This document shows positions 1-64,000 of a stretch of DNA of 64,000 nucleotides, piece after piece. Origin of the DNA: a virus. The notes under the pieces were generated by a model. The model ran no database searches. It saw only the letters and a program-made list of their open reading frames with translations, and was not told where the DNA came from. Location: positions 1-64,000 of the IMG/VR virus record IMGVR_UViG_3300010885_017276; one strand, given 5' to 3'. Numbering within the stretch: position 1 is the first letter of the stretch; every line of letters starts with the position of its first letter. The translations under genes were made by a program, and so were the position numbers.

Positions 1-2
1 AA

Positions 3-31
3 TAAAAAAAGAAGAGGAGCCGAAGCCCCTC
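3..31 (-). terminator. Rho-independent terminator ending the leftward operon
   Basis: On the minus strand the arms 25-31 and 14-20 form a 7-bp stem (one G-U pair) closed by a UUCG tetraloop, followed by a T-rich tail at 3-13. It lies just after the last leftward gene and should end transcription of the appendage genes. Confidence 0.85.
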
Positions 32-80
32 CTCACCCAACAGAAAAAGAGGAAAACCAAAAACCTCTAATCTTTATATT

Positions 81-314
81 TTAACATTCAGTAGGCGTTA
101 TAGCTAGACTTATATAAGGAGATACTGTTACTATCTCATATAAACATTGTCTGATCATGTCATTACCTGCGTTTAATACTACTGTAAACTCTAATCCATT
201 ACAGCCTATAATAACTAAATTCACAGTTTTTGTTAGGTCAGTTAGTGTTATCTCATACTCTGTACAAGGTAGCTTTATCTCTGTCTTGAATATTTGCTTT
301 TTGAAGGTACTCAT
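81..314 (-). CDS. Hypothetical protein, last gene of the leftward unit
   Basis: This 77-residue protein is not recognised. It has four cysteines, alternating hydrophobic/polar stretches that suggest beta structure, and no membrane segment. It starts 2 nt after the stop of the upstream Cys-rich gene, so it is co-transcribed with the appendage genes and may be a small virion protein; that role rests on position only. Confidence 0.65.
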   Translation of the reverse strand: MSTFKKQIFKTEIKLPCTEYEITLTDLTKTVNLVIIGCNGLEFTVVLNAGNDMIRQCLYEIVTVSPYISLAITPTEC

Positions 315-316
315 TG

Positions 317-856
317 TTAGAAGGTTAAGTTACCAAATAGTTGGTATACACTAGATGATCCTATTTTTTCTATATACGCCCAATAGTGTTGTCCTAATAT
401 TTTGTATCCAACTGGTGTGTTTATTGTTGCTCCAGGTCCTGCTACAAATGTTACGACTTGATTTCCTTGTTGTACAAAGCCTACATTTATCTTACTGGTA
501 AGTATAGCTGGAACATTTATATTAACCGTTCCTGGGTCTCCATCTGGGATAATAATGGTATAGTTATTATCTAGGTTAGACAATGTATACTCATAAGTAT
601 CATCTTCGGTTCCGTAATCTAAAGTTTTTTGTAGATTATCATTACAACAGGTTTGGCTAAACTTATCACAAATGTAAGTATCTAGCTGTTGAATAAGTTC
701 TGTTAGTATTGTACCTTTTTTGATGCCGGAGCAAGCTAAATCATTTCCTGTGTACAATACACAATCAGTTGATAAGTCTTTTATTGGGCATGCACAATCT
801 GTTGTAGTACATGTACTTGTACAGATTGAAGTTGTTGTATTTCCGCAGTTACACAT
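317..856 (-). CDS. Cys/Thr-rich virion appendage-like protein
   Basis: A 179-residue protein. The first ~25 residues are packed with Cys and Thr (it opens MCNCG). A segment around residues 30-70 (DCVLYTGNDLACSGI, then an amphipathic helix) resembles the layout of the upstream gene at 1146-1595. The C-terminal two thirds look beta-rich. It is one of three consecutive Cys-rich genes (317, 868, 1146) at the end of the structural operon. I infer a small fibre, decoration or tail-tip subunit; no enzyme motif is visible. Confidence 0.7.
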   Translation of the reverse strand: MCNCGNTTTSICTSTCTTTDCACPIKDLSTDCVLYTGNDLACSGIKKGTILTELIQQLDTYICDKFSQTCCNDNLQKTLDYGTEDDTYEYTLSNLDNNYTIIIPDGDPGTVNINVPAILTSKINVGFVQQGNQVVTFVAGPGATINTPVGYKILGQHYWAYIEKIGSSSVYQLFGNLTF

Positions 857-867
857 ATCTTATAGTT

Positions 868-1143
868 TTATGGTGCACAACAAGCAATTAAGTCTGCTTG
901 TAATGTTGCTATTGCTGATGATTGAAGACCTACTTCTGTTTCTAAGGTAGTTATTCTACTGTCTTGTGCTTGAAGTTCTGCTACTAAGGCATTGATTACT
1001 TCTAATAGTGTGCTATTGGCTGTTAGGCCTAGATAAGTAATGCTAGGTACATGTATAGTACACGTTGTAGGTGTGGTTATACCATTGCAAGGTGCTGGGT
1101 CCTGATTTAATACAGGTACGTTTGTTTGACTACAAGTTGCCAT
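868..1143 (-). CDS. Small coiled-coil Cys-containing appendage protein
   Basis: A 91-residue protein with an N-terminal Cys/Pro/Thr-rich part and a C-terminal heptad-like segment (about residues 45-85, leucine/isoleucine at regular spacing around ALVAELQAQDSRITTLE), ending in a double cysteine. The helix suggests a trimeric coiled coil, common in fibre proteins. It sits between two other Cys-rich genes and probably belongs to the same virion substructure. Function unknown. Confidence 0.65.
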   Translation of the reverse strand: MATCSQTNVPVLNQDPAPCNGITTPTTCTIHVPSITYLGLTANSTLLEVINALVAELQAQDSRITTLETEVGLQSSAIATLQADLIACCAP

Positions 1144-1145
1144 AA

Positions 1146-1595
1146 TTAAGGTGTTGCTATTTGAGTTAATATATATTGTAAAGTTTCTCCTAAAGTTGTT
1201 ATAGGATTAAGACAGTCATCTACTCCTAAGTCTGTAAAATTACATCCTGTAATATCTATATTACAGATAGCTGTATCTTCTAACACTTTTACTCTATCTC
1301 TAAGTAAACAAATTTCCTCTTCGTATTTTATTAATACATTTTTTACAATTGTTTTTCCCCCCTCTTGAACATACGATAGACAATCTTCTCCTAATGCTGA
1401 TAAATCTATCTCATCTTTTATTTCACCTATAAGTGTATAAGTGTCATCTGTAGTCTCTTCCAAAGTTACACATCCACCAGCTTCTACTAATGAAGATAGC
1501 CCAGAAAAAACTGGTACGTTTTCTTCATAATACACACATGTAGCGTAAACTTTTTCACCGCATGTATTTTTTACTTTATTTCCACAATTTTTCAT
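1146..1595 (-). CDS. Cys-rich appendage-like protein
   Basis: A 149-residue protein starting MKNCGNK with several Cys in the first 20 residues (VYATCVYYEEN), a mixed middle part, and a helix near residues 85-110 with heptad spacing. The layout is like the gene at 317-856. Its ATG overlaps the TGA of the upstream gene (ATGA), which suggests translational coupling. Not recognised; likely a virion component by position. Confidence 0.7.
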   Translation of the reverse strand: MKNCGNKVKNTCGEKVYATCVYYEENVPVFSGLSSLVEAGGCVTLEETTDDTYTLIGEIKDEIDLSALGEDCLSYVQEGGKTIVKNVLIKYEEEICLLRDRVKVLEDTAICNIDITGCNFTDLGVDDCLNPITTLGETLQYILTQIATP

Positions 1596-1726
1596 CCTTG
1601 GCCTCGATTTAATTTTTTATAATTTTTTGAACTTTTTAGTTTTGATGTTCCGCTTTTAGAGTGGACTCCAGGTCTTCTTACTTTAGGCTTTGACTCAAAG
1701 CTTGTACTGTTTGTTTTTGCCGCCAC
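1592..1726 (-). CDS. Small basic protein with RRPGVHSK motif
   Basis: A longer frame reaches back to 1798, but it would overlap the upstream gene by 70 nt. I chose a GTG at 1724-1726, two bases after the upstream stop. This gives a 44-residue, very basic, Ser/Lys-rich protein with the motif KVRRPGVHSKSGTSKLKSS. As I recall, short proteins with this motif recur in Bacteroidota phages near structural genes, function unknown. Its charge would suit nucleic-acid or virion binding. Confidence 0.65.
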   Translation of the reverse strand: MAAKTNSTSFESKPKVRRPGVHSKSGTSKLKSSKNYKKLNRGQG

Positions 1727-1728
1727 TT

Positions 1729-2088
1729 CTAGAATATAAAGGTTGCTAATAATGCTCCAAGTATTCCTCCATAGCTTCCAAAGTGTACATCTCCCCAATC
1801 AAATGGTGCACCGTACAAATCTTCATATAGTAACTCTCTCAAGAAGTTAACTCCGAATGCTCCAAATCCTCCTACGAATAAATGGAACCAAAATGGTGTT
1901 CCGGCTAGATTAAGAAAGGTTAATAGCACGTACATTGAAGGTAGGGTCAATAAGAATGAATAACCTAGATGTAGGTGATATCTATTCTTGATAAACAGAG
2001 GTGTAAAGATATACTTGACATCTGTAATGTATTTTAGTAGTCCTGATTTTACTACTTCGCAAATTGGGCAAATGTTTTCTAATTTCAT
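1729..2088 (-). CDS. Small integral membrane protein with N-terminal CxxC
   Basis: A 119-residue protein with CPIC at residues 7-10, a hydrophobic block at about 40-80 (two likely membrane passes) and a glycine-rich hydrophobic C-terminus (about 100-119). The stretch RELLYEDLYGAPFDWGD before the last hydrophobic segment recalls small periplasm-facing membrane proteins of the YfiM/DUF2279 type, but the match is weak. Lying in the structural operon, it could take part in lysis or host-envelope interaction. Confidence 0.65.
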   Translation of the reverse strand: MKLENICPICEVVKSGLLKYITDVKYIFTPLFIKNRYHLHLGYSFLLTLPSMYVLLTFLNLAGTPFWFHLFVGGFGAFGVNFLRELLYEDLYGAPFDWGDVHFGSYGGILGALLATFIF

Positions 2089-2096
2089 TTTATTAT

Positions 2097-2423
2097 TTAT
2101 TTAAAGGGTTGTTCTTCTATTACGTTTGTTGGGTTCTGTTTTGCTAGTATTTCTAAATCTAGATTATGTTTTAGTGCAGGTACATCCAATAATTCTGTAA
2201 GCCAATCCTCCACAATTAACTGTGTTAGATCTTCATATAGTACAAAATCTTGAGGGTCCGGTTCATTTAGTTTTTGAGCTCCGTACACATTTGATTTGTA
2301 TATCTTATCTCCTACTTGCTCTTGGGCATCTAGCTTCCAATGAACTTGTCTGACTACCTTTTTAAGATTGCCTACTTGCGAATCATAGTCTAATGCTTTT
2401 ATATTCCAAGTATAGGTTATCAT
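2097..2423 (-). CDS. Small phage virion-associated protein (DUF7936-like)
   Basis: A 108-residue protein. The opening MITYTWNIKALD, a middle HWKLDAQEQ and a later FVLYEDLTQLIVEDWL follow the pattern of a widespread small phage protein family (tail/assembly-associated, no proven activity). The family assignment is from memory. It is packed tightly between other small structural-operon genes. Confidence 0.65.
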   Translation of the reverse strand: MITYTWNIKALDYDSQVGNLKKVVRQVHWKLDAQEQVGDKIYKSNVYGAQKLNEPDPQDFVLYEDLTQLIVEDWLTELLDVPALKHNLDLEILAKQNPTNVIEEQPFK

Positions 2424-2427
2424 TTTT

Positions 2428-2679
2428 TTAATAAGTTAATATAGTTATGTTTTTGTCTGTTGCTACACAATTCTCAACCCAAGTGTTATCTGTTCCCCAT
2501 TCTGTAAACTCTTCGTCTGTTAACGTGTAGTTCCAGCTAGTGCAAACTAAACCTTCTTCGGTCAATAGTTCATTGTAGGTTGTGCAGGTTGTTGCGTCTG
2601 TTTGAAAGTTTAAGATTAAAACTTTTAGTTTAGTAGCTTCTCCTGTAAAGGGAAAATCAATAGGTTTAATTTGTGCCAT
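2428..2679 (-). CDS. Hypothetical small protein
   Basis: An unrecognised 83-residue acidic protein with four Cys and a beta-like pattern. It begins 4 nt before... more exactly, its stop is 4 nt upstream of the start of the 108-residue gene, in the same tight operon. Possibly a small virion component. Confidence 0.65.
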   Translation of the reverse strand: MAQIKPIDFPFTGEATKLKVLILNFQTDATTCTTYNELLTEEGLVCTSWNYTLTDEEFTEWGTDNTWVENCVATDKNITILTY

Positions 2680-2693
2680 TTATTTATTTATTA

Positions 2694-3770
2694 TTATCCT
2701 ATGAATGTCCACCCTGTGGATTTGTTTATATATAAGCCTTCTACCATATCGGTGCAATATACCATTAATCCAACTGCAGGAGTTGCTATTGCTAGCCTTT
2801 GTGCGTTTGTCATTCTCGGTGGTATATCTGCTAATGTGATAAAAGGATTTACTCCGTCTTCACCATCATTAGTCAACTGAGAGGTACTTGTAGGTATAAG
2901 TGATACTACATCTGTCCATTCTGTACCTGTTACTGTAGACATCAAGAAGTCTCCGTTGTTACCCTCAAAATTGTTTGAGTCGTAAAAGGAGTCATCTAGT
3001 CTGAAGCTTCCTGCTACATGTAGTCTTTGTGTTGGTAAGGTTGTGCCTAGGCCTAAGTTGCCATTTGCAAGTAGTCTCATCATCTCTGTTACAGATCCCC
3101 AGCTAAACAATGGCCTAGATGATGGATTTGTTAAGACTCCGTTATTAGGATCTGTTGGGCTGCTTGTGTTTGCGGCTAGGTATTGGATATACGGAGAAGA
3201 AGACGACAGATCATCTGCGGATTTACCTAATCCTCTGAATAGTAAAGCTTGGTAGCCTCCTTCTGTATATCCTACGTGTGTAGGTATAAATCTTCCGTTT
3301 GTTGTTGTGCCGTTTGCTATAAAAAACTTGTCTACTGCGTTGTCTGATACAGTTGCTGCGTAGATGCTTTCTCTTCCCCCCGTAATTGCCGTGGCTTGTC
3401 CATGTATTAGAGCAAGTGGCGTTGTTGTTCCTATTCCTATCTTACTCGTGGCTTCGTACATTATACTGTTGCCTACGGTGTTGTTAGAAGTGAACTTTGT
3501 TATGTAGTTTGTTGTGCCGTTTATTGCAGTAGCAAGGTTGGCGTATGTGATATATCCTACGTTATTGAAAAGTAATGATATATTGTCTCCCGGTTGGAGT
3601 GATCCTGTGTTTAGATCTATTAATGGAAATGGTAATCCTCCCTGATCTGTAATGTATGTCTTTATCTGAGTGTCAAATGTAGCTTTGACATAATATACAG
3701 TATTAGGTCTTAGGGTAGAAGATAAAGTTTTTACTTTATAATGCTTAACCTCTGATAGATTATCACTCAT
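2694..3770 (-). CDS. Tail fibre-like protein with GIGTTTP-type repeats
   Basis: A 358-residue protein. Two copies of a short repeat, KIGIGTTTPLALIHG and NLGLGTTLPTQRLHV, are typical of Bacteroidota phage fibres and adhesins. The C-terminal ~40 residues (NAQRLAIATP...GLYINKSTGWTFIG) match a common fibre C-terminal cap pattern. No catalytic motif is seen. It lacks the MKNYLKF docking module of the other fibres, so it may attach differently. Confidence 0.75.
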   Translation of the reverse strand: MSDNLSEVKHYKVKTLSSTLRPNTVYYVKATFDTQIKTYITDQGGLPFPLIDLNTGSLQPGDNISLLFNNVGYITYANLATAINGTTNYITKFTSNNTVGNSIMYEATSKIGIGTTTPLALIHGQATAITGGRESIYAATVSDNAVDKFFIANGTTTNGRFIPTHVGYTEGGYQALLFRGLGKSADDLSSSSPYIQYLAANTSSPTDPNNGVLTNPSSRPLFSWGSVTEMMRLLANGNLGLGTTLPTQRLHVAGSFRLDDSFYDSNNFEGNNGDFLMSTVTGTEWTDVVSLIPTSTSQLTNDGEDGVNPFITLADIPPRMTNAQRLAIATPAVGLMVYCTDMVEGLYINKSTGWTFIG

Positions 3771-3800
3771 TTTTGGTTTGTTTTTTTACTGTTCTTTTTT

Positions 3801-4145
3801 CTACCACTGGATATCAGCCCAGTTGCAGCAACTTGATATATTAGATGAATCGTCACATCCGTAAGGTTCATCGTATATCTTGAAATCTTCTAGTTTAGAT
3901 CTGTACTTAACTCCTTCTAGATCTCCGTTTATTTTTTTAGATACCCAGTCAATCAACTCACATTCGTCCGTACAAAGTATATTGTAGAACATCTGAGAGT
4001 GTCTTAGTTTATCCTTGTCTACATCTTGGCCTATTCCAAATTTTTTGTTTAGGTAGTACAAGTCTGCATATCTTAGCAAGTCATCTTCAAACTTATCGAA
4101 GTAGTTTTCTTGACTTAGCTCTCTAAAATTTTGTTGTCCGGCCAT
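3801..4145 (-). CDS. Hypothetical structural-operon protein
   Basis: I use the internal ATG at 4143-4145, which overlaps the upstream stop as TAATG; a frame extending to 4154 would add three residues. The 114-residue protein is mostly helical in its first half (LLRYADLYYLNKKFGIG) and ends with a Cys-rich tail (SSCCNWADIQW). Coupled to the upstream gene. Not recognised. Confidence 0.7.
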   Translation of the reverse strand: MAGQQNFRELSQENYFDKFEDDLLRYADLYYLNKKFGIGQDVDKDKLRHSQMFYNILCTDECELIDWVSKKINGDLEGVKYRSKLEDFKIYDEPYGCDDSSNISSCCNWADIQW

Positions 4146-4693
4146 TATAAGCAATCTTTACAGTCAGCCAATGATTTCAAAAGCTCTCTGGCTTGTTGAA
4201 AGAATCTATCAGCTTTTACGAAATCTCCTAATTTTGCGTGAGACTTAGCTACTTTGATTAGCCAGTCAATATCGTATATTTTATTTCTAAAATCTTTGTC
4301 TGATTTAGAATACTCAAATCCGTGTTTTACAATTACTTTAGATAGCTCTAACTCTGCACGGTCTGTCTTTAGATAGTACTTTGTTTTTTCAAAGTTTGTG
4401 TATCCACTCTTTAAGGTGATAGTATATATACCGTCTTGTAAGTCTGAGTATACTTCGTCTGTACAATCATTTGTAAGACAAGTTATTCCAAAGTTGTGAC
4501 TGTTAAAAGAGTTTATAGAGTTCTTCAAAAAAGAATACACTAATGCTTTCTTAGATCCGGGCAATATTATTTCAATGTTAGCCGGTAAATCTTCTGCATA
4601 TATCCAATCGCTACTATCTCCAATCCACAATGTTTGTACAGTTGACTGTATAACATCAAAGTCTATTTTTATTTCTCCTACTACTTGTGTCAT
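4145..4693 (-). CDS. Virion-associated protein, beta N-terminus and helical C-terminus
   Basis: A 182-residue protein with a beta-rich N-terminal part (about 1-115) and a helical C-terminal part (about 130-182; DIDWLIKVAKSHAKLGDF...QARELLKSL, ending CKDCL). I recall this C-terminal pattern from Bacteroidota phage structural operons; no activity is known. Translationally coupled to the next gene. Confidence 0.7.
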   Translation of the reverse strand: MTQVVGEIKIDFDVIQSTVQTLWIGDSSDWIYAEDLPANIEIILPGSKKALVYSFLKNSINSFNSHNFGITCLTNDCTDEVYSDLQDGIYTITLKSGYTNFEKTKYYLKTDRAELELSKVIVKHGFEYSKSDKDFRNKIYDIDWLIKVAKSHAKLGDFVKADRFFQQARELLKSLADCKDCL

Positions 4694-4709
4694 GGTTTTT
4701 TATTTTTAA

Positions 4710-5384
4710 TTAGTTGTATACTCTGATTTCGATTGGTGTGTTGTTTAACTGATTATTCGCATCTGTTTGACTAGGGCCTTGTGTTAAAATAAAAAAATAA
4801 CTACCCGAAAGCCTTAAAAATCCATAAGAAACACCTGCAGCGTCATCTCCAACAGAACCTAAAAAACCAACAGTTTTACCAACTGGAAAAAAAGATTCTG
4901 GCTCTGAAGAAACTTGATAATAACCCACAACATTATAAGCAAACCAAATATTCCCAATAGTATTTTCTAACACTGTTACTACTGGAGCTCCTGTGTTGTA
5001 AGATAAAAGAACTGATGGATCACTCCCCCAATTAGGAGATGTCCCTGTAGCTACAAAATAAGTTCCAATACCATTATTTGGTGCGCCTACATTCATAAAA
5101 TTAGCACTATGCGAATTTTCTATTCTATAGGTAACGCCTATTGTAAGTTCTCCTGAACTAATTGTTTGCACATCATCCCCACCACTCTGTGTAAGAAGAG
5201 CTGTGTACACTTTGTATGGTGGTAAATCTGAAGCTTTTGTAAATGGATCTATTCCTGTGTTTGTAAAATCTGCTAAGTCATAGTCTGCAGCGTTAATAGG
5301 ATTGTCCTCTAATTCTTTTACTCGTTCTGGTAATCTAAACCAACTAGCTGTAGTTGGTAACGGAAATTTTAAATAATTTTTCAT
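4710..5384 (-). CDS. Fibre/appendage protein with MKNYLKF docking module
   Basis: The upstream ATG at 5393 is possible, but all paralogues begin MKNYLKF, so I start at 5384 (224 residues). Residues 1-27 (MKNYLKFPLPTTASWFRLPE, then RVKELED) are the shared module. A later segment (YKVYTALLTQSG; then LENTIGNIWFAYNVVGYY) and the terminal IEIRVYN are shared with the protein at 20322-21134, so these two share distal domains as well. Likely a fibre or baseplate-associated subunit. Confidence 0.8.
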   Translation of the reverse strand: MKNYLKFPLPTTASWFRLPERVKELEDNPINAADYDLADFTNTGIDPFTKASDLPPYKVYTALLTQSGGDDVQTISSGELTIGVTYRIENSHSANFMNVGAPNNGIGTYFVATGTSPNWGSDPSVLLSYNTGAPVVTVLENTIGNIWFAYNVVGYYQVSSEPESFFPVGKTVGFLGSVGDDAAGVSYGFLRLSGSYFFILTQGPSQTDANNQLNNTPIEIRVYN

Positions 5385-5386
5385 AT

Positions 5387-5812
5387 TTAGCAAATATCTA
5401 TTCCTGTGAATTGTACTCCGTCATAAACTAATTCTGTGCATGTTGTATATGCTAATATGCTTATACTATTTTCTAAATCCCCACATGCTACTGGATTTAC
5501 ATTACCTCCTGTTGATATAATAATAGTGCCTGAATCTGATTTGGCCATAATGTATACTCTATTACCTTTTAAAATTGAAGACCCCGGTAACAAATTTAAA
5601 TTAAAATTATCTGTTAATGGTCCATCAAATGAAACTACTGTATCTATAGAAGATATTGTTATATTTATATCTTGATTAAATGAAGGTACTGGTATTGTTA
5701 TAATTTCTCTACTATATGAAGATACTAACATATCTTCTAGTGCTTTTACTCTTTCAGGTAGCCTAAACCACGTTGCTGTAGTTGGTAATGGAAACTTCAA
5801 ATAATTTTTCAT
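5387..5812 (-). CDS. Short appendage protein with MKNYLKF docking module
   Basis: A 141-residue protein beginning with the shared module (MKNYLKFPLPTTATWFRLPE, RVKALED) followed by a beta-rich domain with no recognisable family. It is the shortest of the module-bearing proteins. Its stop is 2 nt before the start of the next module-bearing gene. Confidence 0.8.
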   Translation of the reverse strand: MKNYLKFPLPTTATWFRLPERVKALEDMLVSSYSREIITIPVPSFNQDINITISSIDTVVSFDGPLTDNFNLNLLPGSSILKGNRVYIMAKSDSGTIIISTGGNVNPVACGDLENSISILAYTTCTELVYDGVQFTGIDIC

Positions 5813-5813
5813 A

Positions 5814-6443
5814 TTATTTTTTTATTTCAAATATTTTTACTTTGGCTCCTATGTAGTAGTTGCTTCTTGTGTCTGCTCCTATTGTAAGGATTGTGCCCTT
5901 TTTGTTTTGTATTCCTACGTCCGCCTTTACTCCTAGGTTGCTTAATGTTTGGTTGTTGAATAATTCTAACCCCCCATACAAAGCAAGGACTGTTTGTGGA
6001 ACTGGTATGTCTGCTTTTACTTCGGTTTCTTTTATAGTGTACTTAGGTTTTACCTCTATAATTTCTCCTCGGTACTTTGTGTAAATTTCTAATTTTAAAT
6101 CTTTATTATCGTACACGTAGGTGCCATCTTTTTCTTGTATGGCATCTAAGTATAGTTTTAATCTTTTAATGCTGTCAGTAGCTTTTAAATAGTCTTCAGC
6201 GAGTTGTTTGTTTATAGGATTCTCTGTGTAAATTGTTTTACCGTCTTTATAGACAATAGAGTCCTTTTTCTTTTCCCCCGGAATAATATTCGTAGGCTTA
6301 TCAAACTGTCCCTCTTTTGCTGGAACTTTTATTGTCACTGGAATAGTGGTCTTAGGTTCAGCACATTGTTTTACTAATGTAAACAAGTAGATGATCGCAA
6401 AGATCCCTACTACATATAATACATTTGTTAAAGGCTTAGGCAT
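5814..6443 (-). CDS. Membrane-anchored protein of the lysis cassette (spanin-like candidate)
   Basis: A 209-residue protein with one N-terminal membrane segment (about residues 7-24, YVVGIFAIIYLFTLV), a long polar helical middle (about 80-115) and a C-terminal beta-like domain. It overlaps the endolysin gene by 8 nt and follows holin and endolysin, so it completes a holin-endolysin-third-protein cassette. Topology and position suggest a spanin-like or envelope role; there is no clear homology to known spanins. Confidence 0.65.
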   Translation of the reverse strand: MPKPLTNVLYVVGIFAIIYLFTLVKQCAEPKTTIPVTIKVPAKEGQFDKPTNIIPGEKKKDSIVYKDGKTIYTENPINKQLAEDYLKATDSIKRLKLYLDAIQEKDGTYVYDNKDLKLEIYTKYRGEIIEVKPKYTIKETEVKADIPVPQTVLALYGGLELFNNQTLSNLGVKADVGIQNKKGTILTIGADTRSNYYIGAKVKIFEIKK

Positions 6444-6984
6444 TTAATAATTTTTTATATTTTGCTAATAATTCTTTTCTATGGTCGATACCATTTGTAC
6501 CACCATTAATTTTTTCAGTTACTGTCAAAACATCGTCTTTGTCAGCTGGAGCATTTAGTTTTTTCTTGTCCCAAAACCATAATGCAGCAACCATAGCGTT
6601 TGCTTCTTCTAGTAATAGATCCGGATTGTTTACAAAATCTATACCGGTATCTTTTGTTAATGTTGAGTAGTTAGTTTTACCTGTAAGTTGTATGAAACCT
6701 CTTCCACGATATTTCCAACCATCTCCTGGAGAAGTGTTCCCCATTCTATTTGCATAAACTATATTAGCTATTGATTGAGGTTTTCTCTCACAAGCTAGTG
6801 CTGTCTCTTTTGTAAAGTATTTTTTAAATGTTTTTAGAAGGCCCTCAGCTGAATAGTTCAGGTTTTCTGATATTGCCTTTAGTCCACTCTCGTGCTCAAT
6901 CTGAGCCATAAAGTGTGCCAGTCTTAGTGGTGTGTTTACAGAGTACTTACTTAATAAACTTTTGTATTTTTCGTATAAGGCCAT
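6436..6984 (-). CDS. Endolysin, glycoside hydrolase family 19
   Basis: A 182-residue single-domain GH19 (chitinase/lysozyme-like) protein that should cleave peptidoglycan glycan strands at lysis. The family signature runs from AHFMAQIEHESG (about residues 23-34; catalytic Glu candidates E32 and E40, the latter in SENLNYSAEGL) through MGNTSPGDGWKYRGRGFIQL to the C-terminal INGGTNGIDHRKELL. There is no signal peptide, so export to the wall depends on the holin encoded 5 nt upstream. Confidence 0.92.
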   Translation of the reverse strand: MALYEKYKSLLSKYSVNTPLRLAHFMAQIEHESGLKAISENLNYSAEGLLKTFKKYFTKETALACERKPQSIANIVYANRMGNTSPGDGWKYRGRGFIQLTGKTNYSTLTKDTGIDFVNNPDLLLEEANAMVAALWFWDKKKLNAPADKDDVLTVTEKINGGTNGIDHRKELLAKYKKLLNA

Positions 6985-6989
6985 ACCTG

Positions 6990-7418
6990 CTACTTTAGTA
7001 CATCTACATCGTCTTTTATCTCTTTGGATCTTTTCAAGAAAGCTTTCAGTAGTTTGAATATATCTACATTAAAAGACTCCTCGAAGTTCTCTTTTATACT
7101 AACAGACTCTATAAATATTAATATTATTGTTACTACTTTGGTAAAAAAGAATGGTATTGAAAACCACATTTTAAAAAACTCGCCTAACAGAAAATTATCA
7201 ATAGTGTATATTAACAATACAGCTGATTGATATAGTACAAATTTTGAAACTATATTGCTTAACTTCCTAGAAGTTATTTTTTGTTTTAATTTTACAGCCT
7301 TAGATATACCAAATACGGTATCTAATGCTATAGCAGTCGCTACTGAGATTAATAGGCCTTGTATAGGTGCGAAAAATAATAGAAGGGTTGTAAGAAAATA
7401 AGCCAGATGAGTCTTCAT
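6990..7418 (-). CDS. Holin (phage_holin_4-like)
   Basis: A 142-residue membrane protein with three or four hydrophobic segments (about residues 5-35, 60-78, 84-107) and a charged C-terminal tail rich in Lys/Asp/Glu. The motif ISVATAIALDTVFGISKA followed by a basic stretch is typical of the TcdE/phi29-type holin family. It directly precedes the GH19 endolysin. Expected to permeabilise the inner membrane and release the endolysin. Confidence 0.8.
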   Translation of the reverse strand: MKTHLAYFLTTLLLFFAPIQGLLISVATAIALDTVFGISKAVKLKQKITSRKLSNIVSKFVLYQSAVLLIYTIDNFLLGEFFKMWFSIPFFFTKVVTIILIFIESVSIKENFEESFNVDIFKLLKAFLKRSKEIKDDVDVLK

Positions 7419-7443
7419 TTATTCTTCTTTTAAAAAGTTATAT

Positions 7444-7475
7444 AAAAAAAGGAGGAGTGTTTTGCTCCTCCTTTT
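7444..7475 (-). terminator. Rho-independent terminator after the 659-residue virion protein
   Basis: Inverted arms 7451-7457 and 7465-7471 (7 bp, GGAGGAG/CTCCTCC) are followed on the minus strand by a run of seven T. It separates the virion-protein gene from the lysis cassette. Confidence 0.85.
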
Positions 7476-7487
7476 AGTTTTTTATTA

Positions 7488-9467
7488 CTATAGTATTCCG
7501 TATGCGAATACTTGGTCTAAATTTGCAGCGTCTGCTAGATCGTTGATCAAGTTTTCAACAGCTACGTAGTTACAAGCGTCAACTAAGATATGGTAGTCAA
7601 AGTTTTCAACAACCTCTCCTGAGAATGATTGTGCGAATCTTGTAGTTCTTACTCGGATTACATAGTCAACATATTGAGTCAATGGTTTCAAGTGAGATTC
7701 TTGACCTAATACTAACTTACCATAGTTGTTACCTGCCAATCGTTGACGATTTTCAAAGTATACTCTAGTACGCTCTTCCATGTCGTAGAATTGACCTCCC
7801 ATTGCTTCTGGCTCAGTAGCGATTGAAAGTAATTTTACGTTGAATCTACCGTTAGTACCCATTGAGAATGATTCAGTTACCATTCCAGGTGCTTGGTTAG
7901 CGATAGATAATCTTGTAGAACTGTATACGAATGGTAGACTATCTCTGTATTCTTCTGAACCAGCCAAGATGTTTACTTTACTTTTTATAAAGATACCCAT
8001 CAAAGCTTCTTCATCATATACTGGAGCTTCTTCAACCCAGTGTACAAATCCAACTGGTACAGGTGGTTCTGTTACGAATAGGTCTCTCAACAATGGAGAA
8101 CACTCTTCACATACTACTTCAGAGAACACTACAGTTTTGTAAACTGTTTGACATGCTACTCCTGTTACTGGAGTACCTTCTTCTTGTTGCTCAATTCCAT
8201 CATTTCCATCATATAATGTACCTGATCCTACTAAAGAGCTTACTGCTTCTATAGTTCCAACAAATAGTAATTCAGACCCTGGAGAAGTTACAACTAATCC
8301 AGTAGTGGCTAAGATAGCAGCAGCGTGGTTAGTTACAAAATCATCAGCTGTTTGTGACAAACTTGTGTTGTAAGCTGTAGTGTAAGATGTAGATCCTAAA
8401 GTTACTATGATACTTCCTGTTGATCCAGCTAGGTATATAGAATCTTGATAATCTGCACCTGTTGCATCAATAAAGATGTTCAAATCTTGATTAGCATTTT
8501 CTACCTCTCCAAGACGACTACCATTACAGTCATCTCCTAATTGTAAAGTGAATACTTTAGGTTTTGCAACACAAGTTTCGCCTGCTGACCAAGTAATTGT
8601 TCTTGTAATTGAGCTACAATCTGGTGAACCGCAGTCTCCATCTTGTACTGTTGTAGTTTGTACAAAGTTAGAAAGAGTTGTACCTAACGGTGCTAAGATA
8701 ACATAGGTTGAAACACCTGCGTTACCTGCTCCAGGAATATAAGATTCTCTCTTAACTAAATGGTCTGGATAAGCAGCTTGTACTAATCCTAATGCTGTGT
8801 GGTTTCCATTATCTTGTACTTTTAAAGTAAAGAATTGGTGAGCTTGACCTAACACAGAAGTTGTGTTTGTGCTGTTTACTGGAGTAATAGTAAGATACTC
8901 AGTGATAGGCACTCCACCTACTAATGTAATATCTTTCAATCTCAATACTGCTTTTTCAACAATTTCGTGCATTGTAAAAGTTCCAGTGTTTGGAGCTTCT
9001 AAGTGCAATTTAACTGTTACTGTTGCTCCAGGATATCCTAACATCCCGATAGCTTCTCCTGATAAGGTAATGTCAATTACTTCATTATCTCCGTTAGTTA
9101 GAACAATTGCAGTATCTGCATTGATTCCATCATAACCGATGATAAATTCGTCAACTGTAATACCCACTTGAGGAGCGTTTACTTTAATGTCAACGATCTC
9201 AGACAATTTGAAAGGCATAGAAGAGTATGCTTTGTTTGATTGAGAACGTGTTGGAGTTAAAGGTGCGATACCTAATTTTAACTCAAATAATCTGTTTTTT
9301 GGAGTTGAAGAAAAAGTGTTTACTACAGGCATACCTAATGCTGTTGGTGAACCTCCTTTATCAACAATACCAAACTGACCTTTAGCTAATCGAGTAGAGT
9401 AGCCATTTGTCATAACTTGACCATCGCTTACTACGAAGGTAATTGTTTGTGGTGCGTGACTTGCCAT
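7488..9467 (-). CDS. Large virion structural protein
   Basis: A 659-residue, beta-rich protein with no membrane segment. Several stretches resemble Ig-like or jelly-roll repeats (around residues 80-200), and there is a Cys-containing middle (CQTVYKTVVFSEVVCEEC). It sits between head/connector genes and the lysis cassette and has its own terminator, suggesting high expression. Candidates are a tail tube/sheath, head decoration or fibre-base protein; I cannot choose between them from sequence. Confidence 0.7.
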   Translation of the reverse strand: MASHAPQTITFVVSDGQVMTNGYSTRLAKGQFGIVDKGGSPTALGMPVVNTFSSTPKNRLFELKLGIAPLTPTRSQSNKAYSSMPFKLSEIVDIKVNAPQVGITVDEFIIGYDGINADTAIVLTNGDNEVIDITLSGEAIGMLGYPGATVTVKLHLEAPNTGTFTMHEIVEKAVLRLKDITLVGGVPITEYLTITPVNSTNTTSVLGQAHQFFTLKVQDNGNHTALGLVQAAYPDHLVKRESYIPGAGNAGVSTYVILAPLGTTLSNFVQTTTVQDGDCGSPDCSSITRTITWSAGETCVAKPKVFTLQLGDDCNGSRLGEVENANQDLNIFIDATGADYQDSIYLAGSTGSIIVTLGSTSYTTAYNTSLSQTADDFVTNHAAAILATTGLVVTSPGSELLFVGTIEAVSSLVGSGTLYDGNDGIEQQEEGTPVTGVACQTVYKTVVFSEVVCEECSPLLRDLFVTEPPVPVGFVHWVEEAPVYDEEALMGIFIKSKVNILAGSEEYRDSLPFVYSSTRLSIANQAPGMVTESFSMGTNGRFNVKLLSIATEPEAMGGQFYDMEERTRVYFENRQRLAGNNYGKLVLGQESHLKPLTQYVDYVIRVRTTRFAQSFSGEVVENFDYHILVDACNYVAVENLINDLADAANLDQVFAYGIL

Positions 9468-9507
9468 TTTAATTTAATTTAGTTGTTATTTTTGTTATTA
9501 ATTTTTA

Positions 9508-9600
9508 TTAACATTTACCGCCCTTTTTCATCATGGGCATTTTTGAACTTGCTGGTTTTTTCATAGCAGGTTTAACTGTTTTTTTTACTGTTTTTTTCAT
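9508..9600 (-). CDS. Tiny Lys/Met-rich basic peptide
   Basis: A 30-residue frame from ATG at 9598-9600 to TAA at 9508-9510: repeated KKTVKK, then KPAMKKPASSK, ending KKGGKC. It lies in an otherwise empty gap between two structural genes, which supports a real gene. The high charge suggests DNA or virion-interior binding (a minor core peptide is possible). No homologue is known to me. Confidence 0.6.
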   Translation of the reverse strand: MKKTVKKTVKPAMKKPASSKMPMMKKGGKC

Positions 9601-9612
9601 TTTATTTTTTAT

Positions 9613-10278
9613 TTAGATTTTTTGGATTGCTCTTTGAATATTAACTTGATATTTAGGGTCGCTTGAATTTATTGCAAATTCACTAGCTGCCATAGATATA
9701 ATTCTGTCTAAGAATTTATCATCAAATTCAGGAGAAAAGTCTGGGTGAAATGCACTCTCTGGATCGTCTTCTGAAATAAGTCTTATTTGTACTGGGTATC
9801 TGTAGTATGATAAAAACAATTCATCATGTTTGAATCCGTCATTGTACAAGTGTATGCTGTCTGATGATATTGTAAGTGGTGCTTCTCTAGCTAAAAAAGA
9901 TGGCTTGTTAAACTCGTCTTGTAAGACTTCTATCTTGTTGTCATCTTTTATTTCGTAAAGGCTTATCTTTTCTCTATTGCAAGTTTTATTTGAAGCTTTA
10001 CTGTATGCAGAGGAGAAGTCAAAGTAATTCTCCGGTAATAAAAATGTGTCTGCATATTCTACCCTAGTAGGGTTTAGTATCTTGTAGTTTGATACTAGTA
10101 CTTTTTGTATGTATCTTGACTCATCATCCTTCTTACGGTCTAAGATGTTTTCTAACATCTTGTTTTGAGACTCGTTGAATATAGCTACAAATCTTCCTCT
10201 ATCTCCCGACACAATCGAATTTTCGAAATTGTTGTCTATCTTAAGTAAGAATCTTATATAAGCTTGCTCTGTAGTCAT
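9613..10278 (-). CDS. Head-tail connector/adaptor-like protein
   Basis: A 221-residue, mostly helical acidic/basic mixed protein (TTEQAYIRFLLKIDNNFENS; later FDDKFLDRIISMAASEFAI). The position after the capsid and the 325-residue gene, plus the size, fits a head-completion or adaptor protein. No specific family is recognised. Confidence 0.6.
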   Translation of the reverse strand: MTTEQAYIRFLLKIDNNFENSIVSGDRGRFVAIFNESQNKMLENILDRKKDDESRYIQKVLVSNYKILNPTRVEYADTFLLPENYFDFSSAYSKASNKTCNREKISLYEIKDDNKIEVLQDEFNKPSFLAREAPLTISSDSIHLYNDGFKHDELFLSYYRYPVQIRLISEDDPESAFHPDFSPEFDDKFLDRIISMAASEFAINSSDPKYQVNIQRAIQKI

Positions 10279-10290
10279 TTATTTTTTAGG

Positions 10291-10316
10291 AAAAAAAGGG
10301 GGCAGGGTAGCCCCCA
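10291..10316 (-). terminator. Rho-independent terminator
   Basis: Arms 10298-10303 and 10310-10315 (GGGGGC/GCCCCC) with a T-run to 10291 on the minus strand. It follows the 325-residue gene and may be partly read through to feed the next genes. Confidence 0.85.
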
Positions 10317-10322
10317 TATTTA

Positions 10323-11300
10323 TTACTCTCCGATAAGTGTTGCGAACACTTGTTTTAATTCTTTGTCCTCTTTAATTTTTCTGGCTGCATTTTTCCAGTT
10401 GTTGTCAACGTAAATGTCATCCATCCAAACTTCTCCTTTTTTAAGTTTAACTTTACCTTTTACGTAGAGTTGTTTTAACTTAGCGTGGATATAGATTTCT
10501 TCTGCTCCGGACTCTGTTTGATATTTCTCAACAGTCTCGATGAAGATTTTATCATTCTGGAATTTGTCTTCTTTAGATTTAACAAAGTTTCCAAACACCG
10601 TATAAAGAACTGATTCGTCTGTGGCTTCTGTTGCGTTAATTCCTAAGTAATCTAAGATTTGGATTAATCCTTGCTTATCTGCGCTTACCATGTTGTAGAA
10701 TAATGCTGAAGCTTTTGCTTGTCTCATCTCTTTTTCTGCCTCTCTACTTACTGAACTGTCTTTATCAACAATACAGTACATTGAAATAGGCTGTTTAAAT
10801 TCTGGATGAGATTCCATGTGTTTTGGTGTAACTCTCTTGTGAATCATTATCAAGTAAAGTCTTAATAAATCTTCTGCTTTAGATGTGTCAAATAGTTTTC
10901 CTCTATGTAACTCTATTCTAAAGTTGTCCCAAAAATCATTATTTTTTGATGTGTGGTCTAATACTCCCTCACCTTTTTCTATCTCGATCTTATCTACGAT
11001 ACTTTCTTTGATAGCTTTTAGAGAAGACTCTCTTAGTTCAGCTGGGATTGCTCTCATGAACGCTCCAGATGTTGGGTATAAACCCGTGTCCCAAATACCT
11101 CTTTCTTTATCAAAGATAGCCCCTGGAAAAGTATCAACTATAGTGTCACTTAAGACTTTTGTAGTGTTGTATTCTTTGAATCCGTCTGGTGCTGAAGTAT
11201 CTAATTTTTCTTTGATTTCATACAATGTATCTTTCTTGATATCGAAATCATAGATTCTTAAGATGGTATTGCTAACATCTTTTTTTGCTTTTATAGCCAT
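10323..11300 (-). CDS. Structural-region protein, possibly head-associated
   Basis: A 325-residue soluble, charged protein (MAIKAKKDVSNTILRIYDFD). It has no recognised domain. It follows the major capsid-like gene but has its own promoter (11375-11406) and terminator (10291-10316), so it can be expressed apart from the capsid. Could be a minor head, vertex or non-structural virion-associated protein. Confidence 0.65.
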   Translation of the reverse strand: MAIKAKKDVSNTILRIYDFDIKKDTLYEIKEKLDTSAPDGFKEYNTTKVLSDTIVDTFPGAIFDKERGIWDTGLYPTSGAFMRAIPAELRESSLKAIKESIVDKIEIEKGEGVLDHTSKNNDFWDNFRIELHRGKLFDTSKAEDLLRLYLIMIHKRVTPKHMESHPEFKQPISMYCIVDKDSSVSREAEKEMRQAKASALFYNMVSADKQGLIQILDYLGINATEATDESVLYTVFGNFVKSKEDKFQNDKIFIETVEKYQTESGAEEIYIHAKLKQLYVKGKVKLKKGEVWMDDIYVDNNWKNAARKIKEDKELKQVFATLIGE

Positions 11301-11374
11301 TTTTTTTATTTTTGGTTAATCTGTTTCTGTGGGTTGGTAATAATTTTGCGAATCTTGTTGGTTAATTCACTATG

Positions 11375-11406
11375 CAAAATTACAAAATGTTTTATTATAA
11401 AACAAA
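11375..11406 (-). promoter_or_regulatory. Bacteroidota-type promoter, minus strand
   Basis: Minus-strand TTTG (11403-11406), 20-nt spacer, TAATTTTG (11375-11382). It matches TTTG-N20-TAnnTTTG and faces the 325-residue gene. It lies right beside the terminator of the upstream capsid gene. Confidence 0.75.
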
Positions 11407-11410
11407 TAAG

Positions 11411-11456
11411 TTAAATTTCCTACCCCACCGATTAAGATGGGGTAAAGAAATTTTAA
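11411..11456 (-). terminator. Hairpin terminator after the major capsid gene
   Basis: Inner arms 11421-11427/11438-11444 (TACCCCA/TGGGGTA) and outer arms 11411-11419/11447-11456 form a long stem flanked by A/T. It begins 7 nt after the capsid-like gene's stop codon. The T-run is short and lies in the outer arm, so efficiency is uncertain. Confidence 0.7.
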
Positions 11457-11462
11457 CAATTA

Positions 11463-13157
11463 TTAGTTATAACCTTTTCTTGCAGCTTCGTCTAATTCAA
11501 TCATAACGAAACGAGTTAAGTCTCTAACGTGGATGTCAGCAATATTGAACGCCCAGAACTCTTGTCCGATTTGTTTCATTGAAGACATAATGTCGCCAGC
11601 TTTTCTGTAGTCGTAACGTCCATTAGTAGTTCCCCAGTAGCACATTTCGCCTTGTGGTTTAACTAAGTAGATGTTAGCTCCAGAGTTACCGCCTTCTACT
11701 AAAGTAGAACCTTTTGGTAAATCTTTGTTGTTTGAATACATTTGATCCTCAACATCCCAAATAACCATTGAGTAAGCAGTTGGTGACAAGTTCTCTGGGT
11801 GGAATCCACCTGCTAAACGGTCAACACCTTCCATCATGTTCAATGATGTATCTTCTTCGATTTCAATGTTTCCAATACCAGGAATGAAAACTTTAGTGAA
11901 ACGAATTGGCACATACTCTAAGTTAAAAGTATCATTACCACGAACTGGGTTAGGGATAGTTCTTTCAACTCCTAAGAAAGTATTCAATGCAGAGTTTTGT
12001 GCATTTACTTCGTCAGAGAAGATAGACAAAATGTTTTGGTAAGCGTATTTACCACATTTGAATTTCAAACGTCTTTCAACGTCTTGTTTGAATGGGTTAA
12101 CACGGAATACGTATTCAGCAGCTTCTTTCAAGTGGTCACGAGTAATTCCTCCAGGACGACCATACTTAACAAGCTTACCTCTACGCAATTGGTGCCATAA
12201 ACCTTCGTTTAATCTAGCAACACCGTTTGAATCACGAACTGTAGCAGCACGTTGGAACATAAGTTTTTGAGCAGTCAAACGCTCTAATTCACGCATTGTC
12301 AAGAACTCCATGGTTGCACCAATACGAGCAGTTTTCATGTCTGGAACTTTCTTACCATTTTTGGTAGTCATGTTAGCCAATACTGCGTATTCGTTACCTC
12401 CAAATTCTGATTGCAATTTGTCTAAGTAAGATTTAGATTGAGCATCAGCACCAGAGAATGACTTAGAGTCAGCCATACCAGTGATGTAAGCTTCAACCCC
12501 AGAAGCAGATCCTAAACGGAACTCGCAACGCATTGTACCTACTGTATCAGGCAAATCAAAGTGAGAGAAGTTAGTACCTCTTTCTCCTAAGATAGCGTGA
12601 CCAACTTTAAAGTATTGGATACCTTTAGCCAAGTTAGAAGCCAAGAACCAAGTGTTTTTGTCGTTGTCAGCCAATTTAACTGTGTGTTCCCATCCTTCTC
12701 CTACAGCTGATACAGGCTCCTCACCAGAAACGATAAGTTGTTGACCGTAATATTTGTCATTAGAAAGAACGTCACCAGTTGTGTAAGCTCTGTTCAAAAC
12801 AATTTTGAAAGTTCCACCATCAACACCAGGATACGCTTGATAAGACATATCACGAGTTGTGTAGCAACCTTTGTACTCTTCTACAGGGATATCATAAGTG
12901 AATCCTCCGTCCCATCCGTTTACTTCAAGGATAGCTTTGTTTTGTAATAATTCACGTAAGATACCGTAGCTTCTTACCGCTTGTTTACCCCACAAATTCA
13001 TCAAACCTAAGTGATGTTTGTTTGGGTCTTCTTTGTACCATGAGTAAAGAGAAGGCAAATCCTGTGCACCGTTAATAGAAGAAACTGTTTTCTTATCGGT
13101 GAACATGATAACCTGGTCTCCGTTTACTACGAAAGGAATGTTTTGTTGTGTTACCAT
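11463..13157 (-). CDS. Major capsid protein (predicted)
   Basis: A 564-residue protein, the best candidate for the major capsid protein: it follows the portal and an acidic scaffold-like gene, has capsid-like size, lacks cysteine-rich or fibre-like repeats, and uses a more GC-balanced codon set than its neighbours, as expected of a very highly expressed gene. No motif proves the HK97 fold by eye. The flanking hairpin at 11411-11456 would limit read-through. Confidence 0.72.
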   Translation of the reverse strand: MVTQQNIPFVVNGDQVIMFTDKKTVSSINGAQDLPSLYSWYKEDPNKHHLGLMNLWGKQAVRSYGILRELLQNKAILEVNGWDGGFTYDIPVEEYKGCYTTRDMSYQAYPGVDGGTFKIVLNRAYTTGDVLSNDKYYGQQLIVSGEEPVSAVGEGWEHTVKLADNDKNTWFLASNLAKGIQYFKVGHAILGERGTNFSHFDLPDTVGTMRCEFRLGSASGVEAYITGMADSKSFSGADAQSKSYLDKLQSEFGGNEYAVLANMTTKNGKKVPDMKTARIGATMEFLTMRELERLTAQKLMFQRAATVRDSNGVARLNEGLWHQLRRGKLVKYGRPGGITRDHLKEAAEYVFRVNPFKQDVERRLKFKCGKYAYQNILSIFSDEVNAQNSALNTFLGVERTIPNPVRGNDTFNLEYVPIRFTKVFIPGIGNIEIEEDTSLNMMEGVDRLAGGFHPENLSPTAYSMVIWDVEDQMYSNNKDLPKGSTLVEGGNSGANIYLVKPQGEMCYWGTTNGRYDYRKAGDIMSSMKQIGQEFWAFNIADIHVRDLTRFVMIELDEAARKGYN

Positions 13158-13183
13158 TTTTAATTTAATTTAATTTATTGTTG

Positions 13184-14296
13184 TTATAAGTCGAAATTAA
13201 TTGTCTCTAGAGGTGATAAAGTCTGTGACTGTGATTCCTCTTTTTTCTTCTCTACTCTTGTTGTATCTTGGATAATCTTGATTTTTTTAAGATTGTCTAA
13301 TTGTACATTTTTCTTGACTTCAGATGTTGCTTTCTTTAAGTAGTTATCTTTGTCAAGCATAAAGTAGATAAGTTCTTTTGCTTTTGCCGGGTCGCTCATC
13401 CATTGATCGTATATGTCATCAATTTCAAACCCCCCTGTATTGTCTTGTTTAGTAGCTACGTCTACAAATTTCCTAACTAAGTTGTCTGACAATCCTTCAT
13501 TCTTGAATGATGAAGTCAGAGATTTTCTGTAGTCTTTGATTCGCTCTATTTCTAATCTTTTTTCTTCTAGTATCTGAGACTCTCTGTTTTCTAAATTTTT
13601 ATAGAACTGATCTCTTTGGTAGTTTACAATCTTAGAAGCTTTGTCGTCTATGCTTAAGTCTTCTTTTGCTGATTTTACTAAAGCTCTTGTTTCAGATTGA
13701 CTGTGGCCTAATGCGTTTTGATAGTACCAAGCTAAGACATCTTCGTTGTGTCTTTCGTTATCTTGGTCATATCCTTGAAAAGGTTCTTGTAATGATTCCG
13801 GATTTTCAAATAAAGCTCTAGCTAAGTCTAAGTCTCCGTTCTTTACAATACTGATTAGTCGTTTTTTTACTTCGTCTAATCCGTCAATATCAACATACTT
13901 ATTCTTGAACTCTTCGTCCTTTTGGTCTTTGATAGCTTTCTCTAGATTCTTGTAAGTGTCTTTGTCAACACTTCCTAGTTCTGATAATAGCTTTTCTTCT
14001 CCTTCTGGAGTTTCGATAAGCATGTCTTCCCACTCTCCTGAATCAAGTTTCTCTTTTATTAAGTCTGAGAAAACTGATTCTCCAATACCGAATACTACTT
14101 CGGGCTCTTGTTTTTTAGATTCTGGTAATACTACTGTCTCTTCTTTCTTTTCTTCTTCTTTAGAATCTTCTGAATTTTGAAGATCGAGATCTAACTCTTT
14201 TTCTTCAGTTACAGCTCCTCCATCTTCTAGAGAGAAATCATTAAATTCTAATAGTTGTTCGAATGACAGTTCTTGTTGGTTTTGTTCTGTTTTCAT
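13184..14296 (-). CDS. Scaffolding-like protein
   Basis: A 370-residue, highly charged protein. The first ~80 residues are very acidic with runs of E and K; the rest is helical with coiled-coil stretches (NRESQILEEKRLEIERIKDY). It lies between portal and major capsid, the usual place of a scaffold or internal head protein. No protease motif is seen. A promoter (14305-14335) begins just upstream, so scaffold and capsid can be transcribed together. Confidence 0.65.
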   Translation of the reverse strand: MKTEQNQQELSFEQLLEFNDFSLEDGGAVTEEKELDLDLQNSEDSKEEEKKEETVVLPESKKQEPEVVFGIGESVFSDLIKEKLDSGEWEDMLIETPEGEEKLLSELGSVDKDTYKNLEKAIKDQKDEEFKNKYVDIDGLDEVKKRLISIVKNGDLDLARALFENPESLQEPFQGYDQDNERHNEDVLAWYYQNALGHSQSETRALVKSAKEDLSIDDKASKIVNYQRDQFYKNLENRESQILEEKRLEIERIKDYRKSLTSSFKNEGLSDNLVRKFVDVATKQDNTGGFEIDDIYDQWMSDPAKAKELIYFMLDKDNYLKKATSEVKKNVQLDNLKKIKIIQDTTRVEKKKEESQSQTLSPLETINFDL

Positions 14297-14304
14297 TTTC
14301 GGTG

Positions 14305-14335
14305 CAAAATTAAGGGTTTTATTTGTAACTGCAAA
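14305..14335 (-). promoter_or_regulatory. Bacteroidota-type promoter for scaffold and capsid
   Basis: On the minus strand: TTTG (14332-14335), 19-nt spacer, TAATTTTG (14305-14312), 9 nt before the scaffold ATG. The very short leader is notable. Confidence 0.75.
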
Positions 14336-14371
14336 ATTGATTAAAATTAAGGGAGTTACGGGTTTCTGTTG

Positions 14372-14409
14372 TTAAATTATTTTTAATTAGTTAAATTATT
14401 TTTAATTAG
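14372..14409. repeat. Exact tandem duplication of a 19-nt AT-rich unit
   Basis: TTAAATTATTTTTAATTAG occurs twice back to back (14372-14390, 14391-14409). The second copy contains the portal stop codon. Probably slippage; it lies upstream of the scaffold promoter. Confidence 0.85.
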
Positions 14410-17183
14410 TTTTTATTGATCTCAGCAATGTATCTTTCGTTTGTCATCTTTCTATCTTTCTGATCAAGTTCTTTTAGTTTTATCTGTAGTTCCTTGTTCA
14501 TCATGTCTAGTTTCTCGGCACTTTGCTGTTTAGCCATTTCTACTTTGTCTTGTGATAAAGATATGTCGCTATTTGTTTTCATCTCCTTAAGAGCCATATC
14601 TGTTTGTTTGCTGATATTATCAAAAGACATTTGGTTTGCGTCTTTGTCAGCAGCACGTCCCTGTGCTTGGATTTCTTCCTGCATAATTCTGGCTCGTCTG
14701 TCTTTTTCACTTTCAGAGGATTCAAACTGTCTGTCTTTATCTTTTTCAGCAGCAATAGCTTGAATTTTCTTGTCTTCAAGAGTTTGTTCGTGTTCTCTTT
14801 GTGCTTGAATTTCTTTTTGTTTCTCAGCACGTCCTCTCTTACCGATATCCACAAGTTCTACTATTGTATCAGCAGAGAATAACTCAGCGTAGTCTAACAA
14901 GTCGCTTCCTAATGTATTCATGTTTAGTAAAGCTTGTTTCATTGTTTCAAGTTCTCTACGTTTCTTAGGATCGTTTACTGGGAATACTCCAAGTCTTCTT
15001 AGTGGGAAATCGGGGTCTGATAAGTTTATAAAGTTTTTATCTCCGTCAGAATTTGAAAATACAAAGTCTACATCTAGATATTCTTTCTGACAATACTGTG
15101 CTACTGATAAATGTAACTCCATTGCTTTTCTTCTAGCTACAGACATTGTATTGAATATGTCTGCTGTCTGCATATATGAAGCCTCAGTGCCTTGTTTTAC
15201 TCCAGTGGCTGTTTCATATACTGAAGGTTGTCCAAGTCGCTGTGGTGTAATACCAATCTGTTCTAGAGCCTTTCTCATGTAATACTCAGAAAGTTCAATT
15301 CTACTCTTGATCTGTTTGTCAAAAGAGATATCCTGAGTCATAAAGGTATTCATTTGTCCATTAGCCCCGGCCATGTTTTGTTTTGTAGTATCTAACGGTA
15401 CTAACCCCACATCTTTGGCTAAGTCTCTAAGTTTTTCTAATGATTCTTCTATTGTACCGTAGTCTTTATACTCAGACGGCAAGAAGTTAATATCAAACAA
15501 GAAGAACATACCAATCTCTTTCTCTAACAGATTAAAGATTTGGTTCAAGCAAATGTTGTATCCAATTTGATAAGGTCTTAGTTTTTGTGCCATAGCAGAA
15601 GAGATAATACCAGCTACTGGTATCTTTACATCAAAGATGTTTGATTCTCCTCTAATTTGATAAGGTAGTGGCTCTACCCCTAAATATAAGTTATCACTTA
15701 AGAAAGAGTTACCTGCATTAATCTTAGTACCTTTCCATATTTCAGGGGCCCAAAACTCGTACATTGTATCTGCTTCTAGATTCTTTTGTATATCAACTAA
15801 AGGTTTAGTTGTTACTTTTTTAATATCGTGCTCTTTTATAAAGTCCGCCAATAAATCATCTGTTACAATAGCTGTATCTGCATATCCTTGGTCTGTAGTG
15901 TAGTTTAAGAACCACATCTTCTTCCAGCTTCTCCAGTAGGCCTCTGTTACCTGCAATAAGTCTTTTCTAACATAGATATCATCACGTTGCATCATACTGT
16001 ATCTATAGCCTAGATAGTTGTTATTTTGCAATGGTGATAACCAGTTAGGTATTCTTTGTTGTCCATCTGGGGTGTCCATTATAACTTCTCCCATTGGTAC
16101 ATCTAAGGCATTCTGTAATTGTAATCCTAAATCATAATCGTAGTGATTATAAGAGGGGATTGTTTGTACTTGTCCAAACATGTTGTTGTTCATCATGTCC
16201 TTCCAAGACTGTATCTTGTGATCTGCATTGGCGTTACCAACACTCTCAAACTTCTTGTTAAGTTTTTTAATTTCGTCCGGAGAAAGTAAGTGAGAGAATC
16301 TCTTGATAATATCAGAAGCTGATATGTAGAAGACCCTACCTGCATACTCACCGTCTTGGGGGTTCTCTGCTACTACATCCTGAGAGAAAAAGGTTTCTAT
16401 TGGAGACCATCTTTCTGGTTTGTAGTGATCGTAACCTATGTAATAATGTCTAAAGAATCTACCTGTAAGCAAGAAATCCTCCATCTCTTGTTTATCAAGC
16501 TTGTCCATATAGAACCGTTGTTGATCTTTTTCAATTACATGCTCTGCCCATTCTGCAGCTTTAGCTTTCCAATCTTTCATCTCCTTTTCTATTTGTGCAG
16601 GTGATAAAATTTTAGATTTTTCTTCTTCTAGCTTTTGCATGTATTGTTGACGCTCTTCATCAGACTTAAAGTCTTCTTTGTTAGGGTTTAATCCCATCTC
16701 TAGAAGAGACATCTCTAGTTCTTTCTGAAAAGTCTGCATAGCATACTCTCGTACTTTTTTGGTGCGTTCTCGGATATACTCATTTTGAGAGATATCATCT
16801 ATACAGTCTACCTTAAAGTCGTCTTTTTGTTCTAGCCATTCTCCTACGAGTTGTCTAGTTATAATTCCAATAAAGTCGTAGTGTTTTACAAATGTAGGTA
16901 TTCCTACACTATCTCCTAGCTCCTTGACCCTATCTAAAACTTGGTTATCTGGCTCGTAATCAGAATATGCAAGTCGTCCTTCTAACATCTTGTAGAGATC
17001 TCTAAATCGAATGTTGTCTGCTAATTGCAGAACACCAATTGATTCTAGAGCATCCATATTTTTCTTTTTCCAAGAGTCTTTACTTTTAATTGTATCAGAT
17101 ACAGTTTGTGTTGGTAAAGAGTGGGTAGAAGATATAGAAGATCCTACTCCATTATAAAAACTATGTAAATTGTGACCGTCCAT
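14406..17183 (-). CDS. Portal protein (predicted)
   Basis: A 925-residue protein matching the large portal proteins of Bacteroidota podo-like/crAss-like phages in size and layout: mixed N-terminal helical part, a central alpha/beta body (around 240-640, including VPMGEVIMDTPDGQQRIPNW), and a long charged coiled-coil C-terminus (about 790-925, AEKQKEIQAQREHEQTLEDK). It lies upstream of scaffold and capsid. The portal forms the DNA channel at one capsid vertex and docks the terminase. The assignment rests on size, order and general pattern. Confidence 0.75.
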   Translation of the reverse strand: MDGHNLHSFYNGVGSSISSTHSLPTQTVSDTIKSKDSWKKKNMDALESIGVLQLADNIRFRDLYKMLEGRLAYSDYEPDNQVLDRVKELGDSVGIPTFVKHYDFIGIITRQLVGEWLEQKDDFKVDCIDDISQNEYIRERTKKVREYAMQTFQKELEMSLLEMGLNPNKEDFKSDEERQQYMQKLEEEKSKILSPAQIEKEMKDWKAKAAEWAEHVIEKDQQRFYMDKLDKQEMEDFLLTGRFFRHYYIGYDHYKPERWSPIETFFSQDVVAENPQDGEYAGRVFYISASDIIKRFSHLLSPDEIKKLNKKFESVGNANADHKIQSWKDMMNNNMFGQVQTIPSYNHYDYDLGLQLQNALDVPMGEVIMDTPDGQQRIPNWLSPLQNNNYLGYRYSMMQRDDIYVRKDLLQVTEAYWRSWKKMWFLNYTTDQGYADTAIVTDDLLADFIKEHDIKKVTTKPLVDIQKNLEADTMYEFWAPEIWKGTKINAGNSFLSDNLYLGVEPLPYQIRGESNIFDVKIPVAGIISSAMAQKLRPYQIGYNICLNQIFNLLEKEIGMFFLFDINFLPSEYKDYGTIEESLEKLRDLAKDVGLVPLDTTKQNMAGANGQMNTFMTQDISFDKQIKSRIELSEYYMRKALEQIGITPQRLGQPSVYETATGVKQGTEASYMQTADIFNTMSVARRKAMELHLSVAQYCQKEYLDVDFVFSNSDGDKNFINLSDPDFPLRRLGVFPVNDPKKRRELETMKQALLNMNTLGSDLLDYAELFSADTIVELVDIGKRGRAEKQKEIQAQREHEQTLEDKKIQAIAAEKDKDRQFESSESEKDRRARIMQEEIQAQGRAADKDANQMSFDNISKQTDMALKEMKTNSDISLSQDKVEMAKQQSAEKLDMMNKELQIKLKELDQKDRKMTNERYIAEINKN

Positions 17184-17190
17184 ATTTTAT

Positions 17191-18297
17191 TTATTGGGCA
17201 ATATATGTGCCGTTTATGTATGCTTTACTAATTGTAGTTAATGCAACAGGAGTTCCTTGTATCCACAATCCTTCTCTGATTGGTGAATTAGCTCCTCCTG
17301 ATTGTTTCAAATAATGTAAGTCTAAGACAGTTGTAATACCTGCAGTGTCTGCATTAAGTATTGTATGTCCAGTACCTGTGTCTGGATCAACATTAGGATC
17401 TGCCCATATCCATCCGCTAAAATGATTATATCCAAAACCAGGAGCAAAAGGTAATGCCACTTTATATTGTCCTGTACCAAAATTAGTAACTGTTGTAAAA
17501 TTAATTTCTATTACAAAACTAACTAACAATCCTGCTTTAACATAGTAAGAATTATAAGTGGGATAGGTTGTACCACTTCCAGTAAAAGTCATACCAGTTG
17601 CTTGAAATGTTGGAGAATACCTAGTCCACGTTTCTAATCCTGAAGTACCACTTATACCCGGAATGCCTTGTGGTCCTACAAATGAATATGTGTTCCAATA
17701 AACACCTAATGAAGAAGGTGGAAGTATTGCATCATTATTTGATATACATATATAGTAGTTACCTAAATAATTTACAATGTCACCAACTAAGTAACCATTT
17801 GGGGATACTCTTGTTACGTCCCAAGCAAATCCTGTTAAGCCTTTGTCTCCTTTTACACCTTGAATACCCTGTGTGCCTTGTATACCTTGTTCACCTTGAA
17901 TGCCTTGTATTCCTTGGACACCTTGGGGCCCTTGTAAGTCACCCACATCTTCCCAAACATTAGTTGCTGTATTCCATATATAAAGAGATCCGTCAGAAAT
18001 AAGTAACCACGCTTCTCCTGGATTTCCTGGGCTTGCTCCTGCTCCTGCTAAGAATGCAGTAAGATCTGGATAAGAACCTAGTACTGTTAAAGCAGCTCCT
18101 GTCTCTCCTTGTACTCCTTGTGTTCCTTGAACACCTTGCGTTCCTTGTGAGCCTTGGATACCCTGTGGTCCTTGTGGTCCTGCAGGCCCTTGTGGTCCAA
18201 CTGTCGAATCTATACTATCTTCAAGAGCTTTTACTCTTTCTGGAAGACGGAACCACTCTTTACCTGTGGGTAGTGGGAATTTTAGATAGTTCCTCAT
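17191..18297 (-). CDS. Collagen-like fibre protein with docking module
   Basis: A 368-residue protein. Residues 1-27 are the shared module (variant MRNYLKFPLPTGKEWFRLPE). Collagen-like G-x-y repeats follow at about 33-66 (GPQGPAGPQGPQGIQGSQG...) and 120-152, with a third short block near 207-222, separated by a globular insert (about 70-118). The C-terminal ~140 residues are beta-rich and should be the tip. A trimeric fibre shaft is expected. Confidence 0.85.
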   Translation of the reverse strand: MRNYLKFPLPTGKEWFRLPERVKALEDSIDSTVGPQGPAGPQGPQGIQGSQGTQGVQGTQGVQGETGAALTVLGSYPDLTAFLAGAGASPGNPGEAWLLISDGSLYIWNTATNVWEDVGDLQGPQGVQGIQGIQGEQGIQGTQGIQGVKGDKGLTGFAWDVTRVSPNGYLVGDIVNYLGNYYICISNNDAILPPSSLGVYWNTYSFVGPQGIPGISGTSGLETWTRYSPTFQATGMTFTGSGTTYPTYNSYYVKAGLLVSFVIEINFTTVTNFGTGQYKVALPFAPGFGYNHFSGWIWADPNVDPDTGTGHTILNADTAGITTVLDLHYLKQSGGANSPIREGLWIQGTPVALTTISKAYINGTYIAQ

Positions 18298-18298
18298 T

Positions 18299-18457
18299 TT
18301 ATTTTGTCCCTTGGGGTAGGCCCTCCTTAATTTCTATAAATTTTTCTTTCATTTTTGTACTTATTCCTTCAAGACAATTTCTGCCCTTTCCTTTAGTCCC
18401 GATACATCTTGCAGGATCATTAAAATAATCAAGCATAGTTTTTTTTAATACTCCCAT
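18299..18457 (-). CDS. Hypothetical 52-residue protein in the fibre cluster
   Basis: An open frame from ATG at 18455-18457 to TAA at 18299-18301 fills a gap between two fibre genes. The product is basic with two Cys (CIGTKGKGRNC) and a helical C-terminal half. Its stop is 2 nt before... the next ATG begins immediately after it, an operon-like spacing. Not recognised. Confidence 0.6.
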   Translation of the reverse strand: MGVLKKTMLDYFNDPARCIGTKGKGRNCLEGISTKMKEKFIEIKEGLPQGTK

Positions 18458-18472
18458 TTTATATATTTTTTA

Positions 18473-20308
18473 TTAGTTAGAAAAAGTTAAATTATCTCCA
18501 GCTGGTGCAATAAATTCAATATCTAGGTATGCAACAGATTCCCATTCAGTTATTGAAGAGTTTGCGATAATAGATACAAAATAGTCACCGCTAGTAGCTA
18601 AAGTATTATCTAGTATGATAGCCCCAAATGTAGTCGTTGCAATACTGCCACTAACTGAATTTCTTATATAAGAATTAGCACCAAATTTAGAATACAACTC
18701 ATCATAAGTATTTACAGTGGCTTTCATTGTTGTTTGGTCACTTGTCATAGCTAATTTTTCTGAGCCAGATATAACTCCTATTAAGTATACAGAAGATGTG
18801 CTATTTATATTTGGAAAGTTTGCTATGCCTTTTAATTTATACTTATTATAAGTTGTAGCAATAGTAGTATTTATTCCAGTTATATCCATAGATATAGTTG
18901 CAGTTCCACATGTAAAATCTACGGTATCGCCAATTTCATAGTTAGTTCCAGGATCAGTTATTGTAAGATTATAATTACTTGGTCCTGTAATATTTATAGT
19001 TGCACTTGCTCCAGAGCCACTTCCACCAATACCAAAAACTTCAAAACAGTCTCCTACTACTAAAGTCCCCGATGTGTTTAAAATATATGTAGTTATACCA
19101 TTAGATGGTGGAACTACTATTGTATCTGATAGTTGAATAAAGTCGCTCTCTACATTTACATCTAAAGTGCCTTTAGTATATACCATGTCATAGTTAGCAG
19201 CTGATGATGATACAGATGCTGTATTCAATACTGTTCCATCTGCAAACTTTATTCCACATGATTGTGGAATTACGGTTCTGTAATAAGCAAATCCTCCAGT
19301 GTTAGGGCCACCACCTTGTGTCCAACTATCAAAATTAATTTTATAATATAAATCTGTAGTCATATCCCACATAACAAGGTCTGTACCTGGTATGTTATTA
19401 CCTACATTAGCATCTAGAGCATCTATAAAACTTGTATATCTACGTGATTCTAAATTGCTAAGATCATCCCATCCTGAATAACCAGGTCTTGAATCTATAA
19501 ATGAACTATTCCATTTAGTATTTATGGGAGATGATCCATTGTTAGAATAATCTTCAACTACAGCATTGAATAAACCCCCATTGCTATTTCTTTTTAGATG
19601 AACACCTAGTGAAATTATATCTATTACATTAGGTTCATTATCTGGTCTTTCAAAATATACTTCTGAAAATATTTCATATCTTTCGTAGGCAAAACCATAA
19701 TCGTTATTACCACCAACACCCCAATGAGTAAATTTGATTAACCAATATCTTTCAGGATCACTACCATTATCCCATTTCATAACTGAATATATTCCTACAT
19801 ACTGAGGTGGGACATAATCATCAACTCCATCAACAGCATTTCTCCAATCTGTATAAGTTCTATTCTGTACATCCCAAAGTGGAGCCCATGATGTGTTAGC
19901 AGCATCTACATATTGTGTATTCCAAAATGTATTCTCTGGAGAGTTATTACCACTACTATAACTTGATTCTAAAGCAATGTTGTAAATACCGCCACCACTA
20001 TTACCACGAGTGATTTCAAGTTCTCCTGGAATGATAACATCTTTATCAGTGACAGGATTAGAGCCTGATATTTTTGTAAAAGATACTTTTTGACCTACTG
20101 AGCCGGGTTTAAAGTCCATTATCAAACTATTAAGATCTGAATCTCTCAGGAACTTGTCTGTTGAAGAGTTTTTAAACTCTGATAGATCTCTATTTTTTAC
20201 TGTTTCTAAATCTTGTACAATGTCTTGCACCTCTTCAGGTAATCTCCACCAGGTAGCATTAGGTGATTTTGGATAATTTTTGTGTGTGTTGTTTATTACT
20301 TTTTTCAT
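18473..20308 (-). CDS. Large fibre protein with WWRLPEEV docking module and duplicated domain
   Basis: A 611-residue protein. It opens with the second module type (MKKVINNTHKNYPKSP, then WWRLPEEVQDIVQDLE). A domain of ~110 residues occurs twice in tandem (about 90-215 and 225-355): compare NSGGGIYNIALESSYSSGNN with NSNGGLFNAVVEDYSNNGSS, and NDYGFAYERYEIF with NTGGFAYYRTVI. A C-terminal beta-rich part follows. Likely receptor-binding or fibre protein. Confidence 0.82.
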   Translation of the reverse strand: MKKVINNTHKNYPKSPNATWWRLPEEVQDIVQDLETVKNRDLSEFKNSSTDKFLRDSDLNSLIMDFKPGSVGQKVSFTKISGSNPVTDKDVIIPGELEITRGNSGGGIYNIALESSYSSGNNSPENTFWNTQYVDAANTSWAPLWDVQNRTYTDWRNAVDGVDDYVPPQYVGIYSVMKWDNGSDPERYWLIKFTHWGVGGNNDYGFAYERYEIFSEVYFERPDNEPNVIDIISLGVHLKRNSNGGLFNAVVEDYSNNGSSPINTKWNSSFIDSRPGYSGWDDLSNLESRRYTSFIDALDANVGNNIPGTDLVMWDMTTDLYYKINFDSWTQGGGPNTGGFAYYRTVIPQSCGIKFADGTVLNTASVSSSAANYDMVYTKGTLDVNVESDFIQLSDTIVVPPSNGITTYILNTSGTLVVGDCFEVFGIGGSGSGASATINITGPSNYNLTITDPGTNYEIGDTVDFTCGTATISMDITGINTTIATTYNKYKLKGIANFPNINSTSSVYLIGVISGSEKLAMTSDQTTMKATVNTYDELYSKFGANSYIRNSVSGSIATTTFGAIILDNTLATSGDYFVSIIANSSITEWESVAYLDIEFIAPAGDNLTFSN

Positions 20309-20321
20309 CTTATGTTTTTTA

Positions 20322-21134
20322 TTAGTTGTATACTCTTATTTCTAGTGGTATTATATTTGGTAACATTGTACCTTCTGTTCTTACTCCTGATATATTATAA
20401 GTTTCAAAGGCAATTTGAGAAGCACTATTTATATCTACATTGTTCAAAGATATATTTCCTGTATTTACTTTACTATTAGGTACACTAACAAATGTTTTAT
20501 TTGTTGTAAATAAATTTGATGAATTTATATAATAGAATCCTGCAAAATTTCTAGAAAAAGTTACTGTTCCCAATGTGTTATTAAGGATAGTTGCTGTAGG
20601 GGCACTTGTTCCTGTTTGTGTCAATATAGCTACATATTCTTTATACTTAGGGGTTGTTGTAAATATTAATTCCCAAACAGCAGCTCCTTCTGTATTATCA
20701 GTACACAAGTAAATATCTCCATTATCTAATATCCATCTACTTCCAGATACAAATCCTTTGGTAGAATCATCATTAACTCCTGGGGTAAGTGTAAAGGTGT
20801 GGTTTACTTCACGAATAGTAAATCCATTACTCTCCATAACATACTGTCTTCCTGCTTCCCATTTTAATTCGTAGTCTATAGAGCATATCTGAGATATACC
20901 ACCATTACCCCCAGTCTGACTATTAGTAGTCCCTTTTTGTAATCTTGAACCATTGTCAAAAAGTATCTTAGATGTATCAAGTAACTCAATATTATTTGTA
21001 GTTGTATTGCCTTGATCTGTAACTGATTGTAAATCTTGTGATCCTACTCCTGTTTCTTCTAATGCTTTGACTCTTTCAGGAAGCCTAAACCAAGTGGCTG
21101 TGCTTGGTAATGGGAATTTTAAATAGTTTTTCAT
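20322..21134 (-). CDS. Fibre/appendage protein with MKNYLKF docking module
   Basis: A 270-residue protein. The shared module occupies residues 1-27, followed by a beta-rich middle. The C-terminal ~100 residues (YKEYVAILTQTG; LNNTLGTVTFSRNFAGFYYI; ending LEIRVYN) are clearly related to the C-terminus of the protein at 4710-5384, 15 kb away. The pair indicates duplication and divergence of whole fibre genes. Confidence 0.82.
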   Translation of the reverse strand: MKNYLKFPLPSTATWFRLPERVKALEETGVGSQDLQSVTDQGNTTTNNIELLDTSKILFDNGSRLQKGTTNSQTGGNGGISQICSIDYELKWEAGRQYVMESNGFTIREVNHTFTLTPGVNDDSTKGFVSGSRWILDNGDIYLCTDNTEGAAVWELIFTTTPKYKEYVAILTQTGTSAPTATILNNTLGTVTFSRNFAGFYYINSSNLFTTNKTFVSVPNSKVNTGNISLNNVDINSASQIAFETYNISGVRTEGTMLPNIIPLEIRVYN

Positions 21135-21140
21135 TTTTTA

Positions 21141-21890
21141 TTAAAGTCTTACAGCACCAATTGAATTGGTTGCTTGATTATGATATAGATATGTACTTCC
21201 TGCAGATGCTCCAAGTAAAACTGTTATTGCTAATGCTGCTGCTGCATGATTTGCATAAGATGGCATACTTGAGTTTGAGAATATTGTTTGTCCAGATAAA
21301 GTATTACTCGTACCAGCACTATTACCAAAAGCATTTACATTATTTCCTGTTGAACTTTGTCCTGCAAATCTTCCAATAAAGTTACAATTAGTTGCATTGT
21401 TTGAATTAGCCCCTGCAAATTCCCCTAAGAAGTTAGAATAAGGTGAGCTTGTTGCAAAAGATCCAGCATATCTACCAATGAAAACACTATAGTATGAATT
21501 AGTAGCATTTTCTCCAGATCTATGTCCAATAAATACTGATTTATATGCATTGGTCGCACCGTCTCCAGCATTTACACCTATGAAGTTTGCGTTATAAACA
21601 CCGGTTGCTCCGTTTCCGGCATAGTAACCAATCATATTATTTTTCTGATTATTGGTATTTTTTCCTGCATTAATACCTAAGTACACACCGTATGTGGTAT
21701 TAAAATTAGATGTAGCAGGATTAGTAGAATAAATAGATGTTCCTGTTGTAGCTATACTTGAAGAGAAATTTTCTACTTCTGTTACTCTATTAGAAACTTC
21801 TTCTATTGATTTCACAATATCTTGTACTCTTTCGGGTAATCTAAACCACTCTTTACCTGTGGGTAGTGGGAATTTTAAATAATTTTTCAT
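21141..21890 (-). CDS. Fibre protein with docking module and GxxAG repeats
   Basis: A 249-residue protein. The module (residues 1-27, MKNYLKFPLPTGKEWFRLPE) is followed by a coiled-coil start and then about eight repeats of ~14-16 residues with a FIGxxAG/N-rich core (NFIGVNAGDGATNAYKS, VFIGHRSGENATNSYYS, VFIGRYAGSFATSSPYS), like the head repeats of trimeric adhesins. The tail (about 220-249) is small and Ala-rich. Confidence 0.82.
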   Translation of the reverse strand: MKNYLKFPLPTGKEWFRLPERVQDIVKSIEEVSNRVTEVENFSSSIATTGTSIYSTNPATSNFNTTYGVYLGINAGKNTNNQKNNMIGYYAGNGATGVYNANFIGVNAGDGATNAYKSVFIGHRSGENATNSYYSVFIGRYAGSFATSSPYSNFLGEFAGANSNNATNCNFIGRFAGQSSTGNNVNAFGNSAGTSNTLSGQTIFSNSSMPSYANHAAAALAITVLLGASAGSTYLYHNQATNSIGAVRL

Positions 21891-21891
21891 G

Positions 21892-22710
21892 TTATAAATT
21901 TAAATCTTTTACTCTATTTTTTACTTTTTTTTCTATTTCCGGATTTCTTTTTACAGTTGAAATAAGATGGGTATATCCTATAGTTTTAGCTACGTCCTCT
22001 TCTATATAACCTTTACTGGCACTTTTTGGATGAGTATTTGTAATTAGTTCTACTTTATATCCGTAATGTTGGCATAAATGATACACAAAAAACTGTTCAA
22101 AAATTAAAGATGATACTTGTTTAGTGTAATCAACTGTTGATGTTTTTAAATACTCCACATAATTTAATGCTTCGTCCCACCACTCTTGTAAGATGTCTAA
22201 CTTATTAAAAGCTATAATTCCACAATTGTATGCTCTCATACTTTTAGAGTTAAACCATTTTGGTTTATTCTTGTAATTTTTACCAGCGTCTTCTAATAGA
22301 GTTTCATACCAAACTCCTAAGTTTTCATATTCTAATTCTTGAAAAGCTGCATCTGCTTCTAGAAGAATTTTTGCTGGTTTTTTAAACCATATAACATCTG
22401 TATCAATATGTATAAAAGGTTTGTCTTGTATCTTACAGGCATATATTTTTCCTAAAGCCCAGTGACTATTATTTACACCTTTCATAACTTCTTCTAGTCC
22501 AGTGTCTATCTTATCAAACTTTAGACCATACTTTTGTATAAGTTCTTTTCCTTTGTTATCTGTAACTAAATGAACCTCTTTAAAATACTGCTTTGAAAAA
22601 TGTAATGATAACTTAAAACAATCTATTAAGGCTTCTTCTGAATTAAATCCTACATATACACCTTCCATTGGGGATGACCATAGTGAATATACTGCTCTTT
22701 CTATTGCCAT
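21892..22710 (-). CDS. Predicted glycosyltransferase (GT-A-like) in the fibre cluster
   Basis: A 272-residue protein. KPFIHIDTDVIWFKKP (about residues 96-111) contains a DxD-type motif (DTD) for nucleotide-sugar/metal binding. RAYNCGIIAFNK (about 160-171) fits the acceptor-side motif of small GT-A enzymes (DUF6734-like, from memory). It starts 1 nt after the stop side of a short duplicated element. Lying between fibre genes, it may modify virion fibres or host surface sugars; the target cannot be told from sequence. Confidence 0.7.
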   Translation of the reverse strand: MAIERAVYSLWSSPMEGVYVGFNSEEALIDCFKLSLHFSKQYFKEVHLVTDNKGKELIQKYGLKFDKIDTGLEEVMKGVNNSHWALGKIYACKIQDKPFIHIDTDVIWFKKPAKILLEADAAFQELEYENLGVWYETLLEDAGKNYKNKPKWFNSKSMRAYNCGIIAFNKLDILQEWWDEALNYVEYLKTSTVDYTKQVSSLIFEQFFVYHLCQHYGYKVELITNTHPKSASKGYIEEDVAKTIGYTHLISTVKRNPEIEKKVKNRVKDLNL

Positions 22711-22798
22711 TCTATAAATTTGATAGTCCTATGCCTATTGAAAAATTATTATAATATTTTTTTGCCATTTTATAAATTTGATAGTCCAATTCCTACTC
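22703..22798. repeat. Imperfect direct repeat at the fibre-gene 3' end
   Basis: Two copies of GCCATT(C/T)TATAAATTTGATAG plus TCC(T/A)A and CCTA start near 22706 and 22764, 58 nt apart. They contain the last codons of the fibre frame and its remnant and span both stop codons. Confidence 0.8.
22712..22768 (-). pseudogene. 18-codon remnant repeating the fibre C-terminal tip
   Basis: An ATG at 22766-22768 opens an 18-residue frame (MAKKYYNNFSIGIGLSNL) ending TAG at 22712. Its end repeats the last residues of the fibre encoded just upstream (YYYDGGVGIGLSNL). It looks like a leftover C-terminus from exchange or tandem duplication of the fibre gene end, not an independent gene. Confidence 0.6.
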
Positions 22799-24191
22799 CA
22801 CCATCGTAGTAATAGCTAGGAGTGGTTTCAATAGGATATTCTATTATTTCTAAATGTACATAGGCTTGACTAGTTTCTCCTTCATTAAAATTATATAAAT
22901 CTCTAAATACAAGTTGCCCTGAACTAGGTTTTATAAATGGAATAAAAGTAATAAATGAACTATCTTCTGTAGACTCTTTTACAAATAGTCCTTTTTCTAC
23001 ATATTCATCTATTAAAGTATCATACCCATAAGAATTTGTAATTTTAATATGTGTTTTATTCCAAATTGAATAACTGTATTTTGCAAATTTGTAATAACCA
23101 TCGATTATACTCCATGTACAATTAAGACCAAATGTATTTTCTAGTTCTATATTTTTAAATCTTGCAAAAATAGATGAATCATATAATAATGGATTTGTAA
23201 CTAAATTTCCATTTATTATATTTACATATATACTATAAGCACTTTGACTATTTGACCCTGCTGTTGGCCAAAGTATATAATCTGATCCATCAGCATGAGA
23301 TGGGGTTAAATTTATTATATTAGAAAGATCATTAAATTTTGTTTCTCTTAAATTTTGAGCTGTCCAAATTTGAGTTCCTATTTTTGTTGTAGTATAGGTT
23401 TCTCCATCATTTCCTGTATACTGGCTAATAACTCCTGTATCTGATGTTACTCCATCTACAAGAGATAGCTCTTCAGCTGTAGCTTGTCTTACTAGTCTTA
23501 TAGATAGCCCAGTACTTTTACTTGTATTTCCTATTCCAGCATTTTCTATTCCAGCTACTATTGAATAATATAATCCATTTAAACTAGGATTACTGTCAGT
23601 TGTCCAAAGATAGTTTACTTGCTTTAATCCACCAAAATTTCCTGGTTCTGAACGATATCCACTAGGCACAGCTGAAAAATTATAATTGTCTGTACCCACT
23701 ATTGCTAACCACCCATATAGATCATTATCAGTGCCTGTTATTTTAGATCTTAGTGTAATTCCAGGATTAGGATCATCAATATATGTTTCTAAAGTCTCAT
23801 AATCAGATGCGCTTGGCACTCTCCACAAGTTAGGTTCTTCAAGTAATGAACCACCACTTGGATTTTCTATTTTTTTAGAGTCTGTTGCAGCATACCAATT
23901 ATAGTAGAATCCATATCCTGGCCAGTTATATAATTTTGTTGCTATCTTAGCTCTATATACGTTATATTTAGGTAACTCAGAATTTTTTACAAATTTGTCT
24001 AATGAGGTATTTGTAAAGTCTGATAGATCACGGTTTTCTAGTGCTACCTTGTCTATAGTTAACTCTGAGACTGCGTCTTGTATAACTTCTACTGAATCTG
24101 CAACATCTTTTACTTCTTCAGGCAATCTCCACCAAGATATCTTAGAAGATAAAGGGTAATTTTTCTTAGTGTTGTTAATTATTTTTTTCAT
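22770..24191 (-). CDS. Fibre protein with WWRLPEEV docking module and FISUMP domain
   Basis: A 473-residue protein. The module variant opens it (MKKIINNTKKNYPLSS, then WWRLPEEVKDV). The middle (about residues 85-335) matches the FISUMP domain (PF09603) of Bacteroidota surface proteins: YGFYYNWYAATDSKK, LWRVPSASDYETL, GLSIRLVR and IGTQIWTAQNLRETKFND. The C-terminus ends VGIGLSNL. The promoter at 24215-24246 lies just upstream. Likely a host-recognition fibre. Confidence 0.83.
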   Translation of the reverse strand: MKKIINNTKKNYPLSSKISWWRLPEEVKDVADSVEVIQDAVSELTIDKVALENRDLSDFTNTSLDKFVKNSELPKYNVYRAKIATKLYNWPGYGFYYNWYAATDSKKIENPSGGSLLEEPNLWRVPSASDYETLETYIDDPNPGITLRSKITGTDNDLYGWLAIVGTDNYNFSAVPSGYRSEPGNFGGLKQVNYLWTTDSNPSLNGLYYSIVAGIENAGIGNTSKSTGLSIRLVRQATAEELSLVDGVTSDTGVISQYTGNDGETYTTTKIGTQIWTAQNLRETKFNDLSNIINLTPSHADGSDYILWPTAGSNSQSAYSIYVNIINGNLVTNPLLYDSSIFARFKNIELENTFGLNCTWSIIDGYYKFAKYSYSIWNKTHIKITNSYGYDTLIDEYVEKGLFVKESTEDSSFITFIPFIKPSSGQLVFRDLYNFNEGETSQAYVHLEIIEYPIETTPSYYYDGGVGIGLSNL

Positions 24192-24214
24192 TTTTTGCTA
24201 TTACTTAAGATGTG

Positions 24215-24246
24215 CAAAATTACTAATAAATAATGTATCTGCCAAA
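24215..24246 (-). promoter_or_regulatory. Bacteroidota-type promoter for the fibre cluster
   Basis: Minus-strand TTTG (24243-24246), 20-nt spacer, TAATTTTG (24215-24222). It sits in the gap between terminase and the FISUMP fibre and could start a fibre-portal-scaffold transcript. Confidence 0.75.
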
Positions 24247-24259
24247 TTAGTTAAAAATA

Positions 24260-26986
24260 TTAAAACATATTTCTACTCCTTGAGGATGAGCCATATAATC
24301 TTTCTGCCATAGTCTTTTCTGGCTTTCTTTTTTGTTGTTCATCAGGTCTTTGTTTTCTAGGATTTAACGTAGGCAACATGTAGTTGTTAAACAAATAAAA
24401 TTCATATCCAAGACAAGACATAAATGATGTAATCCTATCGACGTTGTTTTCTTTTTTATAAGATATCATTTCATCTAGCAGTCCAATATCATTTATCATC
24501 TGTACACCAAGCATAGTCTTTTCATTGCCGTTTTCATCTACTGTTGTGAACTCTTGCTTGGCATAATTTTTAACAAGACCTAACAAGAACTTTTTATTCT
24601 CTGGCGTAGGTGCCCACCCGTAACGTCTTCTACCGTTTGACTGTTGTGTCATGTCAGACTTAAAGTCCATCGACTCCACAAGCCATAGATCTGTTGCTCT
24701 TTTTCTATCTAAGTATTCTTTAAACCCCATATCGGCATTCTCCATAAAAACTCTAGAGTTAAAGGCTTGCATCAGTAAAAATATCTGTCTATACAGCTTG
24801 TTGTGTGGATCAGGTCTTGTTGCTACTGAGGCTACTATCCTACCACACCACTTGTCCATACCAATATTTACCTTGTAGATATGAAAGGACCCAACAGAGT
24901 CTGTTCCTGATTCCTCTTGCTTATAGTCGTCAAATCCTCCTACATACAAATATGGAACTGGTTTTTCTGATGGTAGGTCTTCGTACAATACAACTGGAGC
25001 GTCTACAAATCCTCCTGGATGTGGATATTCTGCAAGATCTCGGTTGTTCATTTCATAAAAGATCTTACCTGCACTATCCTGCATCATGGTAACCCTCTTT
25101 CCTGATTCTCCTGATTCTATCAGATACTCTTTGTGTCTCTTTGCTTCTAGTGCTGGGAATGGGTTTTCTTCAGATGACATAAAGCACTCTTCTGGATCAA
25201 TAGGATACTGTACAGTTCTTTGCTGTTCAAGTAGTTTGTCTCCTTTTGCTTCCTCTCGCCAATCTTCTAGCTTCTTTTTATTATTTTCCCAGTCAGTTAC
25301 TTGGATAGTGATATCATCCAACATCTGGTCTTGTACACCAATAAAGTCAGAGAACCTTTTTTCTTTTTTTAAGAAGCCCTCCTTATAGGCCATCTGAGCT
25401 GGTACAAACATACCAAACTTTCTGCGTTTCCAAGTTATAAACTCTGGATCTATCTTGTCTTCTAACAAGTCCCAGTCCATAGTCAAAAGGTTATATTTTT
25501 CTGGATCTGCTAGTACAGTATTTGCGTCTTTAGACAAGCCCTCTTCTCCAGCTGTTCCTACAAGAATAGGCACGCACTTAAATCCATAAGGTGTTTCAAA
25601 AGATGGCAGTGCTGCTAGATAAGACTTCAGAAAGTTATACTTACCTATCTCATCATTCACAAATGCACTTGGTGCACCTCCTGCTGTTTTTTGTGAAGAG
25701 TTTTTTGCCCCTGCCGCTAAGTTAATAACCGATATAGTCGAATATTTTACAATATTTGAAGCGTCTTCTTTAAGGCCTAGTATTGTATTACCTCCATCCC
25801 ATGCTTGCTTTTGTACTTCTAGCTTAAATGCCGGAGTTGTATAGTCCATAGACGTTCTTACCTTATCTGTAAGATCAAGTAAATCTTTCTCTGAGCCTCC
25901 TGTAAGAGTAGCTACCGCATTTGGTTTTGTGTGCGATTTCCACTGAATGTAAGAGGCTAATAATACGGACTTAGTAAAACGTCTAGTACCATACAAAAGC
26001 AAACCTTTATCTTTTGCTTCTTCTGCTTTCTTTAAGCTTTCTACAAAGAACCACTCGTTATCCCTAAAGTAAGGGTTGATAACTGGTTCTGTTCCATTGG
26101 GTTGAGGAATAGGGGTCTTGAATATATTTAAGTGCCAATACAACCAAGGATGGAATTTGTAACCACTTATGTTAATTCCTTGAGTAACCTTTTGGTACTC
26201 TTCTTCCCAAAATTGTAAGACATCTTTACTTTGCTCCCAGTAATGCTTTTTAGGATTCCAGGGCGGTATATCTTTAGCTTTCATATTAATTAACATCTCT
26301 TTTGAAGAGGTTAGATCAATAGAACTAAATGCGGCTTCTGTCGCTATTTGTATATCGAGATTTTTAACAATCAAAGGTTCTCTCATTAACAATCCTGCCT
26401 TCTCGTTCTTAAAGAATTTAATTGCGAGGTTATCCGTAGAGTTATTAATATTTAACTTTGATAGTTTCTCTTGTATCTTTATCTTTTCGTTGAACACAGA
26501 GTCCTGGAATACAATTTCTTGGGCCTTCCAGTCAACTTGGTCATCTGTCTCTGCATCTTCTGTAAGTACTTCTAGATTATATTTTAGATAGTTATCACAT
26601 TTTTTAATGTGTATGGTTATAATTTCTACAGTTTCATTAATAAAGTCTTGTGTCTTTTTTAGATGGCGATCTCCTTGTGCCTCTGTTATAAACACAGAAA
26701 GCCTACCGAGTATGGAACTGGTAAGCTCATTTTCCTGTTTAAAGAGTGCCTCTTTAGTTTTACGATACTGATCAGATACTTCTCGCATCTGTTTCTCTAT
26801 TTCCTGAACCTTTTTTGTCCTGGTTTTAGAATCATTATCATCTATGCTATCTAGCTTTTCTGTAAGTACTGCAATCTTCTCGTTATACTTTTCAGAGTCA
26901 TGCCAGTAGTTAGATTCTATTACTAATCTATTTCTATGAAAATACTCTTTATGGTTTTTTATAAAACTGTCAATGTAATCTGACAT
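24260..26986 (-). CDS. terL: Large terminase subunit (TerL)
   Basis: A 908-residue DNA-packaging motor with an ~270-residue N-terminal extension (charged, coiled-coil). Walker A GTRRFTKS lies near residues 333-340, Walker B FVNDEIG near 442-448, and a coupling GTAGEEG near 480. The C-terminal RNase H-like nuclease carries YVGGFDDYKQEE (first metal Asp), a VFMENADMG strand and a final acidic DRITSFMS region. Its ATG overlaps the upstream stop (TAATG), so it is coupled to the 145-residue gene. Much longer than the usual 450-750 residues because of the N-terminal extension. Confidence 0.92.
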   Translation of the reverse strand: MSDYIDSFIKNHKEYFHRNRLVIESNYWHDSEKYNEKIAVLTEKLDSIDDNDSKTRTKKVQEIEKQMREVSDQYRKTKEALFKQENELTSSILGRLSVFITEAQGDRHLKKTQDFINETVEIITIHIKKCDNYLKYNLEVLTEDAETDDQVDWKAQEIVFQDSVFNEKIKIQEKLSKLNINNSTDNLAIKFFKNEKAGLLMREPLIVKNLDIQIATEAAFSSIDLTSSKEMLINMKAKDIPPWNPKKHYWEQSKDVLQFWEEEYQKVTQGINISGYKFHPWLYWHLNIFKTPIPQPNGTEPVINPYFRDNEWFFVESLKKAEEAKDKGLLLYGTRRFTKSVLLASYIQWKSHTKPNAVATLTGGSEKDLLDLTDKVRTSMDYTTPAFKLEVQKQAWDGGNTILGLKEDASNIVKYSTISVINLAAGAKNSSQKTAGGAPSAFVNDEIGKYNFLKSYLAALPSFETPYGFKCVPILVGTAGEEGLSKDANTVLADPEKYNLLTMDWDLLEDKIDPEFITWKRRKFGMFVPAQMAYKEGFLKKEKRFSDFIGVQDQMLDDITIQVTDWENNKKKLEDWREEAKGDKLLEQQRTVQYPIDPEECFMSSEENPFPALEAKRHKEYLIESGESGKRVTMMQDSAGKIFYEMNNRDLAEYPHPGGFVDAPVVLYEDLPSEKPVPYLYVGGFDDYKQEESGTDSVGSFHIYKVNIGMDKWCGRIVASVATRPDPHNKLYRQIFLLMQAFNSRVFMENADMGFKEYLDRKRATDLWLVESMDFKSDMTQQSNGRRRYGWAPTPENKKFLLGLVKNYAKQEFTTVDENGNEKTMLGVQMINDIGLLDEMISYKKENNVDRITSFMSCLGYEFYLFNNYMLPTLNPRKQRPDEQQKRKPEKTMAERLYGSSSRSRNMF

Positions 26987-27423
26987 TACCCGTTTGTTTT
27001 CTTGAGTAACTCTTTGAAGAAGTCGCTCTCAATAAATTCTTTTCTGGCTAATTCTAGATTGCCTGTTTCTGATTCTACAATATCTCCCTTTTCTACCATA
27101 AACACTTTTTTAGGAGCCCACGATTTCATTTCTGAATAGAACTTAGAAACTTCTTCTGGTAAATCTTCCTTAGAAAACTCTAGATAAGTTTCAATAGTGG
27201 TTATAAGCTTAAAAAACATAATTTGCAAGTCTTTGTTGTACAAGATGGTATCTACATATACATGTGTCAAGATATCTTGTAGCTCTTCTGGAGTTTTACC
27301 TACAATTAAGTCTTTTAAATTCTCATTCTTATTAGCAATATCTGAGTTTTTCTTTTTTACTAATGTTTCAAATTCTTTATACTCAGCATACAAAGATAAA
27401 ACTTTACTTGTTAAATTTTCCAT
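26986..27423 (-). CDS. Hypothetical protein next to TerL (small terminase candidate)
   Basis: A 145-residue helical, charged protein. Direct coupling to terL (TAATG) and its size fit a small terminase subunit, but no helix-turn-helix is obvious by eye and no homology is recognised, so this stays a positional guess. Confidence 0.65.
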   Translation of the reverse strand: MENLTSKVLSLYAEYKEFETLVKKKNSDIANKNENLKDLIVGKTPEELQDILTHVYVDTILYNKDLQIMFFKLITTIETYLEFSKEDLPEEVSKFYSEMKSWAPKKVFMVEKGDIVESETGNLELARKEFIESDFFKELLKKTNG

Positions 27424-27424
27424 A

Positions 27425-27616
27425 TTATTCTTTTTCGTCTTCTATTGTTTTTTCCAGAGCAGAGAAAATATCTTCGTCTGATAAAGTTATTAATTCAGAT
27501 ATGGTTCTTGCCCCAGTTAATCTTAATACACTGTACAATAACTCCCCCAAACTATACTGTGGGAACTCCTTTGCAAAGGCTTGTAAATCCCGTAATGCGT
27601 TATTTTTGTAATTCAT
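27425..27616 (-). CDS. Hypothetical 63-residue acidic helical protein
   Basis: An unrecognised small protein (LRDLQAFAKEFPQYSLGELL), fully helical by pattern, acidic at the C-terminus. One nt separates it from the next gene downstream. It could be a small regulatory or packaging factor. Confidence 0.65.
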   Translation of the reverse strand: MNYKNNALRDLQAFAKEFPQYSLGELLYSVLRLTGARTISELITLSDEDIFSALEKTIEDEKE

Positions 27617-27617
27617 T

Positions 27618-27932
27618 TTATACTATTGCTCCTTTTAGTTTAAAGGTTATTGTTTTTTGATTTTTTTCTTTATCCATTACTCTTTCTACTACTTGTTGAT
27701 TAATAACCCCCATCTTATTTGAATCATACTGAATATCTAATCTTAGTCCATCAGTTAAAATTTCTACAGTAGGTGCGGTGCAACCACAACTTTTGCTTAC
27801 TGATACGTGATCTACTCCTGTAATAATTATGCTAACTAAAGTCTTAGACCCACTCTTTAAAGTTCCGTAATCAATCTCATAGATTGAATCTTTGACTACT
27901 TCTTTTAGATTAAATGCACTTTTTATTTCCAT
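27618..27932 (-). CDS. DUF1573-like (ASH/Ig-fold) protein
   Basis: A 104-residue protein with the core pattern of DUF1573: an acidic beta strand (IYEIDYGTLKSGSK), the Cys motif KSCGCTAPTVE (about residues 48-58), and a final beta strand (KTITFKLKGAIV). DUF1573 domains are common in Bacteroidota surface or secreted proteins. There is no signal peptide here, so a virion or cytosolic role is likelier. Its meaning in phage is unknown. Confidence 0.7.
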   Translation of the reverse strand: MEIKSAFNLKEVVKDSIYEIDYGTLKSGSKTLVSIIITGVDHVSVSKSCGCTAPTVEILTDGLRLDIQYDSNKMGVINQQVVERVMDKEKNQKTITFKLKGAIV

Positions 27933-27940
27933 TCTTTTTT

Positions 27941-28261
27941 CTATTTTTTGGTTTTTATATTATTCCACTTTCCTTCTGGGCACATATTCTCAGGATCATT
28001 CTGAGAACTTTTAAATATGAGATTGCAACCACAACTTGTGCAAATTGAATCATCGTCTACGCTTACCCCTAATAAAAAATTAAGCATCTTGTTGATTCGA
28101 ACTTTAAAAGTATCAATCAATGTTAACTGCTCTTTATTATCAGAGTTTAGGGGGCACACTTCACAAATACTTAGTCTTTCTTTCTGGGTTTCAGTTAGAA
28201 CACCCTTGTACTCTAACCTACTTTTAATTGCTAATCTAGCTTTTGTTAAAATATTTTTCAT
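27941..28261 (-). CDS. Small zinc-binding (Cys-cluster) protein
   Basis: An ATG at 28279 also exists; I prefer the internal ATG at 28259-28261 (106 residues), which reduces overlap with the upstream gene to 26 nt. Cysteines appear in pairs: CEVCPLNS, then CTSCGC, then CPEGKW, as in small zinc-ribbon proteins of Bacteroidota phages. Probably binds nucleic acid or protein. Confidence 0.68.
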   Translation of the reverse strand: MKNILTKARLAIKSRLEYKGVLTETQKERLSICEVCPLNSDNKEQLTLIDTFKVRINKMLNFLLGVSVDDDSICTSCGCNLIFKSSQNDPENMCPEGKWNNIKTKK

Positions 28262-28706
28262 GGTTTTTATTATGTTCATCTTCTAAGACTCTCCAGCTCA
28301 TATAAAATACATTCAATAGATTTCTAGGAACTTCTTTTTTTAAACTGTACAATAAATTATAAACAATCGGTTTGTTAAAGTTTTTTAATTCGTGGCCTTT
28401 TTCTTTTTTGAGAAGGCTTTTTAAGTATGCTAATTTATCACTTAGATAACCTTCGCCTCTTTTAGTGTTGCTCTTTGAATCGTAGCAACCCCCCAAGTAG
28501 TAATTAAATCTAAGTTTTCCCATATTGGGAATATTAATCAAAACAACATTACCATCTTCAGCTATTGACTTTTTTAGATATGCTAGATTATGCTTCATAA
28601 TATCATTCAAAAGCTCTTTGTTTTTTCCTGTTTTGGCTGATAACTCTTCTATGATATCCTCGGTTAAATATAAAGCTTTATCCTTGTTTTTTAAATATGA
28701 GGACAT
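28236..28706 (-). CDS. HU/IHF-like DNA-binding protein (candidate)
   Basis: A 156-residue protein. Residues 15-75 follow the HU/IHF pattern: a helical start (DIIEELSAKTGKNKELLNDI), then VVLINIPNMGKLRFNYYL resembling the first beta strands after the helix pair. The rest is a basic helical extension. crAss-like phages carry IHF-like genes near packaging genes, which supports the idea. Overlaps both neighbours slightly. Confidence 0.6.
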   Translation of the reverse strand: MSSYLKNKDKALYLTEDIIEELSAKTGKNKELLNDIMKHNLAYLKKSIAEDGNVVLINIPNMGKLRFNYYLGGCYDSKSNTKRGEGYLSDKLAYLKSLLKKEKGHELKNFNKPIVYNLLYSLKKEVPRNLLNVFYMSWRVLEDEHNKNHEKYFNKS

Positions 28707-29037
28707 ATAATTCTTTTTTATTAACTATAAAACTTTCTCTTATACTATTCATATCTGCAGATAACTTACTCATCCTCATGTTCTTATCACTTGTAAGTAG
28801 GTACCCCTTTTCTCTTAGGTGTACATCTGCAACTCGTATATCTCCATCTTTCTTTCCTGTATCTTCTTTGATATACTCTTTGGTTTCTTTGCTGTAACCG
28901 TTTCTAATATAGTAAATTAGAATTAGTCTTTCAAAATTTCTAAGAGGCTTTTCTTGCGAAATTGAGTAAACTCTCAAGATTTTATCTACTAGGTCTATCT
29001 CGTTTTTATATCTATTTTTCAATGTAGGAAAGTTCAC
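28678..29037 (-). CDS. Predicted winged-helix DNA-binding protein
   Basis: A 119-residue protein. LRNFERLILIYYIRNGYSKE, then a recognition-helix-like DGDIRVADVHLREKGYL and a wing-like segment suggest a winged helix. It is the first gene behind the promoter at 29055-29086, so it may control the leftward (late) transcript. Not matched to a named family. Confidence 0.62.
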   Translation of the reverse strand: MNFPTLKNRYKNEIDLVDKILRVYSISQEKPLRNFERLILIYYIRNGYSKETKEYIKEDTGKKDGDIRVADVHLREKGYLLTSDKNMRMSKLSADMNSIRESFIVNKKELYVLIFKKQG

Positions 29038-29054
29038 GCTATATAATTTTTACG

Positions 29055-29086
29055 CAAAGATACAACACATATTTGAGATATGCAAG
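29055..29086 (-). promoter_or_regulatory. Bacteroidota-type promoter of the leftward operon
   Basis: Minus-strand CTTG (29083-29086; one mismatch to TTTG), 20-nt spacer, TATCTTTG (29055-29062), 17 nt before the winged-helix gene. Confidence 0.78.
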
Positions 29087-29105
29087 TAAGTTAACAAATA
29101 TTTAA

Positions 29106-29390
29106 CTAGTAGTTATCTTGTATCTCTTTGATATTGTGAGTCATAGGTTGAAATCTAAATAAATTAAAAAAGTAAGATTCTGTCATTCTCGATAATATTC
29201 GGATTGTTAACACGGGGTTCATCTGGTAAACTCTGTATAAATCAAAAGAAAGATTACTGATAAAATCTTCGTTTTCGTCTAGATAACTTGTAGATACTAT
29301 TTTTTCTGAGACATCCTCCCATAATAGATCATAGAACTCTTCGTAAGATAGTTCTTGAAATTCTTGATATGTAAAATCTTTTACTGACAT
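29106..29390 (-). CDS. Hypothetical acidic protein, first leftward gene
   Basis: A 94-residue acidic helical protein (MSVKDFTYQEFQELSYEEFY). It is transcribed from its own extended TTTGGTAG promoter, the class otherwise found in the accessory region on the other strand. Likely expressed early and perhaps regulatory. Not recognised. Confidence 0.68.
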   Translation of the reverse strand: MSVKDFTYQEFQELSYEEFYDLLWEDVSEKIVSTSYLDENEDFISNLSFDLYRVYQMNPVLTIRILSRMTESYFFNLFRFQPMTHNIKEIQDNY

Positions 29391-29412
29391 TTTATTTGGT
29401 TTTTATATTGTG

Positions 29413-29444
29413 CAAAGATAAGAAATATAAATGGAACTACCAAA
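29413..29444 (-). promoter_or_regulatory. Bacteroidota-type promoter with extended TTTGGTAG
   Basis: Minus-strand TTTGGTAG (TTTG at 29441-29444), 20-nt spacer, TATCTTTG (29413-29420). It is the only minus-strand member of the TTTGGTAG class seen. Confidence 0.82.
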
Positions 29445-29520
29445 AAGGTTAAACAAATAATTAACAAATTTGGGTAATTCAAAAGTTATTCTTAAATTTG
29501 CAAAATATTTTTAAAAAGTG

Positions 29521-29552
29521 CTTGCGTAATACAAATATTAGTATTATCTTTG
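29521..29552 (+). promoter_or_regulatory. Bacteroidota-type promoter of a leader/ncRNA
   Basis: CTTG (29521-29524), 20-nt spacer, TATCTTTG (29545-29552). It points right into a gene-free stretch. Confidence 0.75.
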
Positions 29553-29557
29553 CACTC

Positions 29558-29850
29558 AGAAAAATGGCGTGAGGCTATCCGAAAGGATTCACGTTGAGAT
29601 TAGGTAACTAGTCGAAGCTAAATGGAAGAGATGTGTATATCATTATACAATATTCGCCAGAGCATAGCTGTTTTTATGGTTTCAGCTAATTTTACGTAAG
29701 TAGGTAGTTAAATAAATAACACTGCCGAATAAGGACACTTTCAGTAATAAAACAAAAAACCTACAGTTGGTAATTGGATTCGGTGTTTTTCCTCAACTGG
29801 CCGTCCTCTCCTCTCTCTTTCTTATAAGAGGGGGGAGGGGGGGTGTTCTT
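29558..29850 (+). ncRNA. Candidate structured RNA in the divergent region
   Basis: No credible CDS lies between 29445 and 29960. Downstream of a good promoter the sequence folds: CGTGA (29568-29572) pairs with TCACG (29589-29593) around ATCC-GAAA-GGAT (a GAAA tetraloop), a bulged hairpin. Further on there is an AGTTG/CAACT pairing and a pyrimidine/purine hairpin with a G-rich end near 29810-29850 that may stop transcription. Could be a regulatory RNA or a long 5' leader. Confidence 0.5.
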
Positions 29851-29912
29851 TCACCTACCTGACCTTTTGTGCTGTTTTCTCCCCAGCAAACTGTTAAAAA
29901 AGTACCGTAATG

Positions 29913-29944
29913 TTTGTGTATATCAATTGCTTTTTGTATCTTTG
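29913..29944 (+). promoter_or_regulatory. Bacteroidota-type promoter for the SF2 helicase
   Basis: TTTG (29913-29916), 20-nt spacer, TATCTTTG (29937-29944), 16 nt before the helicase ATG. Confidence 0.85.
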
Positions 29945-29960
29945 TGGAAATATTTAGATT

Positions 29961-31328
29961 ATGTATAAATTAAGAGACTACCAATTGCAATCTGTAGACA
30001 AAGGATTAGAAATCTTAACAAGTAAAAATGCAAGAAAGGAAGTAATAGTATTGCCTACAGGTGCCGGTAAATCTATAGTTATAGCTAAGATAGTACAGTC
30101 ATTAGATGAGAACATAGTAGTTCTACAGCCTTCTAAAGAACTGCTTTTACAAAACTATGGTAAGTTTATAGATGTAGGAGGACAGGCATCACTGTTTTCA
30201 GCATCTGTTGGGGAGAAGGAGATAGGTAAAGTTACGTTTGCTACTATCGGCTCAATTATAAAGGCTTGTGATAAACTAAAAGAACTCAAGATAACAAAGT
30301 TGATAGTGGACGAAGCTCACATTGGAGTTAAGTCAGGTTCACAACTAAGAAAGCTTTTGAAACAAGTTGGTATTAAGAACGTATTAGGTCTAACAGCAAC
30401 ACCCTTTGTTTTAGAAAGCACAATGGAAGGAGCAGAACTCAAGATGTTGACAAGACTAAAAAACAAACTGTTTACTGATATATCGTATGTCTACCAAATA
30501 AAGCAAATGTTACAGAACGAGTATTGGACACCTTTACAGTATAAAGTGGTAAATCAAGACACCGACACTCTCAGGATAAATTCATCAGGTTCTGATTTTA
30601 CAGAGGATAGTATGCGTAAATACTATGAATCAAACGACTTGAGTGCTCAGATTGTAGAGTATGTTCAGAAGTCTTTGGATTATGGTAAGAGGTCTATCTT
30701 AGTATTTGTACCCTCAATAGAAGAATCTACTATGCTAGAAAGAAAGATTAAGTACTCAAAATCTGTGAGCTCTTTGACACCAAAAAAAGAAAGGGACGAA
30801 ATCATATCAGGTTTTAAAAAAGGTACCACAAAAGTAGTAATAAACGTAGGTATACTAACAACAGGATTTGACTACCCTGAACTAGATACAATAGTACTCG
30901 CTAGATCTACGATGTCTTTTGCTTTGTATTACCAAATGATAGGCAGAGGGGTAAGAATACACCCTGATAAAGACAAGACGTTAGTTATAGATCTTAGTGA
31001 AAACTACAATAGGTTCGGAAGAGTAGAACAATTTACTGTAGACTATGTAGAAGGATATGGGTGGGGGCTTTTTAGAGGTGAAGACTTGATTACAAACTAT
31101 CCAATAGAAGCTAAAAAAAGACCGCAGAAAAAGAACCTAACAAGAAAGATAGATTTGAATCAATCAGGCGAAGTTATTATGCCTTTTGGAAAACATAAAG
31201 GATCTACCTTGTCTGAATTAATAGTAAAAGAAAAGAGCTATCTTGTTTGGATATACGAGAATGTAAATTTTAGTAGTGACAAATCAAAACTTAAAAAAGA
31301 AATAGAAAGGTTGTTAAACTTATCTTAA
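29961..31328 (+). CDS. SF2 DEAH-box helicase with C-terminal MPFGKHKG domain
   Basis: A 455-residue DNA/RNA helicase of the RecQ/UvsW/type III-like SF2 group. Motif I LPTGAGKS (31-38), motif II DEAH (117-120), motif III LTATP (about 146-150), motif V TTGFDYPELD, motif VI YYQMIGRGVR. The last ~45 residues (VIMPFGKHKGSTLSELIV...LVWIYENV) are an extra domain also found at the C-terminus of exodeoxyribonuclease X-like proteins and alone as DUF3820. Phage UvsW-type enzymes remodel replication forks and recombination intermediates; adjacent recA supports that. Confidence 0.92.
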   Translation: MYKLRDYQLQSVDKGLEILTSKNARKEVIVLPTGAGKSIVIAKIVQSLDENIVVLQPSKELLLQNYGKFIDVGGQASLFSASVGEKEIGKVTFATIGSIIKACDKLKELKITKLIVDEAHIGVKSGSQLRKLLKQVGIKNVLGLTATPFVLESTMEGAELKMLTRLKNKLFTDISYVYQIKQMLQNEYWTPLQYKVVNQDTDTLRINSSGSDFTEDSMRKYYESNDLSAQIVEYVQKSLDYGKRSILVFVPSIEESTMLERKIKYSKSVSSLTPKKERDEIISGFKKGTTKVVINVGILTTGFDYPELDTIVLARSTMSFALYYQMIGRGVRIHPDKDKTLVIDLSENYNRFGRVEQFTVDYVEGYGWGLFRGEDLITNYPIEAKKRPQKKNLTRKIDLNQSGEVIMPFGKHKGSTLSELIVKEKSYLVWIYENVNFSSDKSKLKKEIERLLNLS

Positions 31329-31332
31329 TTAT

Positions 31333-31364
31333 ATTGCAAGATTCAAATATATTTTATAACTTTG
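31333..31364 (+). promoter_or_regulatory. Bacteroidota-type promoter for recA
   Basis: ATTG (31333-31336; one mismatch), 20-nt spacer, TAACTTTG (31357-31364), 23 nt before recA. Confidence 0.75.
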
Positions 31365-31387
31365 TGCAATAATTTAAAAACCAAAAA

Positions 31388-32371
31388 ATGGCAGAAGAAA
31401 GAGATCCCTTATTAGACGTATTGGCTAGTATGGATAAACGCTTTGGAAAAGGTGCGGTAATCGTAGGAGATACTGTTATTCAAACCGAAAGACAAAGCAC
31501 AGGTTCATTAGGAATGGATATTATTACTGGTGGTGGCTGGGGAAAAGGTAGAATGGTCGAGATTTACGGCCCTGAAAGCTCAGGTAAGACTACCCTATGT
31601 ATTCACACAATGATACAAGCACAAAAGGATAACCCTGATAAACGTGTTGCTTTTATAGATGCAGAGCACGCCTTTGATAGAAACTATGCAGAGCACCTTG
31701 GACTAGATATGTCACAAGTTATAATCTCACAACCAGACAGTGGAGAACAAGCCCTAGAGATCGCTGAGGCATTAATTACCTCAGGTAAGATTTCTGTGTG
31801 TGTTATAGATTCAGTGGCTGCGTTGACTCCTAAGAGCGAAATAGAAGGCGAAATGGGCGATTCTAAGATGGGGCTACACGCTCGTTTGATGTCACAAGCC
31901 TGTAGAAAACTAACAGGTGTAGTAAGTAGAACAAACACAGTCCTTTTATGGACAAACCAAATACGAATGAAGATTGGTGTTATGTTCGGTAGCCCTGAAA
32001 CAGTGCCTGGAGGAGAAGCTTTGAAGTTTTATGCCTCTACTCGTGTTGATATTCGTAAAAGTAAAGGGGATGAAGACAAGGACGGTAATGTTATTAACAG
32101 TCACGTAAAAGCAAAGACTGTCAAGAATAAATTAGCTGCACCTTTTCAAGTTACTAAGTTTGATATTATTTTTGGAGAGGGTATTGACAGAACAAGCGAG
32201 ATCTTGGCAATTGGCGAAGATATCGGCATTATAGAAAAGAAAGGTTCTTGGTTTAACTACGGTGAAACTAAACTAGGTCAAGGTGGTAATAACGTAAAAG
32301 ACATTTTGAAAGACAACCCGGAATTAGCTGAAGAGATCGAGGTAAAAATCAGAAAACACTTTAATATTTAG
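31388..32371 (+). CDS. recA: RecA/UvsX recombinase
   Basis: A 327-residue RecA close to the bacterial core. Walker A GPESSGKTT at residues 61-69; Walker B VCVIDSVAALTPKSEIEGE (about 137-155); L2-region TNQIRMKIGVMFGSPETVPGG (about 196-216). It lacks the long C-terminal acidic tail of host RecA. Forms filaments on ssDNA for recombination-dependent replication and repair. It heads a recA-nuclease-phoH run with near-zero gaps. Confidence 0.96.
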   Translation: MAEERDPLLDVLASMDKRFGKGAVIVGDTVIQTERQSTGSLGMDIITGGGWGKGRMVEIYGPESSGKTTLCIHTMIQAQKDNPDKRVAFIDAEHAFDRNYAEHLGLDMSQVIISQPDSGEQALEIAEALITSGKISVCVIDSVAALTPKSEIEGEMGDSKMGLHARLMSQACRKLTGVVSRTNTVLLWTNQIRMKIGVMFGSPETVPGGEALKFYASTRVDIRKSKGDEDKDGNVINSHVKAKTVKNKLAAPFQVTKFDIIFGEGIDRTSEILAIGEDIGIIEKKGSWFNYGETKLGQGGNNVKDILKDNPELAEEIEVKIRKHFNI

Positions 32372-32373
32372 TT

Positions 32374-32838
32374 ATGTCAGTACACAGTTGGATGTATCAA
32401 GGTTACCACATTAATAGTATTGATGATATGAAGAGATATTGCCCCAAGGTTTGGGGCTTTGTCTATAAACTAAAGCTTTGTAAAAAGAATACTAACGAAG
32501 TAGAGTTTGAGTATATAGGTAAAAAAAATATCTACTCTAAACGTAAACGGGTTTTTGGTAAAAATGAAACCCTAGCTTTGAAAGACAAGCGTAAAAAAAA
32601 TTACGAGTATATTATCAAAGAAGCAGACTGGAAAAATTACCTTTCTAGCAATAAGTTCATACAAACTAACGCTTCTAAGTTTGACATCTTTCGTGATATA
32701 GTTATGTTTTCTACTAATGATAATGATTTGACTTATCAAGAAGCAAAAGAAATAATATGCTCAGACGCTTTGAACGACTGTAGATATTTGAACGATGGAG
32801 TAAGTATAAGAAGATTTGGTAAAAATATAATAGATTAA
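32374..32838 (+). CDS. GIY-YIG-like endonuclease (divergent)
   Basis: A 154-residue basic protein. WGFVYKLKLCKKNTNEVEFE followed by YIGKKNIYSKRKR and a GK-KDKRKKNYEYI segment, then DWKNYLSS, matches phage SegE-like proteins in which GIY has become GFVY and YIG is followed by KK. Free-standing homing-type nucleases and repair nucleases share this fold. Its own stop overlaps the phoH start (TAATG). Confidence 0.62.
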   Translation: MSVHSWMYQGYHINSIDDMKRYCPKVWGFVYKLKLCKKNTNEVEFEYIGKKNIYSKRKRVFGKNETLALKDKRKKNYEYIIKEADWKNYLSSNKFIQTNASKFDIFRDIVMFSTNDNDLTYQEAKEIICSDALNDCRYLNDGVSIRRFGKNIID

Positions 32839-33524
32839 TGAAAACAGCAACACCCAAAGCAAAGCCGGTAAGAGAGCCCAGGATTATAAAGAACGATATT
32901 AAGTATAAGGTAGTTCTTGATGAAGACCAAAAGAAAGTAAAAGAATCAATATTCGCAAGTGAAATTGTAGTAATTACAGGATATGCAGGTTCAGGAAAGT
33001 CCTTAGTTACAGCACAGACAGTATTAGACCTAGTATTCAAAAAGCAAGCCTACAATATATATGTTACTCGATCTGCTGTTGAGGTAGGTAAGTCCTTAGG
33101 GTTTCTCCCTGGTGAATTAGCAGATAAATTTGACCCCTATATCGAAGCATTCCGAGATAATTTGTACAAATGCTATGATAAGGATAAAGTGGACAAGCAT
33201 ATCAAAGATGGTCAAATACAAGGATTACCAGTACAGTATATACGTGGTAAAACAATTGATGGGGGTCAGATACTAGTAGTGGAGGAAGCCCAAAACTTGA
33301 CAAAGCACGAGATGCTAGCTATTCTGACACGCCTAGGAAAAGGCGGTAAGATTATTATCAACGGAGATAACGAGCAGAGTGATATTAAAGATACATACAC
33401 AGGTCTACATTACGTTATGGATCTAGCCAAGGCTATACCTGAGATAAAGTGGCATAAGTTGAAGTCAAATCACAGGTCTGAACTTATTTCTAAAATTTTA
33501 GACTACGAACATAAAAAAAAGTAA
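32838..33524 (+). CDS. phoH: PhoH-like ATPase
   Basis: A 228-residue PhoH-family P-loop ATPase. Walker A GYAGSGKS at residues 48-55; the PhoH-specific stretch TRSAVEVGKSLGFLPGEL; Walker B ILVVEEAQNLT (about 152-162); NGDNEQSD; final NHRSELISKIL. PhoH is frequent in phages and is thought to be a helicase/RNA-metabolism ATPase linked to stress; its phage role is unproven. Confidence 0.93.
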   Translation: MKTATPKAKPVREPRIIKNDIKYKVVLDEDQKKVKESIFASEIVVITGYAGSGKSLVTAQTVLDLVFKKQAYNIYVTRSAVEVGKSLGFLPGELADKFDPYIEAFRDNLYKCYDKDKVDKHIKDGQIQGLPVQYIRGKTIDGGQILVVEEAQNLTKHEMLAILTRLGKGGKIIINGDNEQSDIKDTYTGLHYVMDLAKAIPEIKWHKLKSNHRSELISKILDYEHKKK

Positions 33525-33530
33525 AATAGA

Positions 33531-33562
33531 TTTGGTAGATTAAAATATTTTTTGTACCTTTG
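33531..33562 (+). promoter_or_regulatory. Promoter, extended TTTGGTAGAT class
   Basis: TTTG (33531-33534) followed by GTAGATTAAAA, 20-nt spacer in total, TACCTTTG (33555-33562). It drives the small genes and SSB-like gene downstream. Confidence 0.88.
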
Positions 33563-33579
33563 TAGAGAAATTAAAAGAT

Positions 33580-33801
33580 ATGAGCGAAGAAGTAGTTTTC
33601 CAGTACTTTTTAAACGGAGAAAAAGTAGATAGAGAGATGATACCGTGGGGTGTAGACCACACCATAAAAGTATTAGATAGTACAGTTTATGTGACAACAA
33701 CCACATTTTCAGAAGGTTATCTAGCAACAAGGCATAAGGCTCCACCGGGAGGATTTGTTAATAAAACAAAAAAAGAAAAAGATGGTAAAGAAAAAGAGTA
33801 A
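33580..33801 (+). CDS. Hypothetical small protein
   Basis: An unrecognised 73-residue protein, beta-like N-terminal part and a Lys/Glu-rich tail. It is the first gene after the promoter at 33531 and overlaps the next gene by 20 nt. Confidence 0.65.
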   Translation: MSEEVVFQYFLNGEKVDREMIPWGVDHTIKVLDSTVYVTTTTFSEGYLATRHKAPPGGFVNKTKKEKDGKEKE

Positions 33802-34216
33802 TAGCATTGATCAATTTATTACACTTACGGTTATAAAGGCAAATATAAAAAAAGAAACAAAAGACAAACTTTTGGATTTGTTTAATAGACCTCTTGATAA
33901 TATAGAACCCATCAAAGACTCTTACGGAAGAGACGCAGATTTCTACAAAGACCTTGGAGTTGAACCTCCTGAAGAATTTACAATAGATTACGAAGACGAA
34001 GACTTTGAAGAGAGTACTTTTGAGATCGGAAAAGACGACTACGAAATTGTAGAAAGAACTGGTAAGTTCAGACCAGAAATAATCTCTTTTATTGTTGATA
34101 ACCAAGATACTGGTAGTACACTGTACATAAAATCAGACTTTTCTATCTCAGTAAAAGAGACCGCAGAAGAAATTGAACAAAAAATAAAATTAGTACAAAC
34201 CCAAAAAGAAAATTAA
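33782..34216 (+). CDS. Hypothetical acidic protein upstream of the SSB-like gene
   Basis: The frame extends to 33755, but I start at ATG 33782 (MVKKKSNSIDQF) to limit overlap. The 144-residue protein has an N-terminal basic helix and an acidic middle (DYEDEDFEESTFEIGKDDYE). Two nt before the SSB-like gene, so probably in the same replication unit. Function unknown. Confidence 0.68.
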   Translation: MVKKKSNSIDQFITLTVIKANIKKETKDKLLDLFNRPLDNIEPIKDSYGRDADFYKDLGVEPPEEFTIDYEDEDFEESTFEIGKDDYEIVERTGKFRPEIISFIVDNQDTGSTLYIKSDFSISVKETAEEIEQKIKLVQTQKEN

Positions 34217-34217
34217 A

Positions 34218-34925
34218 ATGACGTACAACAATTATTCATTCAGCTTAGGTAAAGGTAAATTTTACTTAAAAAGCAAAACTCCACAACAAGGTTACGAAGA
34301 AGTAATCTATGGAATGGAAAAAGACAAAGTAACATACCACAGGTATGTAGACAACATTAAAGGCACCTTGAAATACTTTGATGTGAAAGAAGTAGACTAC
34401 CAAGGAAAAAAACTTTCTTTTCTAGAAGTTAGTTTGGTTGACGGAGAAGTATCTAATAAAGTTTCTGTACCTTTGAAAAACTCAAAAGGAAACTACACAG
34501 ATGAAGTTAAGGCTATCTTGTCGTCTTTGAATAACGCAGAGGTAGGTGATGAGTACACAATGGCTATGCGTAAGACAGCGACTGTTGGTAAAAACGGAAA
34601 AGAGTATATAAACATTGTTTGTTACTTGAATTATGTAAACCAATTAGACGCAAACGGCAAAGGTGTATCAACAGGATATATCTCTTATGAAGATGTACCA
34701 AAACCAGAAAAGGATGAAGACGAAGATCTTGGAACTACTTGGAATTGGAAACCTGTTAACAAGTTCTACGCACAAAAAGTAAAAGAGATTCAAGCTAAGT
34801 TTCCAACTTATGCAAAAGCAGAAACTCCACAAGCAGAAGTAGTGCAAGAGACAGTACCTGCACCTGCAGTTGCTCAAGAGATTGCATTCCCAATGTTGGA
34901 AGAAGATGATGATTTACCTTTTTAA
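34218..34925 (+). CDS. Single-stranded DNA-binding-like protein
   Basis: A 235-residue protein with an OB-like beta-rich N-terminal ~150 residues, an Ala/Pro/Gln-rich linker, and a terminal acidic tip LEEDDDLPF. That tip copies the C-terminal peptide of bacterial SSB (DDDIPF), which recruits replication and repair proteins. The body is not clearly of the classical SSB family, so this could be a Bacteroidota-phage SSB analogue. Its place among recA, helicase and phoH supports it. Confidence 0.75.
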   Translation: MTYNNYSFSLGKGKFYLKSKTPQQGYEEVIYGMEKDKVTYHRYVDNIKGTLKYFDVKEVDYQGKKLSFLEVSLVDGEVSNKVSVPLKNSKGNYTDEVKAILSSLNNAEVGDEYTMAMRKTATVGKNGKEYINIVCYLNYVNQLDANGKGVSTGYISYEDVPKPEKDEDEDLGTTWNWKPVNKFYAQKVKEIQAKFPTYAKAETPQAEVVQETVPAPAVAQEIAFPMLEEDDDLPF

Positions 34926-34956
34926 TAATATTAATAAACAATAACAGTAAATAAAA

Positions 34957-35361
34957 ATGACAACAGAACAAAAAAACCCAATGGATTACGGTTACTTAGG
35001 AACTGAAGAAGTAACAATTACATCAGCAGAGTTTATGCTATTGAAGCGTGCAGTAGAGCACGGTATTAATGCTACCTTAGAGACTTACTTACCAGAAGTT
35101 ACAAAATATGTTAACATAGAGACTTCTGAATTAGTAGATGAGTTTACTGAAGAAGACTTGACATCAGGCAAAATTGTATTAGTGACAGATAGAGAGGCTA
35201 CATTTAGTCCTAAAAATGTTAAATACCAGTATAACTCAAAGATTACTCCGGATATGGTTCAAAGCCAAGAGCTTATTATGAAGATCCATGAGAGAAATGT
35301 AGAAATGGGTATAGCTAAAAGTGTAGAAGAATTAGAAGCTTTAAAAGAAGAAAAAAAATAG
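34957..35361 (+). CDS. Hypothetical protein, acidic
   Basis: A 134-residue soluble acidic protein, helix-rich, ending in a Glu/Lys tail (VEELEALKEEKK). Its stop abuts the next gene start. Not recognised; it belongs to the same operon as the SSB-like gene. Confidence 0.72.
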   Translation: MTTEQKNPMDYGYLGTEEVTITSAEFMLLKRAVEHGINATLETYLPEVTKYVNIETSELVDEFTEEDLTSGKIVLVTDREATFSPKNVKYQYNSKITPDMVQSQELIMKIHERNVEMGIAKSVEELEALKEEKK

Positions 35362-35670
35362 ATGAAAGGACATGAGGTAATCTCTCTGTACTTGAAACAA
35401 AATCTAAGTCTTATAAAAGAGCAATTGGGGGAGGGGTGTAAGCATCTCTCCTTTTCTAAGGAAAAATCATTTAATCCTGAGACTAATCAATACGAGACGT
35501 ATGATGCTTTTGACGCAGTGATGTATAATGATTTTAATGGTACAGACAGAGTGAAATACAGAATAGACAAACCTCTTGCACAATTGAACCAAGATGATTT
35601 TCACAGTCTTATGTTTAATCTAAATAGCAGATCTTATGAAGGAGATGGAGGAAATAGAGAGACAGTATAA
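35362..35670 (+). CDS. Hypothetical protein
   Basis: An unrecognised 102-residue soluble protein (MKGHEVISLYLKQNLSLIKE) in the replication/chaperone unit, sharing 35 nt with the next frame. No motif is visible. Confidence 0.66.
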   Translation: MKGHEVISLYLKQNLSLIKEQLGEGCKHLSFSKEKSFNPETNQYETYDAFDAVMYNDFNGTDRVKYRIDKPLAQLNQDDFHSLMFNLNSRSYEGDGGNRETV

Positions 35671-35830
35671 CATGTTTGTCGATACAGGGGATTTAAGATT
35701 ATTATTTCCCTCTATGACAGGCACTTGGGAAAAAGACAAAAGAAGATTTACTATTTTATGGCAAGATAGTCAAAGATTGTTAGAGGACGCAGGAGATTTT
35801 TACGTAGAAAACATAAATACAGAAGAATAA
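35636..35830 (+). CDS. Hypothetical 64-residue protein before groEL
   Basis: An unrecognised acidic protein. ATG at 35636 overlaps the upstream gene; a second ATG at 35645 is possible. Its stop is 4 nt before the groEL start, so it is probably translated with groEL. Confidence 0.6.
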   Translation: MKEMEEIERQYNMFVDTGDLRLLFPSMTGTWEKDKRRFTILWQDSQRLLEDAGDFYVENINTEE

Positions 35831-35833
35831 AAG

Positions 35834-37375
35834 ATGTTACAAATAGGAAAAGAAGCTAAAGAATCTTTAGTAAGAGGTATAAACACTGTTGCAGATGCAG
35901 TCAAGACCACAATGGGTGCAGAAGGCAAGACAGTAATTATCAGAAACAAGATGGGGTTCAACCCACATGTTACGAAGGATGGAGTTACCGTTGCTGAAAG
36001 TATTGAATTAGAAGATGAGTACGAAGAGCTTGGAGCCAAGCTGATTAAGTCTGCAGCACGAAGAACTGTTGACATGGTTGGTGATGGAACTACAACATCT
36101 ACTGTTATCACACAAGAACTAGTAAACAAAGGCCTAGAAAAATTAGAAAGCGGTATGTCTCACGTTGAGCTACGTGAAGGAATGCAAATAGGCCTGCAAG
36201 ATGTTATCGTTGCACTTCATTCTTTGAAGAAGGAAGTTCACGACAAAGAAATAAAGCAAATTGCTACGATCTCTGCAAACAACGATGTTGTTCTTGGTGG
36301 TATCATTGCTGATATTTACAAAAAGATTGGCTCTGAGGGGACTATAGACGTTCAGGAGGGTGTAAGTAAGGATACAGATGTAGCTTATATCGAAGGCATG
36401 TCTTTAGACAGAGGATGGGCGTTACCCCACTTTGTTACAGACGAGCATACAATGACAGCTATGATGGAAGACGTATTAGTTATGATTTATGATGGTAAGA
36501 TTAATGCTATTACTGATGTAGCCAGTTCTGTTAGGAAAGCACAAGCAGAAGGTAAAGGGTTGTTAATTTTTGCTGAGGATATTGACGAAGGTGTTATGAC
36601 TATGCTTGTTAAGAGTAAGATGCAAGGTACCTTCAGAGTTGTAGCCTGTATGAATCCTGATTTTGGAGCTAACAGAACTAACATTTTGAATGACTTAGCT
36701 GTTTTTACCTCAGCCGAGGTGTTTACTCCTAAGTTTTCTACTGAGGTTAAGCTAGGTTTTGCTAAAAAGATCATTGCTGACAAATCAAGAACAGTTGTAA
36801 TTGTAGAGGATACCGATACAGCCAAATTAAAGGAAAGAATCGAGACTATTTCACAACAAATCCAGAATACAGACGATGTTATAGACCTAGATAAGCTTAA
36901 TAAACGAATGGCTAACCTAAAGAACTCAGTTGCGGTGGTCACTGTTGGAGGTATGAATGGATTAGAGGTCAAAGAACGTAAGGATCGGATTGATGATGCG
37001 GTAAGTGCAGTTAAATCTGCTTTAGAAGGTGGATTTGTAGCTGGTGGAGGTTCAACATTGTTGTTTATTTCTAAGTATAGAATGCGTAGAACCCTGAAAG
37101 GTGGTCAAAAAGACGGTTACAGCTTGATCAAGGAGGCTATCCAGAAGCCGTTTGAGCAAATCTTGTTGAATGCAGGTCTTGAAAAGGACAAGTACTCCCG
37201 TAAGGTTAGCAAATATGGCAAAGGTGTCAATGTTAAGACTCGTAAGGTCGAAAACTTGCTAGACAAAGGTGTTATTGACTCTGCTAAGGTGGTAGAGGTG
37301 TCTCTAGAGAACGCAAATTCTATTGCTTGCTTGGTTCTACAGACAGATTGTTTAATTTCAGGTAAAGGTTTATAG
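35834..37375 (+). CDS. groL: Phage GroEL-type chaperonin
   Basis: A 513-residue GroEL homologue, shorter than the usual ~545. The ATP site is present (VTKDGVTVAESIELED at about 46-61; VGDGTTTST at 82-90), as is the later GGFVAGGGSTLLF block (about 398-410). The Gly/Met repeat tail of host GroEL is missing; the protein ends ...LISGKGL. It should form rings that fold phage proteins (the capsid protein is the classical client). The next gene is a GroES-sized candidate partner. Confidence 0.93.
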   Translation: MLQIGKEAKESLVRGINTVADAVKTTMGAEGKTVIIRNKMGFNPHVTKDGVTVAESIELEDEYEELGAKLIKSAARRTVDMVGDGTTTSTVITQELVNKGLEKLESGMSHVELREGMQIGLQDVIVALHSLKKEVHDKEIKQIATISANNDVVLGGIIADIYKKIGSEGTIDVQEGVSKDTDVAYIEGMSLDRGWALPHFVTDEHTMTAMMEDVLVMIYDGKINAITDVASSVRKAQAEGKGLLIFAEDIDEGVMTMLVKSKMQGTFRVVACMNPDFGANRTNILNDLAVFTSAEVFTPKFSTEVKLGFAKKIIADKSRTVVIVEDTDTAKLKERIETISQQIQNTDDVIDLDKLNKRMANLKNSVAVVTVGGMNGLEVKERKDRIDDAVSAVKSALEGGFVAGGGSTLLFISKYRMRRTLKGGQKDGYSLIKEAIQKPFEQILLNAGLEKDKYSRKVSKYGKGVNVKTRKVENLLDKGVIDSAKVVEVSLENANSIACLVLQTDCLISGKGL

Positions 37376-37376
37376 T

Positions 37377-37628
37377 ATGGGCATACCATTATTCAAAAGA
37401 GTATTACTAGCAGTTGAAAAGCTAGAAGAAAACAAGGACTTCTTTTCCGAGGAAGAGACAAAAAAACCAAAGGTTACCATTATAAGTATGGCGGATGATT
37501 GTGACTTGCCAAAGTCAGCTATTGGAAGAGAGGTCCTATTTAATGGTGTTATCAACGAGGTGGTAGAGGAAGACGACAAGCAAAAGGTTGTTTTGACTCA
37601 CGAAACTAATCTGTTGATGTTGGTCTAG
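37377..37628 (+). CDS. GroES-like co-chaperonin candidate
   Basis: An 83-residue protein one nt after groEL. Size and layout recall GroES: a start PLFKRVLLAVEK like PLHDRVIVK, a charged variable stretch in place of the mobile loop (EENKDFFSEEETKK), a hydrophobic VTIISMADDCDLPKSAIG turn, and an end VVLTHETNLLMLV like the terminal strand. The canonical mobile-loop tripeptide is not seen, as in T4 Gp31-type proteins. Assigned mainly by position and pattern. Confidence 0.6.
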   Translation: MGIPLFKRVLLAVEKLEENKDFFSEEETKKPKVTIISMADDCDLPKSAIGREVLFNGVINEVVEEDDKQKVVLTHETNLLMLV

Positions 37629-37630
37629 AG

Positions 37631-37864
37631 ATGAAAAAGAGTTTTATCCAGATGGTAAATAAGCATGGTAACGGTAACTACCCAATGGATTGGTTTTACC
37701 GTTACTTTACTGAAAAGTCCAATAGTAGACTAGACCCTAATATATTTGCACAATTGTTTATTAGTCTAAATCTAGACGAGACTCTGGCACATGTAGCTAA
37801 GGAGCTAGGAGTTGGAATAGTATATAAAGGCGACAAGATAGTTGCAGCATTTGAATTATCATGA
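37631..37864 (+). CDS. Hypothetical protein in the chaperonin cluster
   Basis: A 77-residue unrecognised protein (NPMDWFYRYF-like start, end GVGIVYKGDKIVAAFELS). Tightly packed (2 nt from the GroES-like gene; 4-nt overlap with the next). Confidence 0.65.
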   Translation: MKKSFIQMVNKHGNGNYPMDWFYRYFTEKSNSRLDPNIFAQLFISLNLDETLAHVAKELGVGIVYKGDKIVAAFELS

Positions 37865-38388
37865 AAAAAGAAAGAAAAGAGTTAGTAGTTGTAAAGGAGG
37901 AAGAGTACAGATTGATGAACAATCTTGTGGTGGATCTACTAGAGAAAAATCATAACTCCGAGAACACAACAATAGTAGCAGTATCTACTGACTACTCGTC
38001 TATGATAGGTCAGTACCTACGTCACCAGTTATCGATTAATGGTGAGATATGTTCGGGCTTTGGGGTGGATGTACCATACCCAGACCAGGAATTTGACCAG
38101 GAGTTTGAGCAAGCAGTTGTAGATATGTTTTCTATGTATTACCATGACTGGTCCAAAAAGAAATATATCCTTCTGGTAGAAGCAGGCGTAATAAGAGGAG
38201 GCAACTACACAAAAATAGTCGAGATTCTAAGGAAAAACTTCCAACTGTTACCAGACCGTGTGATAACTCTGACGATGTACGAGAACATTCATAGTAAGTT
38301 CAAGTCAAACTTTGTCGGGGAGTACTACGACAACGAAACACAAGACCTGACCTTCTGGTGGGAAAACTATAACAAGCACTGGGACTAA
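37861..38388 (+). CDS. Hypothetical protein with a phosphoribosyltransferase-like stretch
   Basis: A 175-residue protein. VAVSTDYSSMIGQYLRHQL followed later by KYILLVEAGVIRGGNYTKIV resembles the nucleotide-binding loop region of PRTase-fold proteins (LLVEDGI.TGGT), but Asp replaced by Ala weakens it. Overlaps its upstream neighbour by 4 nt. Unproven; could equally be a divergent regulator. Confidence 0.6.
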   Translation: MKKERKELVVVKEEEYRLMNNLVVDLLEKNHNSENTTIVAVSTDYSSMIGQYLRHQLSINGEICSGFGVDVPYPDQEFDQEFEQAVVDMFSMYYHDWSKKKYILLVEAGVIRGGNYTKIVEILRKNFQLLPDRVITLTMYENIHSKFKSNFVGEYYDNETQDLTFWWENYNKHWD

Positions 38389-38392
38389 TATA

Positions 38393-38809
38393 ATGGAACT
38401 TATATCAACGCATCCGATCAAGAAGTCTGATCTAGGTTTCCACGGTAATCTTTTTGGGGGTAAGCTATTAGCATGGATGGACGCAGCAGCCGCAGCATTT
38501 GCAATGCAGACTTGCGATACTCCCAGGATGGTTACAGTTATGATAGATAAGTGTTTGTTCAAAAAACCAGCAAAGGAAGGACAGCTAATCAAGATATACG
38601 GAGAAGTATCCCAGATAGGTAACACATCCATTACAATATATATGGAGGCTCGGTCTCACAATGTATATTCAGGACTACAGTCTACTATACTTTCGACAGA
38701 GATGAAGTTTGTAAGAATAGACGAGGGGGGAGACCCAATACCAATCTTAGAAAAGGTAAAAATAAAATACAGTCAGGTGGCGAAATTGGTAGACGCAGAT
38801 CGTAGGTAG
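38393..38809 (+). CDS. Acyl-CoA thioesterase-like hotdog protein
   Basis: A 138-residue YciA/acyl-CoA thioesterase-type hotdog protein. FHGNLFGGKLLAWMDAAAA (residues 16-34) holds the family signature (N19, G22-G23, D30); VMIDKCLFKKPAKEGQLIKI is the second strand block. The last ~13 codons run into the tRNA-Leu-like gene: YSQVAKLVDADRR ends at TAG 38807-38809 inside it. The enzyme would hydrolyse acyl-CoA; an unusual cargo for a phage, possibly altering host lipid metabolism. Confidence 0.85.
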   Translation: MELISTHPIKKSDLGFHGNLFGGKLLAWMDAAAAAFAMQTCDTPRMVTVMIDKCLFKKPAKEGQLIKIYGEVSQIGNTSITIYMEARSHNVYSGLQSTILSTEMKFVRIDEGGDPIPILEKVKIKYSQVAKLVDADRR

Positions 38810-38870
38810 CATCATTTACAATCAGCCTTAAACGTGGTAAATATTATAGGTTCGAATCCTATCCTGACAA
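38771..38870 (+). tRNA. tRNA-Leu-like gene, anticodon arm abnormal
   Basis: Acceptor halves 38771-38777 and 38863-38869 pair at six of seven positions (A-A mismatch at the end). The D-arm GCGAAATTGGTAGACGC and T-arm ATAGG-TTCGAAT-CCTAT are textbook tRNA-Leu. The part between them is ~15 nt too long, has no clean 5-bp anticodon stem, and contains ATTTAC/GTAAAT inverted arms; TTAAA (near 38828) could supply a UAA anticodon. It may be a degenerate or unusually built tRNA. No CCA is encoded. Confidence 0.6.
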
Positions 38871-38872
38871 AC

Positions 38873-38946
38873 GTCCTCATAGCTCAGTCGGTTAGAGCAA
38901 ATGACTCATAATCATTAGGTCGCAGGTTCGAGCCCTGCTGGGGACA
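38873..38946 (+). tRNA. tRNA-Met(CAU) (or tRNA-Ile2)
   Basis: A full 74-nt cloverleaf: acceptor GTCCTCA/TGGGGAC (one G-U), D-arm GCTC...GAGC, anticodon arm AATGA-CTCATAA-TCATT with anticodon CAT, T-arm GCAGG-TTCGAGC-CCTGC. No encoded CCA. Whether it is elongator Met or lysidine-modified Ile cannot be told from sequence. Starts 2 nt after the tRNA-Leu-like gene. Confidence 0.92.
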
Positions 38947-38978
38947 CTGGACTAAACTAAACTAAAAAAATAATAAAA

Positions 38979-39230
38979 ATGGAATCGGGAATACAAACAA
39001 TCAAATTCTGGGCTGAATGGTGCGGTCCATGTCGAGTAATGAAACAACAGCTAGAGGGTCTAGAGATGGCTAGCGTAAATGTGGATGATGATCCTGATGG
39101 TCTATCGGCTAAATACAAGATCCGGCAGCTACCCACAATAGTCTTCTTGAAAGATGACCAAGAAGTCTACAGACAAACCGGGCTAATAACAAAACAAGCT
39201 TACCTAGATATCATAGAAACCTTAAAGTAG
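38979..39230 (+). CDS. Thioredoxin
   Basis: An 83-residue minimal thioredoxin: IKFWAEWCGPCRVMK with the redox pair C15 and C18, VDDDP, and the cis-proline loop QLPTIVFLKD. It should supply electrons (for example to the phage ribonucleotide reductase at 59-62 kb) or act as a chaperone/processivity factor. It lies between the tRNAs and the ClpP-like gene. Confidence 0.92.
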   Translation: MESGIQTIKFWAEWCGPCRVMKQQLEGLEMASVNVDDDPDGLSAKYKIRQLPTIVFLKDDQEVYRQTGLITKQAYLDIIETLK

Positions 39231-39236
39231 TAAAAG

Positions 39237-39734
39237 ATGGACAAACTACCAAGACATACCTGTATCTTTAGCGATAGCATAGACGCAGAAACAGTACAAT
39301 CACTAGTAGATACACTATCAGTACACGACAAAATAGACCTCTTCTTTACAACCTCTGGGGGGGAGACCTTCGCTATGGAAGCCTTGATCCACTATTTAAA
39401 CGCCCGGAAAAAAGACATCGAGGTATACCTAACAGACGTAGTAGCATCCTGTGGTGCATTCATACTAGTAGACTTCCAAGGTAAAGTACACCTATCAGAA
39501 AGTCTAGAATGTATACTGTTCCATGTAGCAGACCGTATGTTATACACGCAAAGAAAAAACGACCTGGAAATAAAAACGCTGAAAGAACAAGTAAAAGAAT
39601 ACAACACACTATACGCAGATAAGTTCAAAAGTCTAGGATTTACAGTAAAAGAAATAATACAGTACAAACAAGGCAAAGATGTAATACTATACCGTAAGGA
39701 CTTCCACAGACTAATACTCCCCCAAGCAAAATGA
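39237..39734 (+). CDS. ClpP-like serine protease
   Basis: A 165-residue ClpP/crotonase-fold protein: LFFTTSGGETFAMEALIHYL (the oxyanion SGG at 40-42), nucleophile candidate S71 in DVVASCGAFIL, and H96 in CILFHVADR, placed as Ser and His of the ClpP triad; the Asp cannot be fixed by eye. Phage relatives often mature proheads; here the gene is far from the capsid block and in a chaperone/thioredoxin cluster, so a proteostasis role is equally possible. Overlaps the next ATG (ATGA). Confidence 0.8.
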   Translation: MDKLPRHTCIFSDSIDAETVQSLVDTLSVHDKIDLFFTTSGGETFAMEALIHYLNARKKDIEVYLTDVVASCGAFILVDFQGKVHLSESLECILFHVADRMLYTQRKNDLEIKTLKEQVKEYNTLYADKFKSLGFTVKEIIQYKQGKDVILYRKDFHRLILPQAK

Positions 39735-39895
39735 TAGTGTTCCTAATAATATACCTAATAACAAACTCTCTGCTATTCGGACTAGTATCGCTGTTCCATA
39801 ACCCAGCACAAAACATACGATACCTTTTCTACGGTATACTGATAGTACTCTGGGAGTTCTTCCAGAAAGACCCACCCCCTAATACCAAGGACTAA
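39731..39895 (+). CDS. Small two-pass membrane protein
   Basis: A 54-residue frame coupled to the ClpP-like gene by ATGA. Two hydrophobic segments (MIVFLIIYLITNSLLFGLV and YLFYGILIVLWEFF) and a short Pro-rich tail. The terminator at 39905 closes the unit right after it. Function unknown; the coupling suggests it works with or near the ClpP-like protein. Confidence 0.65.
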   Translation: MIVFLIIYLITNSLLFGLVSLFHNPAQNIRYLFYGILIVLWEFFQKDPPPNTKD

Positions 39896-39904
39896 TAAAC
39901 ACCC

Positions 39905-39934
39905 CCCCTAGCCAAGACCACTAGGGGTTTTTTT
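39905..39934 (+). terminator. Rho-independent terminator closing the rightward replication/chaperone unit
   Basis: CCCCTAG (39905-39911) pairs with CTAGGGG (39921-39927), followed by seven T. It is 10 nt past the last stop codon. Confidence 0.9.
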
Positions 39935-40549
39935 ATACCCCCCCCTATATAGTAAAGCACTTGAGGAATTGAGTAGTAAAAACCATGGGGGAATAGCAAA
40001 AAACTGTGGGGGGATGAAAAGCAAAAATTGTCGTAGAAAAAACTGGGGGGGCAAAATTGACCATATATACAAACGTGCGTATCCTCCTTAGGAAAAAAGC
40101 TGCCAAAAAATTGGGGTTTTTACCCCACCCCCCCTATTGTGCCACAAAAAAAAGTTTTTGGCTTAGAGGGCCTCTAAAAGGTTTTGACTTTTCCAAGATA
40201 TTTTTATACTATTTATCTATCATGTACTGCTGTACTATAGATATATACTATACTGTACTTTTTGTGGGCTTGGCTTGGCTTGGGATCTAAGCCGGCTTGT
40301 TTAGACTGAGTATAAATAAACAATGATAATACAAATTTTAACATTTGTTTTTTGGTCAGTAATCCGGATTAACAGGTATAATCCTGAGCCCTTTATTCAT
40401 CGGTATTTTCGATTTAAGACACTTTTTTATACTAGGTGATACTTGGATACCAAACGACTATTAAAGTGGCTTAGAACGTCTTATTTAGCCTTATAGGGGC
40501 TGTTGCTATATAGCGGCCAATTACTAGTAATAGCACGGTAATCGCCTTA
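39935..40549. other. Gene-free stretch with G-tracts
   Basis: No credible gene. It holds repeated runs of five to eight G or C spaced ~20-30 nt by A-rich tracts (39947-40055, also 40090-40140), then ordinary AT-rich DNA. The arrangement could be an origin-like or structured region; I see no DnaA-type boxes or clear iterons. A frame at 40057-40290 lacks coding character. Confidence 0.5.
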
Positions 40550-40566
40550 TTTAGAATGATTCTAAA
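40550..40566. promoter_or_regulatory. Palindromic operator-like site
   Basis: TTTAGAAT-G-ATTCTAAA is a perfect palindrome with 8-nt arms, 23 nt upstream of a promoter's -33 box. The core TAGAATGATTCTAAATTT also occurs at 47098. Likely a binding site for a dimeric regulator. Confidence 0.65.
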
Positions 40567-40589
40567 TTTAAAAAAAAGTTTACTTTGTA

Positions 40590-40620
40590 TTAGTTTATTT
40601 AAAACTTATTCTTACATTTG
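40590..40620 (+). promoter_or_regulatory. Bacteroidota-type promoter (weak -33)
   Basis: TACATTTG (40613-40620) fits the -7 element. The best -33 is TTAG (40590-40593, one mismatch, 19-nt spacer). A ~150-nt structured leader follows before the gene at 40776. Confidence 0.6.
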
Positions 40621-40775
40621 TAGTGTTGAAAGCGACTAGTTAGCGGCAGGGTTGGAAGCACCACAAAGCACTAGTGTTAGCACGAATAGGCCGAAAGGCG
40701 GAGCTCATTGACATATCGGATAAGGTGATACGGCCTACCTACACAAGTGGCCGTTACTCTTTAAACTTCATAAAT

Positions 40776-40988
40776 ATGAAAAAGTTTAACGAATTTGAGT
40801 GTTGGATGATTGTTCAATCTTTAGAGTTACTAGCCGAGGCTTGGAAAGTCGAAATCGACGAGACCGAGGCCAAGGGCAATAGGGCAATTTGGACAAAGGG
40901 CTACGTGGAAATGGTGACCAAGGAATTGACCGAGAAGGTCAAGGCAGGTACACTAAAACCTAGAAAAACCTACGACCACACTAAGTAG
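40776..40988 (+). CDS. Hypothetical small protein
   Basis: The frame extends back to 40674 through a leader with hairpins and no start context, so I chose ATG 40776 (MKKFNEFECWMIVQSLELLA). The 70-residue protein is helical, acidic-basic, and ends in a basic tail. It is closed by its own UUCG terminator, typical of single-gene cassettes here. Function unknown. Confidence 0.65.
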   Translation: MKKFNEFECWMIVQSLELLAEAWKVEIDETEAKGNRAIWTKGYVEMVTKELTEKVKAGTLKPRKTYDHTK

Positions 40989-40994
40989 TAAGCA

Positions 40995-41020
40995 AGCCCC
41001 CTTCGGGGGGCTATTTTAAA
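40995..41020 (+). terminator. Terminator with UUCG loop
   Basis: AGCCCCC (40995-41001), TTCG loop, GGGGGCT (41006-41012), then a short T-rich tail. Confidence 0.82.
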
Positions 41021-41057
41021 ACAAATTTTTTAACTAATCTAATCTTATTTTAAAAGT

Positions 41058-41939
41058 ATGGAAATTCTATCCAACATTCAGAGCGGAAACGCTAACATCG
41101 AGAGTATTAAAGGCCAATTGTTTGACGTTGTCAAAGTGCCACTAGTTACTAACCTTCAAGGGTTTGACAACCCTAACAGCTTCGGGACTTACCGAGCAAA
41201 CGGAGGCGAAGCCCTAGGAGTTGTAGGTAAAGACTTCACGCCTACTCAACCTAAGCTATTATTCGAGGACTTCGAAAATTGCTTGTACGATACGGACTGC
41301 GACCTAAAGGACGTTAAATATCTAGAGTTGAAAGGCGGTCGTAAAGTAGTGTTCGAAGCCCCAATCAAAACAATGGGCTTTACTAACCTACGAGGCCAAG
41401 AGGACGAAATGATAGTTAAGATTAACTTATCTACGGGTTTCGACGGACTTACCAAGACTAGTTTGTTTATTAGCTGTTACCGAATGGTTTGTGCCAATGG
41501 TATGAAAGCTTGGAAAACCGAGTTTGCTGTTTCTTTCAAGAATACAACCGGTAACGTCGGCAAGGCTTCATCACTTTGCCAAGACATCGCCAAGGCTACC
41601 GACCAAGCTAACGACTTCGAGGCTTACATCAAGAAGCTAAATTCGTCCGAGGTTGACCAAGCCAAAGTAGATGATTTTCTTTTCAAGACTATGGGCTTTA
41701 ATCAAAAGATGTATTCAGAACTAGGTACAAGAAAGCAAAACATCTTGTCCGCTGTACAAGAAAGCATCGCCCTAGAGTTTGGACGTACCGGCTCAACGCT
41801 TTGGGGATTAGTTAACGGCATCACGCACTACACTAATCACGTAGCTAGCACCAACGACCGAAACGATTACCTTCTTACCGGAGGCGGTCTTAAGCTAAAC
41901 GATTTAGCACAAAAGGTAGCCTACGAAATGGCCTACTAG
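41058..41939 (+). CDS. DUF932-family protein
   Basis: A 293-residue protein matching DUF932, a family found in phages and plasmids without a known function. Typical segments: EALGVVGKDFTPTQPKLLF near the N-terminus, LSTGFDGLTKTSLFISCYRMVCANGM in the middle, and LWGLVNGITHYTNHVAS near the end. It has its own terminator with a GAAA loop. Confidence 0.82.
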   Translation: MEILSNIQSGNANIESIKGQLFDVVKVPLVTNLQGFDNPNSFGTYRANGGEALGVVGKDFTPTQPKLLFEDFENCLYDTDCDLKDVKYLELKGGRKVVFEAPIKTMGFTNLRGQEDEMIVKINLSTGFDGLTKTSLFISCYRMVCANGMKAWKTEFAVSFKNTTGNVGKASSLCQDIAKATDQANDFEAYIKKLNSSEVDQAKVDDFLFKTMGFNQKMYSELGTRKQNILSAVQESIALEFGRTGSTLWGLVNGITHYTNHVASTNDRNDYLLTGGGLKLNDLAQKVAYEMAY

Positions 41940-41950
41940 TATTAACCAAG

Positions 41951-41974
41951 CCCCTCGAAAGAGGGGTTTATTTT
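41951..41974 (+). terminator. Terminator with GAAA loop
   Basis: CCCCTC (41951-41956), GAAA, GAGGGG (41961-41966), then TTTATTTT. Confidence 0.85.
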
Positions 41975-41981
41975 AACTAAT

Positions 41982-42167
41982 ATGAAAAAGAAAAAGTTTA
42001 CCGAAAAGCAAAAGGCGGTTATTGCTAGATTCCTGCAAGAACGCCACTACGATCTAAAAGAGTATAAGGCCATTGGCACTAAGCACTACAACGACGACGA
42101 AGATGTTGAAAAAATCCTTGTTGCTATCTATATGCTAAATGAATACCTTTGGATGTGGGAACACTAA
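41982..42167 (+). CDS. Hypothetical basic protein
   Basis: A 61-residue protein, basic N-terminus (MKKKKFTEKQKAVIARFLQE), helical, ending in aromatic residues. Begins after TTAACTAAT. It ends before the hairpin at 42178. Not recognised. Confidence 0.66.
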   Translation: MKKKKFTEKQKAVIARFLQERHYDLKEYKAIGTKHYNDDEDVEKILVAIYMLNEYLWMWEH

Positions 42168-42177
42168 TTACTAACCA

Positions 42178-42199
42178 AGCCCTCTACGGAGGGCTTTTA
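42178..42199 (+). terminator. Terminator
   Basis: AGCCCTC (42178-42184), TACG loop, GAGGGCT (42189-42195), TTTAT. Confidence 0.82.
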
Positions 42200-42210
42200 T
42201 CTTATCTTAT

Positions 42211-42375
42211 ATGAATTACTATATCTTATTGCCCGTTATTTGCCTGCTGCTTCTAGTAGCCCACATCGTCTATGTTAATCGCAGAGACAAGTTTGAGTAC
42301 TTGGACTATTGTATAGCAGTTTGCTTGCTCCTAGTCCCGTTTATTTGCTTAGTCGATTGCCTGCTATGTTGTTAG
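42211..42375 (+). CDS. Tiny two-pass membrane protein
   Basis: A 54-residue frame, ATG to TAG at 42373: two hydrophobic segments (residues 3-18 and 32-52) joined by VNRRDKFEYLDY. Bounded by two terminators, so it is a single-gene cassette. Function unknown. Confidence 0.62.
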   Translation: MNYYILLPVICLLLLVAHIVYVNRRDKFEYLDYCIAVCLLLVPFICLVDCLLCC

Positions 42376-42425
42376 TAGGCCTTATCGCAGTTTGCCTGCT
42401 GTTGATTGCAGGACTTAAAAAGTAA
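42366..42425 (+). CDS. Possible 19-residue hydrophobic peptide
   Basis: A start inside the end of the previous gene opens MLLVGLIAVCLLLIAGLKK, ending at TAA 42423. It has the profile of a short membrane or toxin-like peptide. It could be chance; the terminator directly after it and the overlap make it just plausible. Confidence 0.35.
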   Translation: MLLVGLIAVCLLLIAGLKK

Positions 42426-42434
42426 TGTTTAACC

Positions 42435-42463
42435 AACCCCTTCTATCCGGAGGGGTTTTATTT
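42435..42463 (+). terminator. Terminator
   Basis: AACCCCT (42435-42441) pairs with AGGGGTT (42451-42457), followed by TTATTTT. Confidence 0.8.
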
Positions 42464-42471
42464 TAACTAGT

Positions 42472-42645
42472 ATGATTTTTATTACCACTCTTTTGATTAT
42501 CTATTACGCATTAGTTATCAGGGAAACTTTTTGCGAAAAGTATTATGCAAGCCCTATCACAACAAAGAGGGACTTTTTTTTATGTTTGATACCTTTGTTT
42601 ATGTGGTTTAAAATGCTTATCTTTGCATTAAAGAACCTAGATTAA
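42472..42645 (+). CDS. Tiny two-pass membrane protein
   Basis: A 57-residue frame starting after TTAACTAGT: hydrophobic residues 2-17 and 36-53, linked by a polar basic loop. Another single-gene cassette. Function unknown. Confidence 0.6.
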   Translation: MIFITTLLIIYYALVIRETFCEKYYASPITTKRDFFLCLIPLFMWFKMLIFALKNLD

Positions 42646-42655
42646 TTATTAACCT

Positions 42656-42682
42656 AGCCTTTCATCACGGAGGGCTTTTATC
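42656..42682 (+). terminator. Weak terminator-like hairpin
   Basis: AGCCT (42656-42660) can pair with AGGGCT (42671-42676) with one G-U/bulge, followed by TTTATCTT. Same arrangement as its neighbours but a poorer stem. Confidence 0.6.
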
Positions 42683-42691
42683 TTAACTAGT

Positions 42692-42853
42692 ATGAAAGTA
42701 GAAATCTTTGTTTTGGACTATGGCTTCGAAGCCTTAATTATTGACGGGGGTAAAATCCTGGGGACTATCTTGGGTGTAACTATGGCGAACCTTTGCCAAA
42801 GTGTATACGATGTGTACGGAATCAACATCTTTGAATTAGTTAGTTTAAACTAG
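42692..42853 (+). CDS. Hypothetical 53-residue protein
   Basis: A short frame after TTAACTAGT: MKVEIFVLDYGFEALIID, Gly-rich middle, no clear membrane segment. Not recognised; single-gene cassette ended by the hairpin at 42875. Confidence 0.58.
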   Translation: MKVEIFVLDYGFEALIIDGGKILGTILGVTMANLCQSVYDVYGINIFELVSLN

Positions 42854-42874
42854 TTAGTTCGTGGGGGTAAAACG

Positions 42875-42903
42875 GGGGGACAAAAAAGTTTTCCCTTTTT
42901 TTG
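42875..42903 (+). terminator. Terminator
   Basis: GGGGGGAC (about 42875-42881) pairs with GTTTTCCC (42888-42895) through three G-U pairs, followed by a T-run. Similar in build to the one at 43621. Confidence 0.75.
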
Positions 42904-42911
42904 TAAAAAAG

Positions 42912-42943
42912 TTTGGTAGATTAAAAACTTAGTTGTATATTTG
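42912..42943 (+). promoter_or_regulatory. Promoter, extended TTTGGTAGAT class
   Basis: TTTGGTAGAT (TTTG 42912-42915), 20-nt spacer, TATATTTG (42936-42943). Confidence 0.88.
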
Positions 42944-43008
42944 TAGTAGAATTAAAACCTAGAAGTTAGTGCTAGGAACCTCACTAACAAAACCTAATTT
43001 ATCTTATT

Positions 43009-43149
43009 ATGAGAAATTTAGCAGATTACATTGTTCATTGTTCACTAGAGGTTATTCAATGGGACGAACATAACCGCCCTTATGAGCAAACTCCAAATGG
43101 TAAAATTTATTTGTCTAAAAGGGCTTATAGTTATTCCGTAAAAAACTAA
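43009..43149 (+). CDS. Small protein with RPYxQTPxGK motif
   Basis: A 46-residue protein. Its C-terminal half, HNRPYEQTPNGKIYLSKRAY with final SVKN, matches that of the gene at 51300-51479 (HSRPYSQTPVGKMYCSKK... final SIKN). Two diverged copies 8 kb apart support a real protein family. Function unknown. Confidence 0.72.
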   Translation: MRNLADYIVHCSLEVIQWDEHNRPYEQTPNGKIYLSKRAYSYSVKN

Positions 43150-43159
43150 TTACTAATCA

Positions 43160-43187
43160 AGCCCTTCTTAACCGAGGGGCTTTTATT
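43160..43187 (+). terminator. Terminator
   Basis: AGCCCTT (43160-43166) pairs with AGGGGCT (43175-43181; one G-U), then TTTATTT. Confidence 0.78.
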
Positions 43188-43200
43188 TAAACTAACTAAT

Positions 43201-43416
43201 ATGAAAAATTTATTAACTATGTCGATAGAACTTGCAATTTTAAAATTAAAAGAAAAAGAAATCCCTTGTGTTGATTCAAGGGTTAAAGGGTATGATTATT
43301 TTATTCAAGATAATGGGGATGATTTGTCTTTAACTAATGAAGAAAATGAAATAGCACAAGCGTTTGGTGTTCATTTAACTGAACAAGAAGTTATTGATTT
43401 TTCAAAAACACTTTAA
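43201..43416 (+). CDS. Hypothetical 71-residue protein
   Basis: Starts directly after ACTAACTAAT. Acidic, helical N-terminus and a mixed C-terminus (ENEIAQAFGVHLTEQEVIDF). Not recognised. Confidence 0.66.
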   Translation: MKNLLTMSIELAILKLKEKEIPCVDSRVKGYDYFIQDNGDDLSLTNEENEIAQAFGVHLTEQEVIDFSKTL

Positions 43417-43426
43417 ACTAACTAGT

Positions 43427-43600
43427 ATGTGCTATCCTATCTTTTGTATTGCCGTTCACTTACTAGAGGGGCGTGAGGATGAACTTGACTTGGTTTGGGG
43501 GGACGCTGCAGAAGTTTATTCTAGGTTCCTAGACAGCGAATTTAACGACCCTAACAAGTCCGAACTTGACTGCATTAATAGCTTTATGGCTAACATTTAA
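43427..43600 (+). CDS. Hypothetical 57-residue acidic protein
   Basis: I use ATG 43427 after ACTAACTAGT rather than the longer frame from 43394, which overlaps the upstream gene. Sequence MCYPIFCIAVHLLEGREDEL; acidic C-terminus. Not recognised. Confidence 0.64.
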   Translation: MCYPIFCIAVHLLEGREDELDLVWGDAAEVYSRFLDSEFNDPNKSELDCINSFMANI

Positions 43601-43620
43601 AACTAACTAATCTAAACTAC

Positions 43621-43651
43621 AAGGGGGAACAAAAAAGTTTCCCCTTTTTTT
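43621..43651 (+). terminator. Terminator with A-rich loop
   Basis: AAGGGGGAAC (43621-43630) pairs with GTTTCCCCTT (43637-43646), ten base pairs, followed by more T. Confidence 0.88.
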
Positions 43652-43662
43652 GTGCCTAAAAG

Positions 43663-43694
43663 TTTGGTAGATTAAAAACTATTTTGTACCTTTG
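43663..43694 (+). promoter_or_regulatory. Promoter, extended TTTGGTAGAT class
   Basis: TTTGGTAGAT (TTTG 43663-43666), 20-nt spacer, TACCTTTG (43687-43694). Confidence 0.88.
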
Positions 43695-43724
43695 ATTATT
43701 ATTAATCTTAACTTATTTTATCCT

Positions 43725-43922
43725 ATGGAAATTGTAAAAAACTTGGCTGTCTTGAATCAGCTGTCTAAAGCCTATGGCTTGGAATTTTGTAGAACCTATA
43801 AGTATTGTACGGGGGGCGATAACATTCGTGTAAACCGCTACACTTATAAAGATGATAGCTTTGTGCTAAAGTATTTTGACGGGTGTTTTTATCCGTATAT
43901 TGTTAAACTTAAAACTAACTAA
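43725..43922 (+). CDS. Hypothetical 65-residue protein
   Basis: I chose ATG 43725 because the upstream start at 43692 would lie inside the promoter. MEIVKNLAVLNQLSKAYGLE, then Tyr/Arg-rich beta-like part. Single gene between a promoter and a terminator. Not recognised. Confidence 0.66.
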   Translation: MEIVKNLAVLNQLSKAYGLEFCRTYKYCTGGDNIRVNRYTYKDDSFVLKYFDGCFYPYIVKLKTN

Positions 43923-43930
43923 TCTAAACT

Positions 43931-43954
43931 AGGGGCTAATCGCCCCTTTTTTTT
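43931..43954 (+). terminator. Terminator
   Basis: AGGGGC (43931-43936) pairs with GCCCCT (43942-43947), followed by eight T. Confidence 0.88.
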
Positions 43955-43977
43955 GTGCAAAACTTTAACACTTTTTA

Positions 43978-44009
43978 TTTGGGGGTTTAGTTTTATTGGC
44001 GTATCTTTG
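43978..44009 (+). promoter_or_regulatory. Promoter of a gene-free transcript
   Basis: TTTG (43978-43981; not the TTTGGTAG form), exactly 20-nt spacer, TATCTTTG (44002-44009). It faces ~270 nt without a gene. Confidence 0.85.
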
Positions 44010-44015
44010 TTCTTG

Positions 44016-44170
44016 TAGGGGGGTAATGGAATGTTATCCGATACAGGTGGGCTACTGAGATACTAGCGCAAGGAGGTTCTAAGGGAACCTGCCCCGTGGC
44101 GAAGGGGGGGAGGGAGGGGTGTGACGGAGTCTACCCTATGCGTGTGTAAAAAAACACGAACCCCTGAATT
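44016..44170 (+). ncRNA. Candidate small structured RNA
   Basis: No ORF is credible. The stretch starts ~7 nt after a perfect promoter, is much more GC-rich than its surroundings, and folds: GGTTC-TAAG-GGAACC near 44074-44090, GCCCC...GGGG near 44092-44110, and CGTGTG/CACG near 44140-44158. Stops before a second promoter at 44282. Not matched to 6S, SRP or RNase P RNA by conserved motifs. Confidence 0.55.
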
Positions 44171-44281
44171 GCGTTACTCTGGCAATTTTCTATAACAAAG
44201 ATACGACAAAATTTTGTACTAGTCAAGAAAAAAGTAACAAAGTTATCAACATTATTTTGTTAATAAGTATGCAAAAAAAAG

Positions 44282-44313
44282 TTTGGTAGATTAAAATTAA
44301 CTACCTATATTTG
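44282..44313 (+). promoter_or_regulatory. Promoter, extended TTTGGTAGAT class
   Basis: TTTGGTAGAT (TTTG 44282-44285), 20-nt spacer, TATATTTG (44306-44313). Confidence 0.88.
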
Positions 44314-44358
44314 TATTGTAATTGCAACGAAGCGGTTACTTTAAATTATCTTATTACT

Positions 44359-44700
44359 ATGAACAAAGTAATTTTAAACATCGGGTTAAATGTTGGGAAT
44401 GTTGAACCAACAAAACAGCTAAACACAACGCTACACATATTAACTACTTTAAGCTTTTCATTGACTAGTGTAAAGGTACACGAAAATAGCGAGTACAACG
44501 AAAACGGGGAACGCTGTCTAGTAGTTTATTTTGATACTGAATTTGACTTGACTTTAATAAGTATCTTAATTGACGCAGTTTGCGAACACTTAGAACAGCA
44601 ATGTATAGCCGTTAAATTTAACGGGGTAGGTAAACTAGTTTATGATAGTAACTACAATGGAGAACGATTTGACTTTGTAGAGAAGTACTTTAAGGACTAA
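44359..44700 (+). CDS. Hypothetical protein
   Basis: Start ATG 44359; a longer frame would begin at the promoter's TTG. The 113-residue protein (MNKVILNIGLNVGNVEPTKQ) has alternating beta and helix pattern and no known motif. Single-gene cassette closed by a hairpin. Confidence 0.68.
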   Translation: MNKVILNIGLNVGNVEPTKQLNTTLHILTTLSFSLTSVKVHENSEYNENGERCLVVYFDTEFDLTLISILIDAVCEHLEQQCIAVKFNGVGKLVYDSNYNGERFDFVEKYFKD

Positions 44701-44711
44701 CTAATCTAAAA

Positions 44712-44737
44712 AGCCCCTCGATAAATTTTGGGGGGCT
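44712..44737 (+). terminator. Terminator-like hairpin with conserved loop
   Basis: AGCCCC (44712-44717) pairs with GGGGCT (44732-44737) around a loop ending ATAAATTTT. The same loop is found in the hairpin at 45403-45426. Only a weak T-run follows. Confidence 0.65.
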
Positions 44738-44759
44738 ATTAAAAAAAAGTAAAAAAAGT

Positions 44760-44790
44760 TTTGCAGTCTAAAAAATTATAATTATATTTG
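44760..44790 (+). promoter_or_regulatory. Bacteroidota-type promoter
   Basis: TTTG (44760-44763), 19-nt spacer, TATATTTG (44783-44790), 27 nt before the next gene. Confidence 0.82.
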
Positions 44791-44816
44791 TCAAACAATT
44801 TAAACACATTCACACT

Positions 44817-45392
44817 ATGAACAAACTAGTATTAAAACACGACAACCACGCAGACAGCCCTAGAACTTGGTGCAATTTAGGAACAATGATTTGTTTCCAT
44901 AAACGATACGACCTAGGGGACAGCCACGGGTATTCCTCTATTGACTATTCAAGTTGGGAGCAAATGGAAAAAGACTTAATTAAAAAAGAAAATCCGGCTG
45001 TTATCTTACCTTTGTACTTGTACGACCATTCAGTTGTTACCATTAGTACAACCCCATTCAGTAATCGTTGGGACAGCGGTCAAGTAGGGTTTATCTTAGT
45101 TAGTAAGGAAACAGCCCTAGCAGATTTTGGGGGTAAAAAAGTTACAGCTAAACTAAAAGAAAAGATAGAGAGACAGCTAGAGGGAGAAGTAGAAACTTAC
45201 GCACAATTCCTAGAGGGAGACGTGTACGGGTTTTCTATTGAGGACGAAGACGGGAATCATATTGACAGCTGTTTTGGATTTTACGGGAGTGACTTTGCTA
45301 CCAACGGGATATTAGACTACATTAACCATAACTTGTTGGGGGTAACAGAAGCCGAAGTACTACCTTTGCTAGAAGCAGCCGAGATTGAATAA
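44817..45392 (+). CDS. Conserved phage/plasmid accessory protein (LPLYLYDHS family)
   Basis: A 191-residue protein. SPRTWCNLGTMICFHKRYDL, then LPLYLYDHSVVTISTTPF, then WDSGQVGFI and GDVYGFSIED...DSCFGFYG, are the signature of a family I recall from many phages and mobile elements, without a known function. It occurs here with the GRYYSGDIEGKFWF protein (52455), another member of such accessory sets. Confidence 0.78.
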   Translation: MNKLVLKHDNHADSPRTWCNLGTMICFHKRYDLGDSHGYSSIDYSSWEQMEKDLIKKENPAVILPLYLYDHSVVTISTTPFSNRWDSGQVGFILVSKETALADFGGKKVTAKLKEKIERQLEGEVETYAQFLEGDVYGFSIEDEDGNHIDSCFGFYGSDFATNGILDYINHNLLGVTEAEVLPLLEAAEIE

Positions 45393-45402
45393 ACTAATCC
45401 AA

Positions 45403-45426
45403 ACCCCTCAATAAATTTTGGGGGGT
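45403..45426 (+). terminator. Terminator-like hairpin with conserved loop
   Basis: ACCCC (45403-45407) pairs with GGGGT (45422-45426) around the loop TCAATAAATTTTGG. Sister of 44712-44737. Confidence 0.6.
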
Positions 45427-45449
45427 ACACAAAAAAAAGTAAAAAAACA

Positions 45450-45481
45450 TTTGGTAGATACAAAGTAATTGCATATCTTTA
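45450..45481 (+). promoter_or_regulatory. Promoter, extended TTTGGTAGAT class
   Basis: TTTGGTAGAT (TTTG 45450-45453), 20-nt spacer, TATCTTTA (45474-45481; last base deviates). Confidence 0.78.
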
Positions 45482-45506
45482 CCTAGAATTTAAAACCCAA
45501 TACAAT

Positions 45507-45659
45507 ATGATAAACGTATATTTCGAGAGTAGCACACACGCTGAATTAGTAGCAACATTCGACAGCGAAGAATTATTTATAGCTTGTCTACCTACACTAG
45601 AGGCAGAAGCTAAAAAACAGAATATGTTTGTAACAGAACAAGTAACAACAACCCTTTAA
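45507..45659 (+). CDS. Hypothetical 50-residue protein
   Basis: ATG 45507 to TAA 45657: MINVYFESSTHAELVATFDS, acidic helical remainder. Located 26 nt after a promoter, so probably real. Not recognised. Confidence 0.62.
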   Translation: MINVYFESSTHAELVATFDSEELFIACLPTLEAEAKKQNMFVTEQVTTTL

Positions 45660-45677
45660 TAATAATAATAATAATAA
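45657..45677. repeat. (TAA)n microsatellite
   Basis: About seven TAA units including the stop codon of the upstream frame. It supplies stop codons before the next gene. Confidence 0.85.
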
Positions 45678-45687
45678 ATTAACTAAT

Positions 45688-45972
45688 ATGAAAATCGTAA
45701 CACAAAATGCAGTAACTTGTTTCCTTAATAAGGGGAACGGAACATTCAACAACACACACGTTGTAACAGAAAACGAAGTATCTAAGCTGTATCTATTCGG
45801 CAATCTAATTGCTGTACTAGAACAAGGGGTACTAAAGGTAACCAATGCAGGTTGGTTTAGCAAGACTACTAAGGAACGCTTGAACGGACTACCTAATGTA
45901 AACGTAAGGCAGTCTAAGGGTAAGTGGTACTTGAACGATAATTTTTGGGACGGAAAACTAACTACTATTTAA
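45688..45972 (+). CDS. Conserved phage accessory protein (WFSKTTKERL family)
   Basis: A 94-residue protein with LYLFGNLIAVLEQG, then NAGWFSKTTKERLNGLPNVN and KGKWYLNDNFWDGK. I recall this pattern as a recurrent small phage protein without known function. Starts after TTAACTAAT. Confidence 0.76.
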   Translation: MKIVTQNAVTCFLNKGNGTFNNTHVVTENEVSKLYLFGNLIAVLEQGVLKVTNAGWFSKTTKERLNGLPNVNVRQSKGKWYLNDNFWDGKLTTI

Positions 45973-46046
45973 TTTTGTATCAGAAGATTTTTGAGGGGTG
46001 TATGTACCAAGCCCCCCAAAAAGATCGATTAACTAAAACAAAAAAG

Positions 46047-46286
46047 ATGAAACAGACAATTATAATAGGGAAGTTTGAATCCTTAAACATCAAGGCAGTA
46101 ATACATTCTATAGATGAAGTATACCAAGCCGATACACACGAAGAACTAGTAGCTTTGCTAGATACCTTTGACAAGGAAGGCAAGGATTGGTTGATACTTG
46201 AGAAGACCATATTTACCCTAGAGATAACACCCAATGCATTGTTGGGGCTTATTTGGGGGAGCAACAAGGGGGCAAATTGCGAATAA
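46047..46286 (+). CDS. Hypothetical 79-residue protein
   Basis: I use the internal ATG 46047 (MKQTIIIGKFESLNIKAVIH) instead of a start at 45945, which would overlap the upstream gene. Predicted alpha/beta. Not recognised. Confidence 0.64.
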   Translation: MKQTIIIGKFESLNIKAVIHSIDEVYQADTHEELVALLDTFDKEGKDWLILEKTIFTLEITPNALLGLIWGSNKGANCE

Positions 46287-46413
46287 TGCAAAGTTTTGGG
46301 GGGGGCAAATTGTCTAACCCCCGTAAATTTCGATACCACCCTTGCAGAATTATCAGTAATCTAGTACTTTCATTGCGAATACAATAATGGGGGTACACTA
46401 AAAAACAGCCAAA

Positions 46414-46605
46414 ATGGGATTAACTAAGACAAAAAAGGAACAAGAACTCTATGAAAGGTACAAAAAGTATCTAGGGTACGATACAATCATCCCCCAATCC
46501 ATAGTACAAAGCTACCTAACAGACCTACAAGAACTAGTGGGGGGGAGCAAGGCTAGATTAAATCGGGGGGTACAGCAAAAAGCCTACCTAGTCTACGTAG
46601 ACTAA
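46414..46605 (+). CDS. Hypothetical basic helical protein
   Basis: A 63-residue Lys/Arg-rich protein (MGLTKTKKEQELYERYKKYL), ending KAYLVYVD. Not recognised. Confidence 0.62.
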   Translation: MGLTKTKKEQELYERYKKYLGYDTIIPQSIVQSYLTDLQELVGGSKARLNRGVQQKAYLVYVD

Positions 46606-46622
46606 TAAATAAACTAACTAAG

Positions 46623-46802
46623 ATGAAGCAAACAATACAAGAGAAGATAGAGGTAGCAGTACTTACCGGACAAAAGAGTATAGTAGTAAACGGAATACTA
46701 GTACAATGGAAGCCCCTACACTCCCAAGTAGCTAAAAGCAAGCTAGAGGGGTACGCTAAAGAGGTAGCAAGAAAGAGTTTGGAGGGGCTGTATAGTAAGT
46801 AA
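46623..46802 (+). CDS. Hypothetical 59-residue basic protein
   Basis: ATG 46623 after ACTAACTAAG to TAA 46800. MKQTIQEKIEVAVLTGQKSI opens it; the remainder is basic and helical. Not recognised. Confidence 0.62.
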   Translation: MKQTIQEKIEVAVLTGQKSIVVNGILVQWKPLHSQVAKSKLEGYAKEVARKSLEGLYSK

Positions 46803-47097
46803 CTAGCTGATTGTGTGCTAGTTAGAGTGGGCGGACAACCCCCACCCACGATTTGAGGGTAGGTTTCGGCTGTCGTTTTTGGGTATGTCGGATTCAAATT
46901 ACATATACACAAATTTATACAACAAACTTGATTCCCCCCACTACCCCTAGACTAACTACTCTATACTATACTAGTACTACTCGAATGTTATCTGTATTAA
47001 CTTATCTAAGGTTGGTAGTTATGGTAGGTTATGTTTAGATTAGTTTAGCTACACTCGGCAGTCTTTTTATAGTCCGGCCAAAAGTTTACCCCTTATC
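46803..47097. other. Gene-free stretch with one hairpin
   Basis: No ORF is convincing. GTGGG near 46829 pairs with CCCAC near 46846 and may end the preceding transcript. Beyond that I see only AT-rich spacer, up to the operator and promoter at 47098-47156. Confidence 0.55.
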
Positions 47098-47110
47098 TAG
47101 AATGATTCTA
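47098..47110. promoter_or_regulatory. Palindromic operator-like site, second copy
   Basis: TAGAAT-G-ATTCTA, 14 nt upstream of the -33 box of the promoter at 47125. Identical over TAGAATGATTCTAAATTT to the site at 40550. Confidence 0.65.
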
Positions 47111-47124
47111 AATTTCAATAAATG

Positions 47125-47156
47125 TTTGGTAGTCTAGATTTAATTACATATATTTG
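47125..47156 (+). promoter_or_regulatory. Promoter, extended TTTGGTAG class
   Basis: TTTGGTAG (TTTG 47125-47128), 20-nt spacer, TATATTTG (47149-47156). Its leader contains GGCAATGAAGCCAA (47161-47174). Confidence 0.88.
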
Positions 47157-47192
47157 TATCGGCAATGAAGCCAACGTAAAACTTAAATCACA

Positions 47193-47450
47193 ATGAAACT
47201 AATTAATCTAAACTTAGTAAACGAATTACTAGACAACCAACACGAGGGCTACGAACTAATGGTTTACACAAAACAGCCTAACCAATCCGACTATGAACTA
47301 TCTGAATTTTTTGAACTAGAAAACATCAAGAACTTAAAATCCTTGTGTGCTAGAATACTAAAACAAATGGGGAATAAGGTAGGATGTATCGATTTTAAGA
47401 TGAACTACGAAGACACAGATTTTGACCAAGTAACAATCTATAAAAACTAA
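47193..47450 (+). CDS. Hypothetical 85-residue protein
   Basis: First gene behind the operator-linked promoter. Acidic, helical N-terminus (MKLINLNLVNELLDNQHEGY), alpha/beta remainder. Not recognised. Confidence 0.68.
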   Translation: MKLINLNLVNELLDNQHEGYELMVYTKQPNQSDYELSEFFELENIKNLKSLCARILKQMGNKVGCIDFKMNYEDTDFDQVTIYKN

Positions 47451-47454
47451 TAAG

Positions 47455-47589
47455 ATGAAAGAAGAAACCAAGAAAGAACTATTTGATTTTCTATACACTA
47501 TGGAAGACAAACTAGAGTACGACAAAACAGCCCTAGGTAAAAGACTAGGAGAACTAATAAACAAGCTACAACAAGAACTAATAAGATGA
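47455..47589 (+). CDS. Hypothetical 44-residue helical protein
   Basis: ATG 47455 to TGA 47587, overlapping the next ATG. Amphipathic and highly charged (MKEETKKELFDFLYTMEDKL ...). Short but coupled on both sides. Confidence 0.6.
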   Translation: MKEETKKELFDFLYTMEDKLEYDKTALGKRLGELINKLQQELIR

Positions 47590-47780
47590 AACAAGAAACT
47601 TTTTTACTAGTAGGTTTATCCACTATTCTAACTATGGCTTTTTTTCTAGGGGGCAAAGAAAAGTCTTGTGCTAAGAGATTATTCTCGACAGCCCAACCCC
47701 AACAAAAAGAATACAAGTTTGTATCAACAGAACTACTAGCCCTAACACAAACAGACACACTAACACTTAAAACTAACTAA
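47586..47780 (+). CDS. Small single-pass membrane protein
   Basis: A 64-residue protein with one N-terminal hydrophobic segment (LLVGLSTILTMAFFLGG) and a polar tail. Overlaps the upstream stop by 4 nt (ATGA). Function unknown. Confidence 0.62.
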   Translation: MKQETFLLVGLSTILTMAFFLGGKEKSCAKRLFSTAQPQQKEYKFVSTELLALTQTDTLTLKTN

Positions 47781-47781
47781 T

Positions 47782-47988
47782 ATGAAATCAGTACACGAAT
47801 TATCAGCAGAAGAATTACAAGAGTTAAGAAGTCGTTGGTATCATCAACACCTAGACGATGGCACTTTGGAAGAAGTTATGGAATACGACCCCGAAGATGA
47901 AGACAACGTACCTATGGATGTTGTAATAGAGTATTATGGGGCAACTTACTTTGTAGAAGAAGACTTTTGGTGTAACCTTACAGACTAA
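47782..47988 (+). CDS. Hypothetical acidic protein
   Basis: A 68-residue acidic protein (MKSVHELSAEELQELRSRWY, then DPEDEDNVPMD), starting after ACTAACTAAT. The strong negative charge recalls DNA-mimic or inhibitor proteins, but this is only composition. Confidence 0.66.
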   Translation: MKSVHELSAEELQELRSRWYHQHLDDGTLEEVMEYDPEDEDNVPMDVVIEYYGATYFVEEDFWCNLTD

Positions 47989-47993
47989 CTAAT

Positions 47994-48182
47994 ATGAAAC
48001 AGATAACAATAGAACAAGCATTCAAAAAACTAGTTGAAAAGGGATTCTCAATTAGTGAACTAAAGCCAAATGAATTTTTAGTAATCGATAATGGTAAATT
48101 TGGATTTTGTGATGATGAAGACCCGTTCATCGTTGACGGAAATGATATTATAGAAATCTATCAAAACTATATTACAGACTAA
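47994..48182 (+). CDS. Hypothetical acidic protein
   Basis: A 62-residue protein (MKQITIEQAFKKLVEKGFSI), starting after ACTAACTAAT. Helix followed by beta-like acidic part (FCDDEDPFIVDGNDI). Not recognised. Confidence 0.64.
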   Translation: MKQITIEQAFKKLVEKGFSISELKPNEFLVIDNGKFGFCDDEDPFIVDGNDIIEIYQNYITD

Positions 48183-48218
48183 CTAATATAAAGTAGACTA
48201 AAAAAACTTTAAAAAAAA

Positions 48219-48250
48219 TTTGGTAGTTACATTTTAATAACGTATCTTTG
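48219..48250 (+). promoter_or_regulatory. Promoter, extended TTTGGTAGTT class
   Basis: TTTGGTAGTT (TTTG 48219-48222), 20-nt spacer, TATCTTTG (48243-48250). Confidence 0.88.
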
Positions 48251-48274
48251 ACTTATCAAACTAAAACAATTAAT

Positions 48275-48490
48275 ATGAAAACAGAAGAAGCAAAAAAAGT
48301 ATTGGAAAACGAAGGTTACTTTGTAGATAACTTATGGCAGACTTGCGATGTTACTATGAACTACGATTGCACGGAAGAAGAAGCCCAAAAAGTTTTAAAT
48401 GAAGCCCTTACAAACGAGGCAACGTATCAACAAATTTGGGAAGCAATATCCTATTCAGCAGAGAGTTTTAATTTAAAACGTAGAGACTAA
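48275..48490 (+). CDS. Hypothetical 71-residue protein
   Basis: ATG 48275 chosen over an upstream TTG that lies in the promoter -7 region. Acidic helical (MKTEEAKKVLENEGYFVDNL, EEEAQKVLNEALTNEAT). Not recognised. Confidence 0.66.
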   Translation: MKTEEAKKVLENEGYFVDNLWQTCDVTMNYDCTEEEAQKVLNEALTNEATYQQIWEAISYSAESFNLKRRD

Positions 48491-48508
48491 CTTGTACAAT
48501 TTATAACT

Positions 48509-48685
48509 ATGAAAACATCACTAAGATTACAAGAAACAGAAACTATTGGGAGTAGTGGTTTATGCCACACACTAACCGGTACATACACCTTGGTTGGTAA
48601 GATTCAAGACACAGACCACATCCTAATTGAATGCCCCGACACACACGAACTATTTATAATCAATAACAACCTAAACCTTTACTAG
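48509..48685 (+). CDS. Hypothetical 58-residue protein
   Basis: ATG 48509 to TAG 48683; MKTSLRLQETETIGSSGLCH then a beta-rich end. One nt before the next gene. Not recognised. Confidence 0.62.
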   Translation: MKTSLRLQETETIGSSGLCHTLTGTYTLVGKIQDTDHILIECPDTHELFIINNNLNLY

Positions 48686-48686
48686 A

Positions 48687-49043
48687 ATGATTCGAGACTT
48701 TGACCAATTAAGAGACATAGCTATACAAATGGTTAATAACCTAGTGGAGCAAGGGTACATCCCAAATTGTACCGACACAGACGACAACACCGAGTTTGAT
48801 GTGCAGGATTTATTACTAGAAATTTTAATAGACAGCCTAGTACAACAAGATTGCGTTACCCCCAATGGAGTTGCTTCGAGTAGCGTAGAGTTAAAAGAAG
48901 TTAATGAAGACTATCGAATTGCTTTTATTAGTGTTGATGAAATACCCCTAGGTATCTTTGAACTACTTTATGATAAGCAACAAGAAGACAGACCTTATGT
49001 TTTGATTAATTACGATGTAACGTATGTTGATAACCTAATTTAA
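48687..49043 (+). CDS. Hypothetical acidic protein
   Basis: A 118-residue acidic protein (MIRDFDQLRDIAIQMVNNLV; later EIPLGIFELLYDKQQEDRPY). A helical N-terminal and alpha/beta C-terminal part. I recall similar proteins from Bacteroidota phages without function. Confidence 0.68.
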   Translation: MIRDFDQLRDIAIQMVNNLVEQGYIPNCTDTDDNTEFDVQDLLLEILIDSLVQQDCVTPNGVASSSVELKEVNEDYRIAFISVDEIPLGIFELLYDKQQEDRPYVLINYDVTYVDNLI

Positions 49044-49053
49044 ACTAACTAAT

Positions 49054-49359
49054 ATGAAAACAGAAATAATAAAATACATTGACGGCCACTCCGGAAACCA
49101 ATGTGAGATTTTTAGATTAACTAATACAAACGGAGAAGTTTTACACGAGAGAGATTATACATCCCAAACAGAGAATGTAGAAAATTACTTTGAGGATTTT
49201 TTAGAGCCGTTGTTTTTAGAAGCCGAGCAAAGTTTTGATAAACTAATTAGTTTGTATGATGTTGCAGATTTGCTAGAAGCTATGGCTTCGGACAAAGAAG
49301 CAGAGGAAATGCGTTCAGCCCTAAATTTAATATCTAAATTTTTTATAAAAATAATCTAA
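49054..49359 (+). CDS. Hypothetical acidic protein
   Basis: A 101-residue acidic, mostly helical protein starting after ACTAACTAAT. FEDFLEPLFLEAEQSFDKLI and a Glu-rich second half. Not recognised. Confidence 0.67.
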   Translation: MKTEIIKYIDGHSGNQCEIFRLTNTNGEVLHERDYTSQTENVENYFEDFLEPLFLEAEQSFDKLISLYDVADLLEAMASDKEAEEMRSALNLISKFFIKII

Positions 49360-49365
49360 AAAAAG

Positions 49366-49397
49366 TTTGGTATTCTAGAATTAATAACGTACATTTG
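49366..49397 (+). promoter_or_regulatory. Promoter, TTTGGTA class
   Basis: TTTGGTATTC (TTTG 49366-49369), 20-nt spacer, TACATTTG (49390-49397). Confidence 0.85.
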
Positions 49398-49422
49398 TTC
49401 AAGATTTAAAACAATAAAAGTT

Positions 49423-49530
49423 ATGAAAGAATTAGATTTTTATGTGTATGTATTTTCAGACGGGACTACAGCACCTTTTGAAATAGCAGAAAAGATAGTT
49501 ATAGGAATATGGTGCGTTTTTAATAAATAA
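49423..49530 (+). CDS. Tiny hypothetical protein
   Basis: A 35-residue frame 25 nt after a promoter: MKELDFYVYVFSDGTTAPFE and a short hydrophobic C-terminus. Plausible by position only. Confidence 0.5.
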   Translation: MKELDFYVYVFSDGTTAPFEIAEKIVIGIWCVFNK

Positions 49531-49549
49531 GACTTAAAACAAACAAATT

Positions 49550-49693
49550 ATGATAAGATTAAACCTTTCAATCAGCAGAAGTCGTTATTTCGACAACCAA
49601 AAAGATTTAGCAGAATTTCTAGGTATCAAGAATACCTCCAAGAAAGCAATAGAGAGTAGATGTAGAGTGTTACACTTTGAAATAGAATTTTAA
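49550..49693 (+). CDS. Small HTH-like protein
   Basis: A 47-residue basic protein. QKDLAEFLGIKNTSKKAIES (residues 17-36) has a helix-turn-helix look (Ala and Gly at the expected spacing). If real it could be a minimal DNA-binding regulator. Starts ATG 49550. Confidence 0.55.
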   Translation: MIRLNLSISRSRYFDNQKDLAEFLGIKNTSKKAIESRCRVLHFEIEF

Positions 49694-49703
49694 ATTAGTT
49701 AAT

Positions 49704-50078
49704 ATGAGAACAGCATACCAATTATACCAAGTGGATTTTGTAAAACACAGCAACCGAGAACTGACTATCTCAGCTACCAATCGTAGAGGCAAGATTTTTG
49801 TAGCCGAACTACAACGTACCGATGAAAGGTATTGGCAAGGTTACACAGATTTTAGGTCTAGTGACTACAAAAATTTTAAAGCTGTTGTCCTAGAATTTTT
49901 GCAAGATTTAGTACAAGAAGCCAAGCACTATGACAATCGTTGGTATAATTTTAATTCTATGGTTCGATGTGAAGAAGGCGGAAGCAGACCACTGACTTGG
50001 GAAGAAACTGCCTATGGTAGCTTAGTCAACGAAGCCGAGCCAGTATTCAAAGGCCACGTTAAATTTAATACTAACTAA
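49704..50078 (+). CDS. Hypothetical protein
   Basis: A 124-residue protein (MRTAYQLYQVDFVKHSNREL; later GGSRPLTWEETAYGSLV). Mixed alpha/beta, roughly neutral. Not recognised. Confidence 0.68.
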   Translation: MRTAYQLYQVDFVKHSNRELTISATNRRGKIFVAELQRTDERYWQGYTDFRSSDYKNFKAVVLEFLQDLVQEAKHYDNRWYNFNSMVRCEEGGSRPLTWEETAYGSLVNEAEPVFKGHVKFNTN

Positions 50079-50079
50079 T

Positions 50080-50268
50080 ATGATCTTATCAATAGCAATT
50101 ATACTAGGTATCGCAATGATACTTAATATCATACAGAAACAAGGTAATTACAATGTACTAATAGCTTCAGCCTTGGTTATTTCTTTGTGGGATTTATGTT
50201 TCCCTCTAGCAATAGTTGTACTAGTTTTACTAGTTTTTATAGGAATAGCAGTAGCAATAAAAGAATAA
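50080..50268 (+). CDS. Small membrane protein, two hydrophobic segments
   Basis: A 62-residue protein, almost wholly hydrophobic: residues 1-17 and 27-58 separated by QKQGNYN. Starts after ACTAACTAAT. A candidate superinfection-exclusion or membrane-acting peptide by type only. Confidence 0.64.
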   Translation: MILSIAIILGIAMILNIIQKQGNYNVLIASALVISLWDLCFPLAIVVLVLLVFIGIAVAIKE

Positions 50269-50285
50269 AAATAATTCAAAAAAAA

Positions 50286-50317
50286 TTTGGTAGTTACAAA
50301 AACAAGTTGTATATTTG
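50286..50317 (+). promoter_or_regulatory. Promoter, extended TTTGGTAGTT class
   Basis: TTTGGTAGTT (TTTG 50286-50289), 20-nt spacer, TATATTTG (50310-50317). Confidence 0.88.
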
Positions 50318-50379
50318 TATAACAAAACAGAGGGATAGCCGAAACCCTAACCTAGTAGGCAAACTTAATATAAAACAAA

Positions 50380-50700
50380 ATGAAAAGAACAATCGAACAA
50401 ACACAAGAAGCAGTACAAGAAAACGTAAGCAGTATCTTTACAAAAGATGATGTGCTAGAACTATTAAGAAACATTGAACAAACTAGTCCAAACATTTCGG
50501 ATGAAACCAAGGAAAGTATCATCTCCGATATTATGCAGTCATTGGAGTACGAGGCCGATAACTTTATCGACAAAGATAGCATAAGCCTAGAAATTGACAG
50601 CAATAACTATGTTTCTATCGACAGAGCAGATATAGACTTTGATGTTATCAAAAACGTAATACGAGACATCATACTTAATGCTGATTTTGAAACTAACTAA
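50380..50700 (+). CDS. Hypothetical acidic protein
   Basis: A 106-residue acidic protein: helical first two thirds (QEAVQENVSSIFTKDDVLEL), beta-like end. Separated from its promoter by a ~60-nt leader. Not recognised. Confidence 0.67.
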   Translation: MKRTIEQTQEAVQENVSSIFTKDDVLELLRNIEQTSPNISDETKESIISDIMQSLEYEADNFIDKDSISLEIDSNNYVSIDRADIDFDVIKNVIRDIILNADFETN

Positions 50701-50711
50701 TCTAAAGTAAT

Positions 50712-50939
50712 ATGAGAGTAGTTAGGATAAATACCACAGCATACCAAGAAGAAGATTTCTTTTTGATGACAGATTTGACAGACCAACAGATTGAGGGAGT
50801 AATTGTCCCAATAGTGGAACTAGAACGTAAAGATGAAAGCTGCTATTATACAAACGAAGACCTTGTAGAGTCTTTAATGGATAAATACCCCGACAATACT
50901 ATTGTTATGCACGCAGATTTTGAAACAATATCAATCTAA
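50712..50939 (+). CDS. Hypothetical acidic protein
   Basis: A 75-residue protein (MRVVRINTTAYQEEDFFLMT; end IVMHADFETISI). Its last residues resemble the end of the preceding gene product (ILNADFETN), a hint of common origin or chance. Not recognised. Confidence 0.64.
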   Translation: MRVVRINTTAYQEEDFFLMTDLTDQQIEGVIVPIVELERKDESCYYTNEDLVESLMDKYPDNTIVMHADFETISI

Positions 50940-50958
50940 AAAATAATTTAAAAAAAGC

Positions 50959-50988
50959 TTTGTAATATAAAATAAAGTATTATATTTG
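50959..50988 (+). promoter_or_regulatory. Bacteroidota-type promoter
   Basis: TTTG (50959-50962), 18-nt spacer, TATATTTG (50981-50988). The leader has GGCAATCAAGCCAA (50993-51006), as at 47161. Confidence 0.78.
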
Positions 50989-51022
50989 TACCGGCAATCA
51001 AGCCAAACTAAATTTATAACTT

Positions 51023-51289
51023 ATGGAAAAATTTGCAAGACAATGCTCAGTAACGGGCGAAGGTATGAACAACGGCTATGTGTACAGAGATGGAGAAATG
51101 TATTTCAAGTACGAACCCGACCTTGTAGCCCACATCAGAAGCCTAGACAACGATTCATCTAACCTATCGGATGAATTTCTACTAGGAGAAGCTTACGACC
51201 TAGAGGAGTACTACTACACCGAATGGGAGGATGAAGATGATTACCAATACCAATTAATAAACGGAGTACTAACTGAATTAGAAGATTAA
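51023..51289 (+). CDS. Hypothetical acidic protein
   Basis: An 88-residue, strongly acidic protein: SVTGEGMNNGYVYRDGEMYF, then a DE-rich C-terminal half (EEYYYTEWEDEDDYQY). I recall the CSVTGEGMNEGYV-like start from phage/plasmid accessory proteins. Function unknown. Confidence 0.72.
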   Translation: MEKFARQCSVTGEGMNNGYVYRDGEMYFKYEPDLVAHIRSLDNDSSNLSDEFLLGEAYDLEEYYYTEWEDEDDYQYQLINGVLTELED

Positions 51290-51299
51290 ACTAACTAAG

Positions 51300-51479
51300 A
51301 TGAAAAACTTTAAAGACTTAACGCAGACAGAACAACAATCCCTAGAACAAGATTACTTTATCCCAACAGACAAAGCTAACCTATTCCTAGATGAACACAG
51401 CCGACCTTATTCACAAACACCGGTAGGTAAGATGTATTGCTCAAAAAAAACTAATTATAACTATTCAATCAAAAACTAA
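51300..51479 (+). CDS. Small protein with RPYxQTPxGK motif
   Basis: A 59-residue protein; C-terminal HSRPYSQTPVGKMYCSKK and final SIKN match the 46-residue protein at 43009-43149. It has an extra N-terminal acidic helix (MKNFKDLTQTEQQSLEQDYF). Starts after ACTAACTAAG. Confidence 0.72.
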   Translation: MKNFKDLTQTEQQSLEQDYFIPTDKANLFLDEHSRPYSQTPVGKMYCSKKTNYNYSIKN

Positions 51480-51483
51480 CATT

Positions 51484-51801
51484 ATGGCAGATTCAACCGG
51501 ACAATTAGACAAACTAATAGAGGACAAAGTAGACAACAAAATCAAAGATTTTGCTAAAAGTCTAACAGACCAAATAACCAATTTTTTGAAGGACAACGGG
51601 GACTATCACGGAGAATACCTATACGTTGTAACCCATTGGGAAAAGGATAAGTATGGAATGTATTTACCATTAGCACAGCAAGGCCAAAGTATATATCAAG
51701 TACAAAGGGGGTTAGCACACGGATTATCCCTTACCATAAAAAATACGATGATTAAAAAAGAAACACAACAATTGCTAGAAAAAGTAGCATTATTAAGCTA
51801 G
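51484..51801 (+). CDS. Hypothetical protein
   Basis: A 105-residue helical protein (MADSTGQLDKLIEDKVDNKI; later QGQSIYQVQRGLAHGLSLTI). Not recognised; four nt behind the RPY-motif gene. Confidence 0.66.
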   Translation: MADSTGQLDKLIEDKVDNKIKDFAKSLTDQITNFLKDNGDYHGEYLYVVTHWEKDKYGMYLPLAQQGQSIYQVQRGLAHGLSLTIKNTMIKKETQQLLEKVALLS

Positions 51802-51806
51802 GAACT

Positions 51807-52004
51807 ATGAAAACAAAATTTGTAAAATTAACATCTCACAATAGCAATAACGCAATCTATCTAAACGTAGATATGATTGGAGATATTTGTGAAGCTGACG
51901 GGTATACAAGAGTAGGACACCTAACTCACAACAACGGGGGGTTTAAAGTTTCTGAAGAAGTAGAAGAAGTTTTGTATTTAATCAGCGAATTAACTAACAG
52001 CTAA
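51807..52004 (+). CDS. Hypothetical 65-residue protein
   Basis: Beta-rich small protein (VKLTSHNSNNAIYLNVDMIG, ending EEVLYLISEL). The pattern looks like a flavobacterial/phage single-domain beta protein with unknown role. Confidence 0.64.
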   Translation: MKTKFVKLTSHNSNNAIYLNVDMIGDICEADGYTRVGHLTHNNGGFKVSEEVEEVLYLISELTNS

Positions 52005-52009
52005 GAACT

Positions 52010-52210
52010 ATGGAAATTAATATAAACTTATTAGAAGCCGCTTCTGAATTAGCACACGAAATTGTGTGTGCTAAATTTGAAGATGATGATAGTGCTATCT
52101 ACGAAAGTACTACCGACACGATTACAAACTATTCCGAAGAAGCACAAGACCTATTCAACGAATGGTACGATTACTATTACGACTTTTTACTCAGACTTAA
52201 AATAAACTAG
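52010..52210 (+). CDS. Hypothetical acidic protein, paralogue of 53477
   Basis: A 66-residue acidic protein. MEININLLEAASELA at the start and FNEWYDYYYDFLLRLKIN at the end align with the start (MDITINIEETAAVLA) and end (YKLWYEFLLEMKIAKNE) of the gene at 53477-53719. Function unknown. Confidence 0.68.
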   Translation: MEININLLEAASELAHEIVCAKFEDDDSAIYESTTDTITNYSEEAQDLFNEWYDYYYDFLLRLKIN

Positions 52211-52215
52211 AAATT

Positions 52216-52449
52216 ATGGCAATTATTAAAATCACAAAGCAAAATTGGAAAACAATTAACCCAACAAAAACGGGTGTAGACAATGAATTTTTAGACAAGG
52301 AGTTTCCTATTCTATTCAACACAAACGAAATGATTACGGCACAATCAAGCGAGTATGGTGGCACTCGTATAACCTACAAAAAAGCAATGGTAGATACACT
52401 GAACTGCAAGGAAACATTAGAAGAAATTTATAAATTAATAAACAATTAG
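52216..52449 (+). CDS. Hypothetical 77-residue protein
   Basis: Mixed alpha/beta protein (MAIIKITKQNWKTINPTKTG). Not recognised; six nt from both neighbours. Confidence 0.65.
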   Translation: MAIIKITKQNWKTINPTKTGVDNEFLDKEFPILFNTNEMITAQSSEYGGTRITYKKAMVDTLNCKETLEEIYKLINN

Positions 52450-52454
52450 AAACT

Positions 52455-52814
52455 ATGGGAAGATATTATAGCGGAGACATCGAAGGAAAATTTTGGTTCG
52501 GATTACAAAGCAGTACAGCTGCTGACAGATTTGGAGTAGAGTACAATGAGCCAAACTACGTTGAGTACTACTACGAAAAAGAAGACTTAAAAAAGGTTGA
52601 AAAAGAAATCAAAAAGATTCAAAAAGCCCTAGGAGATACCCTAGCAAAAATTGAAAAATTCTTTACTGAAAATGATGGTTGGAATAATGAAATGCTAGAA
52701 AAAGCCGGTATTACTAAAGCAGAACTTAACGAATACGCTGACCTAGAGTTAGGTATTAAAATCAGAGATTGTATCAAGGATAACGGGGCTTGTAGATTTG
52801 ATGCAGAACTTTAA
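52455..52814 (+). CDS. Conserved phage accessory protein (GRYYSGDIEGKFWF family)
   Basis: A 119-residue protein opening MGRYYSGDIEGKFWFGLQSS followed by AADRFGV, then a Lys/Glu-rich helical stretch (LKKVEKEIKKIQKALGD). From memory this family recurs in phages and mobile elements without known function. Ended by the hairpin at 52827. Confidence 0.78.
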   Translation: MGRYYSGDIEGKFWFGLQSSTAADRFGVEYNEPNYVEYYYEKEDLKKVEKEIKKIQKALGDTLAKIEKFFTENDGWNNEMLEKAGITKAELNEYADLELGIKIRDCIKDNGACRFDAEL

Positions 52815-52826
52815 ACTAACCAATAC

Positions 52827-52849
52827 TCCCCCGATGTAATGTTGGGGGA
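52827..52849 (+). terminator. Terminator-like hairpin
   Basis: TCCCCC (52827-52832) pairs with GGGGGA (52844-52849), then a short T-run. Confidence 0.65.
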
Positions 52850-52864
52850 TTTAAACAAACTTAT

Positions 52865-53242
52865 ATGAAAAACTTGACAGCAGAACAAAGATTAGTCTTT
52901 ATAAGACAAGATGTAGCTAGACTACTAGAGAAATTACCGGAGTCTATCCTAAATACACACATAGAGGGCTACGAGAACTTAGGGGTAGTGCTAGATAATA
53001 TCGCTATTGCTTCGGATGAAACTGACCTAGAGCCTTTACATTGGCTTGTAACGTGGTATGAAGTATTCCGGCACGACGGGATTGAAGGCACGGATGTCCT
53101 TGCTGTTTGTGACACAGAAAAGCAAGCCCTAGATTTTATGTATGATTACTCAATGAGATATCCAAACGTAGAATTGCATTGTGATGAATGGCAGTCAAAC
53201 GCAGACGGAACCGGAACAGCAACAAGAAATCCAATATCTTAA
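52865..53242 (+). CDS. Hypothetical protein
   Basis: A 125-residue protein: helical acidic N-terminus and a C-terminal alpha/beta part (LVTWYEVFRHDGIEGTDVLA, then a YPNVELHCDEW strand). Not recognised. Confidence 0.68.
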   Translation: MKNLTAEQRLVFIRQDVARLLEKLPESILNTHIEGYENLGVVLDNIAIASDETDLEPLHWLVTWYEVFRHDGIEGTDVLAVCDTEKQALDFMYDYSMRYPNVELHCDEWQSNADGTGTATRNPIS

Positions 53243-53252
53243 ACTAACTAGT

Positions 53253-53474
53253 ATGAGACTTATAACAGAATACAATCCAATTATTAGCAAACCGGCAAAG
53301 GCATTTATAAAAAGCGAAGTCACACCAAGTATGACATCTTATGACGGAGAGAGTAATCAATACTCAATCAGTTATTGCATTGACATACTAGAGCAAGAAC
53401 AAAAAATCTTTGAGCAAGACCTAGAAATTTTAAATGGATTAGCACAAGAGGGAGTAGATCATATAGAGTTTTAA
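53253..53474 (+). CDS. Hypothetical 73-residue protein
   Basis: ATG 53253 after ACTAACTAGT; a frame from 53181 would overlap the previous gene. MRLITEYNPIISKPAKAFIK, then helical acidic end. Not recognised. Confidence 0.65.
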   Translation: MRLITEYNPIISKPAKAFIKSEVTPSMTSYDGESNQYSISYCIDILEQEQKIFEQDLEILNGLAQEGVDHIEF

Positions 53475-53476
53475 CT

Positions 53477-53719
53477 ATGGACATAACAATAAACATCGAA
53501 GAAACAGCAGCAGTACTAGCAAATAGAGAAGTCTACTTGAGAGAGAGGCAAGCTATTGTTGAACACGGCACAGACTACTTACAAGGAAGCCCATTTAAGG
53601 GCGGCATATTCCTAGAGGATGAGATTACCTATACACCGGAAGCACAGAAATACTTTGATAGAGAGTACAAACTTTGGTACGAGTTTTTGTTAGAAATGAA
53701 AATAGCAAAAAATGAGTAG
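53477..53719 (+). CDS. Hypothetical acidic protein, paralogue of 52010
   Basis: An 80-residue protein sharing its ends with the gene at 52010-52210 but with a ~15-residue insertion (HGTDYLQGSPFKGGIFLEDE). Overlaps the next gene by 8 nt. Confidence 0.68.
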   Translation: MDITINIEETAAVLANREVYLRERQAIVEHGTDYLQGSPFKGGIFLEDEITYTPEAQKYFDREYKLWYEFLLEMKIAKNE

Positions 53720-53933
53720 CGACATATTGTTATCCCTAGAGGAAGTGCAGAAGTATTTGGCCAAGGACAAGAAATGTAAGGCAGCACAGAAAAAAGAGGT
53801 GCTGCAGACCTTAGAAAACATATCCAATACCAAGGGCAGAAAATGGACATTTGTATCGGAAGATGATAAGTATTTCATTGACGAGTACAACGAATACAGC
53901 GATTTTGTAAAGACATACACATTTAAACTATGA
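53712..53933 (+). CDS. Hypothetical helical protein
   Basis: A 73-residue Lys/Glu-rich helical protein (LLSLEEVQKYLAKDKKCKAA). Its TGA overlaps the ATG of a tiny membrane peptide. Not recognised. Confidence 0.64.
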   Translation: MSSDILLSLEEVQKYLAKDKKCKAAQKKEVLQTLENISNTKGRKWTFVSEDDKYFIDEYNEYSDFVKTYTFKL

Positions 53934-53998
53934 GAATATTTGGGGTACTACTTTTTTTCTTTTGTATTTTTATTATAAAAAAGTGTCAGAAGTATTAA
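53930..53998 (+). CDS. 22-residue membrane peptide
   Basis: MRIFGVLLFFFCIFIIKKCQ then KY; a single hydrophobic helix with a basic end, coupled to the upstream gene by ATGA overlap. Such peptides can be membrane-acting or small regulators; unproven. Confidence 0.5.
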   Translation: MRIFGVLLFFFCIFIIKKCQKY

Positions 53999-54029
53999 AA
54001 ATTTAGTACCTTTGCAAAAACAAAAACAA

Positions 54030-54092
54030 ATGATATTATACATAATAATAATAATAGGCTTTGTGTACATATACGCTAAGGCAGAATACTAA
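54030..54092 (+). CDS. 20-residue membrane peptide
   Basis: MILYIIIIIGFVYIYAKAEY: one hydrophobic helix. A -7-like TACCTTTG (54007-54014) lies upstream, so it may have its own start of transcription; the -33 is poor. Confidence 0.45.
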   Translation: MILYIIIIIGFVYIYAKAEY

Positions 54093-54097
54093 ACAAA

Positions 54098-54334
54098 ATG
54101 AAGACAATAATCCACGTAAACCAACACGAAATAAAGGCCAATACCAAGAACAAAACAGAGAATCCGGTATTAACTTGTAAGACTTATAAGACCAACGATT
54201 ATGCCAACGAAGTAGAGATACTAGACAAGAACGGAGAAGTGGTCGCAAAGGTAGTGTACAGCCCCCACAAGCCACTCAGCTGTGGTGCTAGGGTGTGGAT
54301 TGAAACATACAACGAAATAAATATAATAAAATAG
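54098..54334 (+). CDS. Hypothetical 78-residue protein
   Basis: MKTIIHVNQHEIKANTKNKT..., beta-rich and basic: typical of a small phage protein with a C-terminal GARVWIETYNEI. I recall this pattern in phage/plasmid genes without function. Confidence 0.7.
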   Translation: MKTIIHVNQHEIKANTKNKTENPVLTCKTYKTNDYANEVEILDKNGEVVAKVVYSPHKPLSCGARVWIETYNEINIIK

Positions 54335-54335
54335 T

Positions 54336-54500
54336 GTCTAATTGATGTGATGATAAATCCTTTTAAACCCTAAAATGTTGGCCGTTACTTTGGTCGTATC
54401 CCTATGCTATATCAATTAGACCAAGTTTTTCATAGTAGCATAAAAAGTAACATGGGTGGCAGTTCGGAAAGACGGACTTAATTTTAAACTAACTAATACG
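54336..54500 (+). ncRNA. Candidate pseudoknotted RNA element
   Basis: Two inverted pairs interlock: GTCTAATTGAT (54336-54346) with ATCAATTAGAC (54411-54421), and GTTACTTT (54384-54391) with AAAGTAAC (54444-54451). The order A-B-A'-B' is an H-type pseudoknot. A further hairpin GTTCG/CGGAC (about 54461-54476) follows. No gene is in this stretch. It could be a leader riboswitch-like element for the gene at 54535 or an independent RNA. Confidence 0.55.
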
Positions 54501-54534
54501 AAAACAATATAGAACCTAATGTTTGGAGAAAATT

Positions 54535-54897
54535 ATGAATATATTTAAAAGGACTTTAAAACTAGATGAACAAGAACAAGCTATATTTGATTTGATAGTC
54601 AGTATGGTTTCAAAAAAAGAATGCAACATCGAAATAGACCCCGATGATTTTTCTTACTTGGTTTCAATAGAAAGACTGCATTATTATTTATTGATAGATA
54701 ACTTTGGCATCCGGCTGTCAAACCACGAGTTTTTTATATCTCGGAAGTTTAGCGACAAGGTGCTAGATAAATTCAAAGATGTAATCAAAAAAGAAGTGGT
54801 AAGAAGGAGAGCAATCAAAGTAGATAGTATCTTTAAAAACGAAATGGACTTATTAACTAAAATAAACAGCAACATAAACAATGGGGAAATCAACTAA
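54535..54897 (+). CDS. Hypothetical protein
   Basis: ATG 54535 chosen over an upstream TTG. The 120-residue protein is helical and basic (FKRTLKLDEQEQAIFDLIVS; later FKDVIKKEVVRRRAIKVDSI). Overlaps the next gene by 17 nt. Not recognised. Confidence 0.66.
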   Translation: MNIFKRTLKLDEQEQAIFDLIVSMVSKKECNIEIDPDDFSYLVSIERLHYYLLIDNFGIRLSNHEFFISRKFSDKVLDKFKDVIKKEVVRRRAIKVDSIFKNEMDLLTKINSNINNGEIN

Positions 54898-55378
54898 CGA
54901 AGTTTTAAAGGTTTCAGACTTAGTGGCTTTTGGAGAAAGTGACTATCTAGAAACAAAGAGAACATTAAAAATTATGGATGATATGGTAAAGGAGTATGTC
55001 AATAGTACAGACAGCCTAGACCAATTAGAAAACCTAAAGAAACGATTTAATGGGTATCTTGTGTATCTAGCCGGATATTACAGCAAGATTAGATGTTTCC
55101 GAGAGAACTACGAATACCTAGAGGCACAGCGTAAACGTATCAAGAGTGAGGCCATTGAAGACCTAATCCGAAATAGTGATGAGAAGCTGTCTCAATCAGC
55201 AGCCGAGAAGGTGGTTTACTCACATCCCTACTACACAGAACGTATTACCTTGTTAGAACAGCTAAAACGATTCTTCTATCTAGTGGACTTGTCTTACCAA
55301 AACTACCAAGATGTCCAAAGAAGTATCTATCAGAGTATATCAGTATTAGCAAAAGAAAAACAATCAACAATAAACTAA
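54881..55378 (+). CDS. Helical/coiled-coil protein
   Basis: A 165-residue helical protein with Lys/Arg/Glu-rich coiled-coil stretches (YLEAQRKRIKSEAIEDLIRN). Not recognised. Coupled to both neighbours, upstream of the nuclease pair, so a replication/recombination accessory role is possible. Confidence 0.7.
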   Translation: MGKSTNEVLKVSDLVAFGESDYLETKRTLKIMDDMVKEYVNSTDSLDQLENLKKRFNGYLVYLAGYYSKIRCFRENYEYLEAQRKRIKSEAIEDLIRNSDEKLSQSAAEKVVYSHPYYTERITLLEQLKRFFYLVDLSYQNYQDVQRSIYQSISVLAKEKQSTIN

Positions 55379-55599
55379 TGGAGGTTTCAGAACTAATTAA
55401 TTTTTTGTCCAAATTTGAACCAAGCACTAGGGTTATGGTTAGGGGGTACGAAGGTGGCTACGATGATTTAGTATCAGCTAAATTGAAAGATGTAGTTCTA
55501 GATGTATACGATGAATGGTGGTATGGTAAAAACGAAGTATTAGAACAGGTATCAAAAGGCAATAGCAAAGAATCAATAAAAACAATTATACTAGAATGA
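55378..55599 (+). CDS. Small conserved phage protein (VRGYEGGYDD)
   Basis: A 73-residue protein with PSTRVMVRGYEGGYDDL; I recall this short motif from many phage proteins of unknown role. Helical N-terminus, acidic remainder. Overlaps neighbours by 1 and 4 nt. Confidence 0.72.
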   Translation: MEVSELINFLSKFEPSTRVMVRGYEGGYDDLVSAKLKDVVLDVYDEWWYGKNEVLEQVSKGNSKESIKTIILE

Positions 55600-55976
55600 A
55601 AAAATTATTATTTGCAGTATTACTGCTACTATGTTTGTCTGTATCCTACGGACAAGAAACACAATTCAGAAGAATCTACACAGAGTTAGCTATTACTCAA
55701 AATGGGGAAACAACCAACAGCCAAGGAGAGAATGTGATTTTCTTTAACTACGGGGGAGAAGCCGTTATCAAAATCTATCTAGCAGATGGATCTGTAAGAA
55801 CCTTTGATCAAATCACAGACCGAGACGAGGGGCGAACCAAGGGGGGTATGGGGTATTCGGGGGCTACCTACAAGGAAAGAGATAAAGACCTTACTATTTA
55901 TGTCCAGCTATTTAAAAATCAAAACTATGGGTTCAGAATTTTATTTAGTAACGGAGACATGATACAATTTTTGTAA
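55596..55976 (+). CDS. Secreted protein with signal peptide
   Basis: A 126-residue protein. MKKLLFAVLLLLCLSVSYGQ is a textbook signal peptide with cleavage likely after SYG; the mature part is beta-rich (AVIKIYLADGSVRTFDQITD). Export to the periplasm in an early/accessory region hints at a role at the host envelope (e.g. exclusion), but no family is recognised. Confidence 0.72.
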   Translation: MKKLLFAVLLLLCLSVSYGQETQFRRIYTELAITQNGETTNSQGENVIFFNYGGEAVIKIYLADGSVRTFDQITDRDEGRTKGGMGYSGATYKERDKDLTIYVQLFKNQNYGFRILFSNGDMIQFL

Positions 55977-55981
55977 AAAAG

Positions 55982-56013
55982 TTTGCACAATTAAAAAGTA
56001 AGTTATATCTTTG
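55982..56013 (+). promoter_or_regulatory. Bacteroidota-type promoter for the nuclease pair
   Basis: TTTG (55982-55985), 20-nt spacer, TATCTTTG (56006-56013), 27 nt before the next gene. Confidence 0.86.
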
Positions 56014-56040
56014 CACAGAATTTAAAAACCAAAATATAAA

Positions 56041-57054
56041 ATGAAACTATTAAAAGACATCCCTACAAAACACTTTGTAGCTATTGACATCGAGACAGTC
56101 AGAATTGTAGAAAATTATGGAGACTTGTCTGACGAGTGGAAATCAGCGTGGGAGTACAAAAACAAACAATCCGGAGAAGTACCATTCTTCGAGGAATTAG
56201 CAGACTCTTGGGAAAAGACATCTTCGTTGTACGCAGAGTTCAGTAAGGTATGTGCTGTGAGCGTGGTGTTCCTATCTAAGAACGAAGATAAACTAATGTG
56301 TAAGGAGTTCTTTGGCCAAGATGAAGCCTTGTTGCTATCCCAACTTAGTGCATTCTTGAACCAAATCTCCGGCAGCAGTAAAGACTTTAGACTAGTAGGA
56401 CATGCTGCTAAGTACTTTGATTATCCTTTCTTATGCAAGAGATACATCATCAACAGCCTTTCCATACCGGCACTTCTAGACACAGCTCACCAAAAACCTT
56501 GGGAGAATAGAAACCTATGCACCAACCAAGACATTTGGAAGATGGGGGGTACGGGTGCAGGAAGCTCTCTACAAGCCCTATGTACAGCTCTAGCGATTCC
56601 AATTAGTAAAGTGGACTTAGTGGGTGATGAAGTGGGGAACGCTTACTACAGAGGAGAGGTAGAAAGAATTGCTAGCTATTGTTCCTTGGATACCATTGCA
56701 ACATTCAATGTAATCCGTAGAATCAAAGGAGAAAAGATCTTTCAGTTTGACGAAGTATCCTACCTAGACAAGAAAGTAGTAGAGGTTTCTACCGCTACTA
56801 AAGAGCCGGAAGATGTGCTGTTCCAAAAGCTGCCTATCCTACATCAGATTGTAAAAGCTGAGAGTATTCCGGATGAGGTAAAGAAAGAGTTATCCGCAAT
56901 CTTAAAAAAGAAGAAGATGACCAAGAAAGACCGAGTTATTGTAGAAGATATCTTAGTTAATCTGTACATCAACAATGAGATGTTTAAGTCAGACAGTCTT
57001 ATTATACAAGAAGCAAAAAAATCAGAAATCATATACCTTTTAGACAACATATAA
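56041..57054 (+). CDS. DnaQ-like (DEDDy) 3'-5' exonuclease
   Basis: A 337-residue protein. Exo I FVAIDIETV has D16 and E18; Exo II LVGHAAKYFDYPFL has D127; Exo III YCSLDTIATF gives the Tyr/Asp pair of the DEDDy type. It resembles the PolB-associated 3'-5' exonuclease family PF10108. Proofreading or recombination trimming is likely. Its ATG-stop overlap with the next gene suggests coupling. Confidence 0.88.
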   Translation: MKLLKDIPTKHFVAIDIETVRIVENYGDLSDEWKSAWEYKNKQSGEVPFFEELADSWEKTSSLYAEFSKVCAVSVVFLSKNEDKLMCKEFFGQDEALLLSQLSAFLNQISGSSKDFRLVGHAAKYFDYPFLCKRYIINSLSIPALLDTAHQKPWENRNLCTNQDIWKMGGTGAGSSLQALCTALAIPISKVDLVGDEVGNAYYRGEVERIASYCSLDTIATFNVIRRIKGEKIFQFDEVSYLDKKVVEVSTATKEPEDVLFQKLPILHQIVKAESIPDEVKKELSAILKKKKMTKKDRVIVEDILVNLYINNEMFKSDSLIIQEAKKSEIIYLLDNI

Positions 57055-57749
57055 TGGCAAATACAAAATTATTAGATTTACCAAAAATCTACGAAAACGA
57101 AGGGGGTAAGTATCCCCAACATACCGGAAAGCCTAAGCTCAGTTACTCAGCGTACACATCATTCTGTGAGGCAGCCTACAGAGGGGACTTCTTTGCTAAC
57201 TACTTCCTAGGTATCCGGAGTGAGGGTAACATCTTTACGGAGTATGGAAGCAAGTGCGGTAAGTTATTTGAAACAGATACAGACAGCTCAGACCTATCTG
57301 ACTTTGATGTAAGTGTTATCAGAGATATAGAAAGACCCCCAAATGCCTTGTATGAGGTAGAGATTGTTGTTGATAGGGGATCTTATGTTATTCAAGGGTA
57401 CATAGATAGAGAGTATCTAGATATTGAAGGCAATCTTGTAATCAGCGATTTAAAGACTGGCTCTATAGAAAAGAAAGCCAAGGACTACGCTAGTCAAGAC
57501 TACCAACAAACTACTTTATACGCCTATCAGAGAGAGTTAGAGGGGGAACATATCATATATTCAGGGGTCATCCTGCTAGATCGTAAGGGTAACGGCCAAG
57601 AAAAGTACCCTTTGAGATTAACCGGAGAGATTGAGTGGATACCTACACCTTACTCTAAAAAGAGAGCAGAGTTGTTCTTAAGTAAGTTTGATGCTACTGC
57701 TAAAAAGATTGAGGAGTATCATAAAATTTATAAAAAATATTTTGTGTAA
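57054..57749 (+). CDS. PD-(D/E)XK nuclease (Cas4/RecB-like)
   Basis: A 231-residue protein. The nuclease core reads GYIDREY (D118) - VISDLKTGS (D132-x-K134) - QDYQQTTLYAYQ (motif IV QxxxY). No Cys cluster of true Cas4 is seen. Encoded next to the DnaQ-like exonuclease; phage partners of this kind process DNA ends during recombination-dependent replication. Confidence 0.85.
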   Translation: MANTKLLDLPKIYENEGGKYPQHTGKPKLSYSAYTSFCEAAYRGDFFANYFLGIRSEGNIFTEYGSKCGKLFETDTDSSDLSDFDVSVIRDIERPPNALYEVEIVVDRGSYVIQGYIDREYLDIEGNLVISDLKTGSIEKKAKDYASQDYQQTTLYAYQRELEGEHIIYSGVILLDRKGNGQEKYPLRLTGEIEWIPTPYSKKRAELFLSKFDATAKKIEEYHKIYKKYFV

Positions 57750-57772
57750 TTAAAATAAAGGTTGTACCTTTG
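57741..57772 (+). promoter_or_regulatory. Promoter of the tRNA/tmRNA transcript
   Basis: TTTG (57741-57744), 20-nt spacer, TACCTTTG (57765-57772). It overlaps the end of the nuclease gene and faces ~1 kb of non-coding RNA genes. Confidence 0.86.
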
Positions 57773-57779
57773 CAAAATA

Positions 57780-57955
57780 AAATTAGTAAAAATTTATCAG
57801 TACTCCCTAAGTCAAAGTGTTATATAGCATTGGAAGTCTAAGACAAGCCAAGACTGTCTGTAAGGGGAAATCAGTAGGTAATCTGATTAAAAAAAGCTTT
57901 TGTGCATTATGGTCGAGGAGGCACTCTTTAAACAGAATCCATACACAAAAGCAAT
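57780..57955 (+). ncRNA. Structured leader before tRNA-Arg
   Basis: Several hairpins: AATCAG/CTGATT around 57869-57888, and GCTTTTGTG (57896-57904) with CACAAAAGC (57944-57952) ending 4 nt before the tRNA. The latter could position tRNA 5' processing. No ORF. Confidence 0.5.
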
Positions 57956-57956
57956 T

Positions 57957-58030
57957 GGTTTGGTAGCTCAGTTGGATAGAGCAACAGACTTCTAATCTGT
58001 AGGTCGTAGGTTCGAATCCTACCCGAATCA
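57957..58030 (+). tRNA. tRNA-Arg(UCU)
   Basis: Full 74-nt cloverleaf: acceptor GGTTTGG/CCGAATC (two G-U), D-arm GCTC...GAGC, anticodon arm ACAGA-CTTCTAA-TCTGT (anticodon TCT, reads AGA), T-arm GTAGG-TTCGAAT-CCTAC. CCA not encoded. AGA is the main Arg codon of this AT-rich phage. Confidence 0.94.
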
Positions 58031-58039
58031 CAGATTAAA

Positions 58040-58430
58040 ATAACTAAGCTGTGTAAAGCGTCAGAACTTATAATCTGATAGAAGTTAAAGGCTAAACATT
58101 GAACCTTTGTAAACTAAGGAGTAGCAGACACTACATAAAAATTGGGAGAATGTCATCTTTACCAAAACCTATAATTTACATAAAGATATTTACAGAAATG
58201 TAAAATGTGTTGTTCCCTTGAGAAAGGAATATAGGAGTAACAAATATAAATGTTAACAACACAAATGAGTTCTCGGCAAGTAGTTAATGGTTGCCCTTGT
58301 GACAGGCTTAAATGTACTTACCATGGTGAATTAACTACGTGACCCTACTCTTACTAGACTCCATGTCTGTAATTGAGGGTGCTAATAACGCGTAATATAA
58401 TTTACAAAAACATACAAAATTGTAAACTAT
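58040..58430 (+). other. Gene-free stretch with long-range helices
   Basis: No ORF and no tRNA cloverleaf. Pairings: AAAGG/CCTTT near 58090-58110; GTGTTGTT (58207-58214) with AACAACAC (58255-58262); GTAGTTAAT (58280-58288) with ATTAACTAC (58330-58338). It lies between tRNA-Arg and tmRNA on one predicted transcript. It may be an unknown structured RNA. Confidence 0.45.
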
Positions 58431-58444
58431 ATAACACATTAAGG

Positions 58445-58764
58445 GGGGGTGACTGGTTTTGACAGGTTACCAATAATTAATACAATCAGCCAGAGAGATA
58501 ACTGTAAACTAAGGTGAATTTTTTAAATGGCAAAAACATTTCTCGTGTAGTATCTCAAGGAGACAACGCACAAATCGAAGCTAACATGAACAAAGTATTC
58601 TCTCTATTGGGAGAAGAAGTTGCTGTAGCAGCCTAAATTCAAAGGATTTCTCTATTAGATTAAATAGAGTGGTGGAATCGTCAAGTGAGATTGACCCCAA
58701 TTAAGCTGTATAAATTGTATTAATGAACGTAATTTGGACGGGGGTTCGACTCCCCCCACCTCCA
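58445..58764 (+). ncRNA. ssrA: tmRNA (ssrA) encoded by the phage
   Basis: The tRNA-like domain: GGGGGTG (58445-58451) pairs with CACCTCC (58757-58763), then discriminator A; T-arm GGGGG-TTCGACT-CCCCC (58740-58756); the 5' half reads GACTGGTTTTGACAGG as in bacterial tmRNAs. Helix H2 is seen as ATTAATACAAT (58476-58486) with ATTGTATTAAT (58714-58724) and GTTAC (58466-58470) with GTAAT (58729-58733). At 320 nt it is short, and the region after the tag stop is only ~130 nt, so pseudoknots are reduced. It should rescue stalled ribosomes and tag nascent peptides for proteolysis. Confidence 0.93.
58529..58636 (+). other. tmRNA tag reading frame, predicted 35 codons
   Basis: From GGC at 58529 (nt 85 of the RNA, the usual resume position; Gly is the usual first tag residue in Bacteroidota) one open frame runs to TAA 58634-58636. 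It starts GKNISRVVSQGDN and ends LLGEEVAVAA. Normal tags are 8-15 residues (Bacteroidota GENNYALAA-like). If the resume codon were instead GGA at 58610 the tag would be GEEVAVAA. Both end in Ala-Ala for Clp-type proteases; position favours the long one. Confidence 0.65.
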
Positions 58765-58778
58765 CAAATGTTTAACGC

Positions 58779-58874
58779 ATGAACATACTTATTAAATTAT
58801 TAGTACTCGCTGTGCCTTTAGGGCTATCAGCAAAACCTTTAATCAGAGCATTTAAAAACAGAAACAAAAAATGA
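58779..58874 (+). CDS. Tiny single-pass membrane protein
   Basis: A 31-residue frame: MNILIKLLVLAVPLGLSAKP and a basic tail. Its TGA overlaps the next ATG (ATGA), which supports translation. Confidence 0.55.
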   Translation: MNILIKLLVLAVPLGLSAKPLIRAFKNRNKK

Positions 58875-59137
58875 AAACAATCAAAATTGACGAAAATTAC
58901 TACATTTCCAGAGAGGACAGCCACAACTTCATTCTCCGTTACAGAGAAAACAAGGTAATCACAAAAGGGGGAGAAGAAAAGGAAGTTTTTTCAGAGAACA
59001 ACTACTACTACCCCAACGTATCGGGGTGCTTAAAGAAGTACCTAGACATAACTCAGACTAATGCAAAAGATGTTAAAGATTGTATCCAAGTAACACAAGA
59101 ATGCTATGAAAAAATAAGCAAATTAAAATTTAACTAA
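58871..59137 (+). CDS. Hypothetical small phage protein
   Basis: An 88-residue protein: MKTIKIDENYYISREDSHNF, then a YYYPNVSGCLKKYLDI core. I recall this YYIxxD...YYxxxxxxLKxYL pattern from small phage proteins (DUF5405-like), function unknown. Confidence 0.68.
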   Translation: MKTIKIDENYYISREDSHNFILRYRENKVITKGGEEKEVFSENNYYYPNVSGCLKKYLDITQTNAKDVKDCIQVTQECYEKISKLKFN

Positions 59138-59169
59138 TTTGCAAATATCAGATATTAATCGTATCTTTG
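59138..59169 (+). promoter_or_regulatory. Promoter of the ribonucleotide reductase operon
   Basis: TTTG (59138-59141), 20-nt spacer, TATCTTTG (59162-59169). It overlaps the previous stop codon region and has a leader of ~75 nt before nrdB. Confidence 0.87.
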
Positions 59170-59182
59170 TTCTTTAAAATTC

Positions 59183-59216
59183 AGCACCTCTTTCGTAAAT
59201 CGGGGTGCTTTTTTTT
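59183..59216 (+). terminator. Leader terminator (attenuator) before nrdB
   Basis: AGCACC (59183-59188) pairs with GGTGCT (59204-59209), followed by eight T, all inside the ~75-nt leader between promoter and nrdB. Transcripts from the promoter must pass it, so it can act as an attenuator. Confidence 0.75.
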
Positions 59217-59249
59217 CCGACATACATAACTAATAATTTTATTTTAACA

Positions 59250-60227
59250 ATGAGTATTTTTACTGAAAGAAAGAACTACAAGCCATTCGAGTATAATGGT
59301 ATTACCGACCCACTTATCAACGCTATGTGGGCAAGTCATTGGACTCACAACGAATTTAATTTCTTGAATGATGTCCAAGATTACAAAACAAAATTGTCCC
59401 CTGAAGAACAAGAGGTAGTCAAAAGAGCTATCTTGTTGACATCACAAGTAGAGGTAGCTGTTAAGTCCTATTGGTCTAACATAGGAAAGCTTCTACCTAA
59501 GCCGGAGATAGCGGACATGGGGGCTGTGTTTGGGGGAGTTGAGGTGATTCACTCAAAAGCTTACGCAGAGATTTTATCTAAGTTAGGATTAGAGGATCAG
59601 TTCAATGATATTTTTAACGAACCGGTTGTCGTAGGTAGGGTAAACTATTTGTCAAAGTATATCAACAAGATTTACAAGAATGACCACAAAAACATTTGTT
59701 ACTCCTTGGTTCTTTTCACATTGTTCACAGAGTACACAGCTTTGTTCTCACAGTTTTATACTATCCTAGGCTTTAATAGATTCAGAGGTGTTTTGAAAGA
59801 TGTGGCCAATGTTGTACAATACACATCAAAAGAAGAAAACTTACATGCTGAAGGAGGCATCGCATTGCTGAACCAAATCAGAGCAGAGCATCCGGAGTTG
59901 TTTGACCAAGAGTTTGTACAAAAGATACAAGATGAAGTTCAAGAGGCTTTCAAAGCAGAATCAGATTTGATTGATTGGATTTTATCAGGGTACGAGAATG
60001 AGTTTTTATCTCCCACAATATTGAAAGGGTACATTAAGATTAGATTAAACGACTCTCTAGTAAAAATTGGTATGGAACCGGCCTTTGATATAGATCCGGA
60101 AATAAAAGAGAAGACTTTGTGGATGGAAGAGGAAGTTTACGCAAGTGCATTGACAGATTTTTTTCACAAGAAGCCTATCGATTACTCGAAGAAAATGAAA
60201 GCATATAACGAAGAAGAATTATTTTAA
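59250..60227 (+). CDS. nrdB: Ribonucleotide reductase class I small subunit
   Basis: A 325-residue protein with ATG 59250 (a longer start at 59205 lies in the attenuator tail). Metal-binding residues in order: E68 (SQVEVAV), E98 and H101 with radical Y105 (EVIHSKAY), E161, E196 and H199 (EENLH). The tyrosine suggests a class Ia/b radical cofactor. Makes dNTPs with NrdA for phage DNA synthesis; thioredoxin at 38979 can supply electrons. Confidence 0.95.
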   Translation: MSIFTERKNYKPFEYNGITDPLINAMWASHWTHNEFNFLNDVQDYKTKLSPEEQEVVKRAILLTSQVEVAVKSYWSNIGKLLPKPEIADMGAVFGGVEVIHSKAYAEILSKLGLEDQFNDIFNEPVVVGRVNYLSKYINKIYKNDHKNICYSLVLFTLFTEYTALFSQFYTILGFNRFRGVLKDVANVVQYTSKEENLHAEGGIALLNQIRAEHPELFDQEFVQKIQDEVQEAFKAESDLIDWILSGYENEFLSPTILKGYIKIRLNDSLVKIGMEPAFDIDPEIKEKTLWMEEEVYASALTDFFHKKPIDYSKKMKAYNEEELF

Positions 60228-60228
60228 T

Positions 60229-61875
60229 ATGAAGAATTATTATTGGTTAAACCAAGACTCAAGAACTTTTTTGAGTAAAGATTATTTATTACCGGGAGTT
60301 ACCCCCGAAGAAAGAATACGAGAAATCGCAGACACAGCCGAAGAAATCCTAGGCATTGATGGGTTTGCAAATAAGTTCGAGGACTATATGTCTAGAGGGT
60401 TCTATTCATTAGCCACTCCAGTTTGGATGAACTTTGGGTTAGACCGTGGGTTACCTATCTCTTGCTATGGTATTGACATCCAAGATGATACTATGGACAT
60501 CTTGAGGTCAGCTGCTGAGATCGGGGCTTTGACCAAGATGGGTGGAGGGACTGCAGGATTCTTTGGTAAGCTAAGAGGTAGAGGTGCTAAGATTAAAAAT
60601 AACGGAGTTTCAAATGGAGCAGTTAGTTTTATGTCTTTGTTCCAATCTACCACAAACATAATCACACAAGGCCAAGCAAGACGAGGTTACTTTGCTGCTT
60701 ATCTACCGGTTGACCATCCGGATATCGAGGAGTTCTTACAATGCCGTGAAGAGGGCAACGCAATCCAAGATATTGCTATTGGTGTTTGTATCTCAGATGA
60801 GTGGATGGAGGCAGTAGAAGCCGGAGACAGCGATAAAAGAAAGGTATTAGCTAAGATACACCAAAAGAGAGCAGAGACAGGTTTCCCTTATATCTTCTTT
60901 ACCGGTAATGTTAACAAAAACAAACCGGAAGTCTATAAGAATAAACACATGGATATCAATCACTCTCAGATGTGTACTGAAATCTTAGAATACACAGATG
61001 ACAAAAAGAGTTTTGTTTGTTGTTTGTCCTCTTTGAACTTGTTACATTGGGATGAGATAAAAGATACAGATGCTATCGAAACTTTGGCTTACTTCTTAGA
61101 TGCAGTATACTCAGAGTTCATAAAGAAAGCAGACAATGTCCCCTTTATGGAAAAGGCCGTGCTTTTTGCAAAAGAACACAGAAGTATCGGTATTGGGGTT
61201 CTAGGTTGGCATAGCTTCTTACAATCTAAGATGATACCATTTGAGGGGCTAGAGTCTAAGATGCTGAACGCAGAGATATTTAGAACCATCAACGATAAGA
61301 GTTTGATTGCTAGTATGAGGTTGGCTACTATATATGGAGAGCCTAAGATGTTAGAAGGTTACGGTCAGAGGTTTACCACTAGACTAGCAATTGCCCCTAC
61401 TACTAGTTCATCATTTATCCTAGGACAAGTTAGTCCAAGTATCGAGCCACTACATTCAAACTACTTTATCAAAGATTTAGCTAAAGGTAAGTTTGTTTAT
61501 ATTAACCCTTACTTGAAACAGCTACTAGAAGATAAAGAACAAGACACTCCGGAAGTATGGAGAAACATTTTGTCTAAGGGAGGTTCAGTACAGCACTTGG
61601 ATTTCTTGGATGAAAGAGAAAAAGGAGTATTCAAAACCTTTGGTGAGATTAGCCAATTAGAAATTGTGCAACAAGCCGCACAAAGACAGAAGTTTATCGA
61701 CCAAGGTCAATCATTAAACCTGATGATACACCCTGATACCACACTAAAAGATGTCAATGCTTTATTCTTTGAGGCTTGGAATCTAGGTATTAAGACATTG
61801 TATTACCAAAGAAGTGTTAATATGGCTCAACAAGTAAGTCGAGATCTTATGAATTGTAGCTCATGTGAGGCTTAG
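60229..61875 (+). CDS. nrdA: Ribonucleotide reductase class I large subunit
   Basis: A 548-residue catalytic subunit, much shorter than E. coli NrdA. It starts right at the catalytic barrel, without an N-terminal ATP cone. Seen: ATPVWMNFG and LPISCYG with C79, the active-site SQMCTEI (Cys, Glu), a conserved CCLSSLNL, the nucleotide loop APTTSSSFILG, and a C-terminal CSSCEA redox pair. The start is 2 nt after nrdB. Confidence 0.95.
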   Translation: MKNYYWLNQDSRTFLSKDYLLPGVTPEERIREIADTAEEILGIDGFANKFEDYMSRGFYSLATPVWMNFGLDRGLPISCYGIDIQDDTMDILRSAAEIGALTKMGGGTAGFFGKLRGRGAKIKNNGVSNGAVSFMSLFQSTTNIITQGQARRGYFAAYLPVDHPDIEEFLQCREEGNAIQDIAIGVCISDEWMEAVEAGDSDKRKVLAKIHQKRAETGFPYIFFTGNVNKNKPEVYKNKHMDINHSQMCTEILEYTDDKKSFVCCLSSLNLLHWDEIKDTDAIETLAYFLDAVYSEFIKKADNVPFMEKAVLFAKEHRSIGIGVLGWHSFLQSKMIPFEGLESKMLNAEIFRTINDKSLIASMRLATIYGEPKMLEGYGQRFTTRLAIAPTTSSSFILGQVSPSIEPLHSNYFIKDLAKGKFVYINPYLKQLLEDKEQDTPEVWRNILSKGGSVQHLDFLDEREKGVFKTFGEISQLEIVQQAAQRQKFIDQGQSLNLMIHPDTTLKDVNALFFEAWNLGIKTLYYQRSVNMAQQVSRDLMNCSSCEA

Positions 61876-61898
61876 TTTTATATTTAATTTTTTGTTTG

Positions 61899-61926
61899 AA
61901 CCCTCTAGAAATAGGGGGTTTTTTTA
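61899..61926 (+). terminator. Terminator of the nrd operon
   Basis: AACCCTC (61899-61905) pairs with GGGGGTT (61914-61920; one mismatch), followed by six T. Confidence 0.83.
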
Positions 61927-61950
61927 TGATAAAAAATATTTAACAAAAAG

Positions 61951-61982
61951 CTTGTGTATGTTAAAGAATATTTATATCTTTG
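61951..61982 (+). promoter_or_regulatory. Bacteroidota-type promoter
   Basis: CTTG (61951-61954), 20-nt spacer, TATCTTTG (61975-61982), 26 nt before the next gene. Confidence 0.8.
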
Positions 61983-62008
61983 CAGAGTAAAATTAAAACA
62001 TTAGAATT

Positions 62009-62332
62009 ATGCACACAATAACAGTATGCCCAAGATGCGACAAGGACTTTATGTATCACCAAACAGATGTGCATTTGCATAGAGCAGTTGCGTGGGATGC
62101 AGACACCAATGAGCCGTGTTCCTTTGAAACACTTTGCCAAGATTGTGACCTAGAAGAAAAGTGGGTCGGCAAAGAAGTTAAAGTCAAGGGGGATGGCTAT
62201 GATACGCATTTGAATAAGTATAAGCTAGTTGTCACAGACATTGTTAGTGAAGAGTTCCCTATAACAGTTAAAATTGGGGATACTGATAGCTTTGAATGGT
62301 TTAACGAAAACGAATTAATTTTAGTTGAATAG
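62009..62332 (+). CDS. Zinc-ribbon protein
   Basis: A 107-residue protein. CPRC (C7, C10) and CQDC (C43, C46) form a likely zinc ribbon, followed by a small beta-rich domain (about 55-107). Likely nucleic-acid or protein binding. Not further recognised. Confidence 0.7.
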   Translation: MHTITVCPRCDKDFMYHQTDVHLHRAVAWDADTNEPCSFETLCQDCDLEEKWVGKEVKVKGDGYDTHLNKYKLVVTDIVSEEFPITVKIGDTDSFEWFNENELILVE

Positions 62333-62334
62333 AT

Positions 62335-62874
62335 ATGTACAGATTTAATCAAGAGAGATTAGCCTACGAAAAGGTTAATGTTTGGAAATACATCGGGATG
62401 ATGGCATTTTCATTAATTATTGTGGTTACACTAAGCTCCTTTGTTTGGAAGGAAATTGTAGTGGTTAGAGCTGAGAAAGAGATTGTCCTTAAGACAAACG
62501 AAGATTTCTCCAAAGACAAACTTATTGTAGAGATACAGAAGTATTCTTTTAAGTACCCCGATATTATTATGGCTCAAGCTATCGTTGAGAGCAGCCATTT
62601 TAAATCTCCCGTCTTTGTACAAAACCACAATATGTTTGGTATGAGGCAAGCTATGATTAGAATAAGCACAGCACAGGGCTCAAATCTAAATCATGCCTAC
62701 TATGATAGCTGGAAGGATTGCGTGGCTGACAGAGCTTTATATGAAGCACAGTACCTATCTAAACTATCAAGAGACCAATACTTTGCTTACTTAGACCAAG
62801 TTTACGCTGAAGGCTCAGGATACAGCCAACTATTAAAAAATGTAATTAAAAAGAATAACCTATGCCGGATATAA
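62335..62874 (+). CDS. Membrane-anchored glucosaminidase (GH73-like)
   Basis: A 179-residue protein with a membrane segment (about residues 19-38) and a glucosaminidase domain: IIMAQAIVESSHFKS with catalytic Glu candidate E85, NHNMFGMR, a later DSWKDCVADRALYEA and GSGYSQLLKNVI. It should cleave the peptidoglycan glycan backbone from a membrane-bound position. It is far from the holin-endolysin cassette and could act in DNA entry or superinfection exclusion. Overlaps the next gene by 13 nt. Confidence 0.8.
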   Translation: MYRFNQERLAYEKVNVWKYIGMMAFSLIIVVTLSSFVWKEIVVVRAEKEIVLKTNEDFSKDKLIVEIQKYSFKYPDIIMAQAIVESSHFKSPVFVQNHNMFGMRQAMIRISTAQGSNLNHAYYDSWKDCVADRALYEAQYLSKLSRDQYFAYLDQVYAEGSGYSQLLKNVIKKNNLCRI

Positions 62875-63044
62875 GTATGTGCAGTGGAAGAGGCTGCGAA
62901 CAAAAAGAAAGGTGTTACAGACACACTGCAAAACCAAATGAGTTTAGGCAGTCTTACTTTACTAACCCCCCATTACAAAAAGACACACAAGAGTGTGACT
63001 ACTTTTGGAACAACGAAGAACAATTAACAAAAAAAGAAGAATAG
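62862..63044 (+). CDS. Small Cys-rich phage protein
   Basis: A 60-residue protein: CSGRGCEQKERCYRHTA and a later C; a Cys-rich pattern I recall from small phage proteins near such genes. Possibly zinc-binding. Function unknown. Confidence 0.72.
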   Translation: MPDISMCSGRGCEQKERCYRHTAKPNEFRQSYFTNPPLQKDTQECDYFWNNEEQLTKKEE

Positions 63045-63046
63045 AA

Positions 63047-63265
63047 ATGATTTACTTATTAATTTTTATGCCCTATGTGTTAGGCTGCGTTTTAGCTTAC
63101 TTAGCAAGTGATTTTGCTAATACTTTTAACTACTCTATCAAGAACATTCCTTGGTATATGAGTTCATTGTCTTGGATTTGGCTATTTGTATGTTTGTACC
63201 ATATCTTGATGCTTAGAAAAGCAGGCTTTAGAGGATACGAAACAACCAAAAAGTTTGACGAGTAA
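63047..63265 (+). CDS. Small membrane protein, two hydrophobic segments
   Basis: I chose ATG 63047 (MIYLLIFMPYVLGCVLAY), since a start at 63005 would overlap the Cys-rich gene. The 72-residue protein has two membrane helices (about 2-20 and 37-55) and a basic end. Function unknown. Confidence 0.66.
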   Translation: MIYLLIFMPYVLGCVLAYLASDFANTFNYSIKNIPWYMSSLSWIWLFVCLYHILMLRKAGFRGYETTKKFDE

Positions 63266-63271
63266 AGTAAG

Positions 63272-63802
63272 ATGATACAACAAAAAAAGAAGGTTTGTAA
63301 AAACTGTCAGACAGAGCAGTTTATTTTTTCTAAGGGCCGATGTAGGCAGTGTACTATAATTGAAAATGCAAAGGGTACAATGGCGGTAGTTAGAAAAGCT
63401 ATAACTAAGCAGACTGACAAAAATAAGCTACACCGCAAATCGCAATCTGCGATACGAAACAGCTATTTTGAGTTCCATATAGATCTTTGCAAAGTGTCAG
63501 AGGAAAGTGGTGTAAGTATCACAGCCCCAACTAGGGCTAATATTTGCCACTTGTTTGACAAGTCTAGGCATCCCAGCTTACAGGGATGTCTTGACAACTA
63601 TGTTTATCTTACCTTAGATGAACATACTAGGTTTGATAAACTTTTGTATGACCACGAGTTCAAGAAGTTAGAGGTTGAGTACCCAAACATTTGGCCGGAG
63701 GTCGTAAACAGAATGGAGAACCTATTGGAGCTTTGTGAAGAACACACAAAGTTTAAAATTAAATTTGAAGAATACCTTGCACAATTAAAAAACAAGTTGT
63801 AA
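63272..63802 (+). CDS. Zinc-finger/HNH-like protein (NinG-like)
   Basis: A 176-residue protein with an N-terminal zinc finger (C9, C12, C24, C27) and a later histidine-rich core ICHLFDKSRHPSLQGCLDNY ... DEHTRFDKLL that resembles an HNH-type fold. It recalls NinG/Rap recombination nucleases of phages, adjusted to Bacteroidota. Possible DNA junction or end processing. Confidence 0.62.
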   Translation: MIQQKKKVCKNCQTEQFIFSKGRCRQCTIIENAKGTMAVVRKAITKQTDKNKLHRKSQSAIRNSYFEFHIDLCKVSEESGVSITAPTRANICHLFDKSRHPSLQGCLDNYVYLTLDEHTRFDKLLYDHEFKKLEVEYPNIWPEVVNRMENLLELCEEHTKFKIKFEEYLAQLKNKL

Positions 63803-63807
63803 CTTTG
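63776..63807 (+). promoter_or_regulatory. Bacteroidota-type promoter
   Basis: CTTG (63776-63779), 20-nt spacer, TAACTTTG (63800-63807). It overlaps the end of the preceding gene and serves the partial gene. Confidence 0.75.
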
Positions 63808-63823
63808 CCAAAAATTATAAGAC

Positions 63824-64000
63824 ATGATATGCACACTTAAAAAGTTAGAAGACAGATTCGTTGTAGTCTGTGCTAAACAAGGAGAGGACTGTGACTCGGT
63901 TATAGTAGAGCAGTTTGAATTACCTGAAGATTATCCTGATACAGATCTAGTAGAAGGCAAGAAGATAGATTTTGAACCTAACAATCTGTCTTATAGAGTA
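63824..64000 (+). CDS. Hypothetical protein, cut by the window end
   Basis: Open from ATG 63824 to the window end (59 codons visible): MICTLKKLEDRFVVVCAKQG, acidic later part. Incomplete, not recognised. Confidence 0.6.
   Translation, partial: MICTLKKLEDRFVVVCAKQGEDCDSVIVEQFELPEDYPDTDLVEGKKIDFEPNNLSYRV

Follow-up and report, generated by a model that had tools for sequence, protein, structure and literature searches.

The 64,000-nucleotide stretch of viral DNA analyzed here (the window) carries a phage tmRNA gene whose tag reading frame spans 35 codons, and this gene is a member of a family of phage tmRNAs whose long tags share a conserved internal segment predicted to form a helix. From sequence comparison, we are highly confident of how the tmRNA is built and where it resumes translation, of how long and how conserved the tag is, of the selection acting on the helix, and of the restriction of the family to phages in our scans. 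Our explanation of the whole is that a functional tmRNA adds a tag in which a degron would be combined with a helix on which a flavobacterial host factor docks, and we consider this account somewhat better than an even prospect. Phage tmRNAs and long tags are already known, and a long phage tag family with a conserved helix is a new variant. No published description of this family was found in the open-access literature, subscription journals being outside the scope of the search.

A one-piece tmRNA gene in a crAss-like phage

The window phage probably infects marine-type bacteria and is crAss-like, with a portal protein nearest (39%) to those of Cellulophaga phages phi4:1 and phi17:2, in which matches to the tmRNA model are weak and partial. 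The 124-kb viral record carries a single tmRNA, located in the window (Table 1). The gene is intact and matches the full Rfam model RF00023 over positions 58445-58767 (E 2.6e-36). A permuted two-piece tmRNA was rejected because the corresponding model (RF04321) scores 18.8 bits against a cut-off of 47, and the gene order is that of a one-piece RNA. The roughly 600 bases before the gene (57807-58440) have no clear genes around a tRNA-Arg(TCT), and this region may hold further RNAs.

Table 1. Coordinates of the tmRNA gene, its parts and two other genes in the window
Feature	Position	Strand	Remarks
One-piece tmRNA gene	58445-58765	+	RF00023, 93.7 bits
Acceptor stem	58445-58451 with 58757-58763	+	G3·U70
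5' strand of H2	58465-58490	+	segments 58465-58470, 58476-58486, 58487-58490
H2 pairing	58465-58470/58729-58734; 58476-58486/58714-58724; 58487-58490/58705-58708		
Conserved PK1-position element	58491-58518	+	3-4 bp stem (CAG/CUG) around AGAGAUAA, then UAAACUAAGGUGAA
Resume codon GGC (Gly)	58529-58531	+	spacing to AAGGTGA; context as in Bacteroidota tmRNAs
Tag of 35 codons, GKNISRVVSQGDNAQIEANMNKVFSLLGEEVAVAA	58529-58633	+	homologous phage tags of 24-49 aa
Conserved tag core, QIEANMNKVFSLL	58571-58609	+	Q, A, N, M, V nearly invariant; predicted helix
Variable tag end GEEVAVAA	58610-58633	+	predicted ClpX-like C-terminal degron (x-A-A)
Tag stop codon TAA	58634-58636	+	
First post-tag hairpin CTCTATT-AGATTA-AATAGAG, then invariant UGGUGGA	58650-58676	+	stem covaries
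Second short post-tag hairpin GTCAA-GTGAGA-TTGAC	58680-58695	+	at place of PK2-PK4; variable in relatives
T arm GGGGG-TTCGACT-CCCCC	58740-58756	+	both-side changes in 3/5 pairs, 100% paired
Discriminator A	58764	+	CAA here, CCA incompletely encoded
GroEL-like chaperonin gene	35834-37375		PF00118, E 2.1e-53
165-aa protein, sub-threshold ClpP match	39237-39734		PF00574, 18.8 bits, cut-off 20.2

A preliminary description of this DNA, made from the sequence alone, had recognized a full tRNA-like domain, an 11-base-pair H2 helix and a shortened pseudoknot region. The tRNA-like domain and H2 both stand in the covariance-model search and in a structure alignment of 25 relatives whose post-tag region is equally short. 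The tRNA-like domain is indicated by the end-to-end model match, an intact T arm and a G3·U70 pair kept in 25 of 25 aligned relatives. Within H2, the 11 pairs of H2b show changes on both sides in seven, and 97.8% of cells are paired. Across all 48 proposed pairs, 96.7% of cells hold standard pairs and 18 pairs change on both sides, these counts being non-independent because the sequences are related. None of 500 shuffles attained these values, and pairings slid out of register drop to 39-54% paired.

The element at the PK1 position is invariant in the A1 alignment, including ACUAAGGUGA after its stem. In divergent relatives this first stem covaries (CCAG/CTGG, GCAG/CTGC, TCAG/CTGA, CGG/CCG, GAG/CTC, CGTG/CACG), and a Watson-Crick second stem, looked for by eye at this position, was not found. 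The post-tag region consists of two hairpins only (58650-58669 and 58680-58695), found where PK2-PK4 would be. The first is composed of GAUUUCUCU, AUUAGAUUAAAU and AGAGUGGUGGA, with the stem variants CTCTATT, CTCTGTT, CTTCATT and CTTTATT. The second pairs in only 74.8% of cells in A1 because its lengths differ.

The first of these hairpins, with its flanks (GATTTCTYYATTAGATTAAATRRAGTGGTGGA, 58647-58676), has no Rfam match, and the 3' end of the tmRNA, UCCACCA, is the complement of its invariant UGGUGGA. The same hairpin with its covarying stem also lies inside the tmRNAs of gut crAss-like phages (L005:1500-1530), and in Lactococcus phages AM1, WRP3 and their relatives it stands on its own, outside any annotated gene, immediately upstream of the tmRNA. 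Further loci are L006:1510-1545, L007, L149, L151, L153, L155 and L160.

Two other architectures were encountered. The crAss-like tmRNA genes of cr128_1 (L005:1202-2520) and of contig L150 (L150:6531-7094) are interrupted at the T loop by a group I intron, which in cr128_1 holds an annotated endonuclease gene; the tmRNA itself is unannotated in NC_055885. A Bacteroidota genome carries a second, divergent tmRNA copy (L228:101-512) together with a normal one, both with the tag GENNYALAA, and the degraded-looking T arm of this copy is possibly the attachment scar of an element.

Resume codon and tag reading frame

The reading of a single open frame from GGC at 58529 to the TAA codon is borne out by the relatives. 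The conserved PK1-position element, expected to end 8-15 nucleotides before 58529, ends 11-12 nucleotides upstream of the resume codon, and this spacing from AAGGTGA to a GGM or GAC codon recurs in 134 of 140 loci among the matches listed. Such fixed spacing is seen for GGM/GAC alone. Resume contexts in Bacteroidota chromosomal tmRNAs are TTTAAACGG followed by CGAG, ATAAATGG followed by CGAA, and AAATGAC followed by AAC, and that of the window is TTTAAATGG followed by CAAA. Among the matches listed, the tag frame is open in all 134 relatives and each other frame in one of 134, which is far beyond chance, and the stop codon is TAA in 111 cases and TAG in 22. The distance from the resume codon to the first glutamine of the core is 2, 3, 5, 6, 7, 9, 10, 11 or 14 codons across relatives, in frame throughout.

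These observations bear directly on the possibility, raised at the outset, that translation resumes at 58610 to yield a short GEEVAVAA tag. The PK1 spacing and the bacterial context point to 58529, no frameshift occurs in relatives upstream of 58610 despite nine segment lengths, and the sequence before 58610 is conserved (QxxANMxxV). On this comparative evidence, a tag starting at 58610 is effectively refuted. A broader version of the same idea places the resume codon at 58610 or at one of the inner positions given by the program ARAGORN, and treats the stretch from PK1 to the true start as a spacer. We consider it highly improbable. For many relatives ARAGORN does place the start further in (for example DNAQIEANM... 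or ANMNKV...), but its positions are scattered over gene positions 85-207 and lack a fixed spacing. The constant 11-12 nucleotides for GGM/GAC and the in-frame segments of nine lengths also argue against a downstream resume codon, and the shortest tags (GKQIDANM..., GKNQAKANM..., DKEQISANM...) leave no space for a spacer.

The methionine at 58586 is invariant and its codon is always ATG, so it could be proposed as the start of a separate micro-peptide (MNKVFSLLGEEVAVAA) made from an RNA that is read as an ordinary message. This has a very slim chance of being correct, since the Gln, Ala and Asn residues upstream of the methionine are conserved as well as those downstream, and all tags are open back to the resume codon.

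ARAGORN, the program generally used for annotation, missed the tmRNA gene when run on the window and assigned the resume codon to scattered downstream positions in most relatives. Its tag peptides are wrong or truncated for L003, L004, L058, L075, L093, L098 and others, and other members were missed. Phage annotations based on this program are unreliable for the long-tag family. Under standard annotation such tmRNA genes are missed or given a wrong start, making the class easy to overlook, and the scattered partial tags would explain why the family went unnoticed.

With resumption at 58529, the tag is over twice the normal length, as had been noted, having 35 residues versus 8-10 in the Bacteroidota tmRNAs examined (for example GENNYALAA, GEYNYALAA and DNTSYALAA). 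The chromosomal RNAs share with the phage RNA the one-piece form, G3·U70, H2, the resume context AAAYGGC or AAATGAC, and a tag that starts with G or D and ends with AA. However, their tags lack the helix core found in the phage tags of 24-49 residues and their pseudoknot region is longer, whereas the phage RNAs carry a different element at the PK1 position and, here, two hairpins in place of PK2-PK4.

The conserved tag core and its distribution

The phage tags have in common the internal motif QxxANMxxVx[SN][LI][LI]. The Q, A, N, M and V residues of this core are constant while their codons vary, and across 68 distinct DNA sequences of the core the opportunity-corrected ratio of single nonsynonymous to synonymous changes (omega) comes to about 0.09, a measure that counts related pairs and differs from a formal codon-model test. 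Thus, the predicted helix is under strong amino-acid selection. The N-terminal segment of the tag is much looser (ratio 0.7-0.9), as expected for a translated but little-constrained spacer. AlphaFold2, given an alignment of 54 tags, predicts a single helix at tag residues 10-34, with a pLDDT near 88 over residues 11-20, and the conserved I/V-M-V-L positions follow a 4-3-4 spacing. Taken singly, tags have no more than a borderline helical moment (in shuffles, about 0.05 for three of four), and the helix prediction therefore depends on the AlphaFold model together with the way the conserved residues are spaced. We found no tag relatives among PDB sequences. When the six frames of the phage DNA examined were all searched with a tag profile, no significant relatives emerged outside tmRNA, and derivation of the tag from a phage protein was rejected on this basis.

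Downstream of the core, relatives carry 5-24 further codons. Nearly all of their tags end in a hydrophobic residue followed by Ala-Ala, like the VAVAA of the window tag. The tag of Caulobacter ends in EEFAVAA, close to the GEEVAVAA end seen here. This part of the tag resembles known ClpX signals and is a predicted degron. The tag of Calle_1/phi38:1 ends in VAVGV and a few others in MVA or LVA; these are atypical ClpX signals and speak against a ClpXP-type degron. In several loci (L063, L117, L158, L098, L121, L156) the same ends, such as GGTEVKSNDIVEFELAA and GDDTQEEASYEVELAVAA, stand behind different N-terminal parts and appear exchangeable, as if swapped by recombination.

Blastn against phage records revealed related tmRNAs in Flavobacterium psychrophilum phages of the FpV4 type and in Cellulophaga phages phi14:2, phi38:1 and Calle, whose tags from the matching codon include GNTNNSVVSLEDNAQVEANMNMAFSLIREDVAVAA (35 residues), GNDTDNTQLKANMTVVHNILNGSDALIGSSVQKLAMVA (38) and GNNTNAVNAQIEANMEAVNAILNLEVAVGV (30). 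All of these isolates have flavobacterial hosts (Flavobacterium for FpV4, Cellulophaga for Calle_1/phi38:1 and for the crAss-like phi14:2), and they belong to three unrelated groups, namely Fipvunavirus, Steigviridae and Pervagoviridae. Two scans of IMG/VR, one with the back-translated pattern NAQ[IV]EANM and an independent one with the DNA of the PK1-position element, raise the family to at least about 140 phage loci with at least 90 distinct tags of 24-49 residues, the second scan contributing the matches listed. The PK1 pattern is blind to the tag and thus yields an unbiased frequency for the core. Among the matches listed, this pattern alone reached 64 new loci, one of them cut by a contig end, and the core is present in 61 of the 63 complete loci (60 called by script and L141 by hand). 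The two exceptions, L104 and L140, share the start GNIDNDAQEVVDINYTFST.

In 84,980 bacterial genomes the PK1-position pattern had no match, and the tag pattern had 25 matches, none inside a tmRNA; the core is likewise missing from the tags of the 54 bacterial tmRNA loci examined. A bacterial origin of the tag family was rejected because these two genome-wide pattern scans gave no chromosomal member. The coding matches in rows L161-L185 were dismissed as tag relatives, being chance products of the genome scan's own pattern. Many phages keep tRNA or tmRNA fragments as integration scars, and in principle the phage gene could be a decaying, non-functional copy of a host tmRNA acquired by recombination. 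The probability of this is almost negligible given the compensatory changes in the helices, the invariant G3·U70, the purifying selection on the tag, and the lack of the core in bacterial tags.

Other phage tmRNAs are known from mycobacteriophages Bxz1 and Wildcat, Bacillus phage G and Streptomyces phages (PMC4131195), and a 2022 survey lists them in 402 phages (PMC9004378). As in the present family, ssrA is phage-encoded and no phage partner is known, but the tags of those examined are ordinary (for example DNSNVAFALAA and ANSKFAFALAA) and a helix core has not been reported. The Calle tmRNA was noted earlier, its tag not given (PMC8776804). Among other lineages, the messenger region of a diatom plastid reaches up to 126 nucleotides in a survey alignment (PMC1168896). 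The gut crAss-like tmRNAs share the post-tag hairpin with GUGGUGGA, whereas they differ in their T-loop intron and in their short tags without the ANM core (GNTYRAAA, 8 residues, in cr128_1; GKVVNFTSRMTRLAA, 15 residues, in L150).

Proposed function of the long tag

Extended tags of about 26-27 residues occur in Mycoplasma. Long mycoplasma tags accompany a switch to the protease Lon (Gur and Sauer 2008; Ge and Karzai 2009; cited in PMC7246954 and PMC3985003). The likeness lies in a longer tag with several recognition elements, and that system indicates that extending a tag can change the protease. However, the mycoplasma tag ends in NYAFA and is cellular, from bacteria without ClpXP. The phage tags are longer, keep x-A-A and bear no visible sequence relation to it in their core, and the (N)YAFA ending is absent among them.

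Genes for SmpB, Lon and a ClpX-type AAA_2 protein were each found in 0 of 29 phage records, indicating that these partners must come from the host. A ClpP-like match, itself sub-threshold, is confined to the window phage and has no counterpart in the other 28. On the strength of these 29 records, a phage-encoded partner of the tag was rejected. The core is common to unrelated flavobacterial phages and absent from gut crAss-like tmRNAs, which suggests that the partner is not a phage protein but a host one characteristic of Flavobacteriia. The short tag of cr128_1 likewise implies that the helix tracks flavobacterial hosts and not crAss-like phages as such.

In the explanation we favor, the phage tmRNA would be functional and would borrow the alanyl-tRNA synthetase, EF-Tu and SmpB of the host. 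On stalled ribosomes in infected Flavobacteriia-type cells, alanine and the 35-residue tag would be added, replacing the host tag of 8-10 residues. The C-terminal x-A-A might act as a ClpXP-type degron, and the internal helix QxxANMxxVxxLL might dock the tag onto a host factor, in all likelihood part of, or an adaptor to, an AAA+ protease. Tagged fragments would thereby be handled faster or differently than host-tagged ones. That the RNA is expressed, works with host SmpB and leads to degradation, and that the helix docks, is what we infer.

Of the options first offered for the long tag, an extra binding function is the best match. The poorest is an insert preceding a short GEEVAVAA tag, since the tag end is variable and the internal part constant. 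The helix is conserved in well over 100 related viruses, so the long tag probably has a role that the short host tag lacks. This could also be a non-degradative fate, with the Ala-Ala end being secondary: the helix might mediate self-association, bind a phage or host protein such as a chaperonin, or block a defence or lysis function. The greater constancy of the core relative to the tag end, the VAVGV ending in Calle_1, and a 4-3-4 spacing of I-M-V-L that suits helix pairing are compatible with such roles, as is the GroEL-like chaperonin encoded by 7 of the 29 phages with this tmRNA, including the window phage, phi14:2 and Calle_1. We nevertheless regard this alternative as unlikely. That almost every tag has kept a terminal Ala-Ala behind a hydrophobic residue would be unexpected without a protease, and GroEL is absent from 22 of the 29 phages, for which reason it was rejected as a constant partner.

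Extending the docking explanation to the whole family, these RNAs could represent a virus-specific tmRNA class with a modular tag, in which the N-terminal spacer would vary, the conserved helix would dock and so redirect the products of stalled ribosomes, and the C-terminal degron would be exchangeable. This generalization is tentative, and we place it slightly short of even. tmRNA tags are usually seen as short, interchangeable degrons, and here a second, internal element is under strong selection, kept by more than 100 phage records in tags that exceed the usual length two- to fivefold. For research on Bacteroidota, the phage tags may also be a source of new, modular degradation tags. If the proposal is true, phages of Flavobacteriia would have their own quality-control channel, a route unused by the host tag that rides on host SmpB. 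This would offer a testable answer to why phages carry tmRNA, which is that they alter the fate of proteins from stalled ribosomes.
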